The position numbers were made by a program, and so were the translations under genes. The notes beneath the pieces were generated by a model. It saw only the letters and a program-made list of their open reading frames with translations, was not told where the DNA came from and searched no databases. From assembly GCF_014652415.1 (NCBI RefSeq), contig NZ_BMYT01000001.1:434001-498000 (forward strand): a stretch of DNA of 64,000 nt, in the 5' to 3' direction. Below are positions 1-64,000 of the stretch, piece after piece. Each line of letters begins with the position of its first letter. Positions within the stretch are counted from its first letter, which is position 1. This DNA is from Affinundibacterium macrobrachii (GTDB taxonomy: Bacteria; Pseudomonadota; Gammaproteobacteria; Burkholderiales; Burkholderiaceae_D).

Positions 1-284
1 ATCATGCCGCGCAATTGTTCATGAGTCAGATCAGCATAGCGTTTCTCTAGCACCACTGCTTGCGCAAACTGTTCAGGTGTCACCAAAAGATTCACCAATG
101 ATTCTTTTGACGCATCGTATTCACGAATAATCGCTAGTAAATCTTTCGCAGGAAATTCATCCAAAGCAGCAACCAATGCTTGATCACCTTCGGTTTCTGC
201 CAAGTTTGCCAACGCATGTTCAGCGCCTGCAATATCGCCTAACTGGATCAAATTTTGCGCTTCAATTAAAGCTGGGACACTCAT
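1..284 (-). CDS. Hypothetical protein (C-terminus beyond window edge)
   Basis: The N-terminal 94 residues are visible, starting MSVPALIEAQ at an ATG with an AGGA ribosome site about seven bases upstream. The sequence looks all-helical, rich in Ala, Leu and Glu, with no signal peptide or recognisable motif. It lies 61 bp downstream of the acidic hypothetical gene and the J-domain gene on the same strand, so it is probably the third gene of that operon. I do not recognise the family. The stop codon lies outside the window. Confidence 0.7.
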   Translation of the reverse strand, partial: MSVPALIEAQNLIQLGDIAGAEHALANLAETEGDQALVAALDEFPAKDLLAIIREYDASKESLVNLLVTPEQFAQAVVLEKRYADLTHEQLRGM

Positions 285-345
285 TTTTATTCCTTTTTTT
301 CACTCAATGTTTGATGAAGACAAGATATCAATAGCACAGCTACGC

Positions 346-936
346 TTAATCTTTGCGATCGAAACCCTGCTCTGCTAACCAATCCATACCAGCTTCTTCC
401 AGATCAACATCGTCACCGTCATCACCATCATCACGACCATGACGACCATAGTGACCATCGAGATCACCTTGCTCATGCAAGTCGGCTTCTTCTTGTGATT
501 CTTCATCGCTAGCATCGTCTTCATTACTTGTTGCCATCGCTCGCGTATGGTGGCTACGACTTAAATATTCCAGGCAAGCAGCCGTCACCAAGAAAGTATC
601 GCCACCCTCTTCCGCCAACACCATTTGCGCCATCTTTTCGGCCCAAGGCTCTAGCTTGACCGCAGCAGCCAAACTCTTCCAGGTTGGCAGCTTACTGACT
701 TCTTTCGATGCAAGCGCTTCAAAACTTAAGGGATTCATAAACAGAAATGCCTCATGAAAAGCAGGCGCTAACATTTCTGGATTGCTCGTCATCATTGGCA
801 ACAAGAAGCGTAATTGCTCACGCTTCTCTTTTAATCGATGGCGCATCACATCTTTGCCTTCAGAATCAGAACGTAAATCATCTAACTCTGCTTTGTATGC
901 CAACATTAATTCTTGAAAATAGCGTGAAAATTTCAC
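346..936 (-). CDS. Hypothetical protein with acidic C-terminal tail
   Basis: A 196-residue soluble protein of unknown function. I place the start at a GTG whose GTGA overlaps the TGA stop of the upstream J-domain gene and which has AGGAG seven bases ahead. A longer reading frame with a TTG at 966 exists but lacks such a site. The first 130 residues look helical. The rest is a low-complexity Asp/Glu/Gly/His tail. Overlap with the J-domain gene implies translational coupling and perhaps a shared chaperone-related role, but that is inference only. Confidence 0.65.
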   Translation of the reverse strand: MKFSRYFQELMLAYKAELDDLRSDSEGKDVMRHRLKEKREQLRFLLPMMTSNPEMLAPAFHEAFLFMNPLSFEALASKEVSKLPTWKSLAAAVKLEPWAEKMAQMVLAEEGGDTFLVTAACLEYLSRSHHTRAMATSNEDDASDEESQEEADLHEQGDLDGHYGRHGRDDGDDGDDVDLEEAGMDWLAEQGFDRKD

Positions 937-1211
937 TGCATCACTCCTGACAAATAATTCTTCCAAATTTCGGTCGCTGTTTCTAACGGCGACTCTAATA
1001 AATTACGCCGACGATTTTCATCATAAGATGCGCGCGCAGATTCATCAGAAAGCACGTCATACGCTTCTTTAACCGCATGAAACTTTACCGGAGCCAATTC
1101 CGAGCTATTACGGTCGGGGTGAAACTCCGCGGCTTTAACTCGGTAAGCTTTTTTGATATCGGCTAAGCTCGCGTTAGTGGCGACACCGAGAATAAAATAA
1201 TAGTCTTTCAT
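933..1211 (-). CDS. Small J-domain (DnaJ-like) protein
   Basis: A 92-residue protein consisting almost entirely of a J domain. It starts MKDYYFILGV, has the helix II basic stretch KKAYR and the diagnostic HPD tripeptide (FHPDRN) that stimulates Hsp70 ATPase, followed by helix III ending in the usual YDVLSD...RASYD pattern. It has no Gly/Phe or zinc-binding region, so it is a type III co-chaperone for a DnaK-like partner. An upstream in-frame ATG at 1274 would add 21 residues unlike the family, so the start at 1211 is preferred. Its stop overlaps the next gene. Confidence 0.85.
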   Translation of the reverse strand: MKDYYFILGVATNASLADIKKAYRVKAAEFHPDRNSSELAPVKFHAVKEAYDVLSDESARASYDENRRRNLLESPLETATEIWKNYLSGVMQ

Positions 1212-1440
1212 GTCTAATTGCCTCACGATGAAAGTCATTGAATTAATATGTGGTGCGCTTGTTTGAAAAAACAATCCAACACCTAGATTTAGCTAAGGCG
1301 AGACAACACGCCAAAGCATAATCTCAATCATTTACCAGTTCACATACTCGCTCGACCCGTAGCTGGCATCGATTAGCCGCAATATTTTCAAATCAGATGA
1401 TTGAAAGCCAATCAAAGCGAGCGCAATCTAGCCAAGCTAA

Positions 1441-1926
1441 TTAATCATCATGATGATGACCGTGCTCACCATGCACATGACCGTGGGCAATTTCTTCTTC
1501 CGTTGCAGGACGAACCGCTAAAATTTCTGCTTCGAAACGCAACTTCATTCCTGCTAATGGGTGATTACCATCAACTGTGACCAAACCAGCATCAATCGCC
1601 GTGACACGAAATTGCGCAGCCTCGCCCGTTTCTGGATCACGCGTCTCAAACATCATGCCAACCTCTAAATCAGGTGGGAATAAACCAACATCTTCTTCAT
1701 GAATTAAACTTGGGTCAATTTGTCCAAACGCATCATCTGACTCCATAGAAACAGAAATAGTCTTACCTACAGTTTGCCCTTCAAGAGCAGCTTCAACCGC
1801 AGGCAAAATATTGTCGTAACCACCGTGCAAATACACGATAGGATCATGATTTTTATCGATCAAATTGCCTTGCTCGTCGAACATGGTGTAGTTCAAGCTG
1901 ACTACAGAATCTTGAGAAATTTGCAT
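1441..1926 (-). CDS. slyD: FKBP-type peptidyl-prolyl cis-trans isomerase, SlyD-like
   Basis: A 161-residue FKBP with the SlyD layout: a split FKBP domain (VVSLNYTMFDEQG near the start), an inserted IF chaperone flap around residues 70-120, and a His/Asp-rich metal-binding tail ending HGHVHGEHGHHHDD. SlyD enzymes are cytosolic prolyl isomerases and chaperones that also deliver nickel. The tail is short compared with E. coli SlyD and lacks its cysteines, as is common in betaproteobacteria. It appears to stand alone, with gaps on both sides. Confidence 0.88.
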   Translation of the reverse strand: MQISQDSVVSLNYTMFDEQGNLIDKNHDPIVYLHGGYDNILPAVEAALEGQTVGKTISVSMESDDAFGQIDPSLIHEEDVGLFPPDLEVGMMFETRDPETGEAAQFRVTAIDAGLVTVDGNHPLAGMKLRFEAEILAVRPATEEEIAHGHVHGEHGHHHDD

Positions 1927-2365
1927 ATAAATAAGAGTTGAATTAAGTAAAGGGACACAATTTAACTGTCACCAAAACGTGCATTGTAACAGAGCGCAGC
2001 AACGTACTAAGCTGCAATAATCACGCAATGAAACTGATCTGCGTTAAAGAAAAGCATAGAAAACCCTAATAATCATCGGTTTTTCAAAGACGACAAGCCC
2101 AAAAAAGAGCACCTAGGGTAGAATTGCGCCTGTAGAAATTTGTCGTGTGGCTTTGGCAATAAATATCAGCAGAATTAGAAATCGAACTCTACTTAAGAAT
2201 ACCGATCAAAATTCAGCCGATTAAGCTAGATTGAAACGTGCGTAAATTTTTATTTATCTACGTCGATACAAACAAAAACACACGCAAAGAGAGAATGCGC
2301 AAATGAACGATAACAACTAACTGCGCTGCGACATAATTTCAATATCAAGTTGTCCAAGGAAAATA
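1927..2365. other. Intergenic region between slyD and the nitronate monooxygenase gene
   Basis: This is an AT-rich gap of 439 bp between divergent genes, so it should hold both promoters. I see a ribosome site (AAGGA) just before the ATG at 2366. There is no convincing small ORF, RNA gene or strong hairpin. A weak AAAACC/GGTTTT inverted pair near 2060-2085 is the only structure, and I do not assign it a role. Confidence 0.5.
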
Positions 2366-3610
2366 ATGAAACGTGTAGATGATTTTCGCCTGCGCCTAGG
2401 CAAACATGAACTTGTCCCGATTATGATTGGTGGCATGGGCGTGGATATTTCAACAGCAGAATTAGCATTAGTAGCGGCACGTTTAAATGGCATTGGCCAT
2501 ATTTCTGACGCCTTGGTTCACGACGTTTCTGATCGTCGCTTTGATACCAGTTTCATTAAGGACAAAACGAAACTGTATAAATACAACATCAACAATTCTG
2601 ATAAAACGGATATCAAATTTGATTTAGATCTGTTAGCAGAAGCAACTAGATTACACGTTGGTCGCACGATGGAAGCCAAGCAAGGCGACGGCATGATTTT
2701 CGTCAACTGCATGGAAAAATTAACGATGAACGGTCCGCGCGACACTTTGCGCGTGCGTTTAGCATCTGCATTAGATGCAGGGATTGATGGCATCACCTTG
2801 AGTGCAGGTTTGCATTTGGGCTCTTTCGGCTTAATCGAAGATCACCCTCGGTTCCGCGACGCCAAACTGGGGATCATCGTCTCTTCCGTGCGAGCACTCC
2901 AATTGTTCTTGCGTAAAAATGCAAAACTGAATCGTTTGCCAGATTATGTGATTGTCGAAGGTCCTTTAGCGGGTGGTCACTTAGGCTTTGGTTTGGATTG
3001 GGCTAAATATGATTTGCACACCATCGTTGCCGAAGTTTTACAGTATTTAAAAGATGAAAACCTCGCGATTCCTGTAATTGCTGCAGGTGGCATCTTTACT
3101 GGAAGTGATGCCGTGTCCTTCCTCGAAGCTGGTGCGGGTGGCGTACAAGTAGCGACCCGCTTCACTGTGACTAAAGAGTGCGGATTGCCAGACGATGTCA
3201 AGCAAGAATACTTCAAGGCGCAAGAAGAGCAAATCATCGTTAACACAATTTCACCGACTGGTTATCCAATGCGCATGTTGAGCAACACGCCTGCCATTGG
3301 CTCCAACATTCGTCCAGGTTGCGAAGCCTATGGTTATCTGTTGGATGGCAATGGCAGTTGCTCCTACATCGATGCTTACAATCGTGAAGTAGAAGCAAAT
3401 CCAGACAACAAAGATTTCAAAGTGATGGATAAGACTTGTTTATGCACACACATGCGTAACTTCAAGTGCTGGACCTGCGGACAAACAACTTATCGCTTGA
3501 AAGACACAACACGCCAGCTGCCAGATGGCAGCTACGAATTACTGTCGGCAGAACACGTATTCCGTGATTATCAATTCAGCGTGAATAACGAAATCGCATT
3601 ACCGAGCTAA
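2366..3610 (+). CDS. Nitronate monooxygenase / 2-nitropropane dioxygenase family flavoprotein
   Basis: A 414-residue FMN-dependent TIM-barrel protein. Family marks include the N-terminal PIMIGGMGVDIS segment, VEGPLAGGHLG around residue 200 (the conserved GGH region near the flavin), and the phosphate-binding VIAAGGIFTG followed by AGAGGVQVATRF. The C-terminal 60 residues add a cysteine cluster (CLCTHMRNFKCWTCG) not typical of the core family and possibly metal-binding. Family members oxidise alkyl nitronates. Some relatives are enoyl-ACP reductase-like, so the substrate is uncertain. It stands alone, with an AAGGA site before the ATG. Confidence 0.8.
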   Translation: MKRVDDFRLRLGKHELVPIMIGGMGVDISTAELALVAARLNGIGHISDALVHDVSDRRFDTSFIKDKTKLYKYNINNSDKTDIKFDLDLLAEATRLHVGRTMEAKQGDGMIFVNCMEKLTMNGPRDTLRVRLASALDAGIDGITLSAGLHLGSFGLIEDHPRFRDAKLGIIVSSVRALQLFLRKNAKLNRLPDYVIVEGPLAGGHLGFGLDWAKYDLHTIVAEVLQYLKDENLAIPVIAAGGIFTGSDAVSFLEAGAGGVQVATRFTVTKECGLPDDVKQEYFKAQEEQIIVNTISPTGYPMRMLSNTPAIGSNIRPGCEAYGYLLDGNGSCSYIDAYNREVEANPDNKDFKVMDKTCLCTHMRNFKCWTCGQTTYRLKDTTRQLPDGSYELLSAEHVFRDYQFSVNNEIALPS

Positions 3611-3684
3611 GTTTGGATAAGGTTTTTTTATTTGGCTCTATCTAGCCAAATAATCAGACAGCAAATGTATAAATAGCTACCCAA

Positions 3685-3716
3685 CAAAAAACCCATCGTT
3701 CAGATGGGTTTTTTAT
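3685..3716. terminator. Rho-independent terminator, probably bidirectional
   Basis: A hairpin with arms AACCCATC and GATGGGTT, flanked by A-runs on the left and T-runs on the right. It sits between two convergent genes (the nitronate monooxygenase gene and serS) and can serve both. Confidence 0.85.
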
Positions 3717-3762
3717 TTTCTACATTGGATACTTCTCGTTTTGCCTGCAGTTGTGCATACGG

Positions 3763-5689
<1,927 letters not shown>

Positions 5690-8479
5690 ATGAAAAACAG
5701 CTTAACACCATCCGAATCGCACATTAGCACTACGACTGTCGCTCCAGCTTCTAAGACACTCAAATTAGGCAAACCGCTCTCCATCACAAAAACAAAGACG
5801 CCAGTAGTTCAAGCGGAGACGCGCACATTTGCCTTGCCAGTCTTGACCGAATCGCCAGCGCTTGAATCCGGCGAGATCATCAAAACACAAGTTCAATCAG
5901 TTACTGTCGTAACGAAACGACGCTCACGCTTAGCTGTGGTCAATGCGGCGGAAACATCTTCATCCGACTCTTCCGCTTCCAGCACGAATGAGGTAAGCGA
6001 TCTTGCGAACGAATCGACAGTGCATGAAAATGTGGCATCCGAGAATGCTACTGACAGCGCAAGCCATGTCGCAAACGATGACGTCACTGCGACAACGACC
6101 ACTGAAGTAGCAAACGAGATGAATGATGAGTACAGCAATTTGCTATCGAGTGCTGCCAACTTAAGTACAGGCCCAGCACCAGTAATCAAAGTAAAGAAAA
6201 AGAAAATCATTGCGAAGCTGACTGACACAGATGCCGAAGCTCAAGTATCAGCAACGCCAGCTCACAGCTCTATCGCCAAAGAAGCGGACGTAATCGCTGC
6301 ACCAACTATGGCTGCACCAACTATGGCTGCACCAACTTTCGCAACACAGTCTCTGGCATCAACGCAAATCGAAAAGCCAGCAAGCAAAGCACGTATCGCC
6401 AAAGCACCAATTATTAGCGATGCACCGTCAACAGCTGCGGCAGAAATTGACACTTCGGCATACGCATTTCCTACGGTAAAAGAAGCAGCGCGTCGTGGAC
6501 GCAAACCTTCTTCGCCGCAAGTATATAACGAAGAAATCCATGCGTTTAACGCATTGGAATCGGCTGAATTAAAACGCGCTGCGCGAGTAAAATCAGGAAA
6601 AGCAACGGCCAGCAGTGCAAGCAAAGAGCAACTGGAAGAATACCGCCAACGCTTAACCAAGTTAATTCAACTTGGTAAAGATCGTAGCTATCTAACCCAT
6701 GCTGAAATCAATGATCATCTACCAGAAAACGTCGATGATCCTGAGATGATACAAAGCATTATCAGCACCTTAAATGATGTTGGTATTGCGGTGTACGATC
6801 AAGCACCAGACGCAACCATGTTACTGCTGTCTGACAATGTCGCCAGCTCAGTTAGCGATGACGATGCCGAGGCAACTGCAGCGGTTGCCTTATCGACCGT
6901 AGATTCAGATTTTGGTCGCACCACAGATCCTGTGCGCATGTACATGCGTGAAATGGGTAGTGCAGAATTACTGACTCGCAGCGGTGAAATCGAGATTGCA
7001 AAGCGCATCGAATCCGGCTTAAAAGACATGCTGCAAGCTATTTCTGCATGCCCTTCCGTGATCCAAGAAGTTTTGGTTACCGCAGAAAAAGTCAAATCTG
7101 ATGATGTGATTATTGACGACATTATCGATGGCTTTCATGTGCCAGACAGCTTAGATATTCCTGCTCCAGTCATCTTAGCGAATACAGACGACGATGAAGA
7201 GGAAGAGGACGATGACGAAGGCAGCGCGGCAGAAACAAGCAATACCCTAAGCGCAGAACAGTTAGCGCAAATGAAGGCGACTGCCCTAGAAAAATTTGCT
7301 GCAATCAAGACCAGCTTTGACGATATGTTTGCGCAGATTGAAATGAATGCTTATCAATCACCTGCCTATCAACACGCGCAAGAAAACGTTGCGAAAGAAA
7401 TGGAAAGCATCCGTTTCAGCGTGAAGACGACTGAAAAATGGTGCGACATTTTGCGCAAGCAAATGACCGAACTGCGTCAAACCGAAAAACGCATGCTTGA
7501 ATTGTTGGTGGATCGCTGCGGTATGCCACGTGCCTACTTCATCACCCACTTCATCAAAAATGCGACGAATCGAGATTGGTTAGAACAAGAGATGGAGTCA
7601 CGCGAAGCGTATGGCGCCGTCCTGAAGCGGCATATTCATGCAGCGAGAGAACTGCAAGGACGCTTAATCGTTTTGGAAGAGTCAGCGAAAATACCACTCA
7701 GTGATTTACGCGCGATTCATAAGAAAATGATTTCTGCAGAAAAGCGCACTCGTGACGCCAAAGCAGCGATGACCGAGGCCAACTTGCGCTTGGTTATTTC
7801 TATCGCCAAAAAATACATCAACCGCGGCATGCAATTTTTGGATCTAATTCAAGAAGGCAATATCGGTCTACTCAAAGCAGTTGATAAGTTTGAGTATCGT
7901 CGTGGCTATAAATTTTCAACCTACGCAACTTGGTGGATACGTCAAGCGATCTCGCGCGCGATTGCAGATCAAGCGAGAACCATTCGCGTACCGGTTCATA
8001 TGATTGAAACCATTAACAAGTTGAATCGTATTAAACGCCAATGCTTGCAACAAAACGGTACAGAGCCAGATCCTGCATTGATTGCAGAGAAAATGGATTT
8101 GCCAGAGATCAAAGTACGTGAAATCTTGAAAATCGCCAAAGAACCAGTGTCACTAGACGTACCAATCGGCGACGATGGTGATTCACAATTGGGCGACTTT
8201 ATTGAAGACAATATCACGCTGTCACCAATGCAAGCAGCGATGCAGGCCTCGGTACAAGGCAAGCTGAAGGAAATCCTCGATGCCTTGAGCCCACGTGAAG
8301 CAAAAGTCTTGCGTATGCGCTTTGGTTTAGAAATGGCGAGTGATCATACTTTAGAAGAAGTTGGTAATCAGTTTGACGTTACGCGTGAACGGATTCGTCA
8401 AATCGAAGCGAAAGCGATGAAAAAACTGCGCCACCCTTCTCGCTTAGAACAATTGAAGAGCTTGCTAGAAAACAGCTAA
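5690..8479 (+). CDS. rpoD: RNA polymerase primary sigma factor RpoD (sigma-70)
   Basis: About 929 residues from the ATG at 5690. Residues 1-300 are a low-complexity Ala/Thr/Ser/Val stretch, a common Burkholderiales extension but long here, containing a 15-bp tandem repeat encoding AAPTM (6297-6340). Then follow region 1.1 ([19 protein letters not shown]), region 1.2 ([11 protein letters not shown]), an acidic non-conserved region ([12 protein letters not shown]), regions 2.1-2.4 ([37 protein letters not shown]), region 3 and region 4 helix-turn-helix ([20 protein letters not shown]). It directs RNA polymerase to housekeeping promoters. No good ribosome site precedes the ATG, so the exact start is uncertain. 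Confidence 0.96.
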
Positions 8480-8581
8480 TTGAATTAGCTGTATTAACGG
8501 TATTAGCTTAGTCAGTCATTCGACTTGCATCACTAAGGCTAGTTTCTTTGCTGATTTTGTTGCCAGGCTCTTTATAAACAA

Positions 8582-8617
8582 AACGCCCCGCCACAAAAAA
8601 TGTGCGGGCGTTTTTTA
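8582..8617 (+). terminator. rpoD rho-independent terminator
   Basis: A GC-rich hairpin (ACGCCC... / ...GGGCGT) with an A-rich loop, followed by TTTTTTATT, about 100 bp past the rpoD stop. Confidence 0.85.
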
Positions 8618-8699
8618 TTCAAATCGAACTTAACCTCAATATACTTTGATTTAATTTTTTAGTTTTTAAAACTTACTATTTTTAATTTAAATTGAAAGA

Positions 8700-9239
8700 C
8701 TAACTCAAAAAATCTAAGGTGAACTTCACTTGCTCCAAGCGTTGTTGCAAGCTACCTTCGACCAACACAAATGGGATACCACGTGCATCTAAGGTATCGA
8801 CTAAATTATCGTGTATTCGCTGACGTACTTCAGGTGATTCACGCTGTAGTCCATCAGCAATCCAAGGAAAATCTGGCGCTGTGACCAAGGTCAATGCGTA
8901 ATCGTGTGCTTGTTCCAAACCCAGCAATTCTGCATCGACCTGTTTAAAATAAAAACGACTATACAAGGCAGTCATCAAAGGTGTCGTGTCACAAAACAAC
9001 CAACGATGCGCTTTATCTAGCAAATGCTGTTCCTGCTGCAATTGAACTTGCGCAATATGTAATTGATCAGACTCTTGCGGGACACGCCCATTTTTCTCAA
9101 CAAATTCGCGTAAATATTCAGGTACCCAAACGGTTTGATAATGGTGTGCAAGTGCTTCTGCCAATTGCGATTTACCAGAAGATTCGGCGCCAAGAATGGC
9201 GATTTTTTGCACTGATAGTGCGCTCGTTTTTTCGGTCAT
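8700..9239 (-). CDS. NadR-type ribosylnicotinamide kinase-like ATPase
   Basis: A 179-residue P-loop protein resembling the C-terminal ribosylnicotinamide kinase domain of NadR. The Walker A is GAESSGKS at residues 16-23, then VPEYLREF and a WLFCDTTPLMT segment in the Walker B region. It lacks the NadR nucleotidylyltransferase and helix-turn-helix parts. It would phosphorylate nicotinamide riboside to NMN in the cytosol. It lies 52 bp downstream of pnuC on the same strand, which supports a salvage role: PnuC imports the riboside and this enzyme traps it. Confidence 0.82.
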   Translation of the reverse strand: MTEKTSALSVQKIAILGAESSGKSQLAEALAHHYQTVWVPEYLREFVEKNGRVPQESDQLHIAQVQLQQEQHLLDKAHRWLFCDTTPLMTALYSRFYFKQVDAELLGLEQAHDYALTLVTAPDFPWIADGLQRESPEVRQRIHDNLVDTLDARGIPFVLVEGSLQQRLEQVKFTLDFLS

Positions 9240-9291
9240 ATCGTGCTTTTCATTTGCCTACAACTTGTTTTTTCAGTTAGCTGATTTGTTC

Positions 9292-9882
9292 CTACTTGCA
9301 TACCGCACGCCAAGCACGCGCACCAGCGATCGCAAGAATCACAAAAATCGCATAAAGCAAAGCAGTAAGCATCAATCCTTTATACAAATACAGCCCGACA
9401 TACAGTACATCGACCACAATCCAAACATACCAATTTTCAAGTTTTTTTCTTGAGAGTAGTAATTGCCCGAGCAAGCTACCCGCAGTCAAGAAACCATCTG
9501 CAATTGGAACGTCTGTGTCAGTCGCTAGTTTCAATAACAAATATAAGGCGACGAAAATTACAATCCAGGCAAACATCGCCAACACGCGTTGTGAAGTCTG
9601 CAATCGTGTAACTGCTAAGCTCTCTTGGTTTTCACCATGTCGCAACCATTGATACCAACCCCACACCGAAACCAAAATAAATACGACTTGCAAACCGCTA
9701 TCGCCATATAACTTCGCATCAAAAAACACCAAGCCATACAAAGCAGAAGACAAAATTGAGAACAACCAAGCCCAATGTATTTGCTTAATATTCAGCACAA
9801 CCGTAATGATTGCCAATACAAACGAACAGAGTTCTAGCGGTGTGGTGATCCAACCCCAGACGAGTGGCAGACTTTGATTCAT
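9292..9882 (-). CDS. pnuC: Nicotinamide riboside transporter PnuC
   Basis: A 196-residue integral membrane protein with about seven hydrophobic segments and the PnuC signatures WxWxxxxxSSALYGxxFFxxKLYGDxxLQ and VWGWYQWL. PnuC proteins are facilitated transporters of nicotinamide riboside, driven by intracellular phosphorylation. I choose the ATG at 9882 (MNQSLPLVWGW). A longer frame from 9954 adds 24 non-family residues. It is first in a two-gene operon with the NadR-like kinase. Confidence 0.88.
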   Translation of the reverse strand: MNQSLPLVWGWITTPLELCSFVLAIITVVLNIKQIHWAWLFSILSSALYGLVFFDAKLYGDSGLQVVFILVSVWGWYQWLRHGENQESLAVTRLQTSQRVLAMFAWIVIFVALYLLLKLATDTDVPIADGFLTAGSLLGQLLLSRKKLENWYVWIVVDVLYVGLYLYKGLMLTALLYAIFVILAIAGARAWRAVCK

Positions 9883-10114
9883 GAATGACTTTGTGAAATG
9901 GGCGTATGATGAGAATGGGTGCCGCAGGATACCAAATTTTTGCAGAGAAAACACTTGATTAATCTAAAGTCATTATCGAAGCTTTAACAATGTTTGACGA
10001 TCCGCCAACTTAAAATCCTATACAATTCGCAACTTCAAATTTTTGTATTGCGTAGGCTGCTTATACAAGCATGCACACACAAAGATAAACTTAACTAATC
10101 GTAAAGGAAGACAG

Positions 10115-11143
10115 ATGAAAAAAATCGCTTTAGCTATCACTTTAATCGGCAGTGCTTGCGCTATCCCAGCAGTAGCACAAACTGTAGAAGCCAATCCATC
10201 TTGGTATGTAGCACCAAGTCTGAACTACACCAATACAGACAATGGTTTTGGTTTGACTAAAGATGGTCAAGGTTTAGGACTGCGTTTCGGCAAAATGATC
10301 AACCCAAGCTGGGATCTGCAGTTAGGTGGTATTGCGGCACGCACCAAACAAGCTGGCACCAAATACACGCAAAACTTGTTAAGCGTTGATGCACTGTATT
10401 TGCAGTCTCGTGAAGCAGTTCGCCCATTCTTGTTGTTTAGTGTTGGTGGACAGCATGACAAATTGTCGAATGCATTGAAAACCAAATCCAAGAGTTCCCC
10501 ATTCCTCGGCGCTGGTATTGGCTTACAAGCTGCACTCACAGAACAATTAACATTCCAAGCAGATGTTCGTCGCAACATGGCTTACGTAAGCGGCAATGAG
10601 TACAATTTTAATCGTGCTTACACTACCTATGCGTCTGTAGGTTTGAACTATTTCTTTGATAAGGTAGCAAAACCAGCACCTGTGGCTGCACCAGTACCTG
10701 CTCCGGCGCCAGTGGCAGAACCTGCTCCAGCACCAGTTGCACCACCGCCACCAGCACCAAAATTTGAAAAATACACTTTATCATCAACCGAATTATTCGC
10801 TTTTGACAGTGCCGTATTAGCTCCAACACAAGCAAAATTGGATGAAATCGCAACTGCTTTAAAAGCATCTCCATCTGTGTCAAACGTGGTGATCAGCGGC
10901 TTTACTGATCGCTTAGGTTCAGATAAATACAATCAAAAATTGTCTGAAAAACGCGCTACCGCAGTGCGTGACTATTTGGTGAATGCAGGTGTTTCTGCAA
11001 ATCGCTTGAATGCAGTTGGTAAGGGTGAAGCAAATCCAGTAGTGACCTGCAATAACAAAAAACGTGCTGATTTGATCAAATGCTTAGAACCAAATCGCCG
11101 CGTTGAAATCGAACAAATGACATTTGAACGTCGCGTAAATTAA
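10115..11143 (+). CDS. OmpA-family outer membrane protein
   Basis: A 342-residue envelope protein. The ATG at 10115 has an AAAGGAAG site and is followed by a signal peptide (MKKIALAITLIGSACAIPAV, cleavage after AQ). Residues 25-185 form an outer-membrane beta-barrel ending in a terminal Phe-containing strand. Residues 187-215 are a Pro/Ala linker. Residues 225-340 form an OmpA-like peptidoglycan-binding domain with the conserved SGFTDRLGSDKYNQKLSEKR motif and a pair of cysteines near the end. It anchors the outer membrane to peptidoglycan. It is monocistronic with a strong terminator. Confidence 0.9.
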   Translation: MKKIALAITLIGSACAIPAVAQTVEANPSWYVAPSLNYTNTDNGFGLTKDGQGLGLRFGKMINPSWDLQLGGIAARTKQAGTKYTQNLLSVDALYLQSREAVRPFLLFSVGGQHDKLSNALKTKSKSSPFLGAGIGLQAALTEQLTFQADVRRNMAYVSGNEYNFNRAYTTYASVGLNYFFDKVAKPAPVAAPVPAPAPVAEPAPAPVAPPPPAPKFEKYTLSSTELFAFDSAVLAPTQAKLDEIATALKASPSVSNVVISGFTDRLGSDKYNQKLSEKRATAVRDYLVNAGVSANRLNAVGKGEANPVVTCNNKKRADLIKCLEPNRRVEIEQMTFERRVN

Positions 11144-11212
11144 GCACGGGATTAGCGAATTTGATTCGCTAGTTCTTGCAAGCTTGGTCGACATTGATCA
11201 AGTACAAAGCAA

Positions 11213-11257
11213 AAAAATGGCGCTCAATTCAATTTATTGAGCGCCATTTTTTATTTT
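11213..11257 (+). terminator. Terminator after the OmpA-like gene
   Basis: A perfect AAAATGGCGCTCAAT / ATTGAGCGCCATTTT hairpin followed by T-rich sequence. The A-run on the left may allow it to end minus-strand transcripts too. Confidence 0.9.
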
Positions 11258-11332
11258 TCGAAGAGTTGCACTAGATAAGTAGTGAAGATGCAGTTCTGAA
11301 AATTTTATGCAGAGCATATTTTTCTAAGTGTC

Positions 11333-12307
11333 TTACTGAGCAGCTTTGCCTTTCACTCCTGCACAATAATCTTTACTTTCTGTTGCTGCAGTAAACCAAT
11401 AGAGATCGGCCTTACCTGCCTTCTTGATATAAGTATCAAGATCGATAGAATCTGCTTGCACTTCAATCAATTGAATAACGAGTACATCTGCTTGCGGATT
11501 TTTTTTACGTAGATGCCAAGGCGCTCCAGTTTCCGCACGCACATGTTCTCCACCTGCGATTAGCATCGCAGCGTCCGTTTGCAACATCGCAGTCGCCATG
11601 CTGGCATCTTTTGCCAGTTGAATATACAACATAGGCGTCAAAGTTTCGCGGCTTTGCATGCCACAATGCGAAGAAAAAATTTGATCGAGTAAATAGTTCT
11701 TCAAGAAGTCTGGTGGATTGAGCGCAGTAGAAAATCGATCCACACCCACAAAATTTTTCTCACCATTTTTGTACACAGCACTGATGAACGCCCTATCGAT
11801 ATTACCGAAAGCCAGTGCCGATCGTTTTGATGCTTCATGAAAAGTGGAACCATAAATCCGCCAATCCCAGCTACCCTTCTCTGGCCAATTCAAGATTTGC
11901 TTCATTTGATCTAGACTAGTCGCCGCTTGCAGCTGGCGAATCGCAGCTTCATGGCTATTATCCAGCATTTCAAATACCACTCGCCCCTGATTGCTCCTAC
12001 TCGCATCCGCAAATCGCTCTTGAATAAAACGTCGCTCTAACTCATGGTGCGCAGGATTATCATGTTTTTCACCAATAAAAACATAACGATGCTTACGCAG
12101 CAAACCAAATGCCAATTGTTCATCGAGGAACTGTGCTTGGGAATTCATCACCTTACCGATCAAATTCAAGCCACTGTGTTGCACTTCTTGCGCAGGCTCT
12201 GAGTTTGGTTGATTAGTCGTGTCGGCAAACATTTGCGCATAAACAAGCGTTGACGTCGTCAAACACATAAAAAGACCACTGAACAAAATAATTTTTAGTT
12301 TGCGCAT
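11333..12307 (-). CDS. ChaN-like (iron-regulated, haem-binding family) exported protein
   Basis: A 324-residue protein with an N-terminal signal peptide (MRKLKIILFSGLFMCLTTST, cleavage near VYAQ), no lipobox cysteine, and the ChaN/DUF399 core: FIGEKHDNPAHH, VVFEMLD, and a later AGGEHVRAETGAPWHL segment with a conserved GGxHxR. ChaN proteins bind haem and are linked to iron uptake in some bacteria. Some relatives are annotated simply as haem-binding uptake proteins. No iron-uptake gene is next to it, so the role rests on family only. Confidence 0.75.
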   Translation of the reverse strand: MRKLKIILFSGLFMCLTTSTLVYAQMFADTTNQPNSEPAQEVQHSGLNLIGKVMNSQAQFLDEQLAFGLLRKHRYVFIGEKHDNPAHHELERRFIQERFADASRSNQGRVVFEMLDNSHEAAIRQLQAATSLDQMKQILNWPEKGSWDWRIYGSTFHEASKRSALAFGNIDRAFISAVYKNGEKNFVGVDRFSTALNPPDFLKNYLLDQIFSSHCGMQSRETLTPMLYIQLAKDASMATAMLQTDAAMLIAGGEHVRAETGAPWHLRKKNPQADVLVIQLIEVQADSIDLDTYIKKAGKADLYWFTAATESKDYCAGVKGKAAQ

Positions 12308-12699
12308 AATCAAGCGTTCCGAAGAGGAAAAAATTGACTATATATCGAGCATAGCCTAACCGCAAGCAAAGACGAGGTAGAATTACCTGAGGTGGTAGGA
12401 GTTTTGATACTGTCGAAATAGAAATTTGAGGTGGTGAACTACCCGGAGAATCCGGGTAGTACCAACCTAGCTACCGTCACACATATCGGTTGTGTGTACA
12501 GCAGTTACGCTATCTTACTAAAGATTTATGACCAATATATGACTTTGGAATGCGAGGAAGAGTACCAATACGAGTGAGCATTCATCATCAAACAATACAA
12601 TGTAGCATTGACAAATATGCGCATTTAAATGCTATTCCGAAAAAACAAAAAGGGTCACAAGCATAAACTTGTAACCCTTTGTTTTTACTACATATTCTG
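12308..12699. other. Intergenic region with hairpins, upstream of the ChaN-like gene
   Basis: The gap of about 390 bp runs from the ChaN-like gene start to tRNA-His. It contains a perfect 10-bp hairpin with a GAA loop at 12438-12460 (ACTACCCGGA/TCCGGGTAGT), a weaker CACACA/TGTGTG hairpin near 12478-12497, two copies of GAGGTGGT at about 12390 and 12428, and the tRNA terminator at 12641-12686. No protein gene is convincing. A small RNA is possible but not shown. Confidence 0.5.
12641..12686 (-). terminator. Terminator of the tRNA-His transcript
   Basis: A long, nearly perfect hairpin (AAAACAAAAAGGGT...CAAG with CTTG...ACCCTTTGTTTT, loop CATAAA). On the minus strand it ends in a T-rich run. 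It lies just beyond the tRNA 3' end. Confidence 0.8.
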
Positions 12700-12775
12700 T
12701 GGGGTGGACGATGGGGCTCGAACCCACGACAACAGGAATCACAATCCTGGACTCTACCAACTGAGCTACGACCAC
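12700..12775 (-). tRNA. tRNA-His (anticodon GTG)
   Basis: A cloverleaf on the minus strand: D arm GCTCAGTTGGTAGAGT, anticodon stem-loop CAGGA-TTGTGAT-TCCTG, T arm GTGGG-TTCGAGC-CCCAT, and encoded CCA. A G precedes the first base and C73 is present, giving the G-1:C73 pair that marks tRNA-His. The acceptor stem (GTGGTCG with CGTCCAC) appears to have a U:U mismatch at pair 5:68. Confidence 0.95.
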
Positions 12776-12888
12776 CACTGAATCATTTAATAGCATCGCT
12801 ATCAAGTGAGCCTCGCATTATACGAGAAATTACCAATTCAGGCAAATACTTTCCGTTTTATAGGGCTAGTAACATTCCTAACAAAGGA

Positions 12889-12918
12889 CAAAAAAAGCCC
12901 GCTCAAATTCAGCGGGCT
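12889..12918 (-). terminator. Terminator after the DUF3079 gene
   Basis: The hairpin AGCCCGCT/AGCGGGCT gives a poly-T tail when read on the minus strand. It lies about 150 bp past the DUF3079 stop and before tRNA-His. Confidence 0.8.
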
Positions 12919-13066
12919 AACATCCTATCGAGATTAGGATTACAACAAACTCAACAAACATGGTGACTATAATGATTCTGCGCTAAGTCGAATCCATTTA
13001 TTACAAATTCTTACGACTTTCATGAATACGATACATAAGGCGTTTTCTCGACACCATACGCCTTCG

Positions 13067-13276
13067 CTAGGAATCAATTTCATGCTTGGGCACTAACTTG
13101 ATAACTTGTTCAGGACGACTAGGCTCCCAATCTGACCAATTCTCACCAAACAATTCGACAGGATGCGCTGTGCGATCCGAGCCATTTCCACATGCCATCG
13201 AGTTCGCTGGGCAATACAGATCGCATCCCCAACAAATTCGCTCTGGATTCTTGGGATGAATTGGAAATTTTTTCAT
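13067..13276 (-). CDS. DUF3079 family small protein
   Basis: A 69-residue protein beginning MKKFPIHPKNPERICWGC and carrying four cysteines in a pattern (CWGCDLYC...CGNGSDR) typical of DUF3079, a family common in Burkholderiales. The cysteines suggest zinc binding. The function is unknown. It is divergent from the marR gene, with a 243-bp spacer between them. Confidence 0.8.
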   Translation of the reverse strand: MKKFPIHPKNPERICWGCDLYCPANSMACGNGSDRTAHPVELFGENWSDWEPSRPEQVIKLVPKHEIDS

Positions 13277-13407
13277 TTGATTTACTTAACTTGTTTATTT
13301 GAAACAAGGTGCATCGATGTGCCCTACTCCAAAATTGATATCGACAGCACACAAAATATCAGGCTAGCGCCAAAACTAACTTGAATCAGATTCCAACATC
13401 TTAGTTT

Positions 13408-13430
13408 TTTATATCACAGCATGATATAAA
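13408..13430. promoter_or_regulatory. Palindromic candidate operator upstream of marR
   Basis: A perfect inverted repeat TTTATATCA-N5-TGATATAAA, about 90 bp upstream of the marR ATG and in the spacer between divergent genes. MarR dimers bind such palindromes, so autoregulation is a reasonable inference but is not shown. Confidence 0.5.
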
Positions 13431-13519
13431 ATAGCATTCCAGCCCCTTCAAATATTGTTTTAGCACAAGAAAAATCACGACTAACCGATCACAAACAAAA
13501 TCATCATAAAAATTCATTC

Positions 13520-13957
13520 ATGGAAAAGCAAAGCGCGAAGATGCAGAAAAAACTGAACAAATACGACTTCGAGCAACTAGCCGACTTTCGTTACCAGCTA
13601 AGAATTTTTTTGAGATTTAGTGAAGAGATAACACAGCAGCATGGAATTACGGTGCTGCAGTATTTATTGTTATTACAAATAAAAGGCTATCCAGGACGAG
13701 ACTGGGCCAGCATTAGCGAACTCGCTGAGCGACTTCAGTCTCATCATCACGGCGTGGTAACACTGGTGAATCGATGTGAAAAAGCAGGCTTACTTACACG
13801 TCGAGTCAGCCAAATCGACAAACGCCGAGTTGAAATCCAACTCACAAAAAAGGGAGATCAGTTAGTCAATCAGATTGCAGAACTTCATCAAGATCAAGTT
13901 GGCCACTTGAAGCAGGTGCTCGGACGCGTGTTTGAAGCGGATAGCGCGCGAGACTAA
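13520..13957 (+). CDS. MarR-family transcriptional regulator
   Basis: A 145-residue winged helix-turn-helix protein with the MarR layout: an N-terminal dimerisation helix, recognition region ISELAERLQSHHHGVVTLVNRCEKAGLLTR and the wing motif DKRRVEIQLTKKG. MarR proteins are dimeric repressors usually responding to small ligands. Its stop lies one base before the start of the HPP/CBS membrane protein gene, so the two form an operon and the regulator may control that gene. Confidence 0.9.
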   Translation: MEKQSAKMQKKLNKYDFEQLADFRYQLRIFLRFSEEITQQHGITVLQYLLLLQIKGYPGRDWASISELAERLQSHHHGVVTLVNRCEKAGLLTRRVSQIDKRRVEIQLTKKGDQLVNQIAELHQDQVGHLKQVLGRVFEADSARD

Positions 13958-13958
13958 T

Positions 13959-15143
13959 ATGAATTTTTCTATGCTATTTATGCGCATCAGGCACATGTTC
14001 ACATCTATTGTTCCCGCTTCAATTCAAATTAATTTGATCGAGCGAATACGTGCAAGTTGTGGCGCTTTATTAGGAATATTAATAACAGGATTGATCAGCC
14101 ATCAAACTTTAGGAGATGGCAGTGAACTGCCTTTTTTGATTACGCCGATGGGTGCATCTGCGGTACTTCTTTTTGCGCTTCCATCTAGCCCACTCGCTCA
14201 ACCTTGGTCTATTCTGCTAGGTAACACCATTTCAGCCGCGGTCGGCGTTGGCTGCGCCAGCGTATTAGGAAATACTCCATTTGCAGCGGCCATCGCGGTT
14301 GCATTAGCGACGGCAGCGATGTTTGCGAGTAACAGTCTGCATCCTCCTGGTGGAGCCATCGCTTTATCTGCCGTCTTAGGCGGACCTAGTATTCAAGCAC
14401 AAGGCTTTCTTTATATCATTTCGCCTGTGGCTTTGAACTCGGTGGTGTTACTCATCATGGCCTTGATTTTCAACAACCTAACAAAACATCGCTATCCTCA
14501 TCTTCATACCGAAGCGAAAAATCTTCACAAGACAAACGATCTAGCACCGGGTGAGCGCTTAGGATTTAAATCAGAAGACTTAGATTTCGCTATCAACCAA
14601 TTTAATGAAGTGCTAGATATCAATCGCGATAATCTAGAAAAGTTATTTCGGCAGGCTGAAATGCACAGTTATCAACGTCGCTTTCAAGCTATGACCTGCG
14701 CTGACATTATGTCTCGCGATATCGTGAGAATCACGTATGAGACACCATTGGAAGAAGCATGGCAACTTTTACGCAAGCATAAAATTAAAGCACTGCCGGT
14801 GGTCGATGATACCCAAAAGGTGATTGGGATTCTGACGCTGATCGATTTTATGAAGCACGCGAATCTCGATGTGTATCAAGATTATGAAATCAAGCTAAGG
14901 CAATTAATTCAAAGCACAACAGAACTAAGTTCGGGTCGCCCACAAGTTGTTGGGCAGATTATGACTACTTCTGTATTAACTGCCGGTATCGATACCCACA
15001 TTGCGTTTTTGGTACCTATGCTGTCAGATGCTGGCATGCATCACATTCCAATTATCGACGAACAAGCAAAACTAGTCGGCATCGTCACGCAATCTGACTT
15101 AATTGCCGGACTATTCCGAGCGCGCTTGAATGATGCTAGCTAA
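13959..15143 (+). CDS. HPP-family membrane protein with CBS domain pair
   Basis: A 394-residue protein. The N-terminal 180 residues form an HPP-family membrane domain of about five segments, with LITPMGASAVLLFALPSSPLAQP and the signature SLHPPGGAIAL. The C-terminal half holds two CBS domains (MSRDIVRITYETPLEEAW...ALPVVDD and MTTSVLTAGIDTHIAFLVP...HIPIIDE), which usually sense adenine nucleotides. Some HPP proteins transport nitrite. The substrate here is unknown. The ATG at 13959 follows the marR stop directly. Confidence 0.85.
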   Translation: MNFSMLFMRIRHMFTSIVPASIQINLIERIRASCGALLGILITGLISHQTLGDGSELPFLITPMGASAVLLFALPSSPLAQPWSILLGNTISAAVGVGCASVLGNTPFAAAIAVALATAAMFASNSLHPPGGAIALSAVLGGPSIQAQGFLYIISPVALNSVVLLIMALIFNNLTKHRYPHLHTEAKNLHKTNDLAPGERLGFKSEDLDFAINQFNEVLDINRDNLEKLFRQAEMHSYQRRFQAMTCADIMSRDIVRITYETPLEEAWQLLRKHKIKALPVVDDTQKVIGILTLIDFMKHANLDVYQDYEIKLRQLIQSTTELSSGRPQVVGQIMTTSVLTAGIDTHIAFLVPMLSDAGMHHIPIIDEQAKLVGIVTQSDLIAGLFRARLNDAS

Positions 15144-15196
15144 CTAAGCAAATACAGAATTAAATCAATTATGAAATATCAGCACTGCCGAGTGTG

Positions 15197-15234
15197 GGTG
15201 AATTTACAGGCATTGCACCTGTAAATTTTTCACC
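15197..15234. terminator. Probable terminator hairpin between the HPP gene and dusA
   Basis: A long hairpin (GGTGAA-TTTACAGG / CCTGTAAA-TTT-TTCACC) lies between convergent genes. It has no long terminal T-run, so it is a moderate call. Confidence 0.5.
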
Positions 15235-15270
15235 AATATTGGAAGTAGAACGACCAAATTGCTAAGTAAA

Positions 15271-16305
15271 TTAGACCAACAAATCCGGATTAGCGTCCTT
15301 CACTTTAAGCAAAGCTTCCATCAACAATTGCGGATTTCCATCGGCAAGTTTTTTGGAATCGGACAAGGTTTGGCGAAACGCGCGCGCACCGATCAAACCA
15401 AATGTCAGACCTAACATGTGTCGCGTAATACTATTTAACTTCAGACCTTTTCCGCCATCACCATGTTTGCTTAGCTGTTCAGAGATATATGGGATCATGG
15501 CTAACACAACTTGTTCACGTGAACGCGATGAAGCTTGATCGCCGTAATATCGTTGATCAAAACTATTCATGACATAAGGGTTATGGTAAGCCTCACGCCC
15601 CAACATCACGCCATCGACATGCAATAGATGTGTATCAATCTCTTCTACCGTTTTGATACCGCCATTGATAATGATTTCCAGAGTAGGAAAATCTTTCTTT
15701 AATTGGTAAGCGTAGTCATATTTCAACGGTGGCACTTCACGATTTTCTTTTGGTGATAGGCCTTTAAGAATCGCGTTTCGTGCATGCACGATAAACGTTT
15801 TACAGCCGGCATCGGCCACTTGCCCAACAAAATCACGAACAAAATCATACGAGTCAACTTGATCAATGCCAATTCGGTGCTTCACGGTGACATCGATATC
15901 AACCACGTCACGCATAGCTTTGACACAATCAGCAACCAACTGCGGCTCGGCCATCAAACAAGCACCAAATGCACCTTTTTGTACGCGCTCAGATGGACAG
16001 CCACAATTTAAATTAATTTCATCGTAGCCCCACTCCTGTCCACGCTTCGCAGCACTTGCCAAATCCGCTGGTTCGCTACCACCTAGCTGTAAAGCGACGG
16101 GATGCTCTTCCTCGTTGAAATCTAAATGACGTCCTAGATCACCATATAAAATTGCGCCAGTCGTTACCATCTCGGTATACAACCAAGTATGACGAGAAAT
16201 ATAGCGATGAAACAGACGACAATGGCGATCAGACCAATCCATCATGGGAGCTACGGAAATTGTTCTGCGTGGTATTGAGGGGCTTTTGTCTATGGTGATG
16301 CTCAT
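15271..16305 (-). CDS. dusA: tRNA-dihydrouridine synthase A, N-terminus supplied by the prophage
   Basis: A 344-residue FMN enzyme that reduces U20/U20a in tRNA D loops. Motifs are SVAPMMDWSDRHCR near residue 20, NLNCGCPSERVQKGAFGACLM with the catalytic Cys, VKHRIGID, and INGGI in the phosphate-binding region. The prophage integrated in codons for MMDWSD, so residues 1 to about 18 (MSITIDKSPSIPRRT) come from phage DNA. The original host start (GTG, reading MNSPIIPSRRISVAPMMDWS) remains beyond attR. The reading frame is intact, so function is probably preserved under a phage-end promoter. Confidence 0.95.
   Translation of the reverse strand: MSITIDKSPSIPRRTISVAPMMDWSDRHCRLFHRYISRHTWLYTEMVTTGAILYGDLGRHLDFNEEEHPVALQLGGSEPADLASAAKRGQEWGYDEINLNCGCPSERVQKGAFGACLMAEPQLVADCVKAMRDVVDIDVTVKHRIGIDQVDSYDFVRDFVGQVADAGCKTFIVHARNAILKGLSPKENREVPPLKYDYAYQLKKDFPTLEIIINGGIKTVEEIDTHLLHVDGVMLGREAYHNPYVMNSFDQRYYGDQASSRSREQVVLAMIPYISEQLSKHGDGGKGLKLNSITRHMLGLTFGLIGARAFRQTLSDSKKLADGNPQLLMEALLKVKDANPDLLV
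16229..16248. repeat. attL core (20-bp direct repeat)
   Basis: The 20 bp beginning TCAGACCAATCC and ending ATCATGGG are repeated exactly at 52631-52650. They lie inside dusA over the MMDWSD codons. The dusA 5' end is a known integration hot spot for tyrosine-recombinase prophages. Confidence 0.9.
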
Positions 16306-16363
16306 TTATTTAACGCTGAATCTTATTTAAACTTAATCAAACTTATGCTATTTTAGCGACGCG

Positions 16364-16384
16364 CTACGGATTTATTACGGATTT
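16364..16384. repeat. Candidate integrase arm-type sites, attL side
   Basis: Two TACGGATT repeats spaced 11 bp apart (CTACGGATTTATTACGGATTT). A copy with one mismatch lies near attR at 52577-52597 in the same orientation. Both are inside the prophage, as expected for arm sites of a tyrosine integrase. Confidence 0.6.
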
Positions 16385-16397
16385 TTCAAAGGCTAAA

Positions 16398-17408
16398 ATG
16401 GCATCGATACGATTAAGAAATGGGTCATGGGTTGCAGACATTCGCCGCAAAGGGCATAAGTCTATCAGTAAATCGTTTCCGACCAAAGGAAAGGCGCAAG
16501 TGTGGGCGCGGGAGGTCGAGGCGCAAATGGATGCGCTTGAATTTAAAGACGCGCGCGGGCTCACTGGAATTACTGTCAAAGAACTAATAAATCGATACAA
16601 AAAAGAAATTGGCGAGATCGCACCATTTCGCCGCTCTAAAACACTATCACTCGACACCTGGATAAAGACGCATGGCGAATTAACCGTTGCTGAACTGACT
16701 GCTGATTGCTTGATCGACTGGGTCACGCAACGCGCAAAAACAGTGAGCGGGTCCACAATTGCTGTTGAGCTTGCGTACCTAGGCGTAGTGCTGCGCACCG
16801 CAAAAGAGCTTTGGCGCTTACCAGTAGATAACACAATTACCACAACCGCTCGCGGCAGTCTAAAGTATCTTGGGATATCTGCGAAAAGCAAACACCGAGA
16901 GCGCAGACCAACACAAAAAGAGATCGACGATATCTGTCTCTATTTCACGACCAAGCGCCGACAAAAAGTGCCCATGGAAGATCTCATCCTATTTGCGATC
17001 GCCACCGCCATGCGTCTCGGAGAAATCCTACGTCTACAATGGGACGACATCAATCCTACCGACAAAACCATTATCATTAGAAACCGAAAACACCCCACTG
17101 AAAAAGAAGGAAACGATCAAGAAGTGCCACTGTTGGGAGCTGCTTATGACATAGCGATGCGCCAGCCAAAGACCAATGATCGAATCTTCCCCATTACCGA
17201 AGGGACCGTGAGCAGCCTTTTCCCCCGCGCATGCAACGCACTTGACATCAAAGACTTGCGCTTTCACGATCTACGACACGAGGGAGTTAGCCGTTTCTTT
17301 GAGCAAAAATACTCAATTGAGCAAGTTGCCTTACTATCTGGCCACCGCGATTGGAAAATGCTAGCACGCTATACACAAGTTAAAGCCAAGGATTTGCACC
17401 GTTCGTAA
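16398..17408 (+). CDS. Phage tyrosine recombinase (integrase)
   Basis: A 336-residue integrase. The N-terminal 60 residues resemble an arm-binding domain, residues 60-150 a SAM-like core-binding domain, and the C-terminus a catalytic domain with Arg in TAMRLGEILRLQWDD, HxxR in HDLRHEG, His in LLSGHRDWKML and the nucleophile Tyr in ARYTQ. It catalyses site-specific integration and excision at dusA. It lies just inside attL, facing into the prophage. No strong ribosome site precedes the ATG. Confidence 0.95.
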   Translation: MASIRLRNGSWVADIRRKGHKSISKSFPTKGKAQVWAREVEAQMDALEFKDARGLTGITVKELINRYKKEIGEIAPFRRSKTLSLDTWIKTHGELTVAELTADCLIDWVTQRAKTVSGSTIAVELAYLGVVLRTAKELWRLPVDNTITTTARGSLKYLGISAKSKHRERRPTQKEIDDICLYFTTKRRQKVPMEDLILFAIATAMRLGEILRLQWDDINPTDKTIIIRNRKHPTEKEGNDQEVPLLGAAYDIAMRQPKTNDRIFPITEGTVSSLFPRACNALDIKDLRFHDLRHEGVSRFFEQKYSIEQVALLSGHRDWKMLARYTQVKAKDLHRS

Positions 17409-17424
17409 TAGCGGAGCAAATAAA

Positions 17425-17775
17425 CTACCTCCCCTCCTGCCCTTTTGGTGCATCGCCTGTAATAATTAACCAAGACTGAGCATATTCAGCAACGCCCTCG
17501 GGCGTCGTCACTTGTTCAAATCCGGTCAGAACAAATCGGCTACCGTCAATCCAAAGTATCTGCGCATCGAGAAGATAAGCCGTGCAATTGCCAAGCTTGA
17601 ACTCAGCTCTACGCGACATTCGATGCAGCTGGCTTGATGTTGTTTCGCGCAGACTCAGGATGCCAATGTTTGCTGGATGGTAGCGATCAAATAAGCGCCC
17701 TTTCGGCCTCGCAATACCCCGCTCGCGCATTTCTAGCATGTAGCATTTCATGATCTCATAATACTGTATATGCAT
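17425..17775 (-). CDS. Phage hypothetical protein
   Basis: A 116-residue protein, basic in its first half, with no signal peptide or membrane segment. I do not recognise a domain. It converges with the integrase gene. The start may be the ATG at 17775 or an internal Met (MKCYMLEM). It is separated from the late operon by a plus-strand gene, so it is probably transcribed independently. Confidence 0.6.
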   Translation of the reverse strand: MHIQYYEIMKCYMLEMRERGIARPKGRLFDRYHPANIGILSLRETTSSQLHRMSRRAEFKLGNCTAYLLDAQILWIDGSRFVLTGFEQVTTPEGVAEYAQSWLIITGDAPKGQEGR

Positions 17776-17915
17776 TCAGTAAAACGGAGATTATAAAGGA
17801 TTTTTTTGGAATAATCTGTTTCAATAAAATAATTAAAAATTTATTTCACTTTGTATGCCAATCAAGAAAATGGTGTTTAAAATTATCACGCATTTAACTT
17901 TAAAGGAGTGCAAAG

Positions 17916-18245
17916 ATGTCACAAATTCTTGATCCGCGCCTTGGGCCACTAACAAAAGATGATCTTCAATTCAATTATCCACCAGGTGCTGCAACCGGTG
18001 ATAACCCTAATCTTCGTGGCACACCAGACAATGTTTTGCTCAATCGCCATGAATGGTATGAAATGCTCTACTTTTGCAATAAGTTTGCCATTGATTGCTG
18101 TAAAGAACGTGACTTGGCAAGCATGGTGTCATTTGCCAAACGAACTGAACGCATAGTCCAACGACAAGCGCCCGACTATTTACGAAGCCAAACACACATT
18201 ATTGATTGGCTAAAAAGGAATTGGGATTTTTTCCAACATATATAG
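17916..18245 (+). CDS. Phage hypothetical protein, lone plus-strand gene
   Basis: A 109-residue soluble protein with a strong AAAGGAG ribosome site before the ATG. It starts MSQILDPRLGPLTKDDL, has a Cys-containing helical middle (FCNKFAIDCCKE) and a Trp-rich end. No domain is recognised. It lies on the opposite strand to the late genes, behind an AT-rich spacer that probably holds its own promoter, an arrangement typical of accessory genes expressed from a lysogen. It ends only 3 bp from the convergent Rz gene. Confidence 0.65.
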   Translation: MSQILDPRLGPLTKDDLQFNYPPGAATGDNPNLRGTPDNVLLNRHEWYEMLYFCNKFAIDCCKERDLASMVSFAKRTERIVQRQAPDYLRSQTHIIDWLKRNWDFFQHI

Positions 18246-18248
18246 AAA

Positions 18249-18737
18249 CTAATCAGCAAAACACCCAGCCAACCGGACTTCCTGTTTAAACGACTCGAAG
18301 TCCTTAATCACTTGGTCTCGGTCGTGAGCGAATCTGAGAAGACCTTCCTCAACAGCTCTTGGGAGTCTAACGGTCTTTTCTTCTTCATTTCCGCTGGTTC
18401 GGGCTGTTTCTTCTGTTCTAGCGGGACATAGACCACTTCGGGCGATGCGCAGCCCTGCAACGCGACCAGCGCGAACATCAGCGACATACTTATTAAACTT
18501 TGCATCAAATTCGATTTTTGTTTTTGCATGATTTTCTCTTTCGGTTTTTAGATCGGATGCGATCTGCTTAAATTCGCGCTCTTTTTCTTCGACCGCTGCG
18601 CTTGATACCGCCTTGGCCTTGCTTCGTTCCTCCATGCGGCCTTGCTGTCTGTAATGCTCTGGCAAGGTCGTTGCCCAATAAGCTGCACCGGCTAATGCGA
18701 CTGCGATCACGAATTTAAATTCTGTTGGAATGCTCAT
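18249..18737 (-). CDS. Rz-like inner membrane spanin (i-spanin)
   Basis: A 162-residue protein with one N-terminal membrane segment (FVIAVALAGAAYWATTL) followed by a long charged coiled coil (residues 35-100, e.g. KEREFKQIASDLKTERENH) and a periplasmic C-terminus. This is the i-spanin layout, acting in the last step of lysis by fusing inner and outer membranes. The o-spanin gene is nested within it in another frame, as in lambda Rz/Rz1. Its ATG overlaps the stop of the transglycosylase gene (ATGA). Confidence 0.8.
   Translation of the reverse strand: MSIPTEFKFVIAVALAGAAYWATTLPEHYRQQGRMEERSKAKAVSSAAVEEKEREFKQIASDLKTERENHAKTKIEFDAKFNKYVADVRAGRVAGLRIARSGLCPARTEETARTSGNEEEKTVRLPRAVEEGLLRFAHDRDQVIKDFESFKQEVRLAGCFAD
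18308..18529 (-). CDS. Rz1-like outer membrane spanin (o-spanin) nested in Rz
   Basis: A 73-residue lipoprotein entirely embedded in the Rz gene in a different frame. It has a signal sequence ending in a lipobox (ALVALQGC, Cys at about residue 27) and a mature part with Pro (PLEQKKQPEP) and many charged residues. Rz1 proteins anchor in the outer membrane and bind the C-terminus of Rz through the periplasm. The nested arrangement and lipobox together make this a confident call despite its length. Confidence 0.82.
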   Translation of the reverse strand: MQKQKSNLMQSLISMSLMFALVALQGCASPEVVYVPLEQKKQPEPAEMKKKRPLDSQELLRKVFSDSLTTETK

Positions 18738-19705
18738 GTTTTCACCTGGACGAAGCGCACGTATTTTTGGTACCGAACGTCGAACACATTAAAGACGTGT
18801 TCGCGATTGATTTCGCAAGCGGACTGGCCATAACCTTTCCACCGCACCTTTGACTTTAAGCAGACGTGTTCGACATTGCCAACCCACTTTTGCGGATCGC
18901 AGCCCGGGCGTTGACCGCATGCGCGGCGCTCTGATTGCATGCCAGCATAGCCACCGTTGTATGCTGCATCACACATACGCAAGACCTCACTTGGCTCTTT
19001 GACCAAGCGCGACAAGCGCATATAGCAATCGCGGTTGATCACGACGATGGCGCGCAGCTGCAAATCTGGCCGTTGGTAGACGTTAGACCATGACCACTCA
19101 CTTAGCCCAGCATCGAGCAGCTTGGTTGCTGCTAGTGCGTCGAATCGGATCGATCCGTCTTTATTGTATGCGCGAGTGATTTGCCCGAAGCCTGCGCCCT
19201 CTTCTCGATCCGTTTTTAGGCGTGACACTGGTGACCAGCACTTGCTATGTTTAAGATCAATACAGCTCTCTTGCTCTACTAGGCTGCACAGCGCAGCTGG
19301 CATTGGGTGACCTTGCCAGAGTTGCGATCGCTGATCTTGCAGCATCGGGCAGTATCGCTCAGCGGCTGCAGGGACGTAGGTTCGCACGTCTTGCGCATGG
19401 GCGCGAGTTGAAAAGATCAGCGCAGCCACGCAGATAAATATCGTGACAGCCAGCACGATAATCGCTGATGCGATGTTGCCGTTTTTGGCTTCTTTAACGT
19501 GGTCCGATAACTTGATGTAATCGAAGACAAATTTTCGTAAGAAATGGGCGGCCGTAAATGCGATACCGACTGTAATAAAGTTCATGAGCATATCGCGCGT
19601 TGAGCCCCCTCGATCTGGATCTGTCCAAAACAGTAGCGCGATCACTACCACCGGAATACCCCAAACGCCCCAAGTGCGTTTGCGTGTAAAGAAATTTTTA
19701 ATCAT
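18734..19705 (-). CDS. Lytic transglycosylase-like endolysin with N-terminal membrane region
   Basis: A 323-residue protein. The first 115 residues contain three hydrophobic segments (WGIPVVVIALLFW, MLMNFITVGIAFTAAHFL, ASAIIVLAVTIFICVAALIF) ending ARAHAQ like a signal cleavage site. The rest resembles a goose-lysozyme or Slt-type fold, with a likely catalytic Glu in SLVEQES, GAGFGQITRAY and AAYNGGYAGM. It should cut peptidoglycan glycan strands during lysis. The ATG at 19705 overlaps the stop of the upstream 56-residue gene. A longer frame to 19783 has no family likeness. Confidence 0.75.
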   Translation of the reverse strand: MIKNFFTRKRTWGVWGIPVVVIALLFWTDPDRGGSTRDMLMNFITVGIAFTAAHFLRKFVFDYIKLSDHVKEAKNGNIASAIIVLAVTIFICVAALIFSTRAHAQDVRTYVPAAAERYCPMLQDQRSQLWQGHPMPAALCSLVEQESCIDLKHSKCWSPVSRLKTDREEGAGFGQITRAYNKDGSIRFDALAATKLLDAGLSEWSWSNVYQRPDLQLRAIVVINRDCYMRLSRLVKEPSEVLRMCDAAYNGGYAGMQSERRACGQRPGCDPQKWVGNVEHVCLKSKVRWKGYGQSACEINREHVFNVFDVRYQKYVRFVQVKT

Positions 19706-19872
19706 TTTTTCCACCCACTGTTGATTAATACAAAATAGAGAAAAGCAGCAAGACCGACAGAAAACAGACTCGCAAAAGCCCACTTGCCGAACGTGGCAAA
19801 CTGTTTATCTAACCACTCGGTAATTGCTTCTTTGATGAGCTCTTTGCGTTCGTTTTTATCTAAGTCTGGCAT
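19702..19872 (-). CDS. Small holin-like membrane protein
   Basis: A 56-residue ORF: a charged helix (MPDLDKNERKELIKEAITEW), then one hydrophobic segment (FASLFSVGLAAFLYFVLI) and a basic end. Its TGA overlaps the ATG of the transglycosylase gene (ATGA), showing translational coupling. Position directly before the lysin and a single membrane span suit a small holin or holin-like protein, but no family motif is seen. An AGGGATAG site precedes the ATG. Confidence 0.65.
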   Translation of the reverse strand: MPDLDKNERKELIKEAITEWLDKQFATFGKWAFASLFSVGLAAFLYFVLINSGWKK

Positions 19873-19896
19873 TGCTATCCCTTTCTAAAATGAGGT

Positions 19897-20169
19897 TTAT
19901 TGACGCATTTCTGGCGGCATCTGGTACCGCGTTTTTTCTTTTTCATATGCACGTCGACAATGTTCTAAATCGTTGTTTTGAAAGTAAAACAAAACGTCGA
20001 CAACAAAACCAAACACCTTGTATGGATAGCGATGCTGCAAACGACCGCAACGACTGGAGAAAGTCTCATCTGCCCACGTGTTCCAAGAGAAAGGGAACAG
20101 CCACACGTTCAGCAATTGGTCAAACGAGATAAACATTTGAGTTAGTCCGTGCAAGAGTAGTTTGCGCAT
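19897..20169 (-). CDS. Small phage protein of the late lysis/tail border
   Basis: A 90-residue protein starting MRKLLLHGLTQMFISFDQLLNV. The FDQLLNV...WADETFSSR pattern is familiar from many phage late regions, but I know of no assigned function. It has an amphipathic N-terminus and no clear membrane span. It sits 5 bp after the DUF4376-like gene and 24 bp before the holin-like gene, so it belongs to the late operon. Confidence 0.65.
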   Translation of the reverse strand: MRKLLLHGLTQMFISFDQLLNVWLFPFSWNTWADETFSSRCGRLQHRYPYKVFGFVVDVLFYFQNNDLEHCRRAYEKEKTRYQMPPEMRQ

Positions 20170-20174
20170 TTTTA

Positions 20175-20765
20175 TCACCATGTAATAGCGTTAATCTGAG
20201 CTTCTGTCGTTGCTGCTTCGAGTTGCGCTTTCAGCATTTGCGCATGCGTAAAATTGGTTAATCCTTGGTTAAACAAGGCGCTGTGAAATTGCTTCCATGT
20301 GTCGACGTCAGGAATTTCCACATAGACGGAATTGACCATAGTTTTCCAACCACCGACCCAGTTCACAGGCATTGCGCCTTGATTTGTGATCTCACCATTC
20401 GTGACAATGATGTCGATCTTTGACATGAGATCCGCTGCTATGTGATGCCCCTCATACGTAAAGCTGGTCTCATTCGCATGCAAACGCCATTCGTTGATTT
20501 GCTTATTTTTCGCAGCTTTGAGTGGTGCAAGATCAATTACTGGCTCAACCCACGCGGGGTCAACGATCAGCACACCACCTTGGACTTTATATTTTCGCTG
20601 GGCAAAGTTAGCTATTTCGCTGGCTTGTAAAACATAGCTATTTGAAGACGAGTAGCACAGAAATAATTCGTCGCCACATTGCGCAAAAGATTCCGACAGA
20701 ATTGGCGCATCATCACCGCACCAGATAGCCAATTGACTCGAAGACTCTATTAAATAATGTTTCAT
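20175..20765 (-). CDS. DUF4376-like tail fibre-associated protein
   Basis: A 196-residue protein. The middle and C-terminus (KAAKNKQINEWRLHANETSFTYEGH...) match the DUF4376 pattern found next to phage tail fibres. The family is probably a fibre chaperone or fibre-tip component. The ATG overlaps the stop of the upstream fibre gene (TAATG), which supports co-translation with it. Confidence 0.7.
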   Translation of the reverse strand: MKHYLIESSSQLAIWCGDDAPILSESFAQCGDELFLCYSSSNSYVLQASEIANFAQRKYKVQGGVLIVDPAWVEPVIDLAPLKAAKNKQINEWRLHANETSFTYEGHHIAADLMSKIDIIVTNGEITNQGAMPVNWVGGWKTMVNSVYVEIPDVDTWKQFHSALFNQGLTNFTHAQMLKAQLEAATTEAQINAITW

Positions 20766-22447
20766 TAAATCACCACCTTTGCACCTTGGCGCGAGAAATT
20801 GACTTTGCTACCGCCAACATTGAGACGATTTGTGTTCGCCAACGTGACTGCTCCGTTTGATTTGTAACGTGTATTTGTGCCGTCTTGGCCATCAGAAATG
20901 CCGATGACATTGCCCGACTTGATATGCGCGAATTTGATGTTGCTGTTTGACGCTCGCCAAACCAGTGAGAAACCGTTTTGACCGGACGGTATGATGTTGA
21001 TCAGCCCGTAAGAATTTGCAGTAACCAGCTCATCAAACAAGATGCCCGAATCATGTACTCGACCAGACACATCGAAACGCACCCAACGCGGGTACTCAGA
21101 CGATGCACTGTTTGGCGCAAAAACACCTAAATAAGTACCGTCGCCAAGAACCTCAAGCGAAGCCATCTGCAAAGCGCTACCTGAGTTTTGTGGCTCTGTT
21201 GGAGTAATGTACTGTATGTTATTGCCAGCGTTGTATCCATTAATAGTTGTGGTTGAATTGTGAGCTGAAATACTTAAACTTAAACGGTTTGACGCTAAAT
21301 AGGCTGAAGCGACTGTACTACCGCTCGCAGCAATTTTTTGCCCGCTCACAGCAGGAATCGCAACATCATTAGCATAGTCACCTGCTCCGTTATAATGTCT
21401 AGCTAACGATGATGTACCTAGGCTTACAATAATGAATCCACCAGACGTAGGTTGCTCGCACACATCCAATGCGACAGTTGCCGTGGTACCAGTCGCGGTT
21501 GGGTTTTTTGCAACCACACCAGTATTTGTATATAAGGCGTATTTAGTGCCTGCGGAAATTGCGTAAACTACTGCAAAACCTCCACCGGTCAACGCGTCAA
21601 CTGCTGGACGAGTCTCAGCGTTTGCGGCCTCGATTACTGTCTCAGCCACTACCTGCGCCCCGGTTGGAGACACAATCTTAAAAGTTGAGTACCCTGTAGT
21701 CAGCGCAGCAAATACAAACACGATGTTACCATTTGACAACGTAGCAGCACGGACTTGCCCGCTACTCTGATTGTTGCTTGATACTATTATTGGCGCAACT
21801 ACCGTCGCACCGGCTCGGTCTACTACCACCATATAGATATTGTTACCAGCAACCGACCAAAACACAGCAACATTATTACTCGCAAGCTTAACAGCACACA
21901 CTGATGTCGCCGTGACTGCTTGGATGATTGCGGTTGTGATAGCTGCTACAGATTGACTATTACCCGAGTCATCTTCTGCAAGTAGATTGCCAGCAGCTAC
22001 TACCTCGCCCGTTGTGATTGTGATTTTCTGAAAATCAGCTACATCAAAGAACACAGACCAATTTGCAAACGTACCACTACCACCGAAGCCTTGAACAGCC
22101 CCGACTAGCGCACCTGTACTACTGTTAAATTCAGTAATACGCAGCTTCATATAGTTATTTGGATTTGCTGTACTAGCGACGTTAATTAGCATGCCAACGG
22201 CATAGCCCTTACCAGCAGCTACCGTCAAAGATTTTGACGTGCCAACAGCTGTGATCGTCAAACTAGTAGTGCTGCTTGATGTAACACCTAGCAATGACGC
22301 ATTGAGCGCAGCATTCATCTCTTCGGAAACATCGCCAAATTTAGAGGCGTTTTCTGTCAGCCAGCCCAGCCAATCTGTCATTTGCGTTTCGAAATCCGGT
22401 GTATAAGGCACCGGATTTGCTGGTGGATTTGGGATCACTGTTGTCAT
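20765..22447 (-). CDS. Tail fibre-like protein
   Basis: A 560-residue protein rich in Thr, Ser, Ala, Gly and Val with predicted beta structure throughout, including several short repeats of the type NVAVFWSVAGN...VVVDRAGATVV and GGFAVVYAISAG that resemble blade repeats. The N-terminus (NPVPYTPDFETQMTDWLGWL) looks like an attachment domain. It probably binds the host surface. Unlike many phages with diversity-generating retroelements, its C-terminus has no variable repeat matching the template at 50478-50584. Confidence 0.7.
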   Translation of the reverse strand: MTTVIPNPPANPVPYTPDFETQMTDWLGWLTENASKFGDVSEEMNAALNASLLGVTSSSTTSLTITAVGTSKSLTVAAGKGYAVGMLINVASTANPNNYMKLRITEFNSSTGALVGAVQGFGGSGTFANWSVFFDVADFQKITITTGEVVAAGNLLAEDDSGNSQSVAAITTAIIQAVTATSVCAVKLASNNVAVFWSVAGNNIYMVVVDRAGATVVAPIIVSSNNQSSGQVRAATLSNGNIVFVFAALTTGYSTFKIVSPTGAQVVAETVIEAANAETRPAVDALTGGGFAVVYAISAGTKYALYTNTGVVAKNPTATGTTATVALDVCEQPTSGGFIIVSLGTSSLARHYNGAGDYANDVAIPAVSGQKIAASGSTVASAYLASNRLSLSISAHNSTTTINGYNAGNNIQYITPTEPQNSGSALQMASLEVLGDGTYLGVFAPNSASSEYPRWVRFDVSGRVHDSGILFDELVTANSYGLINIIPSGQNGFSLVWRASNSNIKFAHIKSGNVIGISDGQDGTNTRYKSNGAVTLANTNRLNVGGSKVNFSRQGAKVVI

Positions 22448-23454
22448 TAGATTAGTCCTGTTACGTCAATTGAAATCTCGCAATCACGTTGATGCTTCCA
22501 GAGCATTCGGTACTTGATGCGGGCATATAGAATGAGTGAATCCTTTTGACCATCCCCACCGATCACGATGCAAGGGCGACCTAGAATCGCTAGCAGTTTT
22601 TCGGCGATGTAATCCCAGCGATCAATCTTGAAGATCGCTTGCGTCTGAAACTCGTTGACGGTGAATTCATAGTCAATGTGGATCAATCCATCTTTGTCTT
22701 TGGTCACTTGCGAGTAATCGATGGGCGCTAACGTGAGACCTGTTAGCTCAGGGCCGACATCTAACTTTTTACCAACCGCACATACGCCAAGCTCAACAAC
22801 ATCACCTGGATAATCAAGTGTGATTTCGACGATCACCGAACCGGCTACAGGCACATTTAACTCAGACAATGCCTTGCGCAACTGACGCTCTGCGAAGCAA
22901 TATTCTTCAATCGTTTGGATCACCGAGTGATTTGCGAAATCGTAGGTTTTATCAAAAATCACTAGCGCGCCTTTTTTGACTTTGATGTTGCCAGTCTTGG
23001 CACGCATCTTGATGAGTGTGATCGAGTTGACGAATTTTGAGTTGAACGAGACGGTTAAATTCTCTGCGCGCGAGGTCACAGTGTTGGATTCGCCATCAAA
23101 CATGGCATAGCGATTGGCAGCTTCTACTTTTGACCAGTACGCTGGATTATCAGCGGGGGCTTTACCAATATTGGGTGTTTGCATTGATATGTAGATATAA
23201 CCCGCATCAATCGTGAGCACATCTTTTGGATAGTCAAAAGTCAGATCGAAATCCGCTTGCTTCCACCATGTGGGGCTAGTATCTGGTTGATGCCCCACAT
23301 TAGATGCTTGCAGCGAGGAATAGACGATTCCGGCAAAGCCGCGCAGACCGCCCACTGGATACGTCGTTCCAGCGTCGTACACATCGGTGTAATCGACCGC
23401 GTTAGTTGCGATAATGTCTGAAAGCGACACTTGATTGATCTCAGTCACAATCAT
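22447..23454 (-). CDS. Distal tail protein with carbohydrate-binding-like modules
   Basis: A 335-residue protein following the tape measure. Residues 23-65 and 76-110 look like two related modules, each ending in a PxxxPxxW pattern (YDAGTTYPVGG...DTSPTWWKQ; YIYISMQTPNIGKAPADNPA), as in small carbohydrate-binding modules. The rest is beta-rich. Its place suggests a distal tail or tip protein joining tube and fibre. Its ATG overlaps the tape measure stop (ATGA). Confidence 0.6.
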   Translation of the reverse strand: MIVTEINQVSLSDIIATNAVDYTDVYDAGTTYPVGGLRGFAGIVYSSLQASNVGHQPDTSPTWWKQADFDLTFDYPKDVLTIDAGYIYISMQTPNIGKAPADNPAYWSKVEAANRYAMFDGESNTVTSRAENLTVSFNSKFVNSITLIKMRAKTGNIKVKKGALVIFDKTYDFANHSVIQTIEEYCFAERQLRKALSELNVPVAGSVIVEITLDYPGDVVELGVCAVGKKLDVGPELTGLTLAPIDYSQVTKDKDGLIHIDYEFTVNEFQTQAIFKIDRWDYIAEKLLAILGRPCIVIGGDGQKDSLILYARIKYRMLWKHQRDCEISIDVTGLI

Positions 23455-26400
23455 GCTGTCACCCCTGTGGTTGGCAAGTTTTTACGCGCAGCTTCTGTTC
23501 TTGCACCTTGCAATTCCAACAGTTGCGAACGCATGATCGAAAACTGTTTATCAAAGCGATCGCTGATCGTCTTTTCTAGTTCTTTAATTGCCGCCACTTG
23601 CGGAGCGCTTGCATCACGCTCTGCATAACGGCTCAACAATTGCGAGTCTGCAAGCACACGGCTAAAGCCGTAATTTGCTTCTGCACGGCTTGAGTAGTTT
23701 TCTCTTGATGCCAGCTGAGCGCCTAGACTTTGAAATTGGCTAATCGCATTGGCATCACCCGCCATTGCACCGATCTTTGCCTGATCATATTGGCGCATGA
23801 CTTCTTGCATACGCGCAGCATCTGACAGCGTGGTTTTCGACTTATCGATCAACAAGCTATCGGCAAAGCTTGTCATCGATTCGCGCAAGGTACCCATTGT
23901 TTTTGCAAGTAAGCTACTCTCAGACTCGACACCCTTGAACATATCTAGACTGACACTAAACAAGTCTTGATACTGCGCTTGATCGATAGTGCCTTTGTTG
24001 AGCGCATCAGAGATACGCAAGAAGCCAGCTTCAAACGAGTTTGGATCAAACTGCTTGACGCCCTCAATCAACAATGAATAATCGCGCAATTGCGTCGATG
24101 ATGCACCACTGAATGCGGCTTTTTCTGCCAATTCTTTTGCCGCTTGGGCAGCGGATTGCGTCGTCAACACTTGCGCAGCGATCTTTGCGGATTGCGCTAC
24201 CAATTCGGCATTAGCATCACCACCCGCTGCATTGGCAGATAGACTAAATACATCACTGACTGAGGTAAAACGACCAATAGCAGAGGTCACCAGCGCCAAG
24301 GGCTCTGCTGCTTTTTCCGCAGCTGCGTTCAAGCGTTCAACTGATAAGCCGATCTGATCAAAGTAAAAACCGATACTGTCGATACCTGCTTGTTTGATTG
24401 CCTCGTTGAGTAAATCTTGCGATTTGACGTTGTCTTTTAAAATCGCGTTTGCATCAGCCAATGCAGTGGCATATTGATCTTGCGTAACGATGCCAAGCCG
24501 CAGCATTTCATTTGCTGAGCTTAAACTGCGTCGATACGCTGACTGCAGATCTGTTTGAAATTGCAAATCTTCTTGCGCTGCGATGATCGACGTAATGCCC
24601 TTGCCGCGCGAGGTGTATTGATCTAGACGTATGCCGGCAATACTTGCGTCGATGAAGTCAGAAAACACGTATCCAACTGTCTCACTGACTTGGTTACGCG
24701 CATTGGCTGGCAAGGAACGACGTAGTTCGTTTTCGAATTCACGATCTTTTGTGAAATCGAACAAGCTCGATAAAACGCTAGTAATGTCTTCTACATTGAT
24801 TGCATCGGCACTGGCTTGGTTAGCCAAATCAATCGCTAGTTTTGCGCGTTGGCGAATGATCTGAGAGTTAAACCCAGCGGCATTAAATTGACCTGCCGAT
24901 ACATACGTCGACATATCAATCGGATTTAAACCATAGTTATCCGACATGATGTCGCCAACTCTGCCAGAGCGCAAACGGCCTTGCAGATTATCGTCATACG
25001 CTTTTTGCGCTTCGATTCTGGCGGCTTCTTGCGTTGCCTTGGCTTGGGCTTCCAGTGCTTGGGTTGCAGCGATTGCGGCTGATTCAATGCGACGTTGCGC
25101 AAGGTATTGGCCATCGAGTGCCGTAGCTACCGACATCGCAGAATTCATAAAAATCGGCAATCCTGTCGACAGCGAATCTACGCCATCAAAGACACTGGCA
25201 AATGCATCACTCAACTTGAACAAGGACGCCAGCTGCTCTGGTGAACCCGTTTTGCTTACCTCTTCGACTAGCGCACGATACCCATCACGTGAGCTTGGCA
25301 ACACGAGATTTTGTTTTTCTAGTTCTGCTGTGAGCGACTTGATGACATTGGCGTTGCGCTCTTCTTGCGTGTAGAAATTTTGGTAGTAAGACGATGTGAC
25401 ATTTTTAAACGCATCGATACCACCGACCAACTCAGTAAAGTTAGCCGCTGCGCTATACCCCGCGGTACCAATGTCATAAAGCTTGAGACCGAGATCACCA
25501 AATGCTTGATTGACTGTGCCAAAGCTGAGTGCAACGCGTGCCAGTGTAACGGATGCCGTCTCGTTCTCTTTGGCTAACTCTTGCACCGCTGGCAGCAGAT
25601 CGGCAGCGATTGAATCGGCAATTGTGCCGAAGGTTTTTTGAATCGCTGCTTGCGTTTCTTCTTGTGTTTTACCCAGCGTGAGGCTGAGCGCATCAGCACG
25701 TGAAGCAATTGAATCGGCATTTAAGCCAAGTGCTTTGGCATAATCCGCAGACACTGCTTTAACCGACGCATACGTGTCGTTTAGCATCGTCAGCAACGCT
25801 TTATCACTTTGCAGGCTGGCTGCATCGGTGTAGGCCTTGCCGTCTTGGATTGCTGTTGAGTCTTTTAGTCCGTATGACCACACGCCAGAACGACTAGAAC
25901 GGAATAATCCACCGTCTTGCGTCCATGATTGGTTGCGCATGAGGTTGTCGGTACCGAGCGTGCCCGTGACAGTTTGACCGCCTAGCTCTTTCTCTTTCAT
26001 GCCGAATAGGCGTGGGGCGAACCCTAATAAGGCACCCTGATTTGCTGAAAGCCCACCTAGTCGATAATCACCGTTGACGTTCTTGGAGATCGCTAATGCA
26101 GCAGCTGCTGCGGCCGCATACGGCATGGCCGTAGCGATAGACGATAACCCCGATGACAAGGTACTAGAAATGCTAGTTCCCAGCGTGGATTGAATACTGT
26201 TACCGATTGAAAGTCCAAGCGACGACGTCAAACCACTGCCTGCACCAGCACCTTGCAAGCCACCCGCCAATGAACCTAGAAATCCATTCCCGAGCGTACC
26301 CGCTGCAGTAAAGCCCTCATACAGTGATTTACCCGCAGAGATTAGACTTGTTGGATCACCTAAGATATTGCCCGATTGACCTGCACTTGCTGGCCCTACT

Positions 26401-28232
26401 GCTCCAAAGCCTAAAATGCCGGTTGTGATAACCTGCGCAGTGATCTTGATTGCATTGGTTTTGAATAGGTTAACAATGCTATCGCGCATGGATACGCCAA
26501 AGCCTTTGCCATCTTCAAAACCACGGAACAAGGAGTCACTTAAACCTTCGTATAAACTATCTGTGAATTTTTGCGATTCATCTTGTAACTTTTCAAAATC
26601 GCGCTTGGCTTGCTCTGCTAGCTGACCATCACGCTCAATGGTTTGTTCTTTTTTACTTCCTTCACGTTTGAGATTGGCAAGCTTGCGCAGCTCTTCTGCC
26701 TCTTCGCGCAAGATCGCGATTTGCCGCGTATCGATGCCGATCTCTTCCAGCATTTGCGCATTGCGCTCTTTGCCCGCTGCAGTATCTTCTAGCTTGGTAG
26801 CTGCGAGCTCGGCTAAGGCTTCTTTGCTTAGGCCTAAGTTGTCGTTGTATTCTTGCTGGGCATCGACTTGGGATTTGAGCGAATCAATATTGTTGTACAT
26901 GGCATCCATGTACTTTTTTTGCTCGTCTGCCATGCTTTTGGCGATACCATCCCAACGCTCTGTCTCTTTGATGAGCGATTTTTGGGCTTCGATATCAACT
27001 AGCTTGGCCTTGACCAAATCAAGCTGGCGACCTTTAATTCCAAGCAATGACGCTTCGTAAAGTTTGTTTTGTTCTGTTGTTTTACCTAAGGTTTGACGCT
27101 CTTTTTCTAATGCCGCGATAAATGATGTGCGAGCCTTGATCGCACGCTCAGCCTCAGCTTTGCCAAGACCATCACCAGCACCGATAAAACCTGAGATCGC
27201 ATCGGAGGATGGCTTACCATTAGACTTTTGCCCGGGCTGTGTCGCTGGCAACTCAGCAACTTCTTTAGCTGTTTGTTTGGCGACCTTGCCCACATTCATA
27301 ATGCGGGCTTCCCACTGATCGAAAGTTTCGCGCGCTTTGGCAGCGTCTTCTTTCATTGCTTCGCCAATGGCGATCGCTTGCTTCCATTCACCAGTCGATA
27401 AAGCGCTAATTTGCGCTGCGACACCACCTAACTCGGTACCGACACCTTTGAAGACATAAGCAATATTGCCACCGATGACAATCAATGCTCGAAAAGTCTC
27501 AGTGATAGGATTAAATGCAACCGCAGCATCCGCAGCCTCTTGCGAAGTGTCGGAAAGGCTGGTTGTGACTTCATTGAGTAGCGGGAGCAAATCTGCACCT
27601 AGCCGCGCTGCCGCCCCGCCCAATGCCGTTTGCATCTCTGCCAAGCTGTCATTAAAGGCATCGGAACTATCGGCAAAGTCTTGGGTCATGCCAGAGAGCT
27701 TAGTACCCTTCTCGACCATCTCACCGATAGCGTCGCCACCCTCTGCAAGCAAAGGCGCAGCGCCCTGCCATGCCTTGCCTAATGCCTCTGCACCGAATGC
27801 GGCTTTTTGCTGCGGGTCTTGGATTGAGTTGTAGACATCGGCAAGTTGCTTGAATGCCTCAAGCGGTTCTTTGGCAGTGATGCCGATTTTTGCGAACTTG
27901 TCTGCATCTTTGCCGATGTTGACAGATAGCTTGTTGATCGACTGTGCGATGCTATCGAGATTGCCGCCCGACTGGCGGGCTGCCAAATCCAAACCTGCTA
28001 ATTGCTCGACCGCGATGGACGTGGATTTGCTGAGATCATTGAGGTTATCGGCAGCATCGATTGCGCCCTTAACCCAAGTCGCTAATGCACCCGCTGATAA
28101 GCCAGCGGCTAAACCGCCTAATGCGCCCTTTGCAGAATCGCCAAGCGAGTCAAACGTGTCGGCAACCGATTGAATATCGGACTTGGCACTACCGGCTCCG
28201 TCGACTCTTAGTTTAATCTTGGCTTCGCTCAT
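23451..28232 (-). CDS. Tail tape measure protein
   Basis: A 1593-residue protein, the longest in the prophage, with N-terminal tape-measure signature (VADTFDSLGDSAKGALGGLA, then a hydrophobic GLSAGALATWVKGAID), long helical and coiled-coil stretches rich in Ala, Lys, Glu and Gln, and hydrophobic Gly/Ala segments in the middle. It sets tail length and helps DNA entry. Its length implies a long siphovirus tail. It is translationally coupled to the chaperone gene upstream. Confidence 0.92.
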   Translation of the reverse strand: MSEAKIKLRVDGAGSAKSDIQSVADTFDSLGDSAKGALGGLAAGLSAGALATWVKGAIDAADNLNDLSKSTSIAVEQLAGLDLAARQSGGNLDSIAQSINKLSVNIGKDADKFAKIGITAKEPLEAFKQLADVYNSIQDPQQKAAFGAEALGKAWQGAAPLLAEGGDAIGEMVEKGTKLSGMTQDFADSSDAFNDSLAEMQTALGGAAARLGADLLPLLNEVTTSLSDTSQEAADAAVAFNPITETFRALIVIGGNIAYVFKGVGTELGGVAAQISALSTGEWKQAIAIGEAMKEDAAKARETFDQWEARIMNVGKVAKQTAKEVAELPATQPGQKSNGKPSSDAISGFIGAGDGLGKAEAERAIKARTSFIAALEKERQTLGKTTEQNKLYEASLLGIKGRQLDLVKAKLVDIEAQKSLIKETERWDGIAKSMADEQKKYMDAMYNNIDSLKSQVDAQQEYNDNLGLSKEALAELAATKLEDTAAGKERNAQMLEEIGIDTRQIAILREEAEELRKLANLKREGSKKEQTIERDGQLAEQAKRDFEKLQDESQKFTDSLYEGLSDSLFRGFEDGKGFGVSMRDSIVNLFKTNAIKITAQVITTGILGFGAVGPASAGQSGNILGDPTSLISAGKSLYEGFTAAGTLGNGFLGSLAGGLQGAGAGSGLTSSLGLSIGNSIQSTLGTSISSTLSSGLSSIATAMPYAAAAAAALAISKNVNGDYRLGGLSANQGALLGFAPRLFGMKEKELGGQTVTGTLGTDNLMRNQSWTQDGGLFRSSRSGVWSYGLKDSTAIQDGKAYTDAASLQSDKALLTMLNDTYASVKAVSADYAKALGLNADSIASRADALSLTLGKTQEETQAAIQKTFGTIADSIAADLLPAVQELAKENETASVTLARVALSFGTVNQAFGDLGLKLYDIGTAGYSAAANFTELVGGIDAFKNVTSSYYQNFYTQEERNANVIKSLTAELEKQNLVLPSSRDGYRALVEEVSKTGSPEQLASLFKLSDAFASVFDGVDSLSTGLPIFMNSAMSVATALDGQYLAQRRIESAAIAATQALEAQAKATQEAARIEAQKAYDDNLQGRLRSGRVGDIMSDNYGLNPIDMSTYVSAGQFNAAGFNSQIIRQRAKLAIDLANQASADAINVEDITSVLSSLFDFTKDREFENELRRSLPANARNQVSETVGYVFSDFIDASIAGIRLDQYTSRGKGITSIIAAQEDLQFQTDLQSAYRRSLSSANEMLRLGIVTQDQYATALADANAILKDNVKSQDLLNEAIKQAGIDSIGFYFDQIGLSVERLNAAAEKAAEPLALVTSAIGRFTSVSDVFSLSANAAGGDANAELVAQSAKIAAQVLTTQSAAQAAKELAEKAAFSGASSTQLRDYSLLIEGVKQFDPNSFEAGFLRISDALNKGTIDQAQYQDLFSVSLDMFKGVESESSLLAKTMGTLRESMTSFADSLLIDKSKTTLSDAARMQEVMRQYDQAKIGAMAGDANAISQFQSLGAQLASRENYSSRAEANYGFSRVLADSQLLSRYAERDASAPQVAAIKELEKTISDRFDKQFSIMRSQLLELQGARTEAARKNLPTTGVTA

Positions 28233-28564
28233 CGTTCACCTTGTTCTTGCTTGAGTTTGTTTCGCTCTTCGAGCCACGCTGCTTCCATTGTGCGAATGTC
28301 TTTGAACAGATTTGTCCATCGCTTTTTGGGAATGCAGTTGAGTTCGAATACGGTTTTTACTGCTTGATAATCCAAACCTGTGGGGCCATTAATACCGACG
28401 CGCCATTGCGTTTGAAGATCAAAAAACACATTTAAACTGAGCCAGTTTTCTGCAAGCACCCATTGCCCCGACTCTTTTTGCTCTACAAAAAGCGCCTGCA
28501 TATTCCCTTTGATGCCTAGCCGACTGAACATGGTGTCGTCGACTTTGGGAACGCCGCGCACCAT
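28229..28564 (-). CDS. Tail assembly chaperone extension (DUF1799-like), made by frameshift
   Basis: A 111-residue reading frame with a DUF1799 pattern (NWLSLNVFFDLQTQWRVGINGPTGLDYQAV). It lies between the tail chaperone and tape measure genes, exactly where lambda has its T frame. The frame is open back to an A-AAA-AAC slippery site at the end of the upstream gene, so it is probably made mainly as a C-terminal extension through -1 frameshifting. Independent initiation at the ATG at 28564 cannot be excluded, but there is no clear ribosome site. Confidence 0.75.
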   Translation of the reverse strand: MVRGVPKVDDTMFSRLGIKGNMQALFVEQKESGQWVLAENWLSLNVFFDLQTQWRVGINGPTGLDYQAVKTVFELNCIPKKRWTNLFKDIRTMEAAWLEERNKLKQEQGER

Positions 28565-28581
28565 GGCGCGGACGCAGGCTT

Positions 28582-28896
28582 TTAGTTTTTTGTTTTTACG
28601 CCCAGCAGTTCTTTAATGTAGGCGTCATAAAACTGACGACCACTTGCTGGGTAGTTCTTTAAGACTTTGGCGAGACTTTGTTTGTTAAATTCTTCGCTTG
28701 CGCCTTTCCAATCGTTGATGATTTCCATCAGGGCATCGATTGGCTCTTTCTCAACAATGGTTTGCGTCTGAAAAACTTTTAATTCATCGGCATCTAAGTG
28801 GTTGTATTGCACGTCAATCATTGCGGGGTCTTTTTGACCTGGTACGCTGATGGCGGCTTGTGCCCAAAATTTTGGGGATGGATCGATTTGGAACAT
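28582..28896 (-). CDS. Tail assembly chaperone (lambda gpG-like)
   Basis: A 104-residue protein matching the pattern of siphovirus tail chaperones (MFQIDPSPKFWAQAAISVPG, ... EIINDWKGA ... YDAYIKELL). These proteins coat the tape measure during tail assembly. The last codons read GTA AAA ACA AAA AAC TAA and include a slippery heptamer that would fuse the product in the -1 frame to the DUF1799-like frame, adding about 118 residues. Confidence 0.8.
   Translation of the reverse strand: MFQIDPSPKFWAQAAISVPGQKDPAMIDVQYNHLDADELKVFQTQTIVEKEPIDALMEIINDWKGASEEFNKQSLAKVLKNYPASGRQFYDAYIKELLGVKTKN
28585..28591 (-). promoter_or_regulatory. Candidate -1 ribosomal frameshift site (A AAA AAC)
   Basis: The heptamer A AAA AAC is in the correct phase (X XXY YYZ) immediately before the TAA stop of the tail chaperone gene. 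After a -1 slip the codons CTA AAA GCC TGC GTC CGC GCC lead straight into the ATG of the DUF1799-like frame with no stop between. This mirrors lambda G/GT. Confidence 0.8.
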
Positions 28897-28993
28897 GGTT
28901 GGCCTATTGAGTTGTTATGGTTGTGAAGTAGTTTTAAAAAGACCCTCTCAGCGTGCGAACACAACCGAGAGGGAAATGGCTACCGCTGGAAAA

Positions 28994-29638
28994 TTAAGAT
29001 GCGTAAACCGTTGGGACGTTTTGCGCTTCGATCGTGAGCTTGGTTTGCACCACGCCTTGCGCTTGACCTGTTGGCACACCCGCTGCTGATGCATAACCTG
29101 TCAAGAGCATCTTTGCACCCGTACCAAAGCGCAGACGCACCGCACGCATGGTTTTGGATTTGTATGCCTTGTTGAGCTCCATAAATGCCGGATCAGACAA
29201 ATCAAAGATCGAATCGATACCGAATGACAATGGCGATGTGATGGTTGGCGCACGCTTGCGTGTGTTGTCATGAATCGTAGTCAAATCAGCGTATTCAGGC
29301 TCACCACCGGATACGTTGATGTTTTGCGCAGTTGTCATGGATGCGCCAAAGGTAATGACTTGGATGCTGCCACTAACGAATGTGCTGTACAGCGTGCTGT
29401 CTTCGCCTTCTAACTCAAACGTCTTTGGACCTGTTAAGACATTCGCGACACGGAAGATACGATCTGAGATTTCAAACATACCTGTCGCTTTGACGACGAC
29501 GTAATCACCCACTAATGGCGCAGTCGCACCACTATAGGTGCAGACCGCTGTTGTCGCTTTTGAGACTGCTGTGATAGGGATTGCTGCTGCTAATCCGGTT
29601 TGTACGTCGATACCGACGTTACTCCAAAAAATTGCCAT
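28994..29638 (-). CDS. Major tail tube protein
   Basis: A 214-residue beta-rich protein located between the tail terminator-like gene and the tail chaperones, the standard place for the tube protein. The sequence has the GMFEISDRIFRVANV...FELEGEDS pattern seen in phage tube proteins of this type. It would polymerise into the tail tube through which DNA passes. Confidence 0.8.
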   Translation of the reverse strand: MAIFWSNVGIDVQTGLAAAIPITAVSKATTAVCTYSGATAPLVGDYVVVKATGMFEISDRIFRVANVLTGPKTFELEGEDSTLYSTFVSGSIQVITFGASMTTAQNINVSGGEPEYADLTTIHDNTRKRAPTITSPLSFGIDSIFDLSDPAFMELNKAYKSKTMRAVRLRFGTGAKMLLTGYASAAGVPTGQAQGVVQTKLTIEAQNVPTVYAS

Positions 29639-29672
29639 GATGGTTCCTTTATACGTAAATTGCGTTCAGTGT

Positions 29673-30122
29673 TTATGCGAGAGCGTCAGGAGTGCCGCCC
29701 TTGGTGTAGTAAGCTGCTAGCCATTGCTGGCGGACTTCAAATAAAACGGTGGCGCCTGATCCGTCTTTGTTGACGGTGCTTCCGCGCAGACGCAGGGATA
29801 TTGCTTTGCCGTTGAGTGGCGGTGCGGGCGTGAGAAAAGCCGCTTCAATTTGACCTGCCAAATTGCGTGCTGCTTTGCCGTAACCGGCACCAGATACGAT
29901 GCAAGACGTTGAGAAGCTAAATTGGCGCTGCTGAAACACTGGATGGCCAACTGTCTCATCGCTGACATCTTCATCACCTCCTTCCACATGAATCGCTGGC
30001 AGATCGGCTTCGAGTAGTTCGTCAACATGGTCTAGATAGACATGCGACCCCGCTGCGGTTGCTGCTGCGATGAGGATTGCTTGCGCGGCTTCGAGGATTT
30101 GCTGTTGACAATGATCTGCCAT
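29673..30122 (-). CDS. Tail terminator-like protein (gpU-type position)
   Basis: A 149-residue protein between the head-closure gene and the tube gene. Its features (helical N-terminus, then VYLDHVDELLEADLPAIHVEGGDED and a beta-rich C-terminus) are consistent with lambda gpU-type tail terminators that cap the tube and join it to the head. The call rests largely on position. Confidence 0.6.
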   Translation of the reverse strand: MADHCQQQILEAAQAILIAAATAAGSHVYLDHVDELLEADLPAIHVEGGDEDVSDETVGHPVFQQRQFSFSTSCIVSGAGYGKAARNLAGQIEAAFLTPAPPLNGKAISLRLRGSTVNKDGSGATVLFEVRQQWLAAYYTKGGTPDALA

Positions 30123-30124
30123 GC

Positions 30125-30397
30125 TTAGCCCCTTAGCTGCAATGTGGTGAGACCCGTACCGTCTGGCTCTACGCCTGTGACGCTATAGGTCTTGGCATTA
30201 ATGACGATGGATGCACCTTGCTTGAGATTGGGAATGTCTTTATCCATCACCAATGCACAAGGACCAGTTGATTCCACCATCCCCATGAGTGCGCCGATGT
30301 AGGCTTTGTCGAAGATCACGGCAATCGTCGCCACCCCCAGCGTGGCTGGCACGCTGAAGTCGGTGAAGAATGCGGTGTGATCTTCGTTGAAAGCCAT
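30125..30397 (-). CDS. Head-tail joining / head completion protein
   Basis: A 90-residue protein (MAFNEDHTAFFTDFSVPATLG...) with a beta-strand pattern and ending VTGVEPDGTGLTTLQLRG, typical of lambda gpFII-like head-tail connectors. It lies 2 bp after the capsid gene and 2 bp before the tail terminator-like gene, the expected place for a head-closure protein. Confidence 0.65.
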   Translation of the reverse strand: MAFNEDHTAFFTDFSVPATLGVATIAVIFDKAYIGALMGMVESTGPCALVMDKDIPNLKQGASIVINAKTYSVTGVEPDGTGLTTLQLRG

Positions 30398-30399
30398 GA

Positions 30400-32217
30400 T
30401 TACAGCGCGTCCACCATGGTTGCGAAGGATTCGGCATTGCGGATGGCGATATCGACATCTTGCAATGCAACGACACGCACCGTGCCAGCTGTTGAACCTG
30501 TGTAAGGATCAACCATCAGATCTAACGTGCCCCACATACCAATGATCAAGTCGGCAAAGTTACCGAAGATGATCGCAGAGCAAATCCCGTTGCTTGTGCC
30601 TTTGGTCAAATTGCTTGGTACACCGTTCGTGATACCAGCTTGGTAGCCGTTGACTGGCGTATTACCCATATCCCAGATTGGCGCACCGTTTGTGCCAGAG
30701 AATTTTTGCGTGGACTTCAAGCGACCGCGCATTTTTGCGTTGGTCAAGTAACCCATCGAACCAACATCCGCATTCGCAATCGCTACAGCCGATTCCAAGT
30801 CGATAATGTTTTGATAGGTTGGTGCTAAGCCGTTGGTACCACCGATGACCGTCGAGGTAATTGCAGTCAACAAACCTGTTGGTTGATTAGACGCACCCGA
30901 ACCATTAATGGCCGCTTGCTGGATTGCCAAACCTAAGACAGTTGCTAAGTCGGTTTGCACCATGGACTCAACATCAATTGAAGATTGCAACAAGAGACGA
31001 CGGCTGATGTCAGTAAATGCGCCAACTGTTTTTGGCGACATGGCGACTTGACCGATTGTTTGTTGCGATTCTGTCGGCGATGTATTTTCAGCGACCCAGT
31101 AGGCGGTCGCTGCACCAGTTTGTTTTGGGATTGCGACTTGGCCTGTTAAACCCGCCAAGGTACGCACGCCCAAGCCCGTTAAGACCATGGCATTGCGCAA
31201 GGCAGAGATAAAATCACCTGCCAACAAATTAGTGGCAACTGTATTACCGCCAGCCGTTGGCGTACCTGCCACTAAGTCACGCTTTTGCACATCAAATGGC
31301 AAAAACAAACCACGTGAGGATTTACCCATTTTGGCGGCAACCGCGTCGGAGCATTCACGCTCAAATTGCGCTGCACGCTGTGCGTTCGCGTCAGTTGGAT
31401 TAGCAAGTGCATTAAGGACGCGCATGACGCTGTAGCTGCGCACTTCTTTATCGCTCATGCCGATATCGGCAGTTGGCACTGGCTTGTTGGAAATTGACTT
31501 GATCGCCAATTCTTGGAATTGTTCAACTGTGTGACCAGCTTGAATGGATTTCATTGCAAGCTCTGCACCACCTGGAATCGTTGCTGCGATTTTGGAGATT
31601 TCTGCTGCGTGATTACGCTGTGCAGGCACCTCGATTTTTTGTTCTGTGACTGTGTCCATTTTGGCTCTTTCATTTTGGATTGGAGGCGTGACCGCATCTG
31701 GCGCGGTCATGCTGCGACCGACGCCCACGGTGGGGTCTGCTGGGATTGATACGAGGGAAACTTCGAATGGCTCCCAGTCTGTGACGCGATAGGTATCCAA
31801 CCCATCTTTAGTCCCGACCAGTTGCGCTGCGTGGATCATGTAACCTACCGAGACGTTGCGACGGATACCGTCTTTGACGTCTTGGTAGATTTCTTCTGCT
31901 TTGGCGCTCTTTCCAAAACGCACTACCGCACGGGCAACCCTGTCCGCGCCGATTTCAACAGATTCGATAACCCCGACCACGTCGTCGGGGCAATGTTCTA
32001 ATAGGAGATTTGCGCCTGAGTACAAGCGTTGTTGACGCATCGCATTAGCGGTGCATTCGAGGATTTCGACTCCCCAGTAACGCTCGTATGGCGTTTCGCT
32101 TGCAAAGGCTAATGTGACGGTGCGGGTCTCATCGTCGATCAGCGCACGTTCAACAACGAAGCTGCGTTGCAGTTTTGCGCCCGGTTGAATTTCTGCCCGT
32201 AATTGCGTTTTGTCCAT
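30400..32217 (-). CDS. Fused prohead protease and HK97-type major capsid protein
   Basis: A 605-residue protein. Residues 15-180 resemble the U35-type prohead protease (LAFASETPYERYWGVEIL, LLLEHCPDDVVGVIESV with catalytic-type His, and VSLVSIPADPTVGVGRS). Residues 200-270 form a helical scaffold-like delta region. Residues 300-605 match an HK97-fold capsid (AGGNTVATNLLAGDFISALRN, GAFTDISRRLLLQSS, GTVRVVALQDVDIAIRN). In one chain, protease, scaffold and capsid are joined. Self-cleavage would free mature capsid. No separate protease gene is present. Confidence 0.85.
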   Translation of the reverse strand: MDKTQLRAEIQPGAKLQRSFVVERALIDDETRTVTLAFASETPYERYWGVEILECTANAMRQQRLYSGANLLLEHCPDDVVGVIESVEIGADRVARAVVRFGKSAKAEEIYQDVKDGIRRNVSVGYMIHAAQLVGTKDGLDTYRVTDWEPFEVSLVSIPADPTVGVGRSMTAPDAVTPPIQNERAKMDTVTEQKIEVPAQRNHAAEISKIAATIPGGAELAMKSIQAGHTVEQFQELAIKSISNKPVPTADIGMSDKEVRSYSVMRVLNALANPTDANAQRAAQFERECSDAVAAKMGKSSRGLFLPFDVQKRDLVAGTPTAGGNTVATNLLAGDFISALRNAMVLTGLGVRTLAGLTGQVAIPKQTGAATAYWVAENTSPTESQQTIGQVAMSPKTVGAFTDISRRLLLQSSIDVESMVQTDLATVLGLAIQQAAINGSGASNQPTGLLTAITSTVIGGTNGLAPTYQNIIDLESAVAIANADVGSMGYLTNAKMRGRLKSTQKFSGTNGAPIWDMGNTPVNGYQAGITNGVPSNLTKGTSNGICSAIIFGNFADLIIGMWGTLDLMVDPYTGSTAGTVRVVALQDVDIAIRNAESFATMVDAL

Positions 32218-32277
32218 GGTGCTATTGGACTGCGGAACTAGTGAAATTTTTAAGGCGAAAATTTCACTAGTTTTGAA

Positions 32278-33768
32278 TTATTTTTTTGGCTGATTTTCTG
32301 CGGGCGTAGTGACTTGATGCGCTTGCACTGCGCCCGGTGTTGCCTCGTATGCAGTAAGCGTGATGCCAAGTTGTTTGGCGAGATCTTGCGCGGCTTTGAT
32401 TTGGTTGAGCGTATCCGCGAAGTCTTGTCCCATTTGAGCAGAGATCACTTGTGGTGAAATGAGCCCAGCGCGAACCGAGAGAATCTTGGCTTCCATATCA
32501 CCTTTTGGGTCGACCCATTCCCATCGGCGGCCTTGCCACTCATGCGCCTGGAACTTGGTATATTTTGCAGCTGGCAAGGGGCTACCGTTAGGCATCACAA
32601 TTGCACCTGACATGAGGGCCATTTTTAGCCATGCGTTGTATACTGGATCGAGAAATGCGGTGATAAACCACGCTTGATCTGCCGCCCAACGATCACGTTC
32701 TTCAATCACGCCAGAACGAATACTGGAGTAATTGACACCATCTAGATCATTAGCGAGGGCGTGGTAGGCAATGCGCCAACCGCTTGCGATACGCTGCAAG
32801 GTTGTTTTGACGAATGGACCAAATACTTCATTGGGATATTTGCTTTCATGCGGCTGGAAGGTCACACCAGCTGGCAAGGTATCGTATGTACCGGGCTGAC
32901 TGGTGGTGATATTTTCTGTCCCGTTTTCCATCGCACCAATTGGTGCTCCACCATCTGGTGTCGTAAAGAAGCCAAAGTGGTTTGCGCCATGCTCTGCTGC
33001 GAGTAAGGCCGCCAACTTGAAACTACCGAGGTGGTGCAGCGATAACATGCCAGGTGCCATCCATGGGATGCCGCGCAACTGCTCTGCGCGCTCTACTTTG
33101 AATTTGTGCAGTAATTCGTCTATTGCCACTCTGACGCGCTGGCGACTGCTTTGCTCACCATCCATCGGATGCGCTGCGAAAAGATGCAAGGCAACTGGAC
33201 GACGATAGGCATTGACCTCCACCCCCATGATGACAGCGTTGGTGTTGGCAGTAGCTGCGCAGTTGAAATTGGTATCGATGCGATCTACGTCGATGACTTG
33301 TAGCGCAAAATTGAATTTGTTGTTGGCATCGGCACCCATGACCATGCGCACTAAGAACTCACCATCGGATGGCAGGCCACCAACGAGGTTTTCGCATAGA
33401 TCGCGGAAGCTGAGATTGCCTGTGATATCGCATTGTGACGACCACTCGCGCCATGCTTTTTCGATGGCGGCATTGGCTAAGTTATCTGGCTTGCCGGGTG
33501 AATCTTCGACGCGCACTTGGAGCATGAAGCCTTCGGGGCCGACGATATTGTTTTCGACCATGCCGCGAAACTTGCGTGCATAATCGTTGTTATTAATGAG
33601 ATCACGCCCACGCGAACGGAGCTTATCCAAATCAGAACGCAGCTCTTGATTGATACTGGCGTTGGTCGTAAGCCAATCGCTTGTTAGGCGATCAATGCGG
33701 GCTGCTTGAAATTTGCGTTGTGCAATTGGCGCAATGAGTTTATTGAGCGCACGTTTGATGATATTCAT
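32278..33768 (-). CDS. Portal protein, lambda gpB family
   Basis: A 496-residue portal. Family marks are the N-terminal RSRGRDLINNNDYARKFRG, VVGPEGF-like NNIVGPEGFMLQVR, a DVDRIDTNFN segment, and ANDLDGVNYSSIRSGVIEERD. It forms the dodecameric vertex through which DNA is packaged. Its ATG overlaps the stop of the upstream gpW-like gene (ATGA). Confidence 0.92.
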   Translation of the reverse strand: MNIIKRALNKLIAPIAQRKFQAARIDRLTSDWLTTNASINQELRSDLDKLRSRGRDLINNNDYARKFRGMVENNIVGPEGFMLQVRVEDSPGKPDNLANAAIEKAWREWSSQCDITGNLSFRDLCENLVGGLPSDGEFLVRMVMGADANNKFNFALQVIDVDRIDTNFNCAATANTNAVIMGVEVNAYRRPVALHLFAAHPMDGEQSSRQRVRVAIDELLHKFKVERAEQLRGIPWMAPGMLSLHHLGSFKLAALLAAEHGANHFGFFTTPDGGAPIGAMENGTENITTSQPGTYDTLPAGVTFQPHESKYPNEVFGPFVKTTLQRIASGWRIAYHALANDLDGVNYSSIRSGVIEERDRWAADQAWFITAFLDPVYNAWLKMALMSGAIVMPNGSPLPAAKYTKFQAHEWQGRRWEWVDPKGDMEAKILSVRAGLISPQVISAQMGQDFADTLNQIKAAQDLAKQLGITLTAYEATPGAVQAHQVTTPAENQPKK

Positions 33769-34319
33769 GATCCGAATCTCACAAAAATCTTACGTGGATC
33801 GGACAGGCCTTTACTGATGCGCTCTGCTGCTTGTTCTTGACGAACGATGCCGCGGTAGAAGTCACGCAGCTTGAGCAACTCAACTGGGTTGATGTACTTT
33901 AGCTTGCGGCCTGCAATCTCATATTCTGCTACTGCGCTACTTGCACGGCCTTCGATAGTTGATTCAATCGCTTCAAGCGTTTTGACCGCGTGGCTGCGAT
34001 TGTCGAATGTAGTTTGGCTGGCAAATGAAGGGTTGACAGTAATGTTGCCGCTATCAACCGTGTAGACTTCTGCTGCCTTGCTGACGCGCGATTGCCATGC
34101 GTATGTGCCTGCATTCCACTCCGCACTGGTTGCTGCTGTGACTTGTACGAGATGGTCTGCACCAGATGCCGTTGCATCGACAGTAATCTTGTGGGTTGCG
34201 TTGATAAGGGTGTAAGTGAGCTGCCATCCTGCGCTAGCAGGATAGTCGGCTAGTGACTTTGTCCAAGAGACAGTGTCACCAGCATTAACAGAGGTTGGTT
34301 CGGTTGGTAGTGGGCTCAT
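33765..34319 (-). CDS. gpW-like head-tail connector with N-terminal beta domain
   Basis: A 184-residue protein. The N-terminal 100 residues look like an Ig-like beta domain (GDTVSWTKSLADYPASAGWQL). The C-terminal part (YEIAGRKLKYINPVELLKLRD...KIFVRFG) follows the gpW pattern: a beta hairpin, a helix and a basic C-terminus. Lambda gpW closes the head for tail joining and lies between terminase and portal, as here. The added N-terminal domain makes this an unusual fusion; family assignment is moderate. Confidence 0.6.
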   Translation of the reverse strand: MSPLPTEPTSVNAGDTVSWTKSLADYPASAGWQLTYTLINATHKITVDATASGADHLVQVTAATSAEWNAGTYAWQSRVSKAAEVYTVDSGNITVNPSFASQTTFDNRSHAVKTLEAIESTIEGRASSAVAEYEIAGRKLKYINPVELLKLRDFYRGIVRQEQAAERISKGLSDPRKIFVRFGS

Positions 34320-34376
34320 ATTGGCAGCAATGGTGCTGCCAATTGGGTGAAATGGTTAAGGCGAAGATTTCACCTA

Positions 34377-34724
34377 TTATGTGTAAGCATCTTTGATAGC
34401 TCTTTGCAGTCTTTCAACTAGCTGAAGTACATCAGATTTCTCCCACACTGCAAAGAGCTGATCAGCATCAAATAACCCATCACGAACTTCACAATCAAGG
34501 TCAAGCTTTACACTCGTTCCATTTTGCGCAGCACCAAAGAGAACATCGCCAAACTCATCAGAATCGTTAGCATCCACTGCATCAGCAATTTGCTGCACGT
34601 AAAAATCCTTGCCGCAGACCGTCGAGCCTTTTATTTCCAGATCGCCAAAAATACAAGGCTCATACTTTGAAAATACTGTCCCCTTCGGAAGATCAAGAAA
34701 ATCGGCTCTATTCACTATCCTCAT
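34377..34724 (-). CDS. Hypothetical phage protein in the late operon
   Basis: A 115-residue acidic soluble protein starting MRIVNRADFLDLPKGTVFSKY. No domain is recognised. It sits between the Mor-like regulator and the gpW-like gene with spacers on both sides (31 and 57 bp), in a region otherwise packed with overlapping structural genes, so it may be an inserted accessory gene. Confidence 0.6.
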   Translation of the reverse strand: MRIVNRADFLDLPKGTVFSKYEPCIFGDLEIKGSTVCGKDFYVQQIADAVDANDSDEFGDVLFGAAQNGTSVKLDLDCEVRDGLFDADQLFAVWEKSDVLQLVERLQRAIKDAYT

Positions 34725-34755
34725 GTTTATCTCCCAATCTCAGTGTGTATTCTTT

Positions 34756-35049
34756 TCATTTTGCTGGTCTGATGATCTGCAATATTCGACGACCACTTAG
34801 CTGATAACGACGCTCCAAGAGTTTGAGTCGCTCACCTTTGAGGTAATCGCGCATGATGCGGCTGTTGCGTTCGCTATGGTCTCCACCTGATTTGTGCTTT
34901 GCCACAAAGTAGCGATCTCCACCCCAGTCTGCACGAATCGACTTCTCTACTTCTTCGACGATTTCTGGCGTGATCTTATCCTCGTTTTTCTTACACTCGG
35001 TCGTGATGCGTTGCATGATGTCTGCGATGAGGTCTGTACTGGCTACCAT
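34756..35049 (-). CDS. Mor-like helix-turn-helix transcriptional regulator
   Basis: A 97-residue protein. The C-terminal half (WGGDRYFVAKHK...RNSRIMRDYLKGERLKLLERRYQLSGRRILQIIRP) matches the Mor/C activator pattern of Mu-like phages: WGG, a beta strand, then a helix-turn-helix. Such proteins activate middle or late promoters. Here it is inside the late operon itself, directly after the terminase (7-base overlap), which would suit positive feedback. That role is inference. Confidence 0.6.
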   Translation of the reverse strand: MVASTDLIADIMQRITTECKKNEDKITPEIVEEVEKSIRADWGGDRYFVAKHKSGGDHSERNSRIMRDYLKGERLKLLERRYQLSGRRILQIIRPAK

Positions 35050-37037
35050 GTTCTTCCCTGTGGTCTGATTTGTCGGCGCTGTTGCGGTTTAATTTGTTCT
35101 GGCGGTGGCAAGACTGGCTTGTCTTGCGGTGGCTGCTGGACGATGATTGGTGCAGCAAAGAGATCGCCCGTTTGCGGCTGCACTGCATCGGTGATTTTTT
35201 GCCACATCTTGTCGGTGAATCGGTGCAGATCGAGCATGTGGGCAGCGAACATGGCATAGATGGTGCAATCAAGTACCTCGTTACGTGCCGATTTTTTTAC
35301 CCAGCGGTACTGCTCACCCGTTGAAGTCTTTTGCAGTACGCGCGCTTCTGCAGTGAGCTGCGCGTAGAACTCGGCAGGCAAGTCGCTGGAAAAGTGCACT
35401 TTGCCAGGGCCATTTTGTAAGACTTGTAAGCGACCGTGCAGCAAATCTTTTGCAGTGTCGGTACCAACGATCCAAAGCTTGACGCCATTCTTGATGATCT
35501 GGCCGCGCCAGTTGACATCTTGCATGCTGGCTTTGCCTTTAACTGGTGAGCCTTGCTTGCTATCACCTTTGATTGCGTAAATCCGTTTGGCGGTGCGCTT
35601 GCGGCAGAAGTCATAGACTTGGTGCGTGAAGTGACCGCCCGAGTCGATGCCGGTTGCTTCGATGGCGACCATTTGACCCGATGCGTGCTGGAATTTTGTT
35701 TCGAGATAGGTATCGAGCTTTTCCCAATCTCGTTCATCGGCTGGGTTGGCTTCTAAAACAACATAGTCAACGGTCCACATTTCTTCACCGCGACCCCAGC
35801 CCCATACGGTGACTTCGAATCGGTTGTCTTGTACGTCGACGCCAGCAGTAAGTACAAGGCAGCCCATCGGCAAGGTACGTAGTGCGAATGGCTCCGCTCT
35901 TGCCATGAGTGCGTGGGAGTCGGTTTGTTCAACTTCTTCTTCCCATGTTTCGCCAAGCGTTGTATTGACAAATGTTTTTAGCTCTGATTTGTCACCGACC
36001 TTGGCCTTGGCTTGAGCAGACATGAACTCACGGACGATTTGCGCCCAAGTTGTCATTGGGCTGTACGCAGTCCAAACATGGAAGCCAACCGAGCGCGGTG
36101 GCTGAATTGGTTCGCCGTGTGCGTTGTAGAATTTGCCGTCGTTACCGATCCAGCCACCGTCTTGGTCTATCCATTTGCCTTGAGCCGATATTACTTTAAA
36201 CTCATTCTGTGCAATTGCTCCACCACAGTCCGCACAAACATGCACAACGGTTTCAGGATCGTCATTCACCCACTTGAACCCGTACTTAGCATCCTTGCCG
36301 CCCCAGCGTATTTCATGCACAACACCACAGTGGACGCATGGCACTTTGAATCGATACCGCTTTTCTGCTTGCTGCTCGCGAGATTCGATAAGGCTGAAGT
36401 GCCTGAGCTTTGGCGTGCTACCCAGAATTTGTTTCGGAAAGGTTGCCCCCTCTGTACGCTTGCGGGACAAGGTGACTGGCGATCCTTCCTTTTCAATATC
36501 TGAATCGAAGCCGTCGACCTCATCCATGTGTGCGACATCAACAGAGATACGTCGATAGTTCTTCGCGGCTTTGCCACCACGAAGATGCAGGATTGAGCCA
36601 AGAAAGGTCTTCTGACGCAGCGTGTTATTGCGATGGCGAGATAGATATTCCGGGAAAACACGCTGCATGATTTTGACATCGCGCAGCATGGGATCCACTT
36701 CGGTCTTGACGAAGTCGTCGGAGTCATCATCTGTCGGCTGCCAGATGGCCTGATTACGACGCTTGTGCTCAGCAAAGTAGCCGATGGCCGCGAGCATCAT
36801 TTTGGTATAGCCTACACGTGCCGACTTTTTTACAACCACTTCGGTTATGTCATCGTTACTCATGCAGTTCATGATCCCAATTTGATACGGGAATGCCTCC
36901 CAGCGCTTCTCCACATAGGACGACTCAGCAGATAAATAGAAATGCTCAGTCGCCCACTCAGATAGGGTCATAGGAACTTCCGAAATAAACGCGGATAACC
37001 CGCGCTTAATCGCCTTGTGAATCTCCGACATATCCAT
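35043..37037 (-). CDS. Terminase large subunit, GpA family
   Basis: A 664-residue DNA-packaging motor. It has the lambda GpA features: VVVKKSARVGYTKM (ATPase P-loop region around residue 70), DVAHMDEVDGFDSDIEKEGS (Walker B-like), a zinc-ribbon CVHCGVVHEI...CADCGG, and a nuclease domain beginning LTAGVDVQDNRFEV. It cuts cos DNA and drives it into the head. It overlaps the small subunit gene by 32 bp. Confidence 0.93.
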   Translation of the reverse strand: MDMSEIHKAIKRGLSAFISEVPMTLSEWATEHFYLSAESSYVEKRWEAFPYQIGIMNCMSNDDITEVVVKKSARVGYTKMMLAAIGYFAEHKRRNQAIWQPTDDDSDDFVKTEVDPMLRDVKIMQRVFPEYLSRHRNNTLRQKTFLGSILHLRGGKAAKNYRRISVDVAHMDEVDGFDSDIEKEGSPVTLSRKRTEGATFPKQILGSTPKLRHFSLIESREQQAEKRYRFKVPCVHCGVVHEIRWGGKDAKYGFKWVNDDPETVVHVCADCGGAIAQNEFKVISAQGKWIDQDGGWIGNDGKFYNAHGEPIQPPRSVGFHVWTAYSPMTTWAQIVREFMSAQAKAKVGDKSELKTFVNTTLGETWEEEVEQTDSHALMARAEPFALRTLPMGCLVLTAGVDVQDNRFEVTVWGWGRGEEMWTVDYVVLEANPADERDWEKLDTYLETKFQHASGQMVAIEATGIDSGGHFTHQVYDFCRKRTAKRIYAIKGDSKQGSPVKGKASMQDVNWRGQIIKNGVKLWIVGTDTAKDLLHGRLQVLQNGPGKVHFSSDLPAEFYAQLTAEARVLQKTSTGEQYRWVKKSARNEVLDCTIYAMFAAHMLDLHRFTDKMWQKITDAVQPQTGDLFAAPIIVQQPPQDKPVLPPPEQIKPQQRRQIRPQGRTW

Positions 37038-37497
37038 TTAGATCATCCAAATTTAGTTCTATCTGTGCCGCTTTGTTTCTGGCTTTAACGATCTCATTCG
37101 AGATGTACTGCAAGTCTTCTGAAGAGATAGACTTTGAGTTTCGCTTTAGTTCAACTGGGATAGCATCAAGCTCTGAGATAATTTTTCTAGCAACATCTGC
37201 CAATACCAGCTCAATTAAATTTACTGGCGCCACTTCTTTTCGCGCAAGTTGGTTCTGCATCTCAACGCGATCCGCTTGTTCCTTAGCCAACCGCGCACGC
37301 TCTTGCACCAGATCAAGATCGCCCATAGAAGCACGACCAGCAGCTTGCTCTCGCAGGTTTTCGCAATAATGTTTCAACCAGACCGCACCTGTATCGCCAG
37401 AATTTAGAACGCCACGTCCCACCAAGCTGCTAATAGCCTGCTGCGAGACGCCAACTAATTCAGCAAATTGCGTCTGTGTCATGACCTTATCTAACAA
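37006..37497 (-). CDS. Terminase small subunit, Nu1-like
   Basis: A 163-residue protein with an N-terminal helix-turn-helix (MTQTQFAELVGVSQQAISSLVGRG) that binds cos DNA, then a coiled-coil (ERARLAKEQADRVEMQNQLARKE) characteristic of lambda-type small terminase subunits that assemble with GpA. Position immediately before the large subunit confirms it. Confidence 0.88.
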   Translation of the reverse strand: MLDKVMTQTQFAELVGVSQQAISSLVGRGVLNSGDTGAVWLKHYCENLREQAAGRASMGDLDLVQERARLAKEQADRVEMQNQLARKEVAPVNLIELVLADVARKIISELDAIPVELKRNSKSISSEDLQYISNEIVKARNKAAQIELNLDDLNGYVGDSQGD

Positions 37498-37583
37498 TAC
37501 AACCCCCTTACAAAATCCTTGGAACTAGAGGAAACTCACGCTCGTTTCGACCCGTATATTGACTCCCTATGGAAGTACCTTGA

Positions 37584-37602
37584 CAGGGGGGCTACCCCGT
37601 AC
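37584..37602. other. Candidate cosN region
   Basis: A GC-rich core (CAGGGGGGCTACCCCGT) lies in the spacer just upstream of the small terminase gene, where cos lies in lambda-type phages. It resembles the G-rich/C-rich lambda cosN core only loosely and is a positional inference. Confidence 0.3.
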
Positions 37603-38164
37603 GTCTTTGGTTGAACTTCTCTGTGTAAAACTTTACTTCTCGATCAAATATGACTGGGAACCGATCATTAATTGCATCGACTACAGCCTTATTGATCGTC
37701 TTAACGTTGAACATCTGAGCAACATCAATTGTTTGCAGCGCTTTGATCGGCAATCGCGCTTTACCCTCACGCTTGAACACAGTGCGACCACCATTACCGA
37801 TGAATGCGCCAGGAATCAATTTGCGACCACCATCCCGACTGATCTTGATCGAAACGCCCTTCTTCGTTTGACGTGCTCCAAAGTTAATCAAGTTCAGGCT
37901 ACGACCGCGCTGACTCGGTGACTCAAGGCTAGCTTCCATTTCGAACAAGCCACCTTTAGCCACCGCCTTATTGATCTTTAAAGACTCATTCACCTTTGCT
38001 GCAGATAGAACAAATTTAGCTCTGATCTCGCGACTCATTGCTGTCTTCGCTTGCGCCATAACACTATTGAGAGCCCGCGCAGTCGCTTTTGTTGCTACGT
38101 CACTATGCAATTCATTGATCTGCTTTGCGACATCTTTGAAGTTTGTTTGCACATCGATTCTCAT
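37592..38164 (-). CDS. Minor tail protein Z-like
   Basis: A 190-residue protein with the gpZ-like pattern (MRIDVQTNFKDVAKQINELH, ATARALNSVMAQAKTAMSREIR, NLINFGARQTKKGVSIKISRDG). Lambda gpZ joins tail to head and is normally encoded between the FII and U genes. Here it lies upstream of the terminase, away from the tail cluster. It overlaps the 60-residue gene before it (ATGA). Confidence 0.7.
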   Translation of the reverse strand: MRIDVQTNFKDVAKQINELHSDVATKATARALNSVMAQAKTAMSREIRAKFVLSAAKVNESLKINKAVAKGGLFEMEASLESPSQRGRSLNLINFGARQTKKGVSIKISRDGGRKLIPGAFIGNGGRTVFKREGKARLPIKALQTIDVAQMFNVKTINKAVVDAINDRFPVIFDREVKFYTEKFNQRRTG

Positions 38165-38343
38165 TTGCTTCTCGCTCTCTTATTCCATTCAACCTTAATC
38201 GCAGCCTCTAGCGCCCTTCGCGCATCAGCACCACGCTTACCCTCAATCAATTCCAGATAAGCACGCCTAGCCATCAATCCACCCAACCCAAGCACATGCC
38301 TCGCTTCACACTCCAAACGCCACGCTTCGCTATTTGTATCCAT
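38161..38343 (-). CDS. Small phage protein (DUF7696-like)
   Basis: A 60-residue basic helical protein (EAWRLECEARHVLGLGGLMARRAYLELIEGKRGADARRALEAAI). The pattern is familiar from small phage proteins near the terminase genes. The function is unknown. It is the first gene of the leftward packaging/late operon, directly after the GCAGGGT repeat cluster. Confidence 0.6.
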   Translation of the reverse strand: MDTNSEAWRLECEARHVLGLGGLMARRAYLELIEGKRGADARRALEAAIKVEWNKRARSK

Positions 38344-38352
38344 TCACTATTC

Positions 38353-38608
38353 CAGCAGGGTTTTGCAGGGTCTCGTTTAAACCCTGCTGCTTTCTAAGTC
38401 TTATCTATTAACAATCTCAGCAGGGTATGCAGGGTTAGCAGGGTTCTTAAACATGGACAAATAAAAATAAAACACAAACTAAACACATAACAATATTTAT
38501 TTCACACATGCGCGGAAACCCTGCTAACCCTGCATACCCTGCCGAAACCCTTACTGGCATTAGCTCAAAAAGCAGCAGGGTTTCCCTGAATGCCTGCATA
38601 CCCTGCTG
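38353..38608. repeat. Cluster of 11 GCAGGGT heptamers with a 26-bp inverted repeat
   Basis: GCAGGGT occurs at 38355, 38365, 38420, 38429, 38438 and 38575, and its complement ACCCTGC at 38381, 38518, 38527, 38536 and 38600. The triplets at 38420-38445 and 38517-38542 have a 9-bp period and form a perfect 26-bp inverted repeat around a 71-bp AT-rich spacer. The cluster lies between the primase-helicase gene and the packaging operon. Iteron-like clusters beside replication genes are often origins. An operator for late transcription is the alternative. Confidence 0.8.
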
Positions 38609-41152
38609 TTAATTGCCTGCACCATAGGTATCTGCCTGCCGTCTAAAATGCGTACACTGCTCATGCAGATTCAACTTCTCATTCGGTCTCTGTATCTCAA
38701 ATATCATGTAAGATTTCTTTGGCTTACCATCCAAGGAAATCTCTTTCTTACACTTATGCTCACGGCTATCTAACAACCCCGCAAACTTCGTCAACGACAG
38801 CGGCTTCTCACCGTTACGATCACACCAACGCTTATAAGCAATATACAAATCAGAACTAAGACAAGAACAATAAGGCGCCTCAAGCAATCCCTCTTTCCAT
38901 GAGAAATGAAACGCGTCCCAACTGGCACGACCAAACGCGATCACACGTTCTTTTGCTCTTGTCATTGGCGGCTTGGTATGCTCATTGAATTCACCCAAGT
39001 CATAATTCAGAAGAAAGTGATAAAACGCTTCCAATCCACCGCACTCAATGGATTTCACCACACGCTGATAAAATTCCTGATCGCGCACATGACGCGCCTG
39101 CACGACTAAAAAGCGGCGATCTTCTAATTCGATTGGGATAGGCTGCGGCTCATTCGACAAGAACACGCAATTCATATGATTGTTTTCTTCGCGCAAAGGA
39201 AGATTTTTAGGGTTCACCTGCATCCGCTTGCCGGTGATCATGTACTTCAAGGTACCGTTATGGCTAAACTTATCATCACGCGAAAGCACCTCTTCAAACA
39301 AAGTGAACAACTTACGTGAACGCCAATCAGTAAAGCCCGACTCAAGCTGATGTTGGCCAACGGTCGTACCATACTCACCATAGATCGGGCGCAAGATCGA
39401 ATCAAACAACAAGCTCTTACCAGTCCCCTGCTTCTCACCAAAGACCAGCAAAGCCGTCTGCATCTTTGCTCCAGGTCTCTGCAAAGGCAATGCCATCCAA
39501 CTAACCATGAACTTAAAGACTTCCTCATGGTTATCCTCAGACGAACACAATGACTCGATCAATTCTAGAATTGGTTCAACCAAATCCAAGTTCTCTTTCG
39601 GTACCAATGGCCAACCAAAAAAGATATTGACGTGTGTCTCAAGATCAACCGTTTGAGTTGGATCGAATACCAAATTCTTTTGTTCAACTGTACGGCGACG
39701 TGGGTCCTCCTGCCAGCGCGAGGTTAGGTCAGGCGTATAGTTAGCACGCACCGCGCCCAAACTCATCACCTGACGACCAATCATATCCCACACAGTTTCG
39801 GTACCGCGCAACAGCGTCAAGTTATCTAGCATCTCATTCAGACGCACACCCCCGACCCCTAACTGCGCAGCAGCACCGCCGATCAATGCTGGCAATGCTT
39901 CCTTCTGAATGATTTTCTTCGAAGGATTATCAAGCCAAGCCTTTGCCTCACGCTTACCAACATAAGCCTCAAAGGCAGCCCACTTAAACTTGCGCTTCTT
40001 ATAGCTATCCCATACTTCCTTTGACCCAAACACCAACAGAAAGCGCGACAAAACGCCATCACCAACTGGCACCTCAAGATCTTCCTCTGGCGAATTATTC
40101 GAGTCGTTAGGCGCTTCATTTATCAAAGTGGGTGCGGGAGAAGCCAAGGCAGAAACGAATGAACACAATTGATCACGCAAAACTTCGACACCTTCAGCGC
40201 AATGCAAATCGTTGCAATCCGTCAGTTGAGGCAGACTCTCATCCGACTTTACAGCACGACGCTCAACTGAAAAGACGGGTAAAAATACATAGGCGCGATG
40301 CGCATCAGCCGCAGCCTTTGCCTTCACATAGCCAGCATTCTTAGTTAGATAATCATCATCTGCACAGATGATGATTCGGCTGTTAGGGTACAGCGTACGC
40401 AATGCCTCAACGCCAGGCATCAACATGCCAGCGTCAAATGTAATAAACACCGGAGAAGCGTAGTTAAGCGCTAAACGAATCGAACCTGCTGTCGCATAAC
40501 CCTCACTGACAAAGATATCATCCCCATCATTAGGCGCATCACCCAAGCGGCACATCGCACCGTTCTTAGTCATACCCGAGCTAAATTTCTTGGACCCGTC
40601 TGGATTGATCTGCTGCTTGCCGACGATACGAGGTGGCGTATCGTGGTAACGGATCATAGGAATGATGATCGCGCCATCAGCCAAAAATCGGCAAGATTCA
40701 GCGCGAACCTTTTTGCGTACCAAGTAAGGACTAGAGCCTTCAGGCGCACTCATGCGCCATTGACTTGCCGCACGTTTAGCAGCAGCCTCAGCAGCTTTTA
40801 CGCGATTTGCTTCGGCTTTGGCATCTTCTAATTCACGCTTCTTGCGACGCGCTTCCAGTACCTCGGGCTTAACTTCAACCTCATCAGCGGTAAATTCAAA
40901 ACCACCCGACTTTGCCTCAGCAAACAACGAACCAATACCAACTTTGCCACCGCTCTTAAATGACTGCCACGAAGCCTTGCATGCCTTCGCATTAAAGCCT
41001 CGCCCAGAACTAGACCAATTGACCCACGCACCATAAGCGTCTTCACCAAACTCCGATTTAAGCGCCATACCCATGCGAACCCAAGTATCGCGATCATCCG
41101 GAGTCACAAAATCTAATGCCCGCACAGCGGTCGATAACGAAGCCCCAAGCAT
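38609..41152 (-). CDS. Phage primase-helicase (PriCT-2 / Toprim / D5-like helicase)
   Basis: An 847-residue replication protein. Residues 8-65 resemble a PriCT-2 domain (ALDFVTPDDRDTWVRMGMAL). A middle region contains a Toprim-type domain (VSEGYATAGSIRLAL...IIICADDDYLTKNAG). The C-terminal half holds a D5-like SF3/DUF5906 ATPase with Walker A LVFGEKQGTGKSLLFDS around residue 575. It should prime and unwind phage DNA at replication start. Its ATG overlaps the preceding stop by one base. Confidence 0.88.
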   Translation of the reverse strand: MLGASLSTAVRALDFVTPDDRDTWVRMGMALKSEFGEDAYGAWVNWSSSGRGFNAKACKASWQSFKSGGKVGIGSLFAEAKSGGFEFTADEVEVKPEVLEARRKKRELEDAKAEANRVKAAEAAAKRAASQWRMSAPEGSSPYLVRKKVRAESCRFLADGAIIIPMIRYHDTPPRIVGKQQINPDGSKKFSSGMTKNGAMCRLGDAPNDGDDIFVSEGYATAGSIRLALNYASPVFITFDAGMLMPGVEALRTLYPNSRIIICADDDYLTKNAGYVKAKAAADAHRAYVFLPVFSVERRAVKSDESLPQLTDCNDLHCAEGVEVLRDQLCSFVSALASPAPTLINEAPNDSNNSPEEDLEVPVGDGVLSRFLLVFGSKEVWDSYKKRKFKWAAFEAYVGKREAKAWLDNPSKKIIQKEALPALIGGAAAQLGVGGVRLNEMLDNLTLLRGTETVWDMIGRQVMSLGAVRANYTPDLTSRWQEDPRRRTVEQKNLVFDPTQTVDLETHVNIFFGWPLVPKENLDLVEPILELIESLCSSEDNHEEVFKFMVSWMALPLQRPGAKMQTALLVFGEKQGTGKSLLFDSILRPIYGEYGTTVGQHQLESGFTDWRSRKLFTLFEEVLSRDDKFSHNGTLKYMITGKRMQVNPKNLPLREENNHMNCVFLSNEPQPIPIELEDRRFLVVQARHVRDQEFYQRVVKSIECGGLEAFYHFLLNYDLGEFNEHTKPPMTRAKERVIAFGRASWDAFHFSWKEGLLEAPYCSCLSSDLYIAYKRWCDRNGEKPLSLTKFAGLLDSREHKCKKEISLDGKPKKSYMIFEIQRPNEKLNLHEQCTHFRRQADTYGAGN

Positions 41153-41364
41153 CAGACAACCTCACCGCTAGGCAATTTACGCGTCGAACCCATCAAAGAC
41201 GGCTCACAACGATACGTCAAACCATCCGGACGCACATTGGCATACATATTCCCCAGCACCAATGGTCGCATCGCATAAGCACCGCCTACATGAACAGGTA
41301 CTACTGCATTGCCGTTCATAAAATCAGCTAACGCAGCAGCCGTAGAAGAACGAGGCTTTTTCAT
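41152..41364 (-). CDS. Small phage protein between CII-like and primase genes
   Basis: A 70-residue protein (MKKPRSSTAAALADFMNGNAVVPVHV...) of unknown function. Its start overlaps the CII-like stop (ATGA) and its stop overlaps the primase start, so the three genes are translated as a unit. Confidence 0.65.
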   Translation of the reverse strand: MKKPRSSTAAALADFMNGNAVVPVHVGGAYAMRPLVLGNMYANVRPDGLTYRCEPSLMGSTRKLPSGEVV

Positions 41365-41804
41365 TTCTCAGCCATCCCTTCCAAGCGAGCCAACATGCCA
41401 TGCAAAGCAGTCACAGTACGATGCACAGCCTCTTTCACCTGCTCAACTTCATGCGGCTCAACACGACCATCTGCCAATGTTGTATTCACCTCAGAGCCAA
41501 CATCACCATTCGTTTGCCACACCTTCGCAATCCACTCAAGCACAGCCATATCCGATGCCGATGCCGCCGTGTCAACACGCAACACAACACAGCCCTGCTC
41601 TTTCGCCATTGCGTGCAAAACAGACACATCACCGGTCAACGTCATCAATTGCTCAGCATCCGCCAGATAAGGATGATTCTGCGCACAATTCGGGTTCGCT
41701 TTGTTGCGCAACACCTGCGGGTTCATACCCAAACGCGGGGCCAACGACTCAAAGCCACCTGGATAGCTCTTGCATGTTTTGTAGAAAGCATCTTGTGCCG
41801 ACAT
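41361..41804 (-). CDS. Phage regulatory protein CII family
   Basis: A 147-residue protein starting MSAQDAFYKTCKSYPGGFES. The sequence LAPRLGMNPQVLRNKANPN is the helix-turn-helix of the CII/Cp76-type regulators, followed by the conserved HPYLADAEQLMTLTGD and a helical C-terminus. These proteins influence the lysis-lysogeny choice. A longer frame to 41864 would add a hydrophobic stretch not seen in the family. It is second in the leftward early operon, after the cro-like gene. Confidence 0.82.
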   Translation of the reverse strand: MSAQDAFYKTCKSYPGGFESLAPRLGMNPQVLRNKANPNCAQNHPYLADAEQLMTLTGDVSVLHAMAKEQGCVVLRVDTAASASDMAVLEWIAKVWQTNGDVGSEVNTTLADGRVEPHEVEQVKEAVHRTVTALHGMLARLEGMAEK

Positions 41805-41866
41805 ATAAACCCCGCGTAACAAATGTGACAAAAATAAAATAAGAATCGATACTGCAAACAACACAA

Positions 41867-42052
41867 CTACTTAGAGCAAATACGTTTATGCAATTCAACG
41901 ATATTCATGTACGTCGAACTAAGGCACTGTGTCTGCCCATTCAAGATGCGATGCACTGTCGGCTGAGACACTTTGATTTCCTTCGCAAGATCAATCTCAC
42001 TCAGATTTGATTTCGCTTTAATTGACTTTAAGAGGTCTGAAATGTTATCCAT
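41867..42052 (-). CDS. Cro-like helix-turn-helix regulator
   Basis: A 61-residue XRE-family protein (MDNISDLLKSIKAKSNLSEIDLAKEIKVSQPTVHRIL). It is first in the leftward arm and divergent from the repressor gene, which is the Cro position. The ATG lies 8 bp past a TATAAT box and there is no ribosome site, so the mRNA may be nearly leaderless. Confidence 0.85.
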   Translation of the reverse strand: MDNISDLLKSIKAKSNLSEIDLAKEIKVSQPTVHRILNGQTQCLSSTYMNIVELHKRICSK

Positions 42053-42143
42053 GGCGTCAAATTATACGCGATTGAATAATTCATGCAATACGCAAATGAA
42101 TAATAATTTGCTGGGGTTTAATACGTGCGCGTATATTCCGCAA
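42053..42143. promoter_or_regulatory. Divergent promoters and operators of the lysogeny switch
   Basis: The leftward promoter has -35 TTGCAT (complement of 42083-42088), a 16-bp spacer and -10 TATAAT (complement of 42061-42066). The rightward repressor promoter is TTGCTG (42108-42113), 18 bp, TATATT (42132-42137). Two copies of the operator ATACGC(G/A)A(T/A)TGAATAA lie at 42064-42079 and 42088-42103, overlapping the leftward promoter. The same motif recurs at 44299-44369. Confidence 0.75.
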
Positions 42144-42569
42144 ATGGATATCGCCTCCCGACTAGATCAAGCCATGCACAAAGCTGGCTATAAAACACAA
42201 CAAGCTCTCGCTGACGCCTCTGGCGTACCGCAACCCACCATCGCACGCATACTCAAAGGCAATGGCAAACGTGGACCAGAAAGCGAAACCGTCAAAAAGC
42301 TCGCAAACTCTTGTGGCGTCTCGTTCTCATGGCTAATGGAAGGCAAAGAACCCGACCAATACATAAAGCCCGTACCAGCGCCTGTGGCAATTAAGCAACC
42401 AGTGCAAGACTACGAAAAACTAAGCCTGTCTTACATCTCATCGATTGAGCTTGAACTACTCACTCACTATCGCCAAAGCACCACAGAATCACGCGAATTG
42501 ATCATCAGAACGGCCGCAAAAGCACCAAAAGATCGAAAAAAACTCAACCTGACAATCAAATCAGTGTAG
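42144..42569 (+). CDS. CI-like prophage repressor (short form, no peptidase domain)
   Basis: A 141-residue XRE-family protein with an N-terminal helix-turn-helix (ASRLDQAMHKAGYKTQQALADASGVPQPTIARILKG) and a helical C-terminus, lacking the LexA-like S24 self-cleaving domain. It is the best candidate for the repressor keeping the prophage silent. Without a peptidase domain induction must work another way, perhaps through an antirepressor. The ATG is only 6 bp past a -10 box, suggesting leaderless translation. Confidence 0.8.
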   Translation: MDIASRLDQAMHKAGYKTQQALADASGVPQPTIARILKGNGKRGPESETVKKLANSCGVSFSWLMEGKEPDQYIKPVPAPVAIKQPVQDYEKLSLSYISSIELELLTHYRQSTTESRELIIRTAAKAPKDRKKLNLTIKSV

Positions 42570-42651
42570 GATTAAATCCCGAATATGGAATTTTCTTGCA
42601 AGATTGGAATTTTGTTGAGATCAATGACGGGCTTTGATACAGTAAAGCGAT

Positions 42652-43020
42652 ATGACAATCGCACAACGTATCACTATCGCCATGAAATTGGCGGGCATTC
42701 ACACTCAAGCAGATCTAGCACGCGCTAGCGGAGTGCCAACCTCGACCATCGCCAGGATACTTACGGGCGAATCTCAGCCAAATCCCGCCAATCTTGCAGC
42801 TATTGCTAACGCATGCGCAAGGAGCATTGACTGGATCGTGAACGGAACAAACATTGAAGACACGAGCAAACCAGAAGTTTCATTGGTTTACGTCACATTA
42901 GAAGAAATGAAGATCCTCACCGAATATCGAGAAGCCACAGATATGGGGAAGACCTTTATTAAGATTGCCGCAAAAAATGCAGAAAAACGATCACTGATCA
43001 GTGCGCCCACCGACCACTAG
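42652..43020 (+). CDS. Second XRE-family regulator, paralogue of the repressor
   Basis: A 122-residue protein with a helix-turn-helix very like that of the gene upstream (both have Q-ADLARASGVPTSTIARIL-type recognition helices and an EL/EM-LTHYR/LTEYR C-terminal motif), indicating tandem duplication. It has its own spacer of 82 bp and could tune or counteract the first repressor. Confidence 0.75.
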   Translation: MTIAQRITIAMKLAGIHTQADLARASGVPTSTIARILTGESQPNPANLAAIANACARSIDWIVNGTNIEDTSKPEVSLVYVTLEEMKILTEYREATDMGKTFIKIAAKNAEKRSLISAPTDH

Positions 43021-43164
43021 CCGCAAATGCGGAGCCTTGGCAGGGAACAAATCAGCGCAATCGCGCGCCATCCCCATCACCATTACCCAACCACTTGAAT
43101 CCATACGTTGCTTAAGCTCTCGCAGCTCTTGCATATCCTTTTCTTCTTGTTCAACTGAGTTCAT
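42991..43164 (-). CDS. Small hypothetical protein antisense to the regulator 3' end
   Basis: A 57-residue ORF (MNSVEQEEKDMQELRELKQR...) on the minus strand with AGGA eight bases before the ATG. The C-terminal 30 bp overlap the end of the second regulator gene tail-to-tail. The composition looks coding (charged N-terminal helix, then a hydrophobic VMVMGMA stretch). The function is unknown. An 18-bp palindrome lies about 44 bp upstream. Confidence 0.55.
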   Translation of the reverse strand: MNSVEQEEKDMQELRELKQRMDSSGWVMVMGMARDCADLFPAKAPHLRLVVGGRTDQ

Positions 43165-43207
43165 GTGAGTCCTTTTTTTTATTTTTAAGAACTATCTAGA
43201 ATATTTA

Positions 43208-43225
43208 ACACGTAAATTTACGTGT
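43208..43225. promoter_or_regulatory. 18-bp perfect palindrome
   Basis: ACACGTAAATTTACGTGT is perfectly self-complementary. It lies between the lipoprotein gene's terminator and the small minus-strand gene at 42991-43164, upstream of the latter. It differs from the repressor operators, so it may be the site of another regulator. Confidence 0.5.
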
Positions 43226-43247
43226 AACATTCAACAAGTTCAGACGT

Positions 43248-43271
43248 AAAAAAACCCGCATCATGCGGGCT
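43248..43271 (-). terminator. Terminator after the lipoprotein gene
   Basis: The hairpin CCCGCA-TCA-TGCGGG with an A-run on the left gives a poly-U tail on the minus strand, 20 bp after the lipoprotein stop. Confidence 0.85.
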
Positions 43272-43290
43272 GTTTCCAACAAAATTATGT

Positions 43291-43668
43291 TCACGATGTT
43301 GTAGATACCGCAGGCGTCGCAACGCCACACTTCTTGGCAATTTGCGCCTGCTCAATCGCGTCATGCTGCCCCTTTAGCGTGGCATATTCAGCCTCTTGTT
43401 GCTTATTACCACCCAGCGCAAACAAGGCAGGCCAGAACAACACAGCACCAACGCCCGCCAGCTTCTTATCGTTCGATGCGGCCTCATCCAAGCGACCGCC
43501 CAATTGAGCCACGCGAGAACGAATACGCTCAGTCTCCATTTGCAACTGCGTACAGTCATAACTCTGATACGCCAATGGCGAATGATATGTTGCAGGTATA
43601 TCCTTACTCGCTGTCGCGCATCCCGCCAACACCGCAGCGAAACCAAAAACAATTGCGATTTTTTGCAT
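43291..43668 (-). CDS. Prophage lipoprotein
   Basis: A 125-residue lipoprotein: signal sequence MQKIAIVFGFAAVLAGCATA with lipobox LAGC, then a YQSYDCTQLQMETERIRSR segment, a SNDKKLAGVGAVLFWPALFALGG hydrophobic patch and a coiled C-terminus. Similar small lipoproteins occur in many prophages. It is on the minus strand against the early operon and has its own terminator, consistent with expression from a lysogen and possibly surface modification (inference). Confidence 0.7.
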   Translation of the reverse strand: MQKIAIVFGFAAVLAGCATASKDIPATYHSPLAYQSYDCTQLQMETERIRSRVAQLGGRLDEAASNDKKLAGVGAVLFWPALFALGGNKQQEAEYATLKGQHDAIEQAQIAKKCGVATPAVSTTS

Positions 43669-43747
43669 AGATTTTCCTTGTAGTTATATTCCAACATGCA
43701 GACCATGATTGATCCAAATTCCTACAAGCAACTTCTATGCCCTACGT

Positions 43748-44236
43748 CTACTTTTTACCAGCCAAACCCCAATCTTTTAATAGCACTGAAACCCGCTTCA
43801 TTTCACCTTCATTTCCATCTTCACCAATAAAAACTGGATAGATCTGATCGTTGCGCAATTCCAAAAAACACCAAAAATCTTTTTTTCGCATTGCACCAAA
43901 AGCATTCTTTGCACGAACACTTCGCACGACTACAGCACGCGCACCATTTGCAATAATTGAGGACTCCCTACTATGCTCAAACTGCGCAGAATCTGGGTCA
44001 TGCAACATCTTTTTGATATACAACATACACGCACCATCAGCACTCGCATCTGAGAATACATCCGGCTTAGGCACCACTGGCGCGCTCACTACATTTGACA
44101 TATCCATTTTCGGCTCATCACGACGCATAAAATCCAACACCAACGTCATCACGCCCATAAGCACTACAGCTGCAACCACAAGCCAAAATACAACTCTACC
44201 CAGCACATTGCGCCATGACCTTTTAGCATTTTCCAT
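43748..44236 (-). CDS. Single-span membrane protein, prophage accessory gene
   Basis: A 162-residue protein with one N-terminal membrane segment (VVFWLVVAAVVLMGVMTLVL) and a soluble C-terminal domain (ACMLYIKKMLHDPDSAQFEH...KKDFWCFLELRN) with the cysteines and HDPDSAxF pattern known from small periplasmic phage proteins. The ATG at 44236 has AAGGGGTGG ahead. It lies beside the lipoprotein gene in a minus-strand accessory block. Confidence 0.6.
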   Translation of the reverse strand: MENAKRSWRNVLGRVVFWLVVAAVVLMGVMTLVLDFMRRDEPKMDMSNVVSAPVVPKPDVFSDASADGACMLYIKKMLHDPDSAQFEHSRESSIIANGARAVVVRSVRAKNAFGAMRKKDFWCFLELRNDQIYPVFIGEDGNEGEMKRVSVLLKDWGLAGKK

Positions 44237-44298
44237 CGCCACCCCTTAAACAATAAATATTTTACAAGTCTATTCACGCCCAAAAAAAACACAACAAA

Positions 44299-44369
44299 TT
44301 ATTCATTCGCGTATTGACTTACATTATTCATTTGCGTATATTTGACACATTCCAAACGCGAATGAATAA
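44299..44369 (+). promoter_or_regulatory. Early rightward promoter overlapped by three repressor operators
   Basis: A near-consensus sigma-70 promoter, TTGACT (44314-44319), 17 bp, TATATT (44337-44342). Three copies of the switch operator overlap it: TTATTCATTCGCGTAT at 44299-44314, TTATTCATTTGCGTATA at 44324-44340, and ACGCGAATGAATAA at 44356-44369. The repressor should therefore silence both early arms. Confidence 0.8.
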
Positions 44370-44610
44370 AAAAATGCAACCAACAATCCAAATCCGCAGA
44401 GCATCACTAGACCAAGTGCTAGCGATCACCCAAGACCCGCCAGCGGGTCAATTGAGCTTACTGCGCGCATCAGATAACGCACGCATGATCGTTGCCGCCC
44501 TCACCGGCATCTTGGCCAACAACGAACCAGAACTAGACAAGACACTTGCATCACGCATCGGCCTCACGCCAGACACCATCGACAATCCACTACTCAAGGT
44601 GCCAGCATGA
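44362..44610 (+). CDS. Hypothetical early phage protein
   Basis: An 82-residue protein, first gene of the rightward early operon. Two starts are possible (44362 and 44374), neither with a clear ribosome site. The earlier lies in the third operator copy. The sequence (QPTIQIRRASLDQVLAITQD...) has no recognised domain. Its end overlaps the next gene by four bases. Confidence 0.6.
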   Translation: MNKKMQPTIQIRRASLDQVLAITQDPPAGQLSLLRASDNARMIVAALTGILANNEPELDKTLASRIGLTPDTIDNPLLKVPA

Positions 44611-44834
44611 TCCGCAGACTCAAATCAGCCGCGCGCGATTTATTCGTGACGGCATTGGTATTAGCAATCGCGATCGCCTTCGGATACATGGGAGAAGATC
44701 AGTTAAATGATCAATTGCTCAGCGAGTCTGTACTTGCTGATATTAAAAATTCGGGCAGCACCGAGATACTAGATCACCAAGACGAAATGGTAGCCATCGC
44801 CAAGCCCACAGCAAACGCAGAGGTGAGCCGATGA
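44607..44834 (+). CDS. Small membrane-anchored phage protein
   Basis: A 75-residue protein with one hydrophobic segment near the N-terminus (DLFVTALVLAIAIAFGYMG) and an acidic C-terminus. Coupled by ATGA overlaps at both ends. No function is known. Confidence 0.6.
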   Translation: MIRRLKSAARDLFVTALVLAIAIAFGYMGEDQLNDQLLSESVLADIKNSGSTEILDHQDEMVAIAKPTANAEVSR

Positions 44835-44953
44835 GAAACCAACTCACCGCAAAGATCGAAATCGCCTATGCACTTTACTGTGTAGGCCGCAAATTCGGCA
44901 AAAGCAAATGGCAAGCAATCCGCTATGCCATGCGCGAAATCAAACCTCGATAA
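44831..44953 (+). CDS. Very small early phage protein
   Basis: A 40-residue basic ORF (MRNQLTAKIEIAYALYCVGR...). Its ATG overlaps the stop of the membrane protein gene (ATGA), the main support for it being translated. No domain is recognised. Confidence 0.5.
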   Translation: MRNQLTAKIEIAYALYCVGRKFGKSKWQAIRYAMREIKPR

Positions 44954-44956
44954 AAG

Positions 44957-45064
44957 ACGTAATCAGCCTTGGTGCCGGGCGTTATTCACCAGGTGTAGCT
45001 GTATTAGCCAAAGTAAAAATCGCGTGTTTCAAAGAACGAATTGAAAAACTGAGGCTGATTACGT
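44957..45064. repeat. 13-bp inverted repeat enclosing a possible structured element
   Basis: ACGTAATCAGCCT at 44957-44969 is exactly complementary to AGGCTGATTACGT at 45052-45064. Inside, TGGTG...CACCA forms a second hairpin. The 108-bp element is in a gap of the tightly packed early operon. It could be a structured RNA, a small transposon-like unit, or a control element. Confidence 0.5.
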
Positions 45065-45095
45065 GTTTTGTTGACTCTTGATGATGGAGCAAACC

Positions 45096-45287
45096 ATGCA
45101 AAAAGAAGCAGATCTAGACCGCGCAACACTCGATAGAGCCCGTTTTTTCCTAAGGACGAATCAACCCTTGGACGACATGCTCAAAGTGCCAGCGCTCGCG
45201 ATCTGCCTCAAGAACGTGGCCTTGATTCGCGCAAAAAGAGAAGCGAGACGCGATGTAAAAAAATTGCAGTCCAACGATATTGATTAA
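45096..45287 (+). CDS. Small hypothetical early phage protein
   Basis: A 63-residue basic helical protein (MQKEADLDRATLDRARFFLR...). The ATG at 45096 has GGAG seven bases upstream and is preferred over the in-frame ATGs at 45081 and 45084. No domain is recognised. Confidence 0.6.
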   Translation: MQKEADLDRATLDRARFFLRTNQPLDDMLKVPALAICLKNVALIRAKREARRDVKKLQSNDID

Positions 45288-45305
45288 TTTTTTTGGAGCC
45301 ACCCA

Positions 45306-45656
45306 ATGAGCAACAAAGCCTTCGCACTAATCGTGCAAGATCTCCGCGATGGACGCGTCCACGCAGAGCTCACGCAGCAATTTGGCGACCTTGTGAATAA
45401 AGTTCAAGAAACCGGAAAAGCCGGTGAATTGACTTTGAAGATCAAGGTCAAGCCAGCCACCCGCGGCAATGTCGACAAAATCATGATTGCTGACGCGATC
45501 ACGATCAACATGCCAAAACCAGAGCGCGGCGAGGATGTTTTCTGGCTCACAGAAGATAACGAACTCTCACGCAACCACCCACGTCAAGGCAATCTCGAAT
45601 TGCGCGACGCCACACCAACCGCACCAGTCACATTGAAAGAAGCAAACAATGGATAA
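45306..45656 (+). CDS. Hypothetical early phage protein upstream of the DUF2303 gene
   Basis: A 116-residue soluble protein with GGAG before its ATG. It (MSNKAFALIVQDLRDGRVHAELTQQF...) recurs in phages next to DUF2303 proteins, in a pair probably involved in replication or recombination. Its end overlaps the DUF2303 gene by eight bases. Confidence 0.65.
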   Translation: MSNKAFALIVQDLRDGRVHAELTQQFGDLVNKVQETGKAGELTLKIKVKPATRGNVDKIMIADAITINMPKPERGEDVFWLTEDNELSRNHPRQGNLELRDATPTAPVTLKEANNG

Positions 45657-46500
45657 GCAACCACAAGCAGTCGGTCAAATTACGGCCGATCAACTCCACA
45701 TCACTGCAGACACGATAGATCGCATCACCGAGCTTGCGCATGCGGCGGTTTGTACACAAAAAGCTGACGGTATTACCTTTGCGCTAGTGCCCGAAAAGTA
45801 CAAACGAGAAGACCTCACCGACGCCATCGAAAAAGCGCAGCCAGCACCAAACCGCAAAAAAGGCACAGTCGCACTCACCAGCATCGACAGCTTTTTGCAA
45901 TACATTGCTGATCAAAACCAAGCTGCCAATGCGTACATCTATGCCGACCCAGAAAAGCAAACGCTGACGGCCGTATTCAACGAAAACAAAGAAAACGCGA
46001 TCGGCTGGCGCGACCACCGCGCGACATTCAAGGCAGAGCTAAGCCGCGAGTTTGCTAACTGGATGCACCACAACAAGCAAAGTAAGAATCAAGAAGACTT
46101 TGCCATCTTCTTAGAAGACAACATTGCCGATATCGTTGAGCCTTCCGGAGAAGTTTTATTGAGCGTAGCAACTTCGCTGCAAGCCAAGACAGAAGCGGCA
46201 TTCAGCAGCGCAAAGCGACTCGATAACGGCCAAGTGCAATTCATGTACACCGAAAATATCGATGCCCGCGCAGCTGGCGGCTCGTTAGAAATTCCACGTG
46301 AGTTTGCACTGGGCATCCGCATCTTCAAAAACGGCGATGGCTACAAAGTCAAAGCGCGTTTGAAATACCGACTGCACTCACAACAACTCAAATTCTGGTA
46401 CGAGTTAGACCGTCCGGAGAACGTCATCGAGACCGCTTTCAAAGAGAGCATCGAGAAGGCGCAATCCTCTGGTTACACAGTGCTTTTCGGTTCGCCATGA
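45649..46500 (+). CDS. DUF2303 (YfdQ-like) phage protein
   Basis: A 283-residue protein with DUF2303 hallmarks: TLTAVFNENKENAIGWRDHRATF, a middle WMHHNKQSKNQEDFAIFLEDNI, and FALGIRIFKNGDGYKVKARLKYRL. The family is common in temperate phages near early genes, but its function is unknown. It overlaps genes on both sides, in one operon. Confidence 0.8.
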   Translation: MDKQPQAVGQITADQLHITADTIDRITELAHAAVCTQKADGITFALVPEKYKREDLTDAIEKAQPAPNRKKGTVALTSIDSFLQYIADQNQAANAYIYADPEKQTLTAVFNENKENAIGWRDHRATFKAELSREFANWMHHNKQSKNQEDFAIFLEDNIADIVEPSGEVLLSVATSLQAKTEAAFSSAKRLDNGQVQFMYTENIDARAAGGSLEIPREFALGIRIFKNGDGYKVKARLKYRLHSQQLKFWYELDRPENVIETAFKESIEKAQSSGYTVLFGSP

Positions 46501-46694
46501 GCTTAGGTACCGACTTACGCATCGGACAAAGTGTGGCATTCCGCTGCCACATTTTGGGCGAACTACAAGGGCAGATCAAGCACTTGATGCCATGCATTAG
46601 CAACGGCCAACAGCACGCATTAATTCGTGTCGTGCTCGATAGCGGTGTCGAAACAGAATGCCTTGAACCAGTCGTCAACTTAACCAAAGTATGA
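46497..46694 (+). CDS. Small phage protein
   Basis: A 65-residue beta-rich protein (MSLGTDLRIGQSVAFRCHILG...) with no recognised domain. It overlaps DUF2303 and the membrane protein genes by four bases each (ATGA), so it is translationally coupled. Confidence 0.6.
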   Translation: MSLGTDLRIGQSVAFRCHILGELQGQIKHLMPCISNGQQHALIRVVLDSGVETECLEPVVNLTKV

Positions 46695-46942
46695 ACGCCC
46701 TACTCCTATTTGCCAGCACTTTCATTCTCGTTTTTGCACTCGGGCTGCAAAGCATGCTGGCAAATAACAAGCACTACGTGGGCGCATTTTTAAACAGCTT
46801 CGTGATCGGCATCGCACAACTAGGCGCATTGCAAGTGATCAAAGCCCAAACGCTGACAGATTACGCAGCGTACGTAGTAGGCGGCCCCATCGCCATCGTT
46901 TGCAGCATGTTTGTATTTAATCGTTTTATCAGAAGGAAGTGA
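46691..46942 (+). CDS. Small three-span membrane protein
   Basis: An 83-residue protein with three hydrophobic segments (LLLFASTFILVFALGL, VGAFLNSFVIGIAQLGALQV, YVVGGPIAIVCSMFVF). Similar proteins occur in early regions of other phages. The function is unknown. A holin is unlikely here because the lysis module is elsewhere. Confidence 0.65.
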   Translation: MNALLLFASTFILVFALGLQSMLANNKHYVGAFLNSFVIGIAQLGALQVIKAQTLTDYAAYVVGGPIAIVCSMFVFNRFIRRK

Positions 46943-46944
46943 TC

Positions 46945-47478
46945 ATGGTACGCATGAGATCAAGAGACAAACGCAAAGCACGAAAAGCCAAGCAAAGCAC
47001 ACGATCAGGCCAGCATCTATCAGCGTCCGGATTGGCGCTTACAGACAGCCTATTTCGTCGCGCGGAACGCATCGATCGCGATCAATTTCTCAGCGCAGCA
47101 CAAGTAACAGACATCATGGTTGCGACGCGCTTGGCACTCACAGCCATGGTCAATGGCGATTCAACAGAAAATGATTGCGGCATGATCTCCGGACAAATGG
47201 ATTTTGCTGTCAAGATCGCTGAGCAAGGCACCGGCATTGATCACATCGACATATTTGAACGAGCACAAGATGCATGCGTTAGAGCAGTAGCGCGCGGCAA
47301 AGAAACAGGCCGCTGGCGCTTCGATGGCCCAGGTCTCCAAGATGTGCGAATCGCGGTTGATTTATTCGAACAACTTTGCAGCATCACTAAGCTTTACGAA
47401 TTCGACATTGCACTAGAACGAGTCGAAGAAGCGATGAATGAAGGCAACACCATTACTTTTGAACGGGTGGCAGCATGA
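46945..47478 (+). CDS. Hypothetical early phage protein
   Basis: A 177-residue protein with a very basic N-terminus (MVRMRSRDKRKARKAKQSTR) and a helical C-terminal part. The AGAAGGAAG ribosome site favours the ATG at 46945. The basic start suggests nucleic acid contact; no domain is recognised. Confidence 0.6.
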   Translation: MVRMRSRDKRKARKAKQSTRSGQHLSASGLALTDSLFRRAERIDRDQFLSAAQVTDIMVATRLALTAMVNGDSTENDCGMISGQMDFAVKIAEQGTGIDHIDIFERAQDACVRAVARGKETGRWRFDGPGLQDVRIAVDLFEQLCSITKLYEFDIALERVEEAMNEGNTITFERVAA

Positions 47479-48131
47479 AACAGCGCCCTATTCTATTCAG
47501 CGCCCCGATGGTTCGCGCATTGCTGGATGGCACAAAGACACAAACGCGCAGAATTGCCCACTCAGATTCGACAGAAATGTTGAGACCGTCTCCATTCGTC
47601 AAATCAGGCATCGAGACAATTCATGGTTACGAAGTAAAAAATCCATATGGCAATCAGGGCGACCAGCTTTGGGTTCGTGAGACTTACGGAATTGAAGTCC
47701 GCAGCTACGGCGGCGGTACCGGAGAATTCTACGCATACCGAGCAACGAAGCCAGATGCTGTGTATTGCAAAGAGGCCAGCGGCACCACAATCCCGATCAA
47801 GTGGATCCCATCAATCCACATGCCAAGAAAAGCATGCCGCATCACACTTGAAATCACAAGTATTCGCGTAGAACGTTTGCAGGACATCAGCAAGGAAGAC
47901 GCCATCACAGAAGGTCTATCGACCATATCCAAAGACGGCAAAACTTGGAAATACGGCATCCCAGACCGAGACGGACTCCCAGGCAGAGACAACGACGGCT
48001 GGCCTTGGTCAGACTGGGAAGAAGACCCGCGCCTCGCGTATAAAAAACTTTGGGAACGCATCAACGGCACAGGCTCATGGGATGCGAATCCATGGGTGTG
48101 GGTAATCGAATTCAAGCGAGTAGAACAATGA
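47475..48131 (+). CDS. ASCH-like / phage morphogenetic-type protein
   Basis: A 218-residue protein. The N-terminus KQRPILFSAPMVRALLDGTKTQTRR and the later GDQLWVRETYG and MPRKACRITLEITSIRVERLQDIS match the ASCH-like fold widely annotated in phages, an RNA-binding-type domain with unclear role. Overlaps the previous gene by four bases. It is the last plus-strand gene before the retroelement block. Confidence 0.7.
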   Translation: MKQRPILFSAPMVRALLDGTKTQTRRIAHSDSTEMLRPSPFVKSGIETIHGYEVKNPYGNQGDQLWVRETYGIEVRSYGGGTGEFYAYRATKPDAVYCKEASGTTIPIKWIPSIHMPRKACRITLEITSIRVERLQDISKEDAITEGLSTISKDGKTWKYGIPDRDGLPGRDNDGWPWSDWEEDPRLAYKKLWERINGTGSWDANPWVWVIEFKRVEQ

Positions 48132-48136
48132 ACACA

Positions 48137-48808
48137 TCACAGGCCAGCAGTCTTAACACCCGTTTCAAGTTCCTCAGCATGCTTGATAGCCTCTCTATAG
48201 AGACCTTGAAGCTTTGGAAGGTAATCGATAAGAGCCGCAAGGCAATTTTGTGCTTTCTGAATATCGAGATGAAAATTAGTTCTTGCAGATACCTCGCTTG
48301 CTCTCGCGTATTCGGCCAACAGCATATTATTCATCTTAAAGGAAACCACAACCGACTGCATTGTGGTGTACGTGACGATAATTTTCTCTCGAAGATAAGT
48401 ATTCTCAATCTTTGGGACAAGAATCGCACAACTAGAAAATATTGGGAACGGGCTTTCATTGATTGGCACGGTGTAAGGATAGTAGTCACCACTTGGCGTC
48501 TGCAACAGCTTGGCACCCATGCCATTGCGAGCAATTGCAGTAACCGTGCGGACCTCATCAGCCAAGCAACGTATAACCTGCTTCATTTCGTTCTTAGCCT
48601 GCTGATCTCTATCCTTTTGCTGAAAAACCAAAATAAAGAAACCAGCATAAATCGCAGCAATACTTCCAACCGCTTGTACCCAGCCAGCAACCTCTTGGGA
48701 GTTAATTTCCTTTTTTTCAAGCGTATAGATCAAGCCAGAGACAACCAAAGCCATCAATACAAATGAAAAGAAGTAAACAGCATTTTTCCGATGATTAGTA
48801 GGGGTCAT
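48137..48808 (-). CDS. Two-span membrane protein, prophage cargo gene
   Basis: A 223-residue protein from the ATG at 48808. Two membrane segments (FFSFVLMALVVSGLIYTL and VAGWVQAVGSIAAIYAGFFILVF) are followed by a soluble helical domain. The WVQAxGSIAAI motif is familiar from uncharacterised phage and island proteins. It is on the opposite strand to the surrounding early operon, between it and the retroelement, so it is probably separately expressed cargo; a defence or exclusion role is speculative. Confidence 0.6.
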   Translation of the reverse strand: MTPTNHRKNAVYFFSFVLMALVVSGLIYTLEKKEINSQEVAGWVQAVGSIAAIYAGFFILVFQQKDRDQQAKNEMKQVIRCLADEVRTVTAIARNGMGAKLLQTPSGDYYPYTVPINESPFPIFSSCAILVPKIENTYLREKIIVTYTTMQSVVVSFKMNNMLLAEYARASEVSARTNFHLDIQKAQNCLAALIDYLPKLQGLYREAIKHAEELETGVKTAGL

Positions 48809-48897
48809 GCAGGCCTCACCATATTTAAGAGCCAACATTAAATCAGATCAAGAAAATTTAGTCTACCGACCAGCACCACCAACCAACAGGAGCAATC

Positions 48898-49350
48898 ATG
48901 CAAACAATCGAATCAACACAAGACGCACCAGCAACAACACCAGCCACCATCAAATTAGCCGACTTACCAAAAATCGGCACAGCATTTGCAGGCGGCATCT
49001 ATGCCGGCATTATCGGCGGTACCGATAAGCAGCCAGACTACGCACTCATTCACGCCACTGTAGATTTTGAATTGTTCGACATGAACTGGCAAGACGCGAT
49101 CACTCGCGCACAAGAGCCGATCAATAACCTTACAGATTGGTCATTGCCCAACCGCCGCGAAGCCCGTCTTTTATCGATCAACACGCGCGATAGCTTCGAT
49201 GTTGGTGACTGGTATTGGACGAATGAGCAGCACGCTAACAGCAGCGACTATGCATGGATGCAGAGCTTCGACTACGGCGGCCAGGACTACCTCCCCAAGT
49301 CGTATGAAGGCAGAGCTCGCGCAGTCCGCAGATTATTAATCATTCAGTAA
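48898..49350 (+). CDS. Retroelement target protein 1 (DUF1566 / C-type lectin-like)
   Basis: A 150-residue protein with GGAG before its ATG. Residues 85-150 form a DUF1566-like C-type lectin fold (SLPNRREARLLSINTRDSFD, WYWTNEQHA), and the end carries VR1. Variable residues relative to the template are 115, 123, 125, 126, 128 and 130-133; the closing YEGRARAVRRLLIIQ is constant. There is no signal peptide, lipobox or membrane segment. The N-terminal half has a GGIYAGIIGG strand, with no recognised docking domain. Ligand unknown. Confidence 0.88.
   Translation: MQTIESTQDAPATTPATIKLADLPKIGTAFAGGIYAGIIGGTDKQPDYALIHATVDFELFDMNWQDAITRAQEPINNLTDWSLPNRREARLLSINTRDSFDVGDWYWTNEQHANSSDYAWMQSFDYGGQDYLPKSYEGRARAVRRLLIIQ
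49227..49333 (+). repeat. VR1, variable repeat of target 1
   Basis: A 107-bp copy of the template repeat. It has 11 substitutions and all fall on template adenines (seven codons AAC plus CAC changed; e.g. AAC to CTC, TAC, GGC). No G, C or T of the template is changed. The last 34 bp (49300-49333) are identical to the template and serve as the likely initiation region for mutagenic homing. Confidence 0.93.
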
Positions 49351-49370
49351 TTCAATCATTCCACCCAACA

Positions 49371-49385
49371 TCGGGCGTAGCCCGA
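49371..49385 (+). other. Hairpin downstream of VR1
   Basis: TCGGGC-GTA-GCCCGA followed by a T-tract, 37 nt past VR1. Hairpins or cruciforms just beyond VR are required for efficient homing in the Bordetella phage retroelement. This one may also act as a terminator. Confidence 0.65.
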
Positions 49386-49417
49386 ATAAATTTTTTTGTT
49401 ATTTTTCGGAGCGAAGC

Positions 49418-49882
49418 ATGGAAATCACCATCGACCAAATTAAAAAAGAACACGCCAAAGTAGCGCAAATGATCGCGACTTTCGAAGCGAATCAAAAGAT
49501 CGCATCAGCCTACCCAATCACGATCAATTTGCCCGAGCTTAAAGCTGGTGAAAAGTATGTAGGCGCAATTATCAGCGCAGACGGCACCAAGCGCGATCAC
49601 ATCATTTTGCTGCCAGAAACCAAGGTCGACATCAATTGGAAAGATGCCATGGCATGGGCACAGTCTATCGGCGGCGATCTACCAAACCGCTGCGAATCAG
49701 CCCTGCTTTTCGCGACGATGAAAGACCAATTCGAGCCACAGTGGCACTGGACGAATGAGCAGCACGCTGGCAGCAGCGGCTATGCATGGATGCAGACCTT
49801 CAGCGGCGGCACCCAGGACAACTACCACGAGTCGTATGAAGGCAGAGCTCGCGCAGTCCGCAGATTATTAATCATTGAGTAA
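49418..49882 (+). CDS. Retroelement target protein 2 (DUF1566 / C-type lectin-like)
   Basis: A 154-residue paralogue of target 1. The C-terminal half has the same plan (DLPNRCESALLFATMKDQFE, WHWTNEQHAGSS) and carries VR2 with the same YEGRARAVRRLLII end. The N-terminus differs: a helical stretch (DQIKKEHAKVAQMIATFEAN) precedes a strand-rich KAGEKYVGAIISADGTKRDH. Variable residues are 118, 119, 121, 127, 129, 130, 132, 134, 136 and 138. No secretion signal is visible. Duplication of the target domain with different N-termini suggests two display contexts for one recognition fold. Confidence 0.88.
   Translation: MEITIDQIKKEHAKVAQMIATFEANQKIASAYPITINLPELKAGEKYVGAIISADGTKRDHIILLPETKVDINWKDAMAWAQSIGGDLPNRCESALLFATMKDQFEPQWHWTNEQHAGSSGYAWMQTFSGGTQDNYHESYEGRARAVRRLLIIE
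49759..49865 (+). repeat. VR2, variable repeat of target 2
   Basis: A 107-bp copy of the template repeat with 12 substitutions, all at template adenines (for example AAC to GGC, AGC, ACC, GAC, TAC and AAG to GAG). The last 34 bp (49832-49865) match the template exactly. VR1 and VR2 also share the flanks TGGACGAATGA on the left and TATTAATCATT on the right that the template lacks. Confidence 0.93.
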
Positions 49883-49904
49883 TTCAGTTATTTGATCGCA
49901 GCAC

Positions 49905-49917
49905 CGGGCGAAGCCCG
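49905..49917 (+). other. Hairpin downstream of VR2
   Basis: CGGGC-GAA-GCCCG, about 39 nt past VR2 and followed by a T-tract. It parallels the hairpin after VR1 in stem and distance. It may help homing or end transcription. Confidence 0.65.
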
Positions 49918-49934
49918 TCACGATTTTTTTTAGC

Positions 49935-50333
49935 ATGGCTCTTCACACGCATCTACCAATTTACAAAGAAGCTTACGATCTGCTGTCACTGACGGCGATT
50001 GTCACTAAAAATATGCCCAAGGATATTCGGGGCAGTATTGGCAGTGAGATTCGCCAACTTTGTCTCAACAGCGTAATTCTGATTGCACGTGCCAATGCGG
50101 CTTTTGACAAGGCCCCGCATTTAACGACCTTGCTTGAGCATGTTCAGACCGCAGAGATTTTGTTTCGCTTATCGAAAGATCAGCGCTATATCTCCACCGG
50201 ACAATATGCCAAAGCAATCGCGATCACTGATTCAATTGGTAAGCAAGCGAGTGGGTGGAAGAAACAAGCCGCCGCAGTAGCTGCGCCCGTTACAGAACCG
50301 TCAAGGCAGTCATGTCAGAGCGCTTTATTTTAA
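49935..50333 (+). CDS. avd: Accessory variability determinant (Avd)
   Basis: A 132-residue all-helical basic protein with the Avd / four-helix bundle pattern: HLPIYKEAYDLLSLTAIVTKNMPKDIRGSIGSEIRQLC...NAAFDKAPHLTTLLEHVQTAEILFRLSKDQRYIS. Avd pentamers bind the reverse transcriptase and template RNA and are essential for mutagenic reverse transcription. It lies between the targets and the template, the same order as in the Bordetella phage system. Confidence 0.9.
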   Translation: MALHTHLPIYKEAYDLLSLTAIVTKNMPKDIRGSIGSEIRQLCLNSVILIARANAAFDKAPHLTTLLEHVQTAEILFRLSKDQRYISTGQYAKAIAITDSIGKQASGWKKQAAAVAAPVTEPSRQSCQSALF

Positions 50334-50477
50334 TCTGGTCATGCCGCTTGGTTGCAAATAGCAGCCAACCGCCAAGCACACCACAGATACTACCCGCCCA
50401 TGCGGACAAGTCTGGTGCAGTTTGCATCGTGATCGGCTCACGCCTTCGCCATGCCGACGTAGATAGCATGAAATTAC

Positions 50478-50584
50478 GCAGCACGCTAACAACAGCGACT
50501 ATGCATGGATGCAGAACTTCAACAACGGCAACCAGAACAACAACCACAAGTCGTATGAAGGCAGAGCTCGCGCAGTCCGCAGAT
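50478..50584 (+). repeat. TR, template repeat of the retroelement
   Basis: The 107-bp invariant template, between avd and the reverse transcriptase. In target frame it reads AAC repeatedly (NNSDYAWMQNFNNGNQNNNHKS), the codon that gives wide amino-acid choice without stop codons when its adenines are randomised. It has 38 adenines. It is transcribed as part of an RNA spanning avd to the reverse transcriptase. Confidence 0.95.
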
Positions 50585-50596
50585 AAGAACGATACT

Positions 50597-51709
50597 ATGA
50601 GCAGCCATGCTAACTTTTCTTTTGAAGCACTTGTGCAAGCGTATTTTGATTGCCGCAAGCACAAGCGCAACACACCAAGCGCCCTCGCTTTTGAGCAAAA
50701 CCTAGAGCGCAACCTGATCGCGCTAAGCGAAGAATTAGCCGACGGCAGCTACCAGCCCGGCAAATCGATTTGCTTTGTGGTCACACGTCCAAAAGCGCGC
50801 GAAGTATGGGCCGCAGATTTCCGCGATCGCATCGTGCACCACCTGCTATACAACCACATTGCACCACGTTTTTATGCCAGCTTTATCCAAGACAGCTGCG
50901 CATGCATACCTGGGCGCGGGACACTCTACGCAGCTAATCGCCTAGAACACAAAATCCGCAGCGCAACGCAAAATTGGTCAAAGCCCTGCTTTTACCTCAA
51001 ATGCGACTTGGCCAACTTCTTTGTCAGCATCGACAAAAGCATTCTGCAAACACAGTTGGCCAAACGCATCACCGAACCATTCTGGATGCAGCTAACCAAC
51101 ACGATTCTATGGCACGACCCACGCACCAACTTTGAGCTACGCGGCGCACAAGCCCTACAAAGCAAAGTGCCAGCGCATAAGCAATTGAGCAACCAACAGC
51201 AGAACAAAGGCCTACCCATTGGCAACCTGTCGAGCCAATTCTTTGCCAACGTGTACCTAGACGCACTGGATCAATTCGCCAAGCACCAGATCAGAGCAAA
51301 GCACTATATCCGTTACGTTGACGATTTCTTGATCCTGCACGAATCAACAGCATGGCTGAACGATGCCCACGCCAAGATCAAAGCATGGCTACCAGCCAAT
51401 CTCAACGCCAAATTAAACGATAGCAAAACCATCTTGCAACCAGTAAGCCGCGGCGTCGACTTTGTTGGCCAAGTCATCAAGCCATGGCACAACACCACAA
51501 GAAAACGCACCGCCAATGTCGCGATTGAACGCTGCAAACGTATCAACAAAGACGATTTTTACACCACAGCAAATAGCTATTTCGGCTTGCTTGGCCAAGC
51601 CAATAGCAGCCACAAACAACGCGCACAGCTAGCGAAGATCGCTTTGCTGCGCGGGCATTCAATCAATAAAGAACTCACCAAAATTTATCGAATTAAAGGG
51701 CAATCATGA
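50597..51709 (+). CDS. Diversity-generating retroelement reverse transcriptase
   Basis: A 370-residue group-II-intron-like reverse transcriptase. It has the catalytic YVDD at residues 240-243 (RYVDDFLIL), an upstream D in LKCDLANFFVSID, and the DGR-type motif LPIGNLSSQFFANVYLD at 206-222, whose IGNxxSQ form is diagnostic for this class and linked to low adenine fidelity. It copies TR RNA into mutagenised cDNA. The open frame extends upstream through TR to 50255; I choose the ATG after TR. A downstream gene overlaps its stop (ATGA). Confidence 0.95.
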   Translation: MSSHANFSFEALVQAYFDCRKHKRNTPSALAFEQNLERNLIALSEELADGSYQPGKSICFVVTRPKAREVWAADFRDRIVHHLLYNHIAPRFYASFIQDSCACIPGRGTLYAANRLEHKIRSATQNWSKPCFYLKCDLANFFVSIDKSILQTQLAKRITEPFWMQLTNTILWHDPRTNFELRGAQALQSKVPAHKQLSNQQQNKGLPIGNLSSQFFANVYLDALDQFAKHQIRAKHYIRYVDDFLILHESTAWLNDAHAKIKAWLPANLNAKLNDSKTILQPVSRGVDFVGQVIKPWHNTTRKRTANVAIERCKRINKDDFYTTANSYFGLLGQANSSHKQRAQLAKIALLRGHSINKELTKIYRIKGQS

Positions 51710-52299
51710 AAACAACAGACCACGATTCCATAGACAACCTACTTTTGCGCGAAGGTGGGTATCCGCATCTACCTGAAGCACCAGACCATGTTGCTGATGT
51801 CACCAAAATGGAATCAGTACAGCCAATAGAGTCAATGCAAGGAGAGTATGAAGACTGGACTGCTTATCCTAGGCCTGCATTGGCAGTTAAAGCCGCATTT
51901 CCTGAGCGTGACCTAACGAAGCCTGCCGAGCAGCAAGGCGTGTTTAATAAATTTATCGTTCGGCGTGTTGATGGAAGTGACGCCAACGGCGGCAAGCATC
52001 ACGGCTGCAGATACTTTGTTCTTGACCTCGACCACGATGTGAACGCACCAGCCGCAATGCGAGCTTATGCCGAAAAGTGCAAAGAGTCACACCCTGCACT
52101 TAGCCAAGAGTTGTTTGCGCAGTTTGGTCAATCAGCACAGCCAGAGCAAGAGCCTATCAACGTAACCAACTCGATGGCTTATGCGTTTCACCGCGCTCTT
52201 ACAGACGGAACTTTGAGCGAAAACGAACTCGAAGAAATAAAAATTGGCCTTCGTGCAGCATTGTGCAATCTGTCGCAGCCAGCCACACAAGGAGAATAA
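51706..52299 (+). CDS. Hypothetical phage protein (KHHGCRYFVLDLDHD family)
   Basis: A 197-residue acidic protein. The central NKFIVRRVDGSDANGGKHHGCRYFVLDLDHDVNAPAAMRAYA stretch (52 kb gene) is a known pattern in phage and plasmid proteins of unknown function. It is coupled to the reverse transcriptase by an ATGA overlap, yet relatives occur without retroelements, so it is likely not part of that system. Confidence 0.65.
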   Translation: MKTTDHDSIDNLLLREGGYPHLPEAPDHVADVTKMESVQPIESMQGEYEDWTAYPRPALAVKAAFPERDLTKPAEQQGVFNKFIVRRVDGSDANGGKHHGCRYFVLDLDHDVNAPAAMRAYAEKCKESHPALSQELFAQFGQSAQPEQEPINVTNSMAYAFHRALTDGTLSENELEEIKIGLRAALCNLSQPATQGE

Positions 52300-52301
52300 T
52301 C

Positions 52302-52511
52302 TTGCAAACTGAATTCATGCTCCTATCAATCTACAACAAACCTGTACTAACTTTAGAACAAGTTTGCGAAGTAGTTGGCATTGGCCAAGCGACCGCATAC
52401 GTGCAACGATCAAACGGCACGTTCCCAATTCCCATGTTCGGCAAACCGTTACGCGCAGATCTAAGAGACGTTGCAAAATACTTAGACGAAATGCGCAAGT
52501 CCGCAAAATAA
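52302..52511 (+). CDS. PrtN-like helix-turn-helix protein near attR
   Basis: A 69-residue protein with a TTG start seven bases after GGAG. The pattern KPVLTLEQVCEVVGIGQATAYVQRSNGTFPIPMFG followed by DLRDVAKYLDEMRK matches PrtN/AlpA-type DNA-binding proteins. Placed last before attR, it could be an excisionase-like factor or an activator. Followed by a strong terminator. Confidence 0.7.
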   Translation: MQTEFMLLSIYNKPVLTLEQVCEVVGIGQATAYVQRSNGTFPIPMFGKPLRADLRDVAKYLDEMRKSAK

Positions 52512-52526
52512 GCAAGCCGAGAACAT

Positions 52527-52558
52527 TAAAAAAGACCGCACTGGCGGTCTTTTTTTTA
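52527..52558 (+). terminator. Terminator of the rightward prophage operon
   Basis: AAAAAAGACCGC-ACTG-GCGGTCTTTTTTTT, 16 bp after the last prophage gene. Confidence 0.92.
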
Positions 52559-52576
52559 TCTAAAAATCGTATTTAA

Positions 52577-52597
52577 CTACGGATTAATTACGGATTT
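52577..52597. repeat. Candidate integrase arm-type sites, attR side
   Basis: Two TACGGATT repeats (CTACGGATTAATTACGGATTT), differing from the attL-side copy at one base, in direct orientation and 34 bp inside attR. Confidence 0.6.
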
Positions 52598-52630
52598 AGA
52601 ACATGCTCTCATAGGTAAAAACCACCTTAT

Positions 52631-52650
52631 TCAGACCAATCCATCATGGG
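52631..52650. repeat. attR core (20-bp direct repeat)
   Basis: Identical to the attL core at 16229-16248. It marks the right end of the prophage. Confidence 0.9.
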
Positions 52651-52692
52651 CGCCACGGAGATACGACGAGAGGGAATAATAGGAGAATTCAC
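52631..52692 (-). pseudogene. Displaced original 5' end of dusA
   Basis: On the minus strand this reads GTG then NSPIIPSRRISVAPMMDWS, the native start of dusA, cut off at attR. It is the host's own N-terminus left behind when the prophage entered. It has no downstream gene part and no function while the prophage is present; excision would rejoin it to dusA. Confidence 0.88.
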
Positions 52693-52919
52693 AATGGCAA
52701 GGCAGCAGAAAATCAAACAAACGCTATTGTACCGCGGCTACCAACCGACTGCCTGGCTATCAGACAATCAATACACCAAAACATAGTAAGTTAATAATTC
52801 GATCTTGTTACACGAAGCCTAACCATGTAGAGGAACGATCAGGCTTCCATTTCTAATTTACTGTCGATACCGACATGTTCTTTTTTTCAAAAATCTACAA
52901 TGAAAAATCTTCCAGCAAG
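52693..52919. other. Intergenic region between attR and cysE
   Basis: This region holds the former upstream region and probably the original promoter of dusA, now separated from its gene. A 30-codon open frame (52694-52786) is present but lacks support. I see no RNA gene or strong hairpin. Confidence 0.5.
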
Positions 52920-53666
52920 CTAATCGACTAATTGCGAAATCTCTTCCGCATCAATACGTTTTTCATTGAGCGATTTCTCACAAACAATTCCAGCAACTTG
53001 GATCGCAGCGCGTAGTTTTTCGATTTGCTCTTGCTGTGAGCAAACGTGCTCAGTCAGTTGGCGAAACGCTTTAGAAATGGGATCATCACCATTCGCACTA
53101 AGGCCGTATGCACTAAAGCTCAATGGCGATTTCTCTGCATCTTTATCTTTGTTTGACTGAACAATGTGAGCAGGATTACCAACCGCAGTCGCGCCCGCAG
53201 GAACAGGCTTAATCACAACGGAGTTCGAACCGATCTTGGCTCCCGCACCAACCGTAAATCCGCCCAATACCTTAGCGCCCGCACCTACAATCACACCTTG
53301 CTCCAAGGTTGGATGACGTTTAGCGCCCTTGGTCAATGAAGTACCGCCAAGGGTCACCCCCTGATAAATCGTACAATCATCACCAACTACCGCAGTCTCA
53401 CCGATCACTACACCAAAGCCATGATCAATAAAGACACGTTTTCCTATGGTTGCGCCTGGATGAATCTCGATGCCGGTAAAGATACGTGCTAAGTGGGCGA
53501 TAAACCGCCCTAGCCATTTCATGCCATGCGTCCAACACCATTGTGCCCAACTATGCATCACAATCGCCTGCAAGCCTGGATAACAAGTAATTACCTCCCA
53601 GGTATTACGAGCTGCAGGATCACGTTGAATAATGCTGGCGATATCTTCGCGTAGTTGCTTAAACAT
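52920..53666 (-). CDS. cysE: Serine O-acetyltransferase
   Basis: A 248-residue hexapeptide-repeat acetyltransferase that makes O-acetylserine, the first step of cysteine synthesis. Marks are [44 protein letters not shown] with the catalytic His and Asp, then left-handed beta-helix repeats ([27 protein letters not shown]). Size fits the family. It stands on the minus strand next to rlmB. Confidence 0.95.
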
Positions 53667-53818
53667 GGTACCAAATCAAATAAGGTGAGTTTGTGCAGAA
53701 GCGCACATGCAGAAAAACAAACAGCAGTGTAATGTTTTTTTTAAAATGACGCAGAGCATCACATATTTCTTGATATTAGGCACAACAAAAATTATGTGAT
53801 GCAGAGGGAAATTATTGC

Positions 53819-54568
53819 TTATTTTGCTGCTTGTGCTGCTATACGTTGACGTCGTGCCTCGTATAAACAAACGCCTGACGCCACCGACACGTTTAAGCTT
53901 TCTACTGAACCCAACATAGGAATTTGTACCAGCATATCGCAGTTTTCTCTGGTCAAACGACGCATACCCTCGCCTTCATTGCCCATCACAATTGCGATAC
54001 CACCTTTAAAATCGACATCGTAAATCGTTTTTTCGACATCATCTGAGGTTCCAATAATCCAAATATCGCGTTCTTTCAAATCACGAATGGTTCGCGCTAA
54101 ATTGGTCACAGTAATGTATGGCACGGTTTCAGCCGCACCACTTGCCACTTTTTCTGCGGTGGCATTTAAACCGACAGCACGATCTTTTGGCGCAATCACT
54201 GCATGCGCACCCACACCATCTGCAACACGCAAACATGCACCCAGATTATGGGGATCGGTAATGCCATCCAAAATCAACAACAAGGGCGGGCCTTCAATCG
54301 CATCTAATAATTCATCTAAATTACGGGCGAGAGATAATTCCCCTGCTTTCGCAACCACACCTTGATGGCGACGAGTACCAACGATATTTGATAAGCGTTG
54401 ATCATCCGCTTGAATAATTCGAATTCCCGCGGATCTGGCTGCATGAATCAATTCTTGCATACGGCGATCTGAACGATCGCTATCAACATAAATTTCTTCA
54501 ACTGAAGACGCTTCATGACGAATACGGGAGGTCACGGCATGGAAGCCAAAAATCATTTTACTTTTCAT
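53819..54568 (-). CDS. rlmB: 23S rRNA 2'-O-methyltransferase RlmB
   Basis: A 249-residue SpoU-family trefoil-knot methyltransferase acting on G2251 of 23S rRNA. N-terminal L30e-like domain ([23 protein letters not shown]), then the SpoU motifs [39 protein letters not shown] and [23 protein letters not shown]. It follows rnr, the usual betaproteobacterial order. Confidence 0.95.
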
Positions 54569-54738
54569 TATTTCATTCTCTTACTGGATTAATTCTCAAT
54601 CACACTAAAAATCACAATTGAGATGCTTCACCACTTGCACCTATGCATTCTTCGCTACACAAGTTTGTGGAATTAAAATACCAATGTGCTTTCATTCAAT
54701 ATGCGCGCACTACTACATGTCAGTAGTAACAGACAGCA

Positions 54739-57198
54739 TCAGCGCTTTTTACGCGTGCTTTGCACCGATTTGGATTTACGCTCGTTACGTACCGCTGCGG
54801 CGCTCGCTTTTTTACGTTTTGGTTTATTCGACGAGGGATCCACATACGAAGCAAGCTCTTTTTGCGTTTTAGCTGTTGCCGCATTGGCGGTTCTACTGGT
54901 CGCAGCACGCTTTGTTTGGCGCGTCGTTGCAACCTCTTCTAATTCACGTGTTTTTGGATATCGATTCGGTATCGCACTTGTCGCCAAAGACAAATCAATT
55001 TTTCTTGCATCGATATCTACACGACTAACGACTACTTTTACTTTATCGGTCAATTGATAACGTTTTCCACTACGTTCGCCACGCAATTCATGTCGAGCTT
55101 CATCAAACTGAAAATAGTCCGCGCCAAGTTCGGTAATGTGAACTAAACCTTCAACGAACATTTCATCAAGCTGCACAAACAATCCGAATTGAGTCACGCC
55201 AGAAATCGTGCCAGTAAATTCCTCACCCAATTTACTCTTCATGTAATAGCACTTGAGCCATGCTTCCACATCGCGCGAAGCTTCATCGGCGCGCCGCTCA
55301 TTCGCAGAGCAATGGGTTCCCAACATATCCCAAATCGTTTGTTCTTTTTGCTGACGCTCTTTTCCTGCTGCACGATCCGCGGCCATTTGCTTGCGTGCTG
55401 CATTTGAAATCGTGGTGTTTAAAATACTCGTATCGATTCCTTTAGGCTCGTATTTTTTGCCTTGCAAAATCGCCTTAATCGCACGATGAGTCAATAAATC
55501 GGGATAACGGCGAATTGGGCTAGTAAAGTGCGCATACGCATCATACGACAAGCCAAAGTGACCAATATTATCTGGGCTATACACCGCTTGCTGCATAGAA
55601 CGCAGCAGCATCGTTTGCAATAACTGCGAGTCTGGTCGACTCTTAATTTTTTCCATCAATTGCGCATAGTCTGATGCAGAAGGCGAATCGCCGCCAGTCA
55701 AATTCAAGCCAACTTGACGCAAGAAATTGCGTACCTGTGTCAATTTTTCTTTTGTAGGACCAGCATGAATACGATACACACCAAAATGATCATATTCTTG
55801 TAACAAGCTCGCGGCACAAACATTGGCAGCCAACATACACTCTTCGATCAAACGATGGGCATCGTTACGTGTACGTGGCAAAATTTTCTCTATCTTGCCA
55901 GCCGCATTGGCGACGATATAGGTTTCGGTAGTTTCAAAATCAATTGCGCCACGACGATGACGTGCTTTCAATAAAACTTGAAACGCCTCATAAAGATGCA
56001 GTAAATGTGGCACTAAAGTGAGTCGCTTGTTGGCCTCAGGTCCTTTGGTGTTTCCTAAAATTGCAGCGACTTCTGTATAAGTAAAACGCGCAGCGGAGTG
56101 AATGACCGCTGGGTAAAATTGATAAGCAGTAACTTCACCATCAAGTGAAACCACCATATCGCAAACTAAGGTCAATCGATCGACATTGGGGTTTAAAGAA
56201 CACAGGCCGTTTGATAATTTTTCCGGCAACATGGGAATCACGCGACGCGGGAAATACACAGAAGTACTACGCAATAACGCATCCTGATCAATAGCGTCAT
56301 TCGGCTTGACGTAATGACTGACATCGGCAATCGCTACCAACAAACGATATCCTTTTTCTCGGCCAATTTTGCAAGGTTCACAATACACCGCATCATCAAA
56401 GTCGCGGGCATCTTCACCATCAATCGTCACCAATGCGATATCACGCAGATCAACACGTTCTTCAAGATCTTTGGCACCAACATCAAACGGCAATTTACTT
56501 GCTGCTTTTTGTGCAGCATCAGAAAATTCGTGTGGCACACCGAATTTTCGCACCGCGATTTCGATCTCAATTCCAGGATCATCAATCTCACCAAGAATCT
56601 CAACGATTTTTCCAAGTGCCTGCGAATATTTAGTTGGTTGTTCAACCAACTCAACACTGACCACTTGCCCTGCCTTCGCTTTGCCTGGAGAGCCCGCCAA
56701 TAAAATGTCTTGATTGATGCGATTGTCTTCTGGCGCAATTAACCAAACACCGTTTTCCTGAATCAAGCGACCAATAATATGGGTATTAGCACGCTCAAGA
56801 ATTTCCGAAACACTTCCCTCTAAACGTCCCTTGCGATCGGTACCGACAACCCGTGCGCTAACACGGTCACCGTTTAAAATACGCGCCATCTCACGTTCGG
56901 GCAAAAATAGATCAGGGCTTCCATCATCTGGCGTCAAGAAACCATACCCATCACGATGGCTACTCACTCTTCCGACGATCAGATTTTCTTGCGACAACGC
57001 AGTGAAATTACCAACCTTATCTTGAGCAATTTGTCCCTCACGCTCCATTGCTTTGAGCCTTTTCGCCATGCCTTCGATCTCCTCAGGTTTTACGCCTAAT
57101 TTTTTTGCAATCGATGTTATCTTCAAACTTGTTTTTGAAGCGCGCAAGATGCCAAGAATATCTTCTCGACTTGGGATGGAATAAAGATGTTTATTCAA
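54739..57198 (-). CDS. rnr: Ribonuclease R
   Basis: An 819-residue processive 3'-5' exoribonuclease: N-terminal HTH/cold-shock domains (SRVSSHRDGYGFLTPDDGSPDLF), the RNB catalytic domain with DGEDARDFDDAVYCE and the SHYVKPNDAIDQDALLRSTSVYFPRRVIPMLPE run, S1 domain near 650-730 (GTISGVTQFGLFVQLDEMFVEGLVH) and a basic Lys-rich tail. The frame opens with TTG AAT AAA; the following YSIPSREDILGIL is typical of family N-termini, so the TTG start is plausible. Confidence 0.95.
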   Translation of the reverse strand: MNKHLYSIPSREDILGILRASKTSLKITSIAKKLGVKPEEIEGMAKRLKAMEREGQIAQDKVGNFTALSQENLIVGRVSSHRDGYGFLTPDDGSPDLFLPEREMARILNGDRVSARVVGTDRKGRLEGSVSEILERANTHIIGRLIQENGVWLIAPEDNRINQDILLAGSPGKAKAGQVVSVELVEQPTKYSQALGKIVEILGEIDDPGIEIEIAVRKFGVPHEFSDAAQKAASKLPFDVGAKDLEERVDLRDIALVTIDGEDARDFDDAVYCEPCKIGREKGYRLLVAIADVSHYVKPNDAIDQDALLRSTSVYFPRRVIPMLPEKLSNGLCSLNPNVDRLTLVCDMVVSLDGEVTAYQFYPAVIHSAARFTYTEVAAILGNTKGPEANKRLTLVPHLLHLYEAFQVLLKARHRRGAIDFETTETYIVANAAGKIEKILPRTRNDAHRLIEECMLAANVCAASLLQEYDHFGVYRIHAGPTKEKLTQVRNFLRQVGLNLTGGDSPSASDYAQLMEKIKSRPDSQLLQTMLLRSMQQAVYSPDNIGHFGLSYDAYAHFTSPIRRYPDLLTHRAIKAILQGKKYEPKGIDTSILNTTISNAARKQMAADRAAGKERQQKEQTIWDMLGTHCSANERRADEASRDVEAWLKCYYMKSKLGEEFTGTISGVTQFGLFVQLDEMFVEGLVHITELGADYFQFDEARHELRGERSGKRYQLTDKVKVVVSRVDIDARKIDLSLATSAIPNRYPKTRELEEVATTRQTKRAATSRTANAATAKTQKELASYVDPSSNKPKRKKASAAAVRNERKSKSVQSTRKKR

Positions 57199-57418
57199 AA
57201 CGTTGAAATCTCTTTGTAATTGATTAAGGCTACAACATTATGCAACCGTCAGTAGATAAACATAGTTTATCGGGTAAATTTAAAAATACCTAGCCTTTGC
57301 AAAAAGTGTCGCTACAGATCTACTGCTTATCTGCAATTGATACGTAGATCATCTTTGCTATCGATAAAAAAGCTGGCAGATGACATGCTTTCTGTTAGCG
57401 GGCACTACTTTTAATACA

Positions 57419-57446
57419 TTGACTTTGTGAGGTATTACTTTATAAT
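57419..57446 (+). promoter_or_regulatory. tRNA-Leu promoter
   Basis: TTGACT, 16-bp spacer, TATAAT, ending 13 bp before the tRNA. A clear sigma-70 promoter. Confidence 0.8.
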
Positions 57447-57459
57447 CTTGGTCTCCGTT

Positions 57460-57544
57460 GCCCACGTGGCGGAATTGGTAGACGCGCATGGTTCAGGTCC
57501 ATGTGCCTTCGGGTGTGGGGGTTCGAGTCCCTCCGTGGGCACCA
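57460..57544 (+). tRNA. tRNA-Leu (anticodon CAG)
   Basis: A class II cloverleaf with acceptor GCCCACG/CGTGGGC, anticodon stem-loop CATGG-TTCAGGT-CCATG, the long variable arm TGCCTTCGGGTGT, T arm GGGGG-TTCGAGT-CCCTC and encoded CCA. Confidence 0.96.
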
Positions 57545-57565
57545 GCATTATTTGCTCGATTACTT

Positions 57566-57600
57566 AAAAAAGCCGTTGATTCGTCAACGGCTTTTTTATT
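57566..57600 (+). terminator. tRNA-Leu terminator
   Basis: AAAAAAGCCGTTGA-TTCG-TCAACGGCTTTTTTATT hairpin, 22 bp past the tRNA. Confidence 0.92.
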
Positions 57601-57778
57601 TCTAATCAAAAAAAATACAATCGCTGAAAACTATCGCGAAAACTCCGCACTAAACATCAATCCATCAACGATCGCACTAGCAACAGAGGTACGTTCGATG
57701 AATAAAAAAGACGGATTTAATAATTAAAATCCGTCTTTGTTCTACGATCAAACTTGCTCAGACTACATACCCAAATGT

Positions 57779-58306
57779 TTATTTTTGTGTAGCAAGTTCC
57801 TGAATTGACAAGGTATCGTAGATCTCAAATGGCTGATGTATCCACGGTGAACCTTCTAAGTACTGCAAATAAAAATCAGGAACCACAACAGAAACTGACT
57901 TCACCCAGATCACCGCACTTTTCATCTCAGTGATCTCTGGATGATGACGTCTCAGCCATGGCTGTACTTCGCGAAAGGTAACGCCAGAATCTACCAAATC
58001 ATCTACCAGCAAGACACGACCAGAAAGGCTTTTTTCGACACTGGCGATACTGCCGCCAATTTGAATTTGCCCCTGCTCTTGCCCAGCGCTACCGCGATAA
58101 GAACTGACTGAAAGTACACTCAATGGCAGTTTAAATAGACGAGAAAATACATCGCCTATTCTGAGACCGCCACGCGCCAAGCACAAGATATGATCAAATT
58201 GCAGACCAGATTCGTGAACCTTTAAGGCTAAAAGTTCAATTGCGCGATGGTATTCATCCCACGAGACCCACAAATCATTTTGCTCTGGATTCTTCAAATT
58301 CGACAT
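57779..58306 (-). CDS. Phosphoribosyltransferase family protein
   Basis: A 175-residue type I phosphoribosyltransferase. The PRPP-binding loop is VLLVDDLVDSGVTF at residues 97-110, with an upstream ILCLARGGLRIGDVF flexible-loop region. Likely a hypoxanthine/xanthine-type purine salvage enzyme, but the hood that sets specificity is not diagnostic. It is 11 bp after purA, at the end of the hflX operon, consistent with a purine role. Confidence 0.82.
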   Translation of the reverse strand: MSNLKNPEQNDLWVSWDEYHRAIELLALKVHESGLQFDHILCLARGGLRIGDVFSRLFKLPLSVLSVSSYRGSAGQEQGQIQIGGSIASVEKSLSGRVLLVDDLVDSGVTFREVQPWLRRHHPEITEMKSAVIWVKSVSVVVPDFYLQYLEGSPWIHQPFEIYDTLSIQELATQK

Positions 58307-58317
58307 CGTCTCTATCT

Positions 58318-59634
<1,317 letters not shown>

Positions 59635-59637
59635 TCA

Positions 59638-60789
59638 TCAACCTACAGTTTTTAAAATCCATTGACTACCATCGAATTCGACCATGCGTGTGCATTCAAA
59701 TTCGTCCTGTTCATTCTCGTGGCCGGGGAGATTTTGAATCACCACCTCACCAGCTTGACGTAATTCATTGATCTTCATCCGCAACGCGGGATCTTGATTC
59801 CAAGGCGCCAAGATCGCATTCTTACGCTCTGCCGATGGCATCAAACGCGCCAACTCACGTAAATCTAAAGAAAATCCTGTTGCTGGACGCGCACGACCAA
59901 ATGCCTCGCCCACATGATCATACCGACCACCACGCGCCACAGCATTTGGCAAGCCTGGTACAAAAGCGTTAAACATCACACCACTATGGTAGTGATACCC
60001 GCGCAAATCAGCCAAATCAACCGTCACTTTTGCATTGCCAGCCAATTCAACCAAATAGGCTAACTCATTCAATGCTATCGCAATCCCATCCAGTTTGGGC
60101 AAAATTTCACGCGCTTTTTGAATAATCGATTTGTCACCATATAAATTTGGCAAATCCAACAAAGCTTGACGAACGACTGGTTGGAAGTCTTTTGTCAACT
60201 CTTTCAAAGCAGGCAAATCTTTCGCCTCTAACAAGGCGAACAATTGCGATTCATGTCGCTTCGCCGCTTCGTCGCTATTGAGCAATGCTCGTAATACGCC
60301 CACATGACATAAATCTAAACGCACTTCGGAAATATTCGCTAGCGCCAAAGATGCCAACATCAATTCTTGAATTTCAGCATCGGCTTCCAAACCAGCGTGA
60401 CCATAGATTTCACCACCAATTTGCAGTGGTTCACGCGTCGCATGCAATCCCGATGGTCGCGTATGTAACACACTACCGGCATAACACAGACGCGTTACCG
60501 ATTTGCGATTTAATAGATGCGCATCAATACGCGCTACCTGGGTCGTCATATCAGCGCGTACCCCCATGGTACGACCAGATATTTGATCAACCAACTTAAA
60601 AGTACGTAAGTCCATATCTTGACCAGCACCTGTCAACAAAGACTCGATGTATTCAAGCATAGGAGGCATGACTAATTCATAGCCATAGCAACGGAAATTA
60701 TCTAATAAAACACGACGCAATTCTTCGATCTTGCGTGCTTCGGAAGGCAATACGTCGGCTATATTTTCAGGGAGTAGCCAATTTGGCAT
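59638..60789 (-). CDS. hisZ: ATP phosphoribosyltransferase regulatory subunit
   Basis: A 383-residue paralogue of histidyl-tRNA synthetase lacking the anticodon-binding domain. It pairs with short-form HisG in the first step of histidine synthesis. Motifs are [40 protein letters not shown], and the degenerate motif 3 [24 protein letters not shown]. The ATG at 60789 gives the usual N-terminus. Between hflC and purA in the conserved operon. Confidence 0.93.
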
Positions 60790-60907
60790 AAGAAACAATC
60801 TTCAGTAATGACAATACTGCAAACATTAATAGATCGGGCAAAAACTAGAAAGACTGCAATTCAAAATGAAATGCAGTCTATCTAACGACACCCACTTTTA
60901 GGTTAAA

Positions 60908-61804
60908 TTATTTTTTAGGCGCGGCTCCAGCACTGCCAGCACCAGGCGCTTTGAAATACTTAAAGAATTCAGAGTTTTGATCAACAACCATCATGTCACT
61001 CTTACTCTTGAAGCTAGCGCGATAGGCTTCCAAACTACGATAAAACTTATAAAACTCTGCATTCTGACTGAAAGCCTGCGAGTAAATCTTTGCTGCTTCC
61101 GCATCACCAGCACCACTAATCGTTTGCGCTTCTTTATATGCTTCGGCCAAAATGACAATCCGTTGACGGTCTGCATCAGCACGAATCTTCTCAGAATCAG
61201 CAAAACCTGTAGAACGCAATTCATTTGCTACGCGGCTACGTTCCGCCTTCATACGTTCATACACAGAATTATTGATTTGCTCAACATAGTCAACACGTTG
61301 CAGACGTACATCAACAATCTCAACACCAATTTGCTTCGCTTCGTCGGTTACTTTTTTACGAATAGCTTGCATGACTTTGTCGCGCTCACCAGAAATTACA
61401 TCGCGCACCGAGCGCTTGGTGATTTCTTCGTTTAAAGCAGCTTTAACGATTTGCGACAAACGATCACGGGCACGCCCTTCTTCACCACCAAAACTAACGA
61501 AATACAATTTTGGCTCAGTGATATGCCACTTCACATAGGTATCGACCAAAATATTTTTCTTTTCAGCAGTAATAAAGCGATCTGCTTCTGGTGATTCGAT
61601 CGTCAAAATACGCTTATCCAAAAACATCACGTTTTGAAATGGAGGTGGCAATTTAAAATGCAAACCAGGTTCACTAATCACGGCCTTCACTTCACCAAGT
61701 GCAAAGACAATCGCATGCGACCTTTGATCAACCACAAAAATGGTCGAATAAAACACCACGCCTGCGATGGCGAGCGCGATTAAAGATGAAATAAACTTAT
61801 TCAT
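60908..61804 (-). CDS. hflC: HflC, membrane protease modulator
   Basis: A 298-residue prohibitin/SPFH protein with one N-terminal membrane span (ISSLIALAIAGVVFYSTIFV), the band-7 domain (LPPPFQNVMFLDKRILTIES) and a helical C-terminus (EQINNSVYERMKAERSRVANE). HflC and HflK form a large periplasmic cage around FtsH and modulate its proteolysis. Its ATG overlaps the hflK stop (TAATG). Confidence 0.95.
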   Translation of the reverse strand: MNKFISSLIALAIAGVVFYSTIFVVDQRSHAIVFALGEVKAVISEPGLHFKLPPPFQNVMFLDKRILTIESPEADRFITAEKKNILVDTYVKWHITEPKLYFVSFGGEEGRARDRLSQIVKAALNEEITKRSVRDVISGERDKVMQAIRKKVTDEAKQIGVEIVDVRLQRVDYVEQINNSVYERMKAERSRVANELRSTGFADSEKIRADADRQRIVILAEAYKEAQTISGAGDAEAAKIYSQAFSQNAEFYKFYRSLEAYRASFKSKSDMMVVDQNSEFFKYFKAPGAGSAGAAPKK

Positions 61805-63057
61805 TAACGAGACTCCCTGTCGCGAGAATCGCGAGTTCTACCATCTTTTGTTCCTCTTACTTCCACCGTTGTCATTGTATCGGACGGTGACGTTACTGGA
61901 GCCACAGGTGCGCTAGTACGATTACCGCTATCACCTTGTGAATTTAATTTATCCAAAGGCAAATAAATCATATTGTTCGAATTCTTTGCGTCCATCATCA
62001 ACTTGGTCGTACTGGAGAAAATTTGTTGCATCGTCTCTAAATACATACGATCACGCGTGACTGCTGGCGCTTTTTGATATTCAACCAAAACCTGCTTAAA
62101 GCGAGAAACATTACCTTCCGCATTCGCTACCACTTTAGAACGATAACCTTCGGCATCTTGCAACATACGAGAAGCTTCGCCGCGTGCTTTTGGAATGACG
62201 TCATTCGCATAAGCTTGGCCTTCATTTTTCTGACGTTCTTTATCTTGCCCCGCTTTTACCGCATCATCAAATGCTGCTTGGACTTGCTCAGGTGGTTGTA
62301 CCGCTTGCATAGTCACATTCGTGATCTGTGCGCCGGACTCGTAACGATCCAATACTTGCTGCATTAAGACATTCACATCTAATGCGACTTTCTCACGACC
62401 TTCATAAAGGACAAAGTCCATCTTGCTACGACCAACAATTTCACGAATTGCAGTCTCTGCAACCTGACGAATCATCTCTTCTTGATCGCGATTGCTATAC
62501 AGCCATTTCGCCGCATCTTTCAGTTTGTATTGAACAGCGAATTGAATATCGATGATGTTTTCATCATCAGTTAACATCAAAGCTTCTTTTGGCTGTTTGT
62601 TTTTTACATTGTTTCGATATCCAACTTCAACCGTACGAACCTGTTGCACATTGACGATTTCATGCGCTTGTATCGGTGCCGGCCAACGCCAGTTAAAACC
62701 CGGATTTGCCTGATAGCTATACTTCCCAAATGTTGTGATAACACCGGTCTGACCTTCTTGTACGATAAAAAAGCCACTAATCATCCAGAAAAAAGCCAAT
62801 ACCGCGAGAATTACGCCAAAGCCAATCTTCGCGAATAGAGAATCATTCGGTGAACCACCATTACCACCATCAGCGCCGCCAGTCTTACCAAACATACGCG
62901 CGATCGACTGGTTAAAATCTCGCCAAAGCTGATCTAAATCTGGCGGACCGTCTTCTGGTTTTCTACCATCTGGCTTATCTCCTTTTGAACCGCGCCCCCA
63001 TTGCGGGTCGTTCAAAGAGAGTAATGGCCTTAAGCGATTAAAAAAAGGAATTCGCAT
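61804..63057 (-). CDS. hflK: HflK, membrane protease modulator
   Basis: About 417 residues from the ATG at 63057, which fits the family N-terminus (RPLLSLNDPQWGR). A longer frame to 63132 exists. After a Gly/Asp-rich segment there is a membrane span (ILAVLAFFWMISGFFIVQ), a band-7 domain (VITTFGKYSYQANPGFNWRWP) and a helical region ending in a charged Arg/Asp tail. Partner of HflC. Confidence 0.94.
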   Translation of the reverse strand: MRIPFFNRLRPLLSLNDPQWGRGSKGDKPDGRKPEDGPPDLDQLWRDFNQSIARMFGKTGGADGGNGGSPNDSLFAKIGFGVILAVLAFFWMISGFFIVQEGQTGVITTFGKYSYQANPGFNWRWPAPIQAHEIVNVQQVRTVEVGYRNNVKNKQPKEALMLTDDENIIDIQFAVQYKLKDAAKWLYSNRDQEEMIRQVAETAIREIVGRSKMDFVLYEGREKVALDVNVLMQQVLDRYESGAQITNVTMQAVQPPEQVQAAFDDAVKAGQDKERQKNEGQAYANDVIPKARGEASRMLQDAEGYRSKVVANAEGNVSRFKQVLVEYQKAPAVTRDRMYLETMQQIFSSTTKLMMDAKNSNNMIYLPLDKLNSQGDSGNRTSAPVAPVTSPSDTMTTVEVRGTKDGRTRDSRDRESR

Positions 63058-63233
63058 TCGTTGATTACCCGATAAATTGTTGAATTTAATTACTAAATGG
63101 ACTTTTGCAAAACTTACATTTGAATCACTCATTTTTTGTTAGTGTAGATACGTTTCAACGATCAACACCTGAGCGACATCAATTTATTTAAGTCCTGTTT
63201 TTAAAATAGAACAAAAGAAACACAAACCGAAAC

Positions 63234-64000
63234 CTAATCATCCATATCAATTACATCTGCAACTTGTTCGGAACTATCTGCATCCTTCTGCATCAGCTCA
63301 ACGATCGCATTACGCAACAAATCAATACCTAAACCATTTTTTGCACTAACGAAAACTCTGCTAATTTTACCATATTCATCCCGCTCGATTGCAGGAGGCA
63401 AATCGGCCTGATCTATCTTATTCCAAACCAATAATTGCGGAATATGGTCGGCACCAATTTCCTTCAAAACATGATTCACTTGATCAATTTGATCATTGCG
63501 AACGGCACTTCCACCATCGACCACATGCAATAACAAATCTGCATGTATCGTTTCCTCCAGAGTCGCTCTAAAGGAAGCAACTAATTGGTGAGGTAAATCT
63601 CGAATAAAACCAACCGTATCAGAAACAACAATATTGCCAACACCATCTAAGTACAGACGACGCGAGGTGGTATCCAAAGTAGCAAACAATTGATTTGCGG
63701 CATACGTTCCCGCCTTGGTCAAAGTATTAAACAAGGTTGATTTACCAGCATTGGTATAACCAACCAAAGATACTGTAAACGTACTGCTCCGACCTCTCGA
63801 ACGCCTCTGCGTCTCCCTTTGCTTATGCAATTTTTCCATCTTTGCCTTAAGCATCTTGACGCGCTCACCGAGCAAACGGCGATCTGTTTCCAACTGCGTT
63901 TCACCTGGACCACGCAAGCCGATACCACCTTTTTGTCGTTCCAGATGCGTCCATCCACGAACCAAGCGCGTGGCTAGATGCTGCAACTGCGCCAACTCGA
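63234..64000 (-). CDS. hflX: GTPase HflX (5' part beyond window edge)
   Basis: 255 C-terminal residues of HflX, a ribosome-associated GTPase that splits stalled 70S ribosomes. It shows the GGIGLRGPGETQLETDRR motif, G1 GYTNAGKST, G3 DTVGFIRDLPHQLV, G4 NKID and SAKNG. The gene starts outside the window. It heads the hflX-hflK-hflC-hisZ-purA cluster seen here. Confidence 0.95.
   Translation of the reverse strand, partial: ELAQLQHLATRLVRGWTHLERQKGGIGLRGPGETQLETDRRLLGERVKMLKAKMEKLHKQRETQRRSRGRSSTFTVSLVGYTNAGKSTLFNTLTKAGTYAANQLFATLDTTSRRLYLDGVGNIVVSDTVGFIRDLPHQLVASFRATLEETIHADLLLHVVDGGSAVRNDQIDQVNHVLKEIGADHIPQLLVWNKIDQADLPPAIERDEYGKISRVFVSAKNGLGIDLLRNAIVELMQKDADSSEQVADVIDMDD

What the first reader, a model, noticed from the sequence alone, without database searches (positions are those of the whole stretch)
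48898..51709. Complete diversity-generating retroelement in a dusA prophage with two target genes
All parts are present in the order known from Bordetella phage BPP-1: targets with VR, avd, TR, reverse transcriptase with the IGNLSSQ and YVDD motifs. One template serves two different adjacent targets, both short DUF1566-like lectin-fold proteins. The prophage looks intact, so the system may be active. This is the best candidate in the window for an undescribed system.
Basis: partly seen in the sequence, partly recalled or inferred. Interest (0 to 1): 0.95.

Follow-up and report, generated by a model that had tools for sequence, protein, structure and literature searches.

The report
Gene diversifier with upstream RNA scaffold
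A phage lying dormant in a bacterial chromosome carries a cassette whose template differs from matching stretches in two phage genes only at adenines, and right in front of the template sits a conserved folded RNA that likely grips the template's far end so that copying would start there, on the opposite side from the one well-studied system.

Summary
In detail: a complete diversity-generating retroelement (DGR) sits near the right end of a 36.4-kb dusA prophage, with two lectin-fold targets, avd, template repeat (TR) and reverse transcriptase (RT). Over 109 nt, TR and VRs differ only at TR adenines (12 and 13 sites). Two targets per template and DUF1566 targets are already described, so that part is ordinary.

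A full Rfam RT-15 RNA (RF03018) runs from the end of avd to the first TR base. It meets the TR start in 87 of 91 distinct related loci, and 20 of 20 examined RT-15 genome hits have a TR beside it. A strand that Rfam draws unpaired is complementary to the TR's 3' end, with compensatory changes (16:1 in sister contrasts). In BPP-1 the DGR RNA known to Rfam (Phage_DGR) lies on the other side of the TR; in a 22-row RT tree the two layouts fall on opposite sides of a 100/99 branch. I conclude that RT-15 is the 5' scaffold of a mirror-image DGR RNA; priming at its junction is inferred. New variant of a known kind; the original RT-15 paper and the structure paper could not be read.

The parts
15271..16305 (-). 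dusA, host tRNA dihydrouridine synthase, holds the left att core
   Evidence: NCBIfam DusA equivalog 539 bits over 269
16229..16248 (.). left att core, 20-bp direct repeat
   Evidence: exact repeat with 52631-52650
16398..17408 (+). tyrosine integrase of the prophage
   Evidence: PHROG integrase 2e-50
48898..49350 (+). target gene 1, predicted C-type-lectin-fold protein, 150 aa
49227..49335 (+). VR1
   Evidence: 109 nt, 12 mismatches, all at TR adenines
49371..49385 (+). GC-rich hairpin 35 nt past VR1, possible cruciform or terminator
49418..49882 (+). target gene 2, 154 aa, related to target 1
   Evidence: ORF; PHROG 4245 2e-07; 41% identity to target 1 in alignment
49759..49867 (+). VR2
   Evidence: 109 nt, 13 mismatches, all at TR adenines
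49905..49917 (+). GC-rich hairpin 37 nt past VR2
49935..50333 (+). avd
   Evidence: PHROG 3206 1.3e-34, Pfam bAvd, NCBIfam DivGenRetAVD 51.9 bits, below its cut-off of 80
50281..50478 (+). Rfam RT-15 structured RNA, proposed 5' scaffold of the DGR RNA; its 5' hairpin overlaps the end of avd
   Evidence: RF03018 147.6 bits, gathering 82, full length; covariation
50328..50337 (+). S5: RT-15 strand predicted to pair with the 3' end of the TR
50338..50338 (+). invariant G just 3' of S5, unpaired in the RNAalifold consensus; proposed region of cDNA priming (inferred)
   Evidence: invariant column in 68 of 68 rows
50478..50586 (+). template repeat TR
50580..50589 (+). S3: TR 3' end plus flank, partner of S5 (9 of 10 pairs in the window, one of them U-G)
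50597..51709 (+). DGR reverse transcriptase, 370 aa
   Evidence: PHROG 1423 'Reverse transcriptase' 1.3e-117; BPP-1 RT chain 8ub7 1.9e-36
52631..52650 (.). right att core

Best explanation
This is a complete diversity-generating retroelement in which the conserved structured RNA RT-15 ends exactly where the template repeat begins, and this RNA is predicted to pair with the template's 3' end so that the Avd-RT complex would start its adenine-mutagenic cDNA copy there. Shown by sequence: the parts, the adenine-only TR/VR differences, the RT-15/TR junction in nearly every close relative, and covariation between the RT-15 strand S5 and the TR 3' end plus its flank (S3). Inferred: one transcript folds as 5'-P1 hairpin-S5-G-multi-branched domain-TR-S3-3', the S5:S3 helix closes the RNA, RT and Avd bind the RT-15 domain, and cDNA starts beside that helix, most likely from a 2'-OH or nicked end at the S5/G junction. 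The cDNA would run through the TR, miscopy adenines and stop at RT-15; it would then replace VR1 or VR2 and diversify the ligand-binding surface of the two lectin-fold proteins. BPP-1 is reported to do the same with a spacer on the 3' side, so this is a permuted version of that RNA.
For: DGR: 12 and 13 mismatches, all at TR adenines, over 109 nt. Between the window and a sister prophage (L002), 0 of 65 shared non-A TR sites vary in any of four VRs, 25 of 36 shared A sites do, and at 4 of 7 sites where the two TRs differ all four VRs carry their own TR's letter; two more sites fit if the sister's A mutated, one (site 106, at the edge) does not follow. RT-15: 147.6 bits. Association: Rfam hit in 4 of 9 and 15 of 15 relatives scanned (24 of 25 loci held then), the five misses having RTs at most 47% identical; nhmmer hit in 107 of 113 loci, 19 of which built the model. 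TR starts within -7 to +5 nt of the RT-15 end in 87 of 91 distinct loci. Search by RNA alone: of 24 over-threshold matches in 23 of 392 family genomes, 20 were examined; 20 of 20 have a TR beside RT-15 (19 at its end, L161 a partial match from +38) and 18 an RT motif within 1.5 kb. Of these 20, three (L162-L164) are cassettes also found by RT. RNA fold: 36 of 48 predicted pairs show double changes. S5:S3: 82.7% of 675 cells paired vs 73.8 +/- 0.8 shuffled and 28.5-48.0 in slid registers; covariation score 0.241 vs 0.087 +/- 0.010 shuffled and 0.032-0.099 slid; 7 of 10 pairs with double changes vs 4.7 shuffled. Tree-controlled: in 28 disjoint sister contrasts whose S5 and S3 both differ, own beats swapped partner 16:1, 11 ties, p 1.4e-4. 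RT start not needed: in L004, L034, L071, L131 and L132 an extra 0.8-1.2 kb lies between TR and RT while RT-15-TR stays joined; the insert is a PAPS-reductase-like gene in L004 and a queuine-transferase-like gene in L131. Mirror image: in BPP-1 Rfam's Phage_DGR RNA (104.7 bits) and in BalMu-1 Rfam's RT-14 (70.4 bits) lie between TR and RT; the window's stretch has no Phage_DGR match. RT tree: 8 of 8 BPP-1-layout rows on one side of a 100/99 branch, the 8 RT-15 rows, 4 other long-5'-gap rows and 2 of unknown layout on the other.
Against: No expression or cDNA data. Priming at the S5/G junction is by analogy only. Position 5 of the helix is usually mismatched in TR (42 of 90 paired). S5 also fits VR 3' ends: VR contrasts lean the same way (15:3, p 0.0038, positions 1-9; 14:4, p 0.015, positions 5-9, against 15:1, p 0.00026 for TR), so a role in target pairing is not excluded. 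The number of further pair types is only weakly above shuffles (17 vs 14.3, reached by 41 of 500). Single-position tree tests do not reach significance (median p 0.25 and 0.22). Folding energy alone does not set RT-15 apart (mean z -1.11 vs -0.65 downstream, 34 of 68 rows). Single-sequence duplex energy is not better than shuffles in the window or three relatives, and in the window and L003 the best duplex found is not S5. One of 80 close RT loci (L036) has no RT-15 by nhmmer or Rfam. Part of S5 overlaps the avd stop codon, so coding constrains that strand too.
Confidence: 0.72

Rival explanations
1. A BPP-1-like spacer 3' of the TR, hidden in the start of the RT gene, primes the cDNA, and RT-15 is only the upstream element that ends reverse transcription.
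For: In BPP-1 a motif in the 3' end of avd terminates reverse transcription and the 3' spacer recruits bRT-Avd and primes (PMC12875486, passages). 8 of 34 sampled downstream stretches have folding z below -2, against 6 of 34 for RT-15.
Against: Only 10 nt separate TR and RT here; no Phage_DGR RNA is found, though the model finds BPP-1's. In L004 and L131 an unrelated gene follows the TR. The conserved, covarying RNA and the strand that pairs with the TR 3' end are on the 5' side.
Confidence: 0.14
2. RT-15 is a cis-regulatory leader that controls avd-RT translation or transcription and has no part in cDNA synthesis.
For: It overlaps the end of avd and lies upstream of the RT gene.
Against: It stays with the TR, not the RT, when a gene is inserted between them, and covaries with the TR's 3' end.
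Confidence: 0.07
3. S5 pairs mainly with the 3' end of the VR in the target gene, as a guide for target choice.
For: S5 fits VR positions 0-3 and 5 in 156-171 of 172 VRs, position 4 in 129 and position 6 in 118; VR contrasts are 14:4 and 15:3.
Against: Pairing in the flank (positions 7 and 8) holds for TR (72 and 59 of 90) and not for VR (71 and 23 of 172); the VR letters there are also set by the target's C-terminal codons.
Confidence: 0.1
4. The cassette is a dead relic in this strain.
For: No activity data; no second strain of the same species was compared.
Against: All ORFs are open, TR and both VRs agree at 69 of 69 non-adenine sites of the 109-nt core, and VRs follow their own TR in the sister prophage.
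Confidence: 0.08

Closest known systems
Bordetella phage BPP-1 DGR (NC_005357) and its Rfam RNA Phage_DGR (RF03022)
   Same: targets-avd-TR-RT order, adenine-only TR/VR differences, Avd, RT 30% identical over 308 positions
   Different: BPP-1 has avd abutting TR and a 144-nt spacer between TR and brt, where Phage_DGR scores 104.7 bits; it folds, recruits bRT-Avd and primes (PMC12875486, passages). Here the 144 nt are between avd and TR and hold RT-15. BPP-1's target is a tail protein; these targets stand near phage regulatory and excision genes.
Rfam RT-15 RNA (RF03018)
   Same: full-length match, 147.6 bits
   Different: Rfam's label here is only 'RT-15 RNA', type sRNA; its edge at the TR and its pairing with the TR 3' end are outside the model
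Rfam RT-14 RNA in Bacillus phage BalMu-1
   Same: another RT-numbered RNA inside a DGR
   Different: it lies 3' of the TR, between TR and RT, as in BPP-1
Multi-target DUF1566 DGRs (for example Vibrio cholerae 1311-69; PMC6642488)
   Same: one TR, two VRs in two DUF1566 genes (passages)
   Different: no upstream RNA is mentioned in the passages seen
Burkholderia phage Magia and Pseudomonas phage Cruim01
   Same: RT-15 and TR present; Magia notes a 'potential DGR target', Cruim01's record annotates a misc_RNA RT-15
   Different: in the stretches seen neither record links RT-15 to a template repeat
Retrons
   Same: proposed geometry: upstream strand paired with a strand behind the template, G beside it (retron side recalled, not tested)
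   Different: not a retron RT (retron St85 model 48.2 bits, cut-off 235); the template is a protein-coding repeat

Membership tests
Diversity-generating retroelement | RT of the DGR clade | tested here: met
   best of 9 solved sequences is 8ub7 (1.9e-36; next 4.5e-08), which is identical to BPP-1 brt; 30% identity to brt. PHROG 1423 is labelled only 'Reverse transcriptase'. The tree held no non-DGR outgroup
Diversity-generating retroelement | TR/VR pair differing only at TR adenines | tested here: met
   12 and 13 mismatches, all at A, over 109 nt
Diversity-generating retroelement | Avd or other accessory protein | tested here: met
Diversity-generating retroelement | VR at the 3' end of a ligand-binding (C-type lectin) target | tested here: met
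Diversity-generating retroelement | mutagenic retrohoming | not testable with these tools
   needs reads or an assay; sister comparison agrees with it
Diversity-generating retroelement | hairpin/cruciform just 3' of the VR | tested here: inconclusive
   hairpins 35 and 37 nt after VR1 and VR2, followed by T-runs; BPP-1's spacer is 4 bp (PMC3240598, passages); 68 of 164 VRs have one within 90 nt vs 6 shuffled
BPP-1-type DGR RNA | structured spacer between TR and RT (Phage_DGR) | tested here: not met
   10 nt in the window; no Phage_DGR match, while BPP-1's own is found
Rfam RT-15 | score above the curated gathering threshold, full length | tested here: met
   147.6 vs 82 bits, positions 1-192 of 192
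Retron | retron-clade RT | tested here: not met
   NCBIfam retron St85 48.2 bits vs 235; solved retron-type RTs at 0.0044 vs BPP-1 RT at 1.9e-36
Retron | 2'-5' branched RNA-cDNA primed from a G | not testable with these tools
   only an invariant unpaired G at the corresponding place; retron feature recalled

The most novel reading that the evidence does not exclude
DGRs come in two mirror-image RNA classes that split deep in the RT tree: one, like BPP-1 (Phage_DGR, RT-14), keeps its scaffold and primer 3' of the template; the other, of which RT-15 is the best-conserved form, keeps it 5' and starts cDNA retron-style at the junction of a helix that pins the template's 3' end, so an orphan Rfam family is the working core of a whole DGR branch.
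Probability: 0.5. Interest if true: 0.85.

Novelty: new variant of a known kind. Interest (0 to 1): 0.65.

Why it matters
How a DGR RT finds and starts its template is known in detail, as far as I could see, from one phage. If the scaffold can sit on either side of the template, priming geometry is not fixed by gene order, an RT-numbered RNA gains a function, and DGR finders get a sharp landmark: in the loci checked, an RT-15 hit marks the TR start to within a few nucleotides. The helix gives a direct test of priming in a compact RNA (about 310 nt), and a second kind of template RNA would be of use to those who build targeted diversification tools. It also points to a phage DGR class whose targets are small lectin-fold proteins set apart from the tail genes, with unknown roles.

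Tried and rejected
Two targets as the novelty: rejected, common in print. Remote VRs or a second cassette: none found in the genome. RT-15 in divergent RTs: no gathering-level or nhmmer hit in L006-L009 and L026. Two of those (L006, L008) have upstream strands complementary to the TR 3' end (shuffled fraction 0.01 and 0.003), while L009 and L137 do not (0.26, 0.27). Folding-energy z-scores as proof of the scaffold: not discriminating. Single-sequence model of target 2: pLDDT 38.4, not used. Class-wide census of RT-15: 1 of 369 genomes, the window's own, so the family-level census was used (23 of 392 genomes over the cut-off; 10 more only at E up to 0.001, treated as chance). Defence reading of the RT: DRT and UG models hit the common RT core (best generic RT model 130.6 bits), but PHROG 1423 scores 395.4 and the best solved match is BPP-1's RT.

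Novelty check: Rfam already names one DGR RNA (Phage_DGR), which I found only on re-checking; it makes it likelier that the makers of the RT families knew of DGR links, so I lowered the interest score from 0.68 to 0.65. The original RT-motif paper, the 2025 RNP structure paper and the 2017 priming paper are not held. No held paper has 'RT-15 RNA' or its variants or RF03018, none has DGR with RT-15 (search 9); of four with DGR and Rfam (search 67) I saw passages of one (PMC10589994: Rfam used for tRNA and other annotation) and titles of three. PMC8143477, on a Bacteroides phage DGR, cites the RT-motif paper; passages and one section seen did not show what for.

Rows dropped before counts: 113 loci scanned by nhmmer, 107 hit, 91 after identical sequences were removed; L091 dropped from the helix count because no anchor was found; L023 lacked the RT motif when RTs were clustered to 68 rows. 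VR and TR finding allowed only A mismatches by design.
Full report
CHECK. The stretch 48898-51709 holds two ORFs with VRs, avd, TR and RT in that order on the + strand. TR 50478-50586 matches VR1 49227-49335 and VR2 49759-49867 over 109 nt; the 12 and 13 differences are all at TR adenines (ends set at the first non-A mismatch). Avd scores as DGR Avd. The RT's best solved relative is 8ub7 (1.9e-36), whose RT chain is identical to BPP-1 brt; direct comparison gives 30% identity over 308 positions. No further TR-like copy was found in the genome. The prophage has integrase, terminase, portal, capsid, tail and lysis genes and a 20-bp att core repeated 36,402 bp apart, one copy inside dusA. The DGR lies at the far end from the integrase gene, on the strand opposite to the late genes, between a repressor-like gene at 42652-43020 and an excisionase-like HTH gene at 52314-52511.

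SISTER COMPARISON. L002 (Oxalobacteraceae bacterium UBA7693, RT 95% identical), on a contig also held for a genome of the same genus (G387), has a related prophage with the same genes behind it; aligned prophage pieces are 76-89% and flank pieces 83-90% identical. At 65 shared non-A TR sites none of the four VRs differs; at 36 shared A sites 25 vary. The TRs differ at 7 sites: at 82, 83, 86 and 88 both VRs in each prophage carry their own TR's letter; 77 and 84 fit if the sister's A mutated; 106, at the edge, does not follow. This is what repeated homing would leave.

THE RNA. Rfam finds RT-15 (RF03018) at 50281-50478, 147.6 bits, full length, the only one in the genome. It starts inside avd and ends on the first base of the TR. 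In the first two scans RT-15 was found in 4 of 9 and 15 of 15 relatives (24 of 25 loci); the five without it have RTs at most 47% identical. A wider scan kept the best 80 of 548 loci; 79 of 80 have it by nhmmer, and so have 7 of 7 phage loci fetched from the 9 phage records with RTs over 60% identical. In 87 of 91 distinct loci the TR starts within -7 to +5 nt of the RT-15 end; L042, L050 and L099 give only partial TRs and L072, on a 2.1-kb contig, none. Searching by RNA alone, 23 of 392 family genomes have 24 over-threshold matches; I examined the 20 that became loci in that call: 20 of 20 have a TR beside it (L161 a partial one) and 18 an RT motif within 1.5 kb; L162 and L163 are the cassettes of G389 and G388, with the RT further on. 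So in this sample RT-15 is a DGR component.

PAIRING WITH THE TEMPLATE. RNAalifold on 68 sequences whose RTs are below 85% identical supports the RT-15 fold with double changes at 36 of 48 pairs. The strand between the 5' hairpin and the main domain, unpaired in Rfam and in that fold, reads NNNNAAUCYG in most rows and is complementary to the TR's last bases and the next ones, CRGAUUNNNN. In 90 loci (L091 left out) positions 0-4 pair in 86-90; position 5 in 42; position 6 in 83 (UA 45, GC 22, CG 9, UG 5, AU 2); position 7 in 72; position 8 in 59 (including UA 40, AU 9, CG 6, GC 3). Over 10 pairs in 68 rows, 82.7% of 675 cells pair; covariation score 0.241 against 0.087 +/- 0.010 in shuffles and 0.032-0.099 in slid registers; the count of further pair types is only weakly raised (41 of 500 shuffles reach it). 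Shuffles ignore kinship, so I compared disjoint sister rows on an RT tree: own partner beats swapped partner 16:1 with 11 ties (p 1.4e-4); for the flank (positions 5-9) 15:1. Single-position tests on supported branches are not significant. The VR 3' end also fits S5 at positions 0-6 and its contrasts lean the same way (15:3; 14:4); positions 7 and 8 fit the TR and not the VR.

LAYOUT. In BPP-1 avd abuts TR and 144 nt separate TR and brt; here 144 nt separate avd and TR and 10 nt separate TR and RT. PMC12875486 (passages) says that in BPP-1 the 3' spacer folds, recruits bRT-Avd and primes from an internal adenine, and that a motif in avd ends the copy. Rfam agrees on the place: its Phage_DGR RNA covers BPP-1 2750-2882, between TR and brt, and its RT-14 lies between TR and RT in BalMu-1. 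Neither scan of the window or its genome found Phage_DGR. In L004, L034, L071, L131 and L132 an extra 0.8-1.2 kb lies between TR and RT while RT-15-TR stays intact; L004 and L131 carry unrelated metabolic genes there. Of the divergent comparators, 8 of 8 with BPP-1 layout have avd within 64 nt of the TR; L137, L006, L008 and L009 have 129-306 nt there and under 80 nt before the RT (their avd genes checked, L137's by annotation). L007 gave no TR and L026 no avd. In a 22-row tree the 8 BPP-1-layout rows are one side of a 100/99 branch and the other 14 rows the other side. The sample is small and was chosen by similarity to the window, the root is arbitrary, and L114 and L144 have long branches. 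Rfam has no family for the four non-RT-15 long-gap rows.

MECHANISM. The nested order hairpin-S5-G-domain-TR-S3 would place the TR's 3' end beside the invariant G that follows S5. I recall that retrons start cDNA from a G in such a place, and that the BPP-1 complex holds an RNA duplex in its active site; neither paper could be read. I therefore propose start at the S5/G junction, copying toward the 5' end, stop at RT-15, and homing into VR1 or VR2. Shown: sequence, fold and covariation. Inferred: binding, priming, termination, homing, activity.

NOVELTY. No held paper mentions RT-15 RNA. That the name RT-15 stands for 'near a reverse transcriptase' is recalled. Rfam's Phage_DGR shows that DGR RNAs as such are known. 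The membership of the cassette is ordinary; the 5' scaffold and its helix with the TR end are, as far as I could check, a new variant.

Noticed in passing
L131 (rc) 5273-6037 and L004 7180-7944: Genes inserted between TR and RT in relatives: a queuine tRNA-ribosyltransferase-like ORF in L131 and a phosphoadenosine phosphosulfate reductase-like ORF in L004. A natural test that RT-15-TR is one module and RT another.
   Followed up: partly
L008 about 930-1135 and L006 7700-7975: Two divergent DGRs without RT-15 have, between avd and TR, strands complementary to the TR 3' end (L008 a long near-perfect stretch), hinting that the 5' layout is wider than the RT-15 family.
   Followed up: partly
L139 4798-4941 (Bacillus phage BalMu-1): Rfam RT-14 lies between TR and RT of this DGR; RT-numbered families may thus mark both DGR layouts.
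   Followed up: no
window 49371-49385 and 49905-49917: Matching GC hairpins with GTA/GAA loops 35 and 37 nt after the two VRs, each followed by a T-run; could be terminators or DGR cruciforms.
   Followed up: partly
window 51706-52299: ORF overlapping the RT stop; its middle matches PHROG 9572, labelled sulfatase-modifying factor enzyme (4.2e-19). Possibly part of the DGR operon.
   Followed up: no
window 50328-50337: S5 overlaps the avd stop codon (50331-50333), so coding and RNA constraints may coincide there.
   Followed up: no
L134 (genus relative): One TR with four VRs of about 106 nt spread over about 3 kb, more targets than the window.
   Followed up: no
L036: The only one of 80 close RT loci without an RT-15 hit; may have lost or moved the RNA.
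   Followed up: no
L028 5708-5900 (Pseudomonas phage Cruim01): Public record already annotates a misc_RNA RT-15 next to the RT without naming a DGR in the stretch seen.
   Followed up: no
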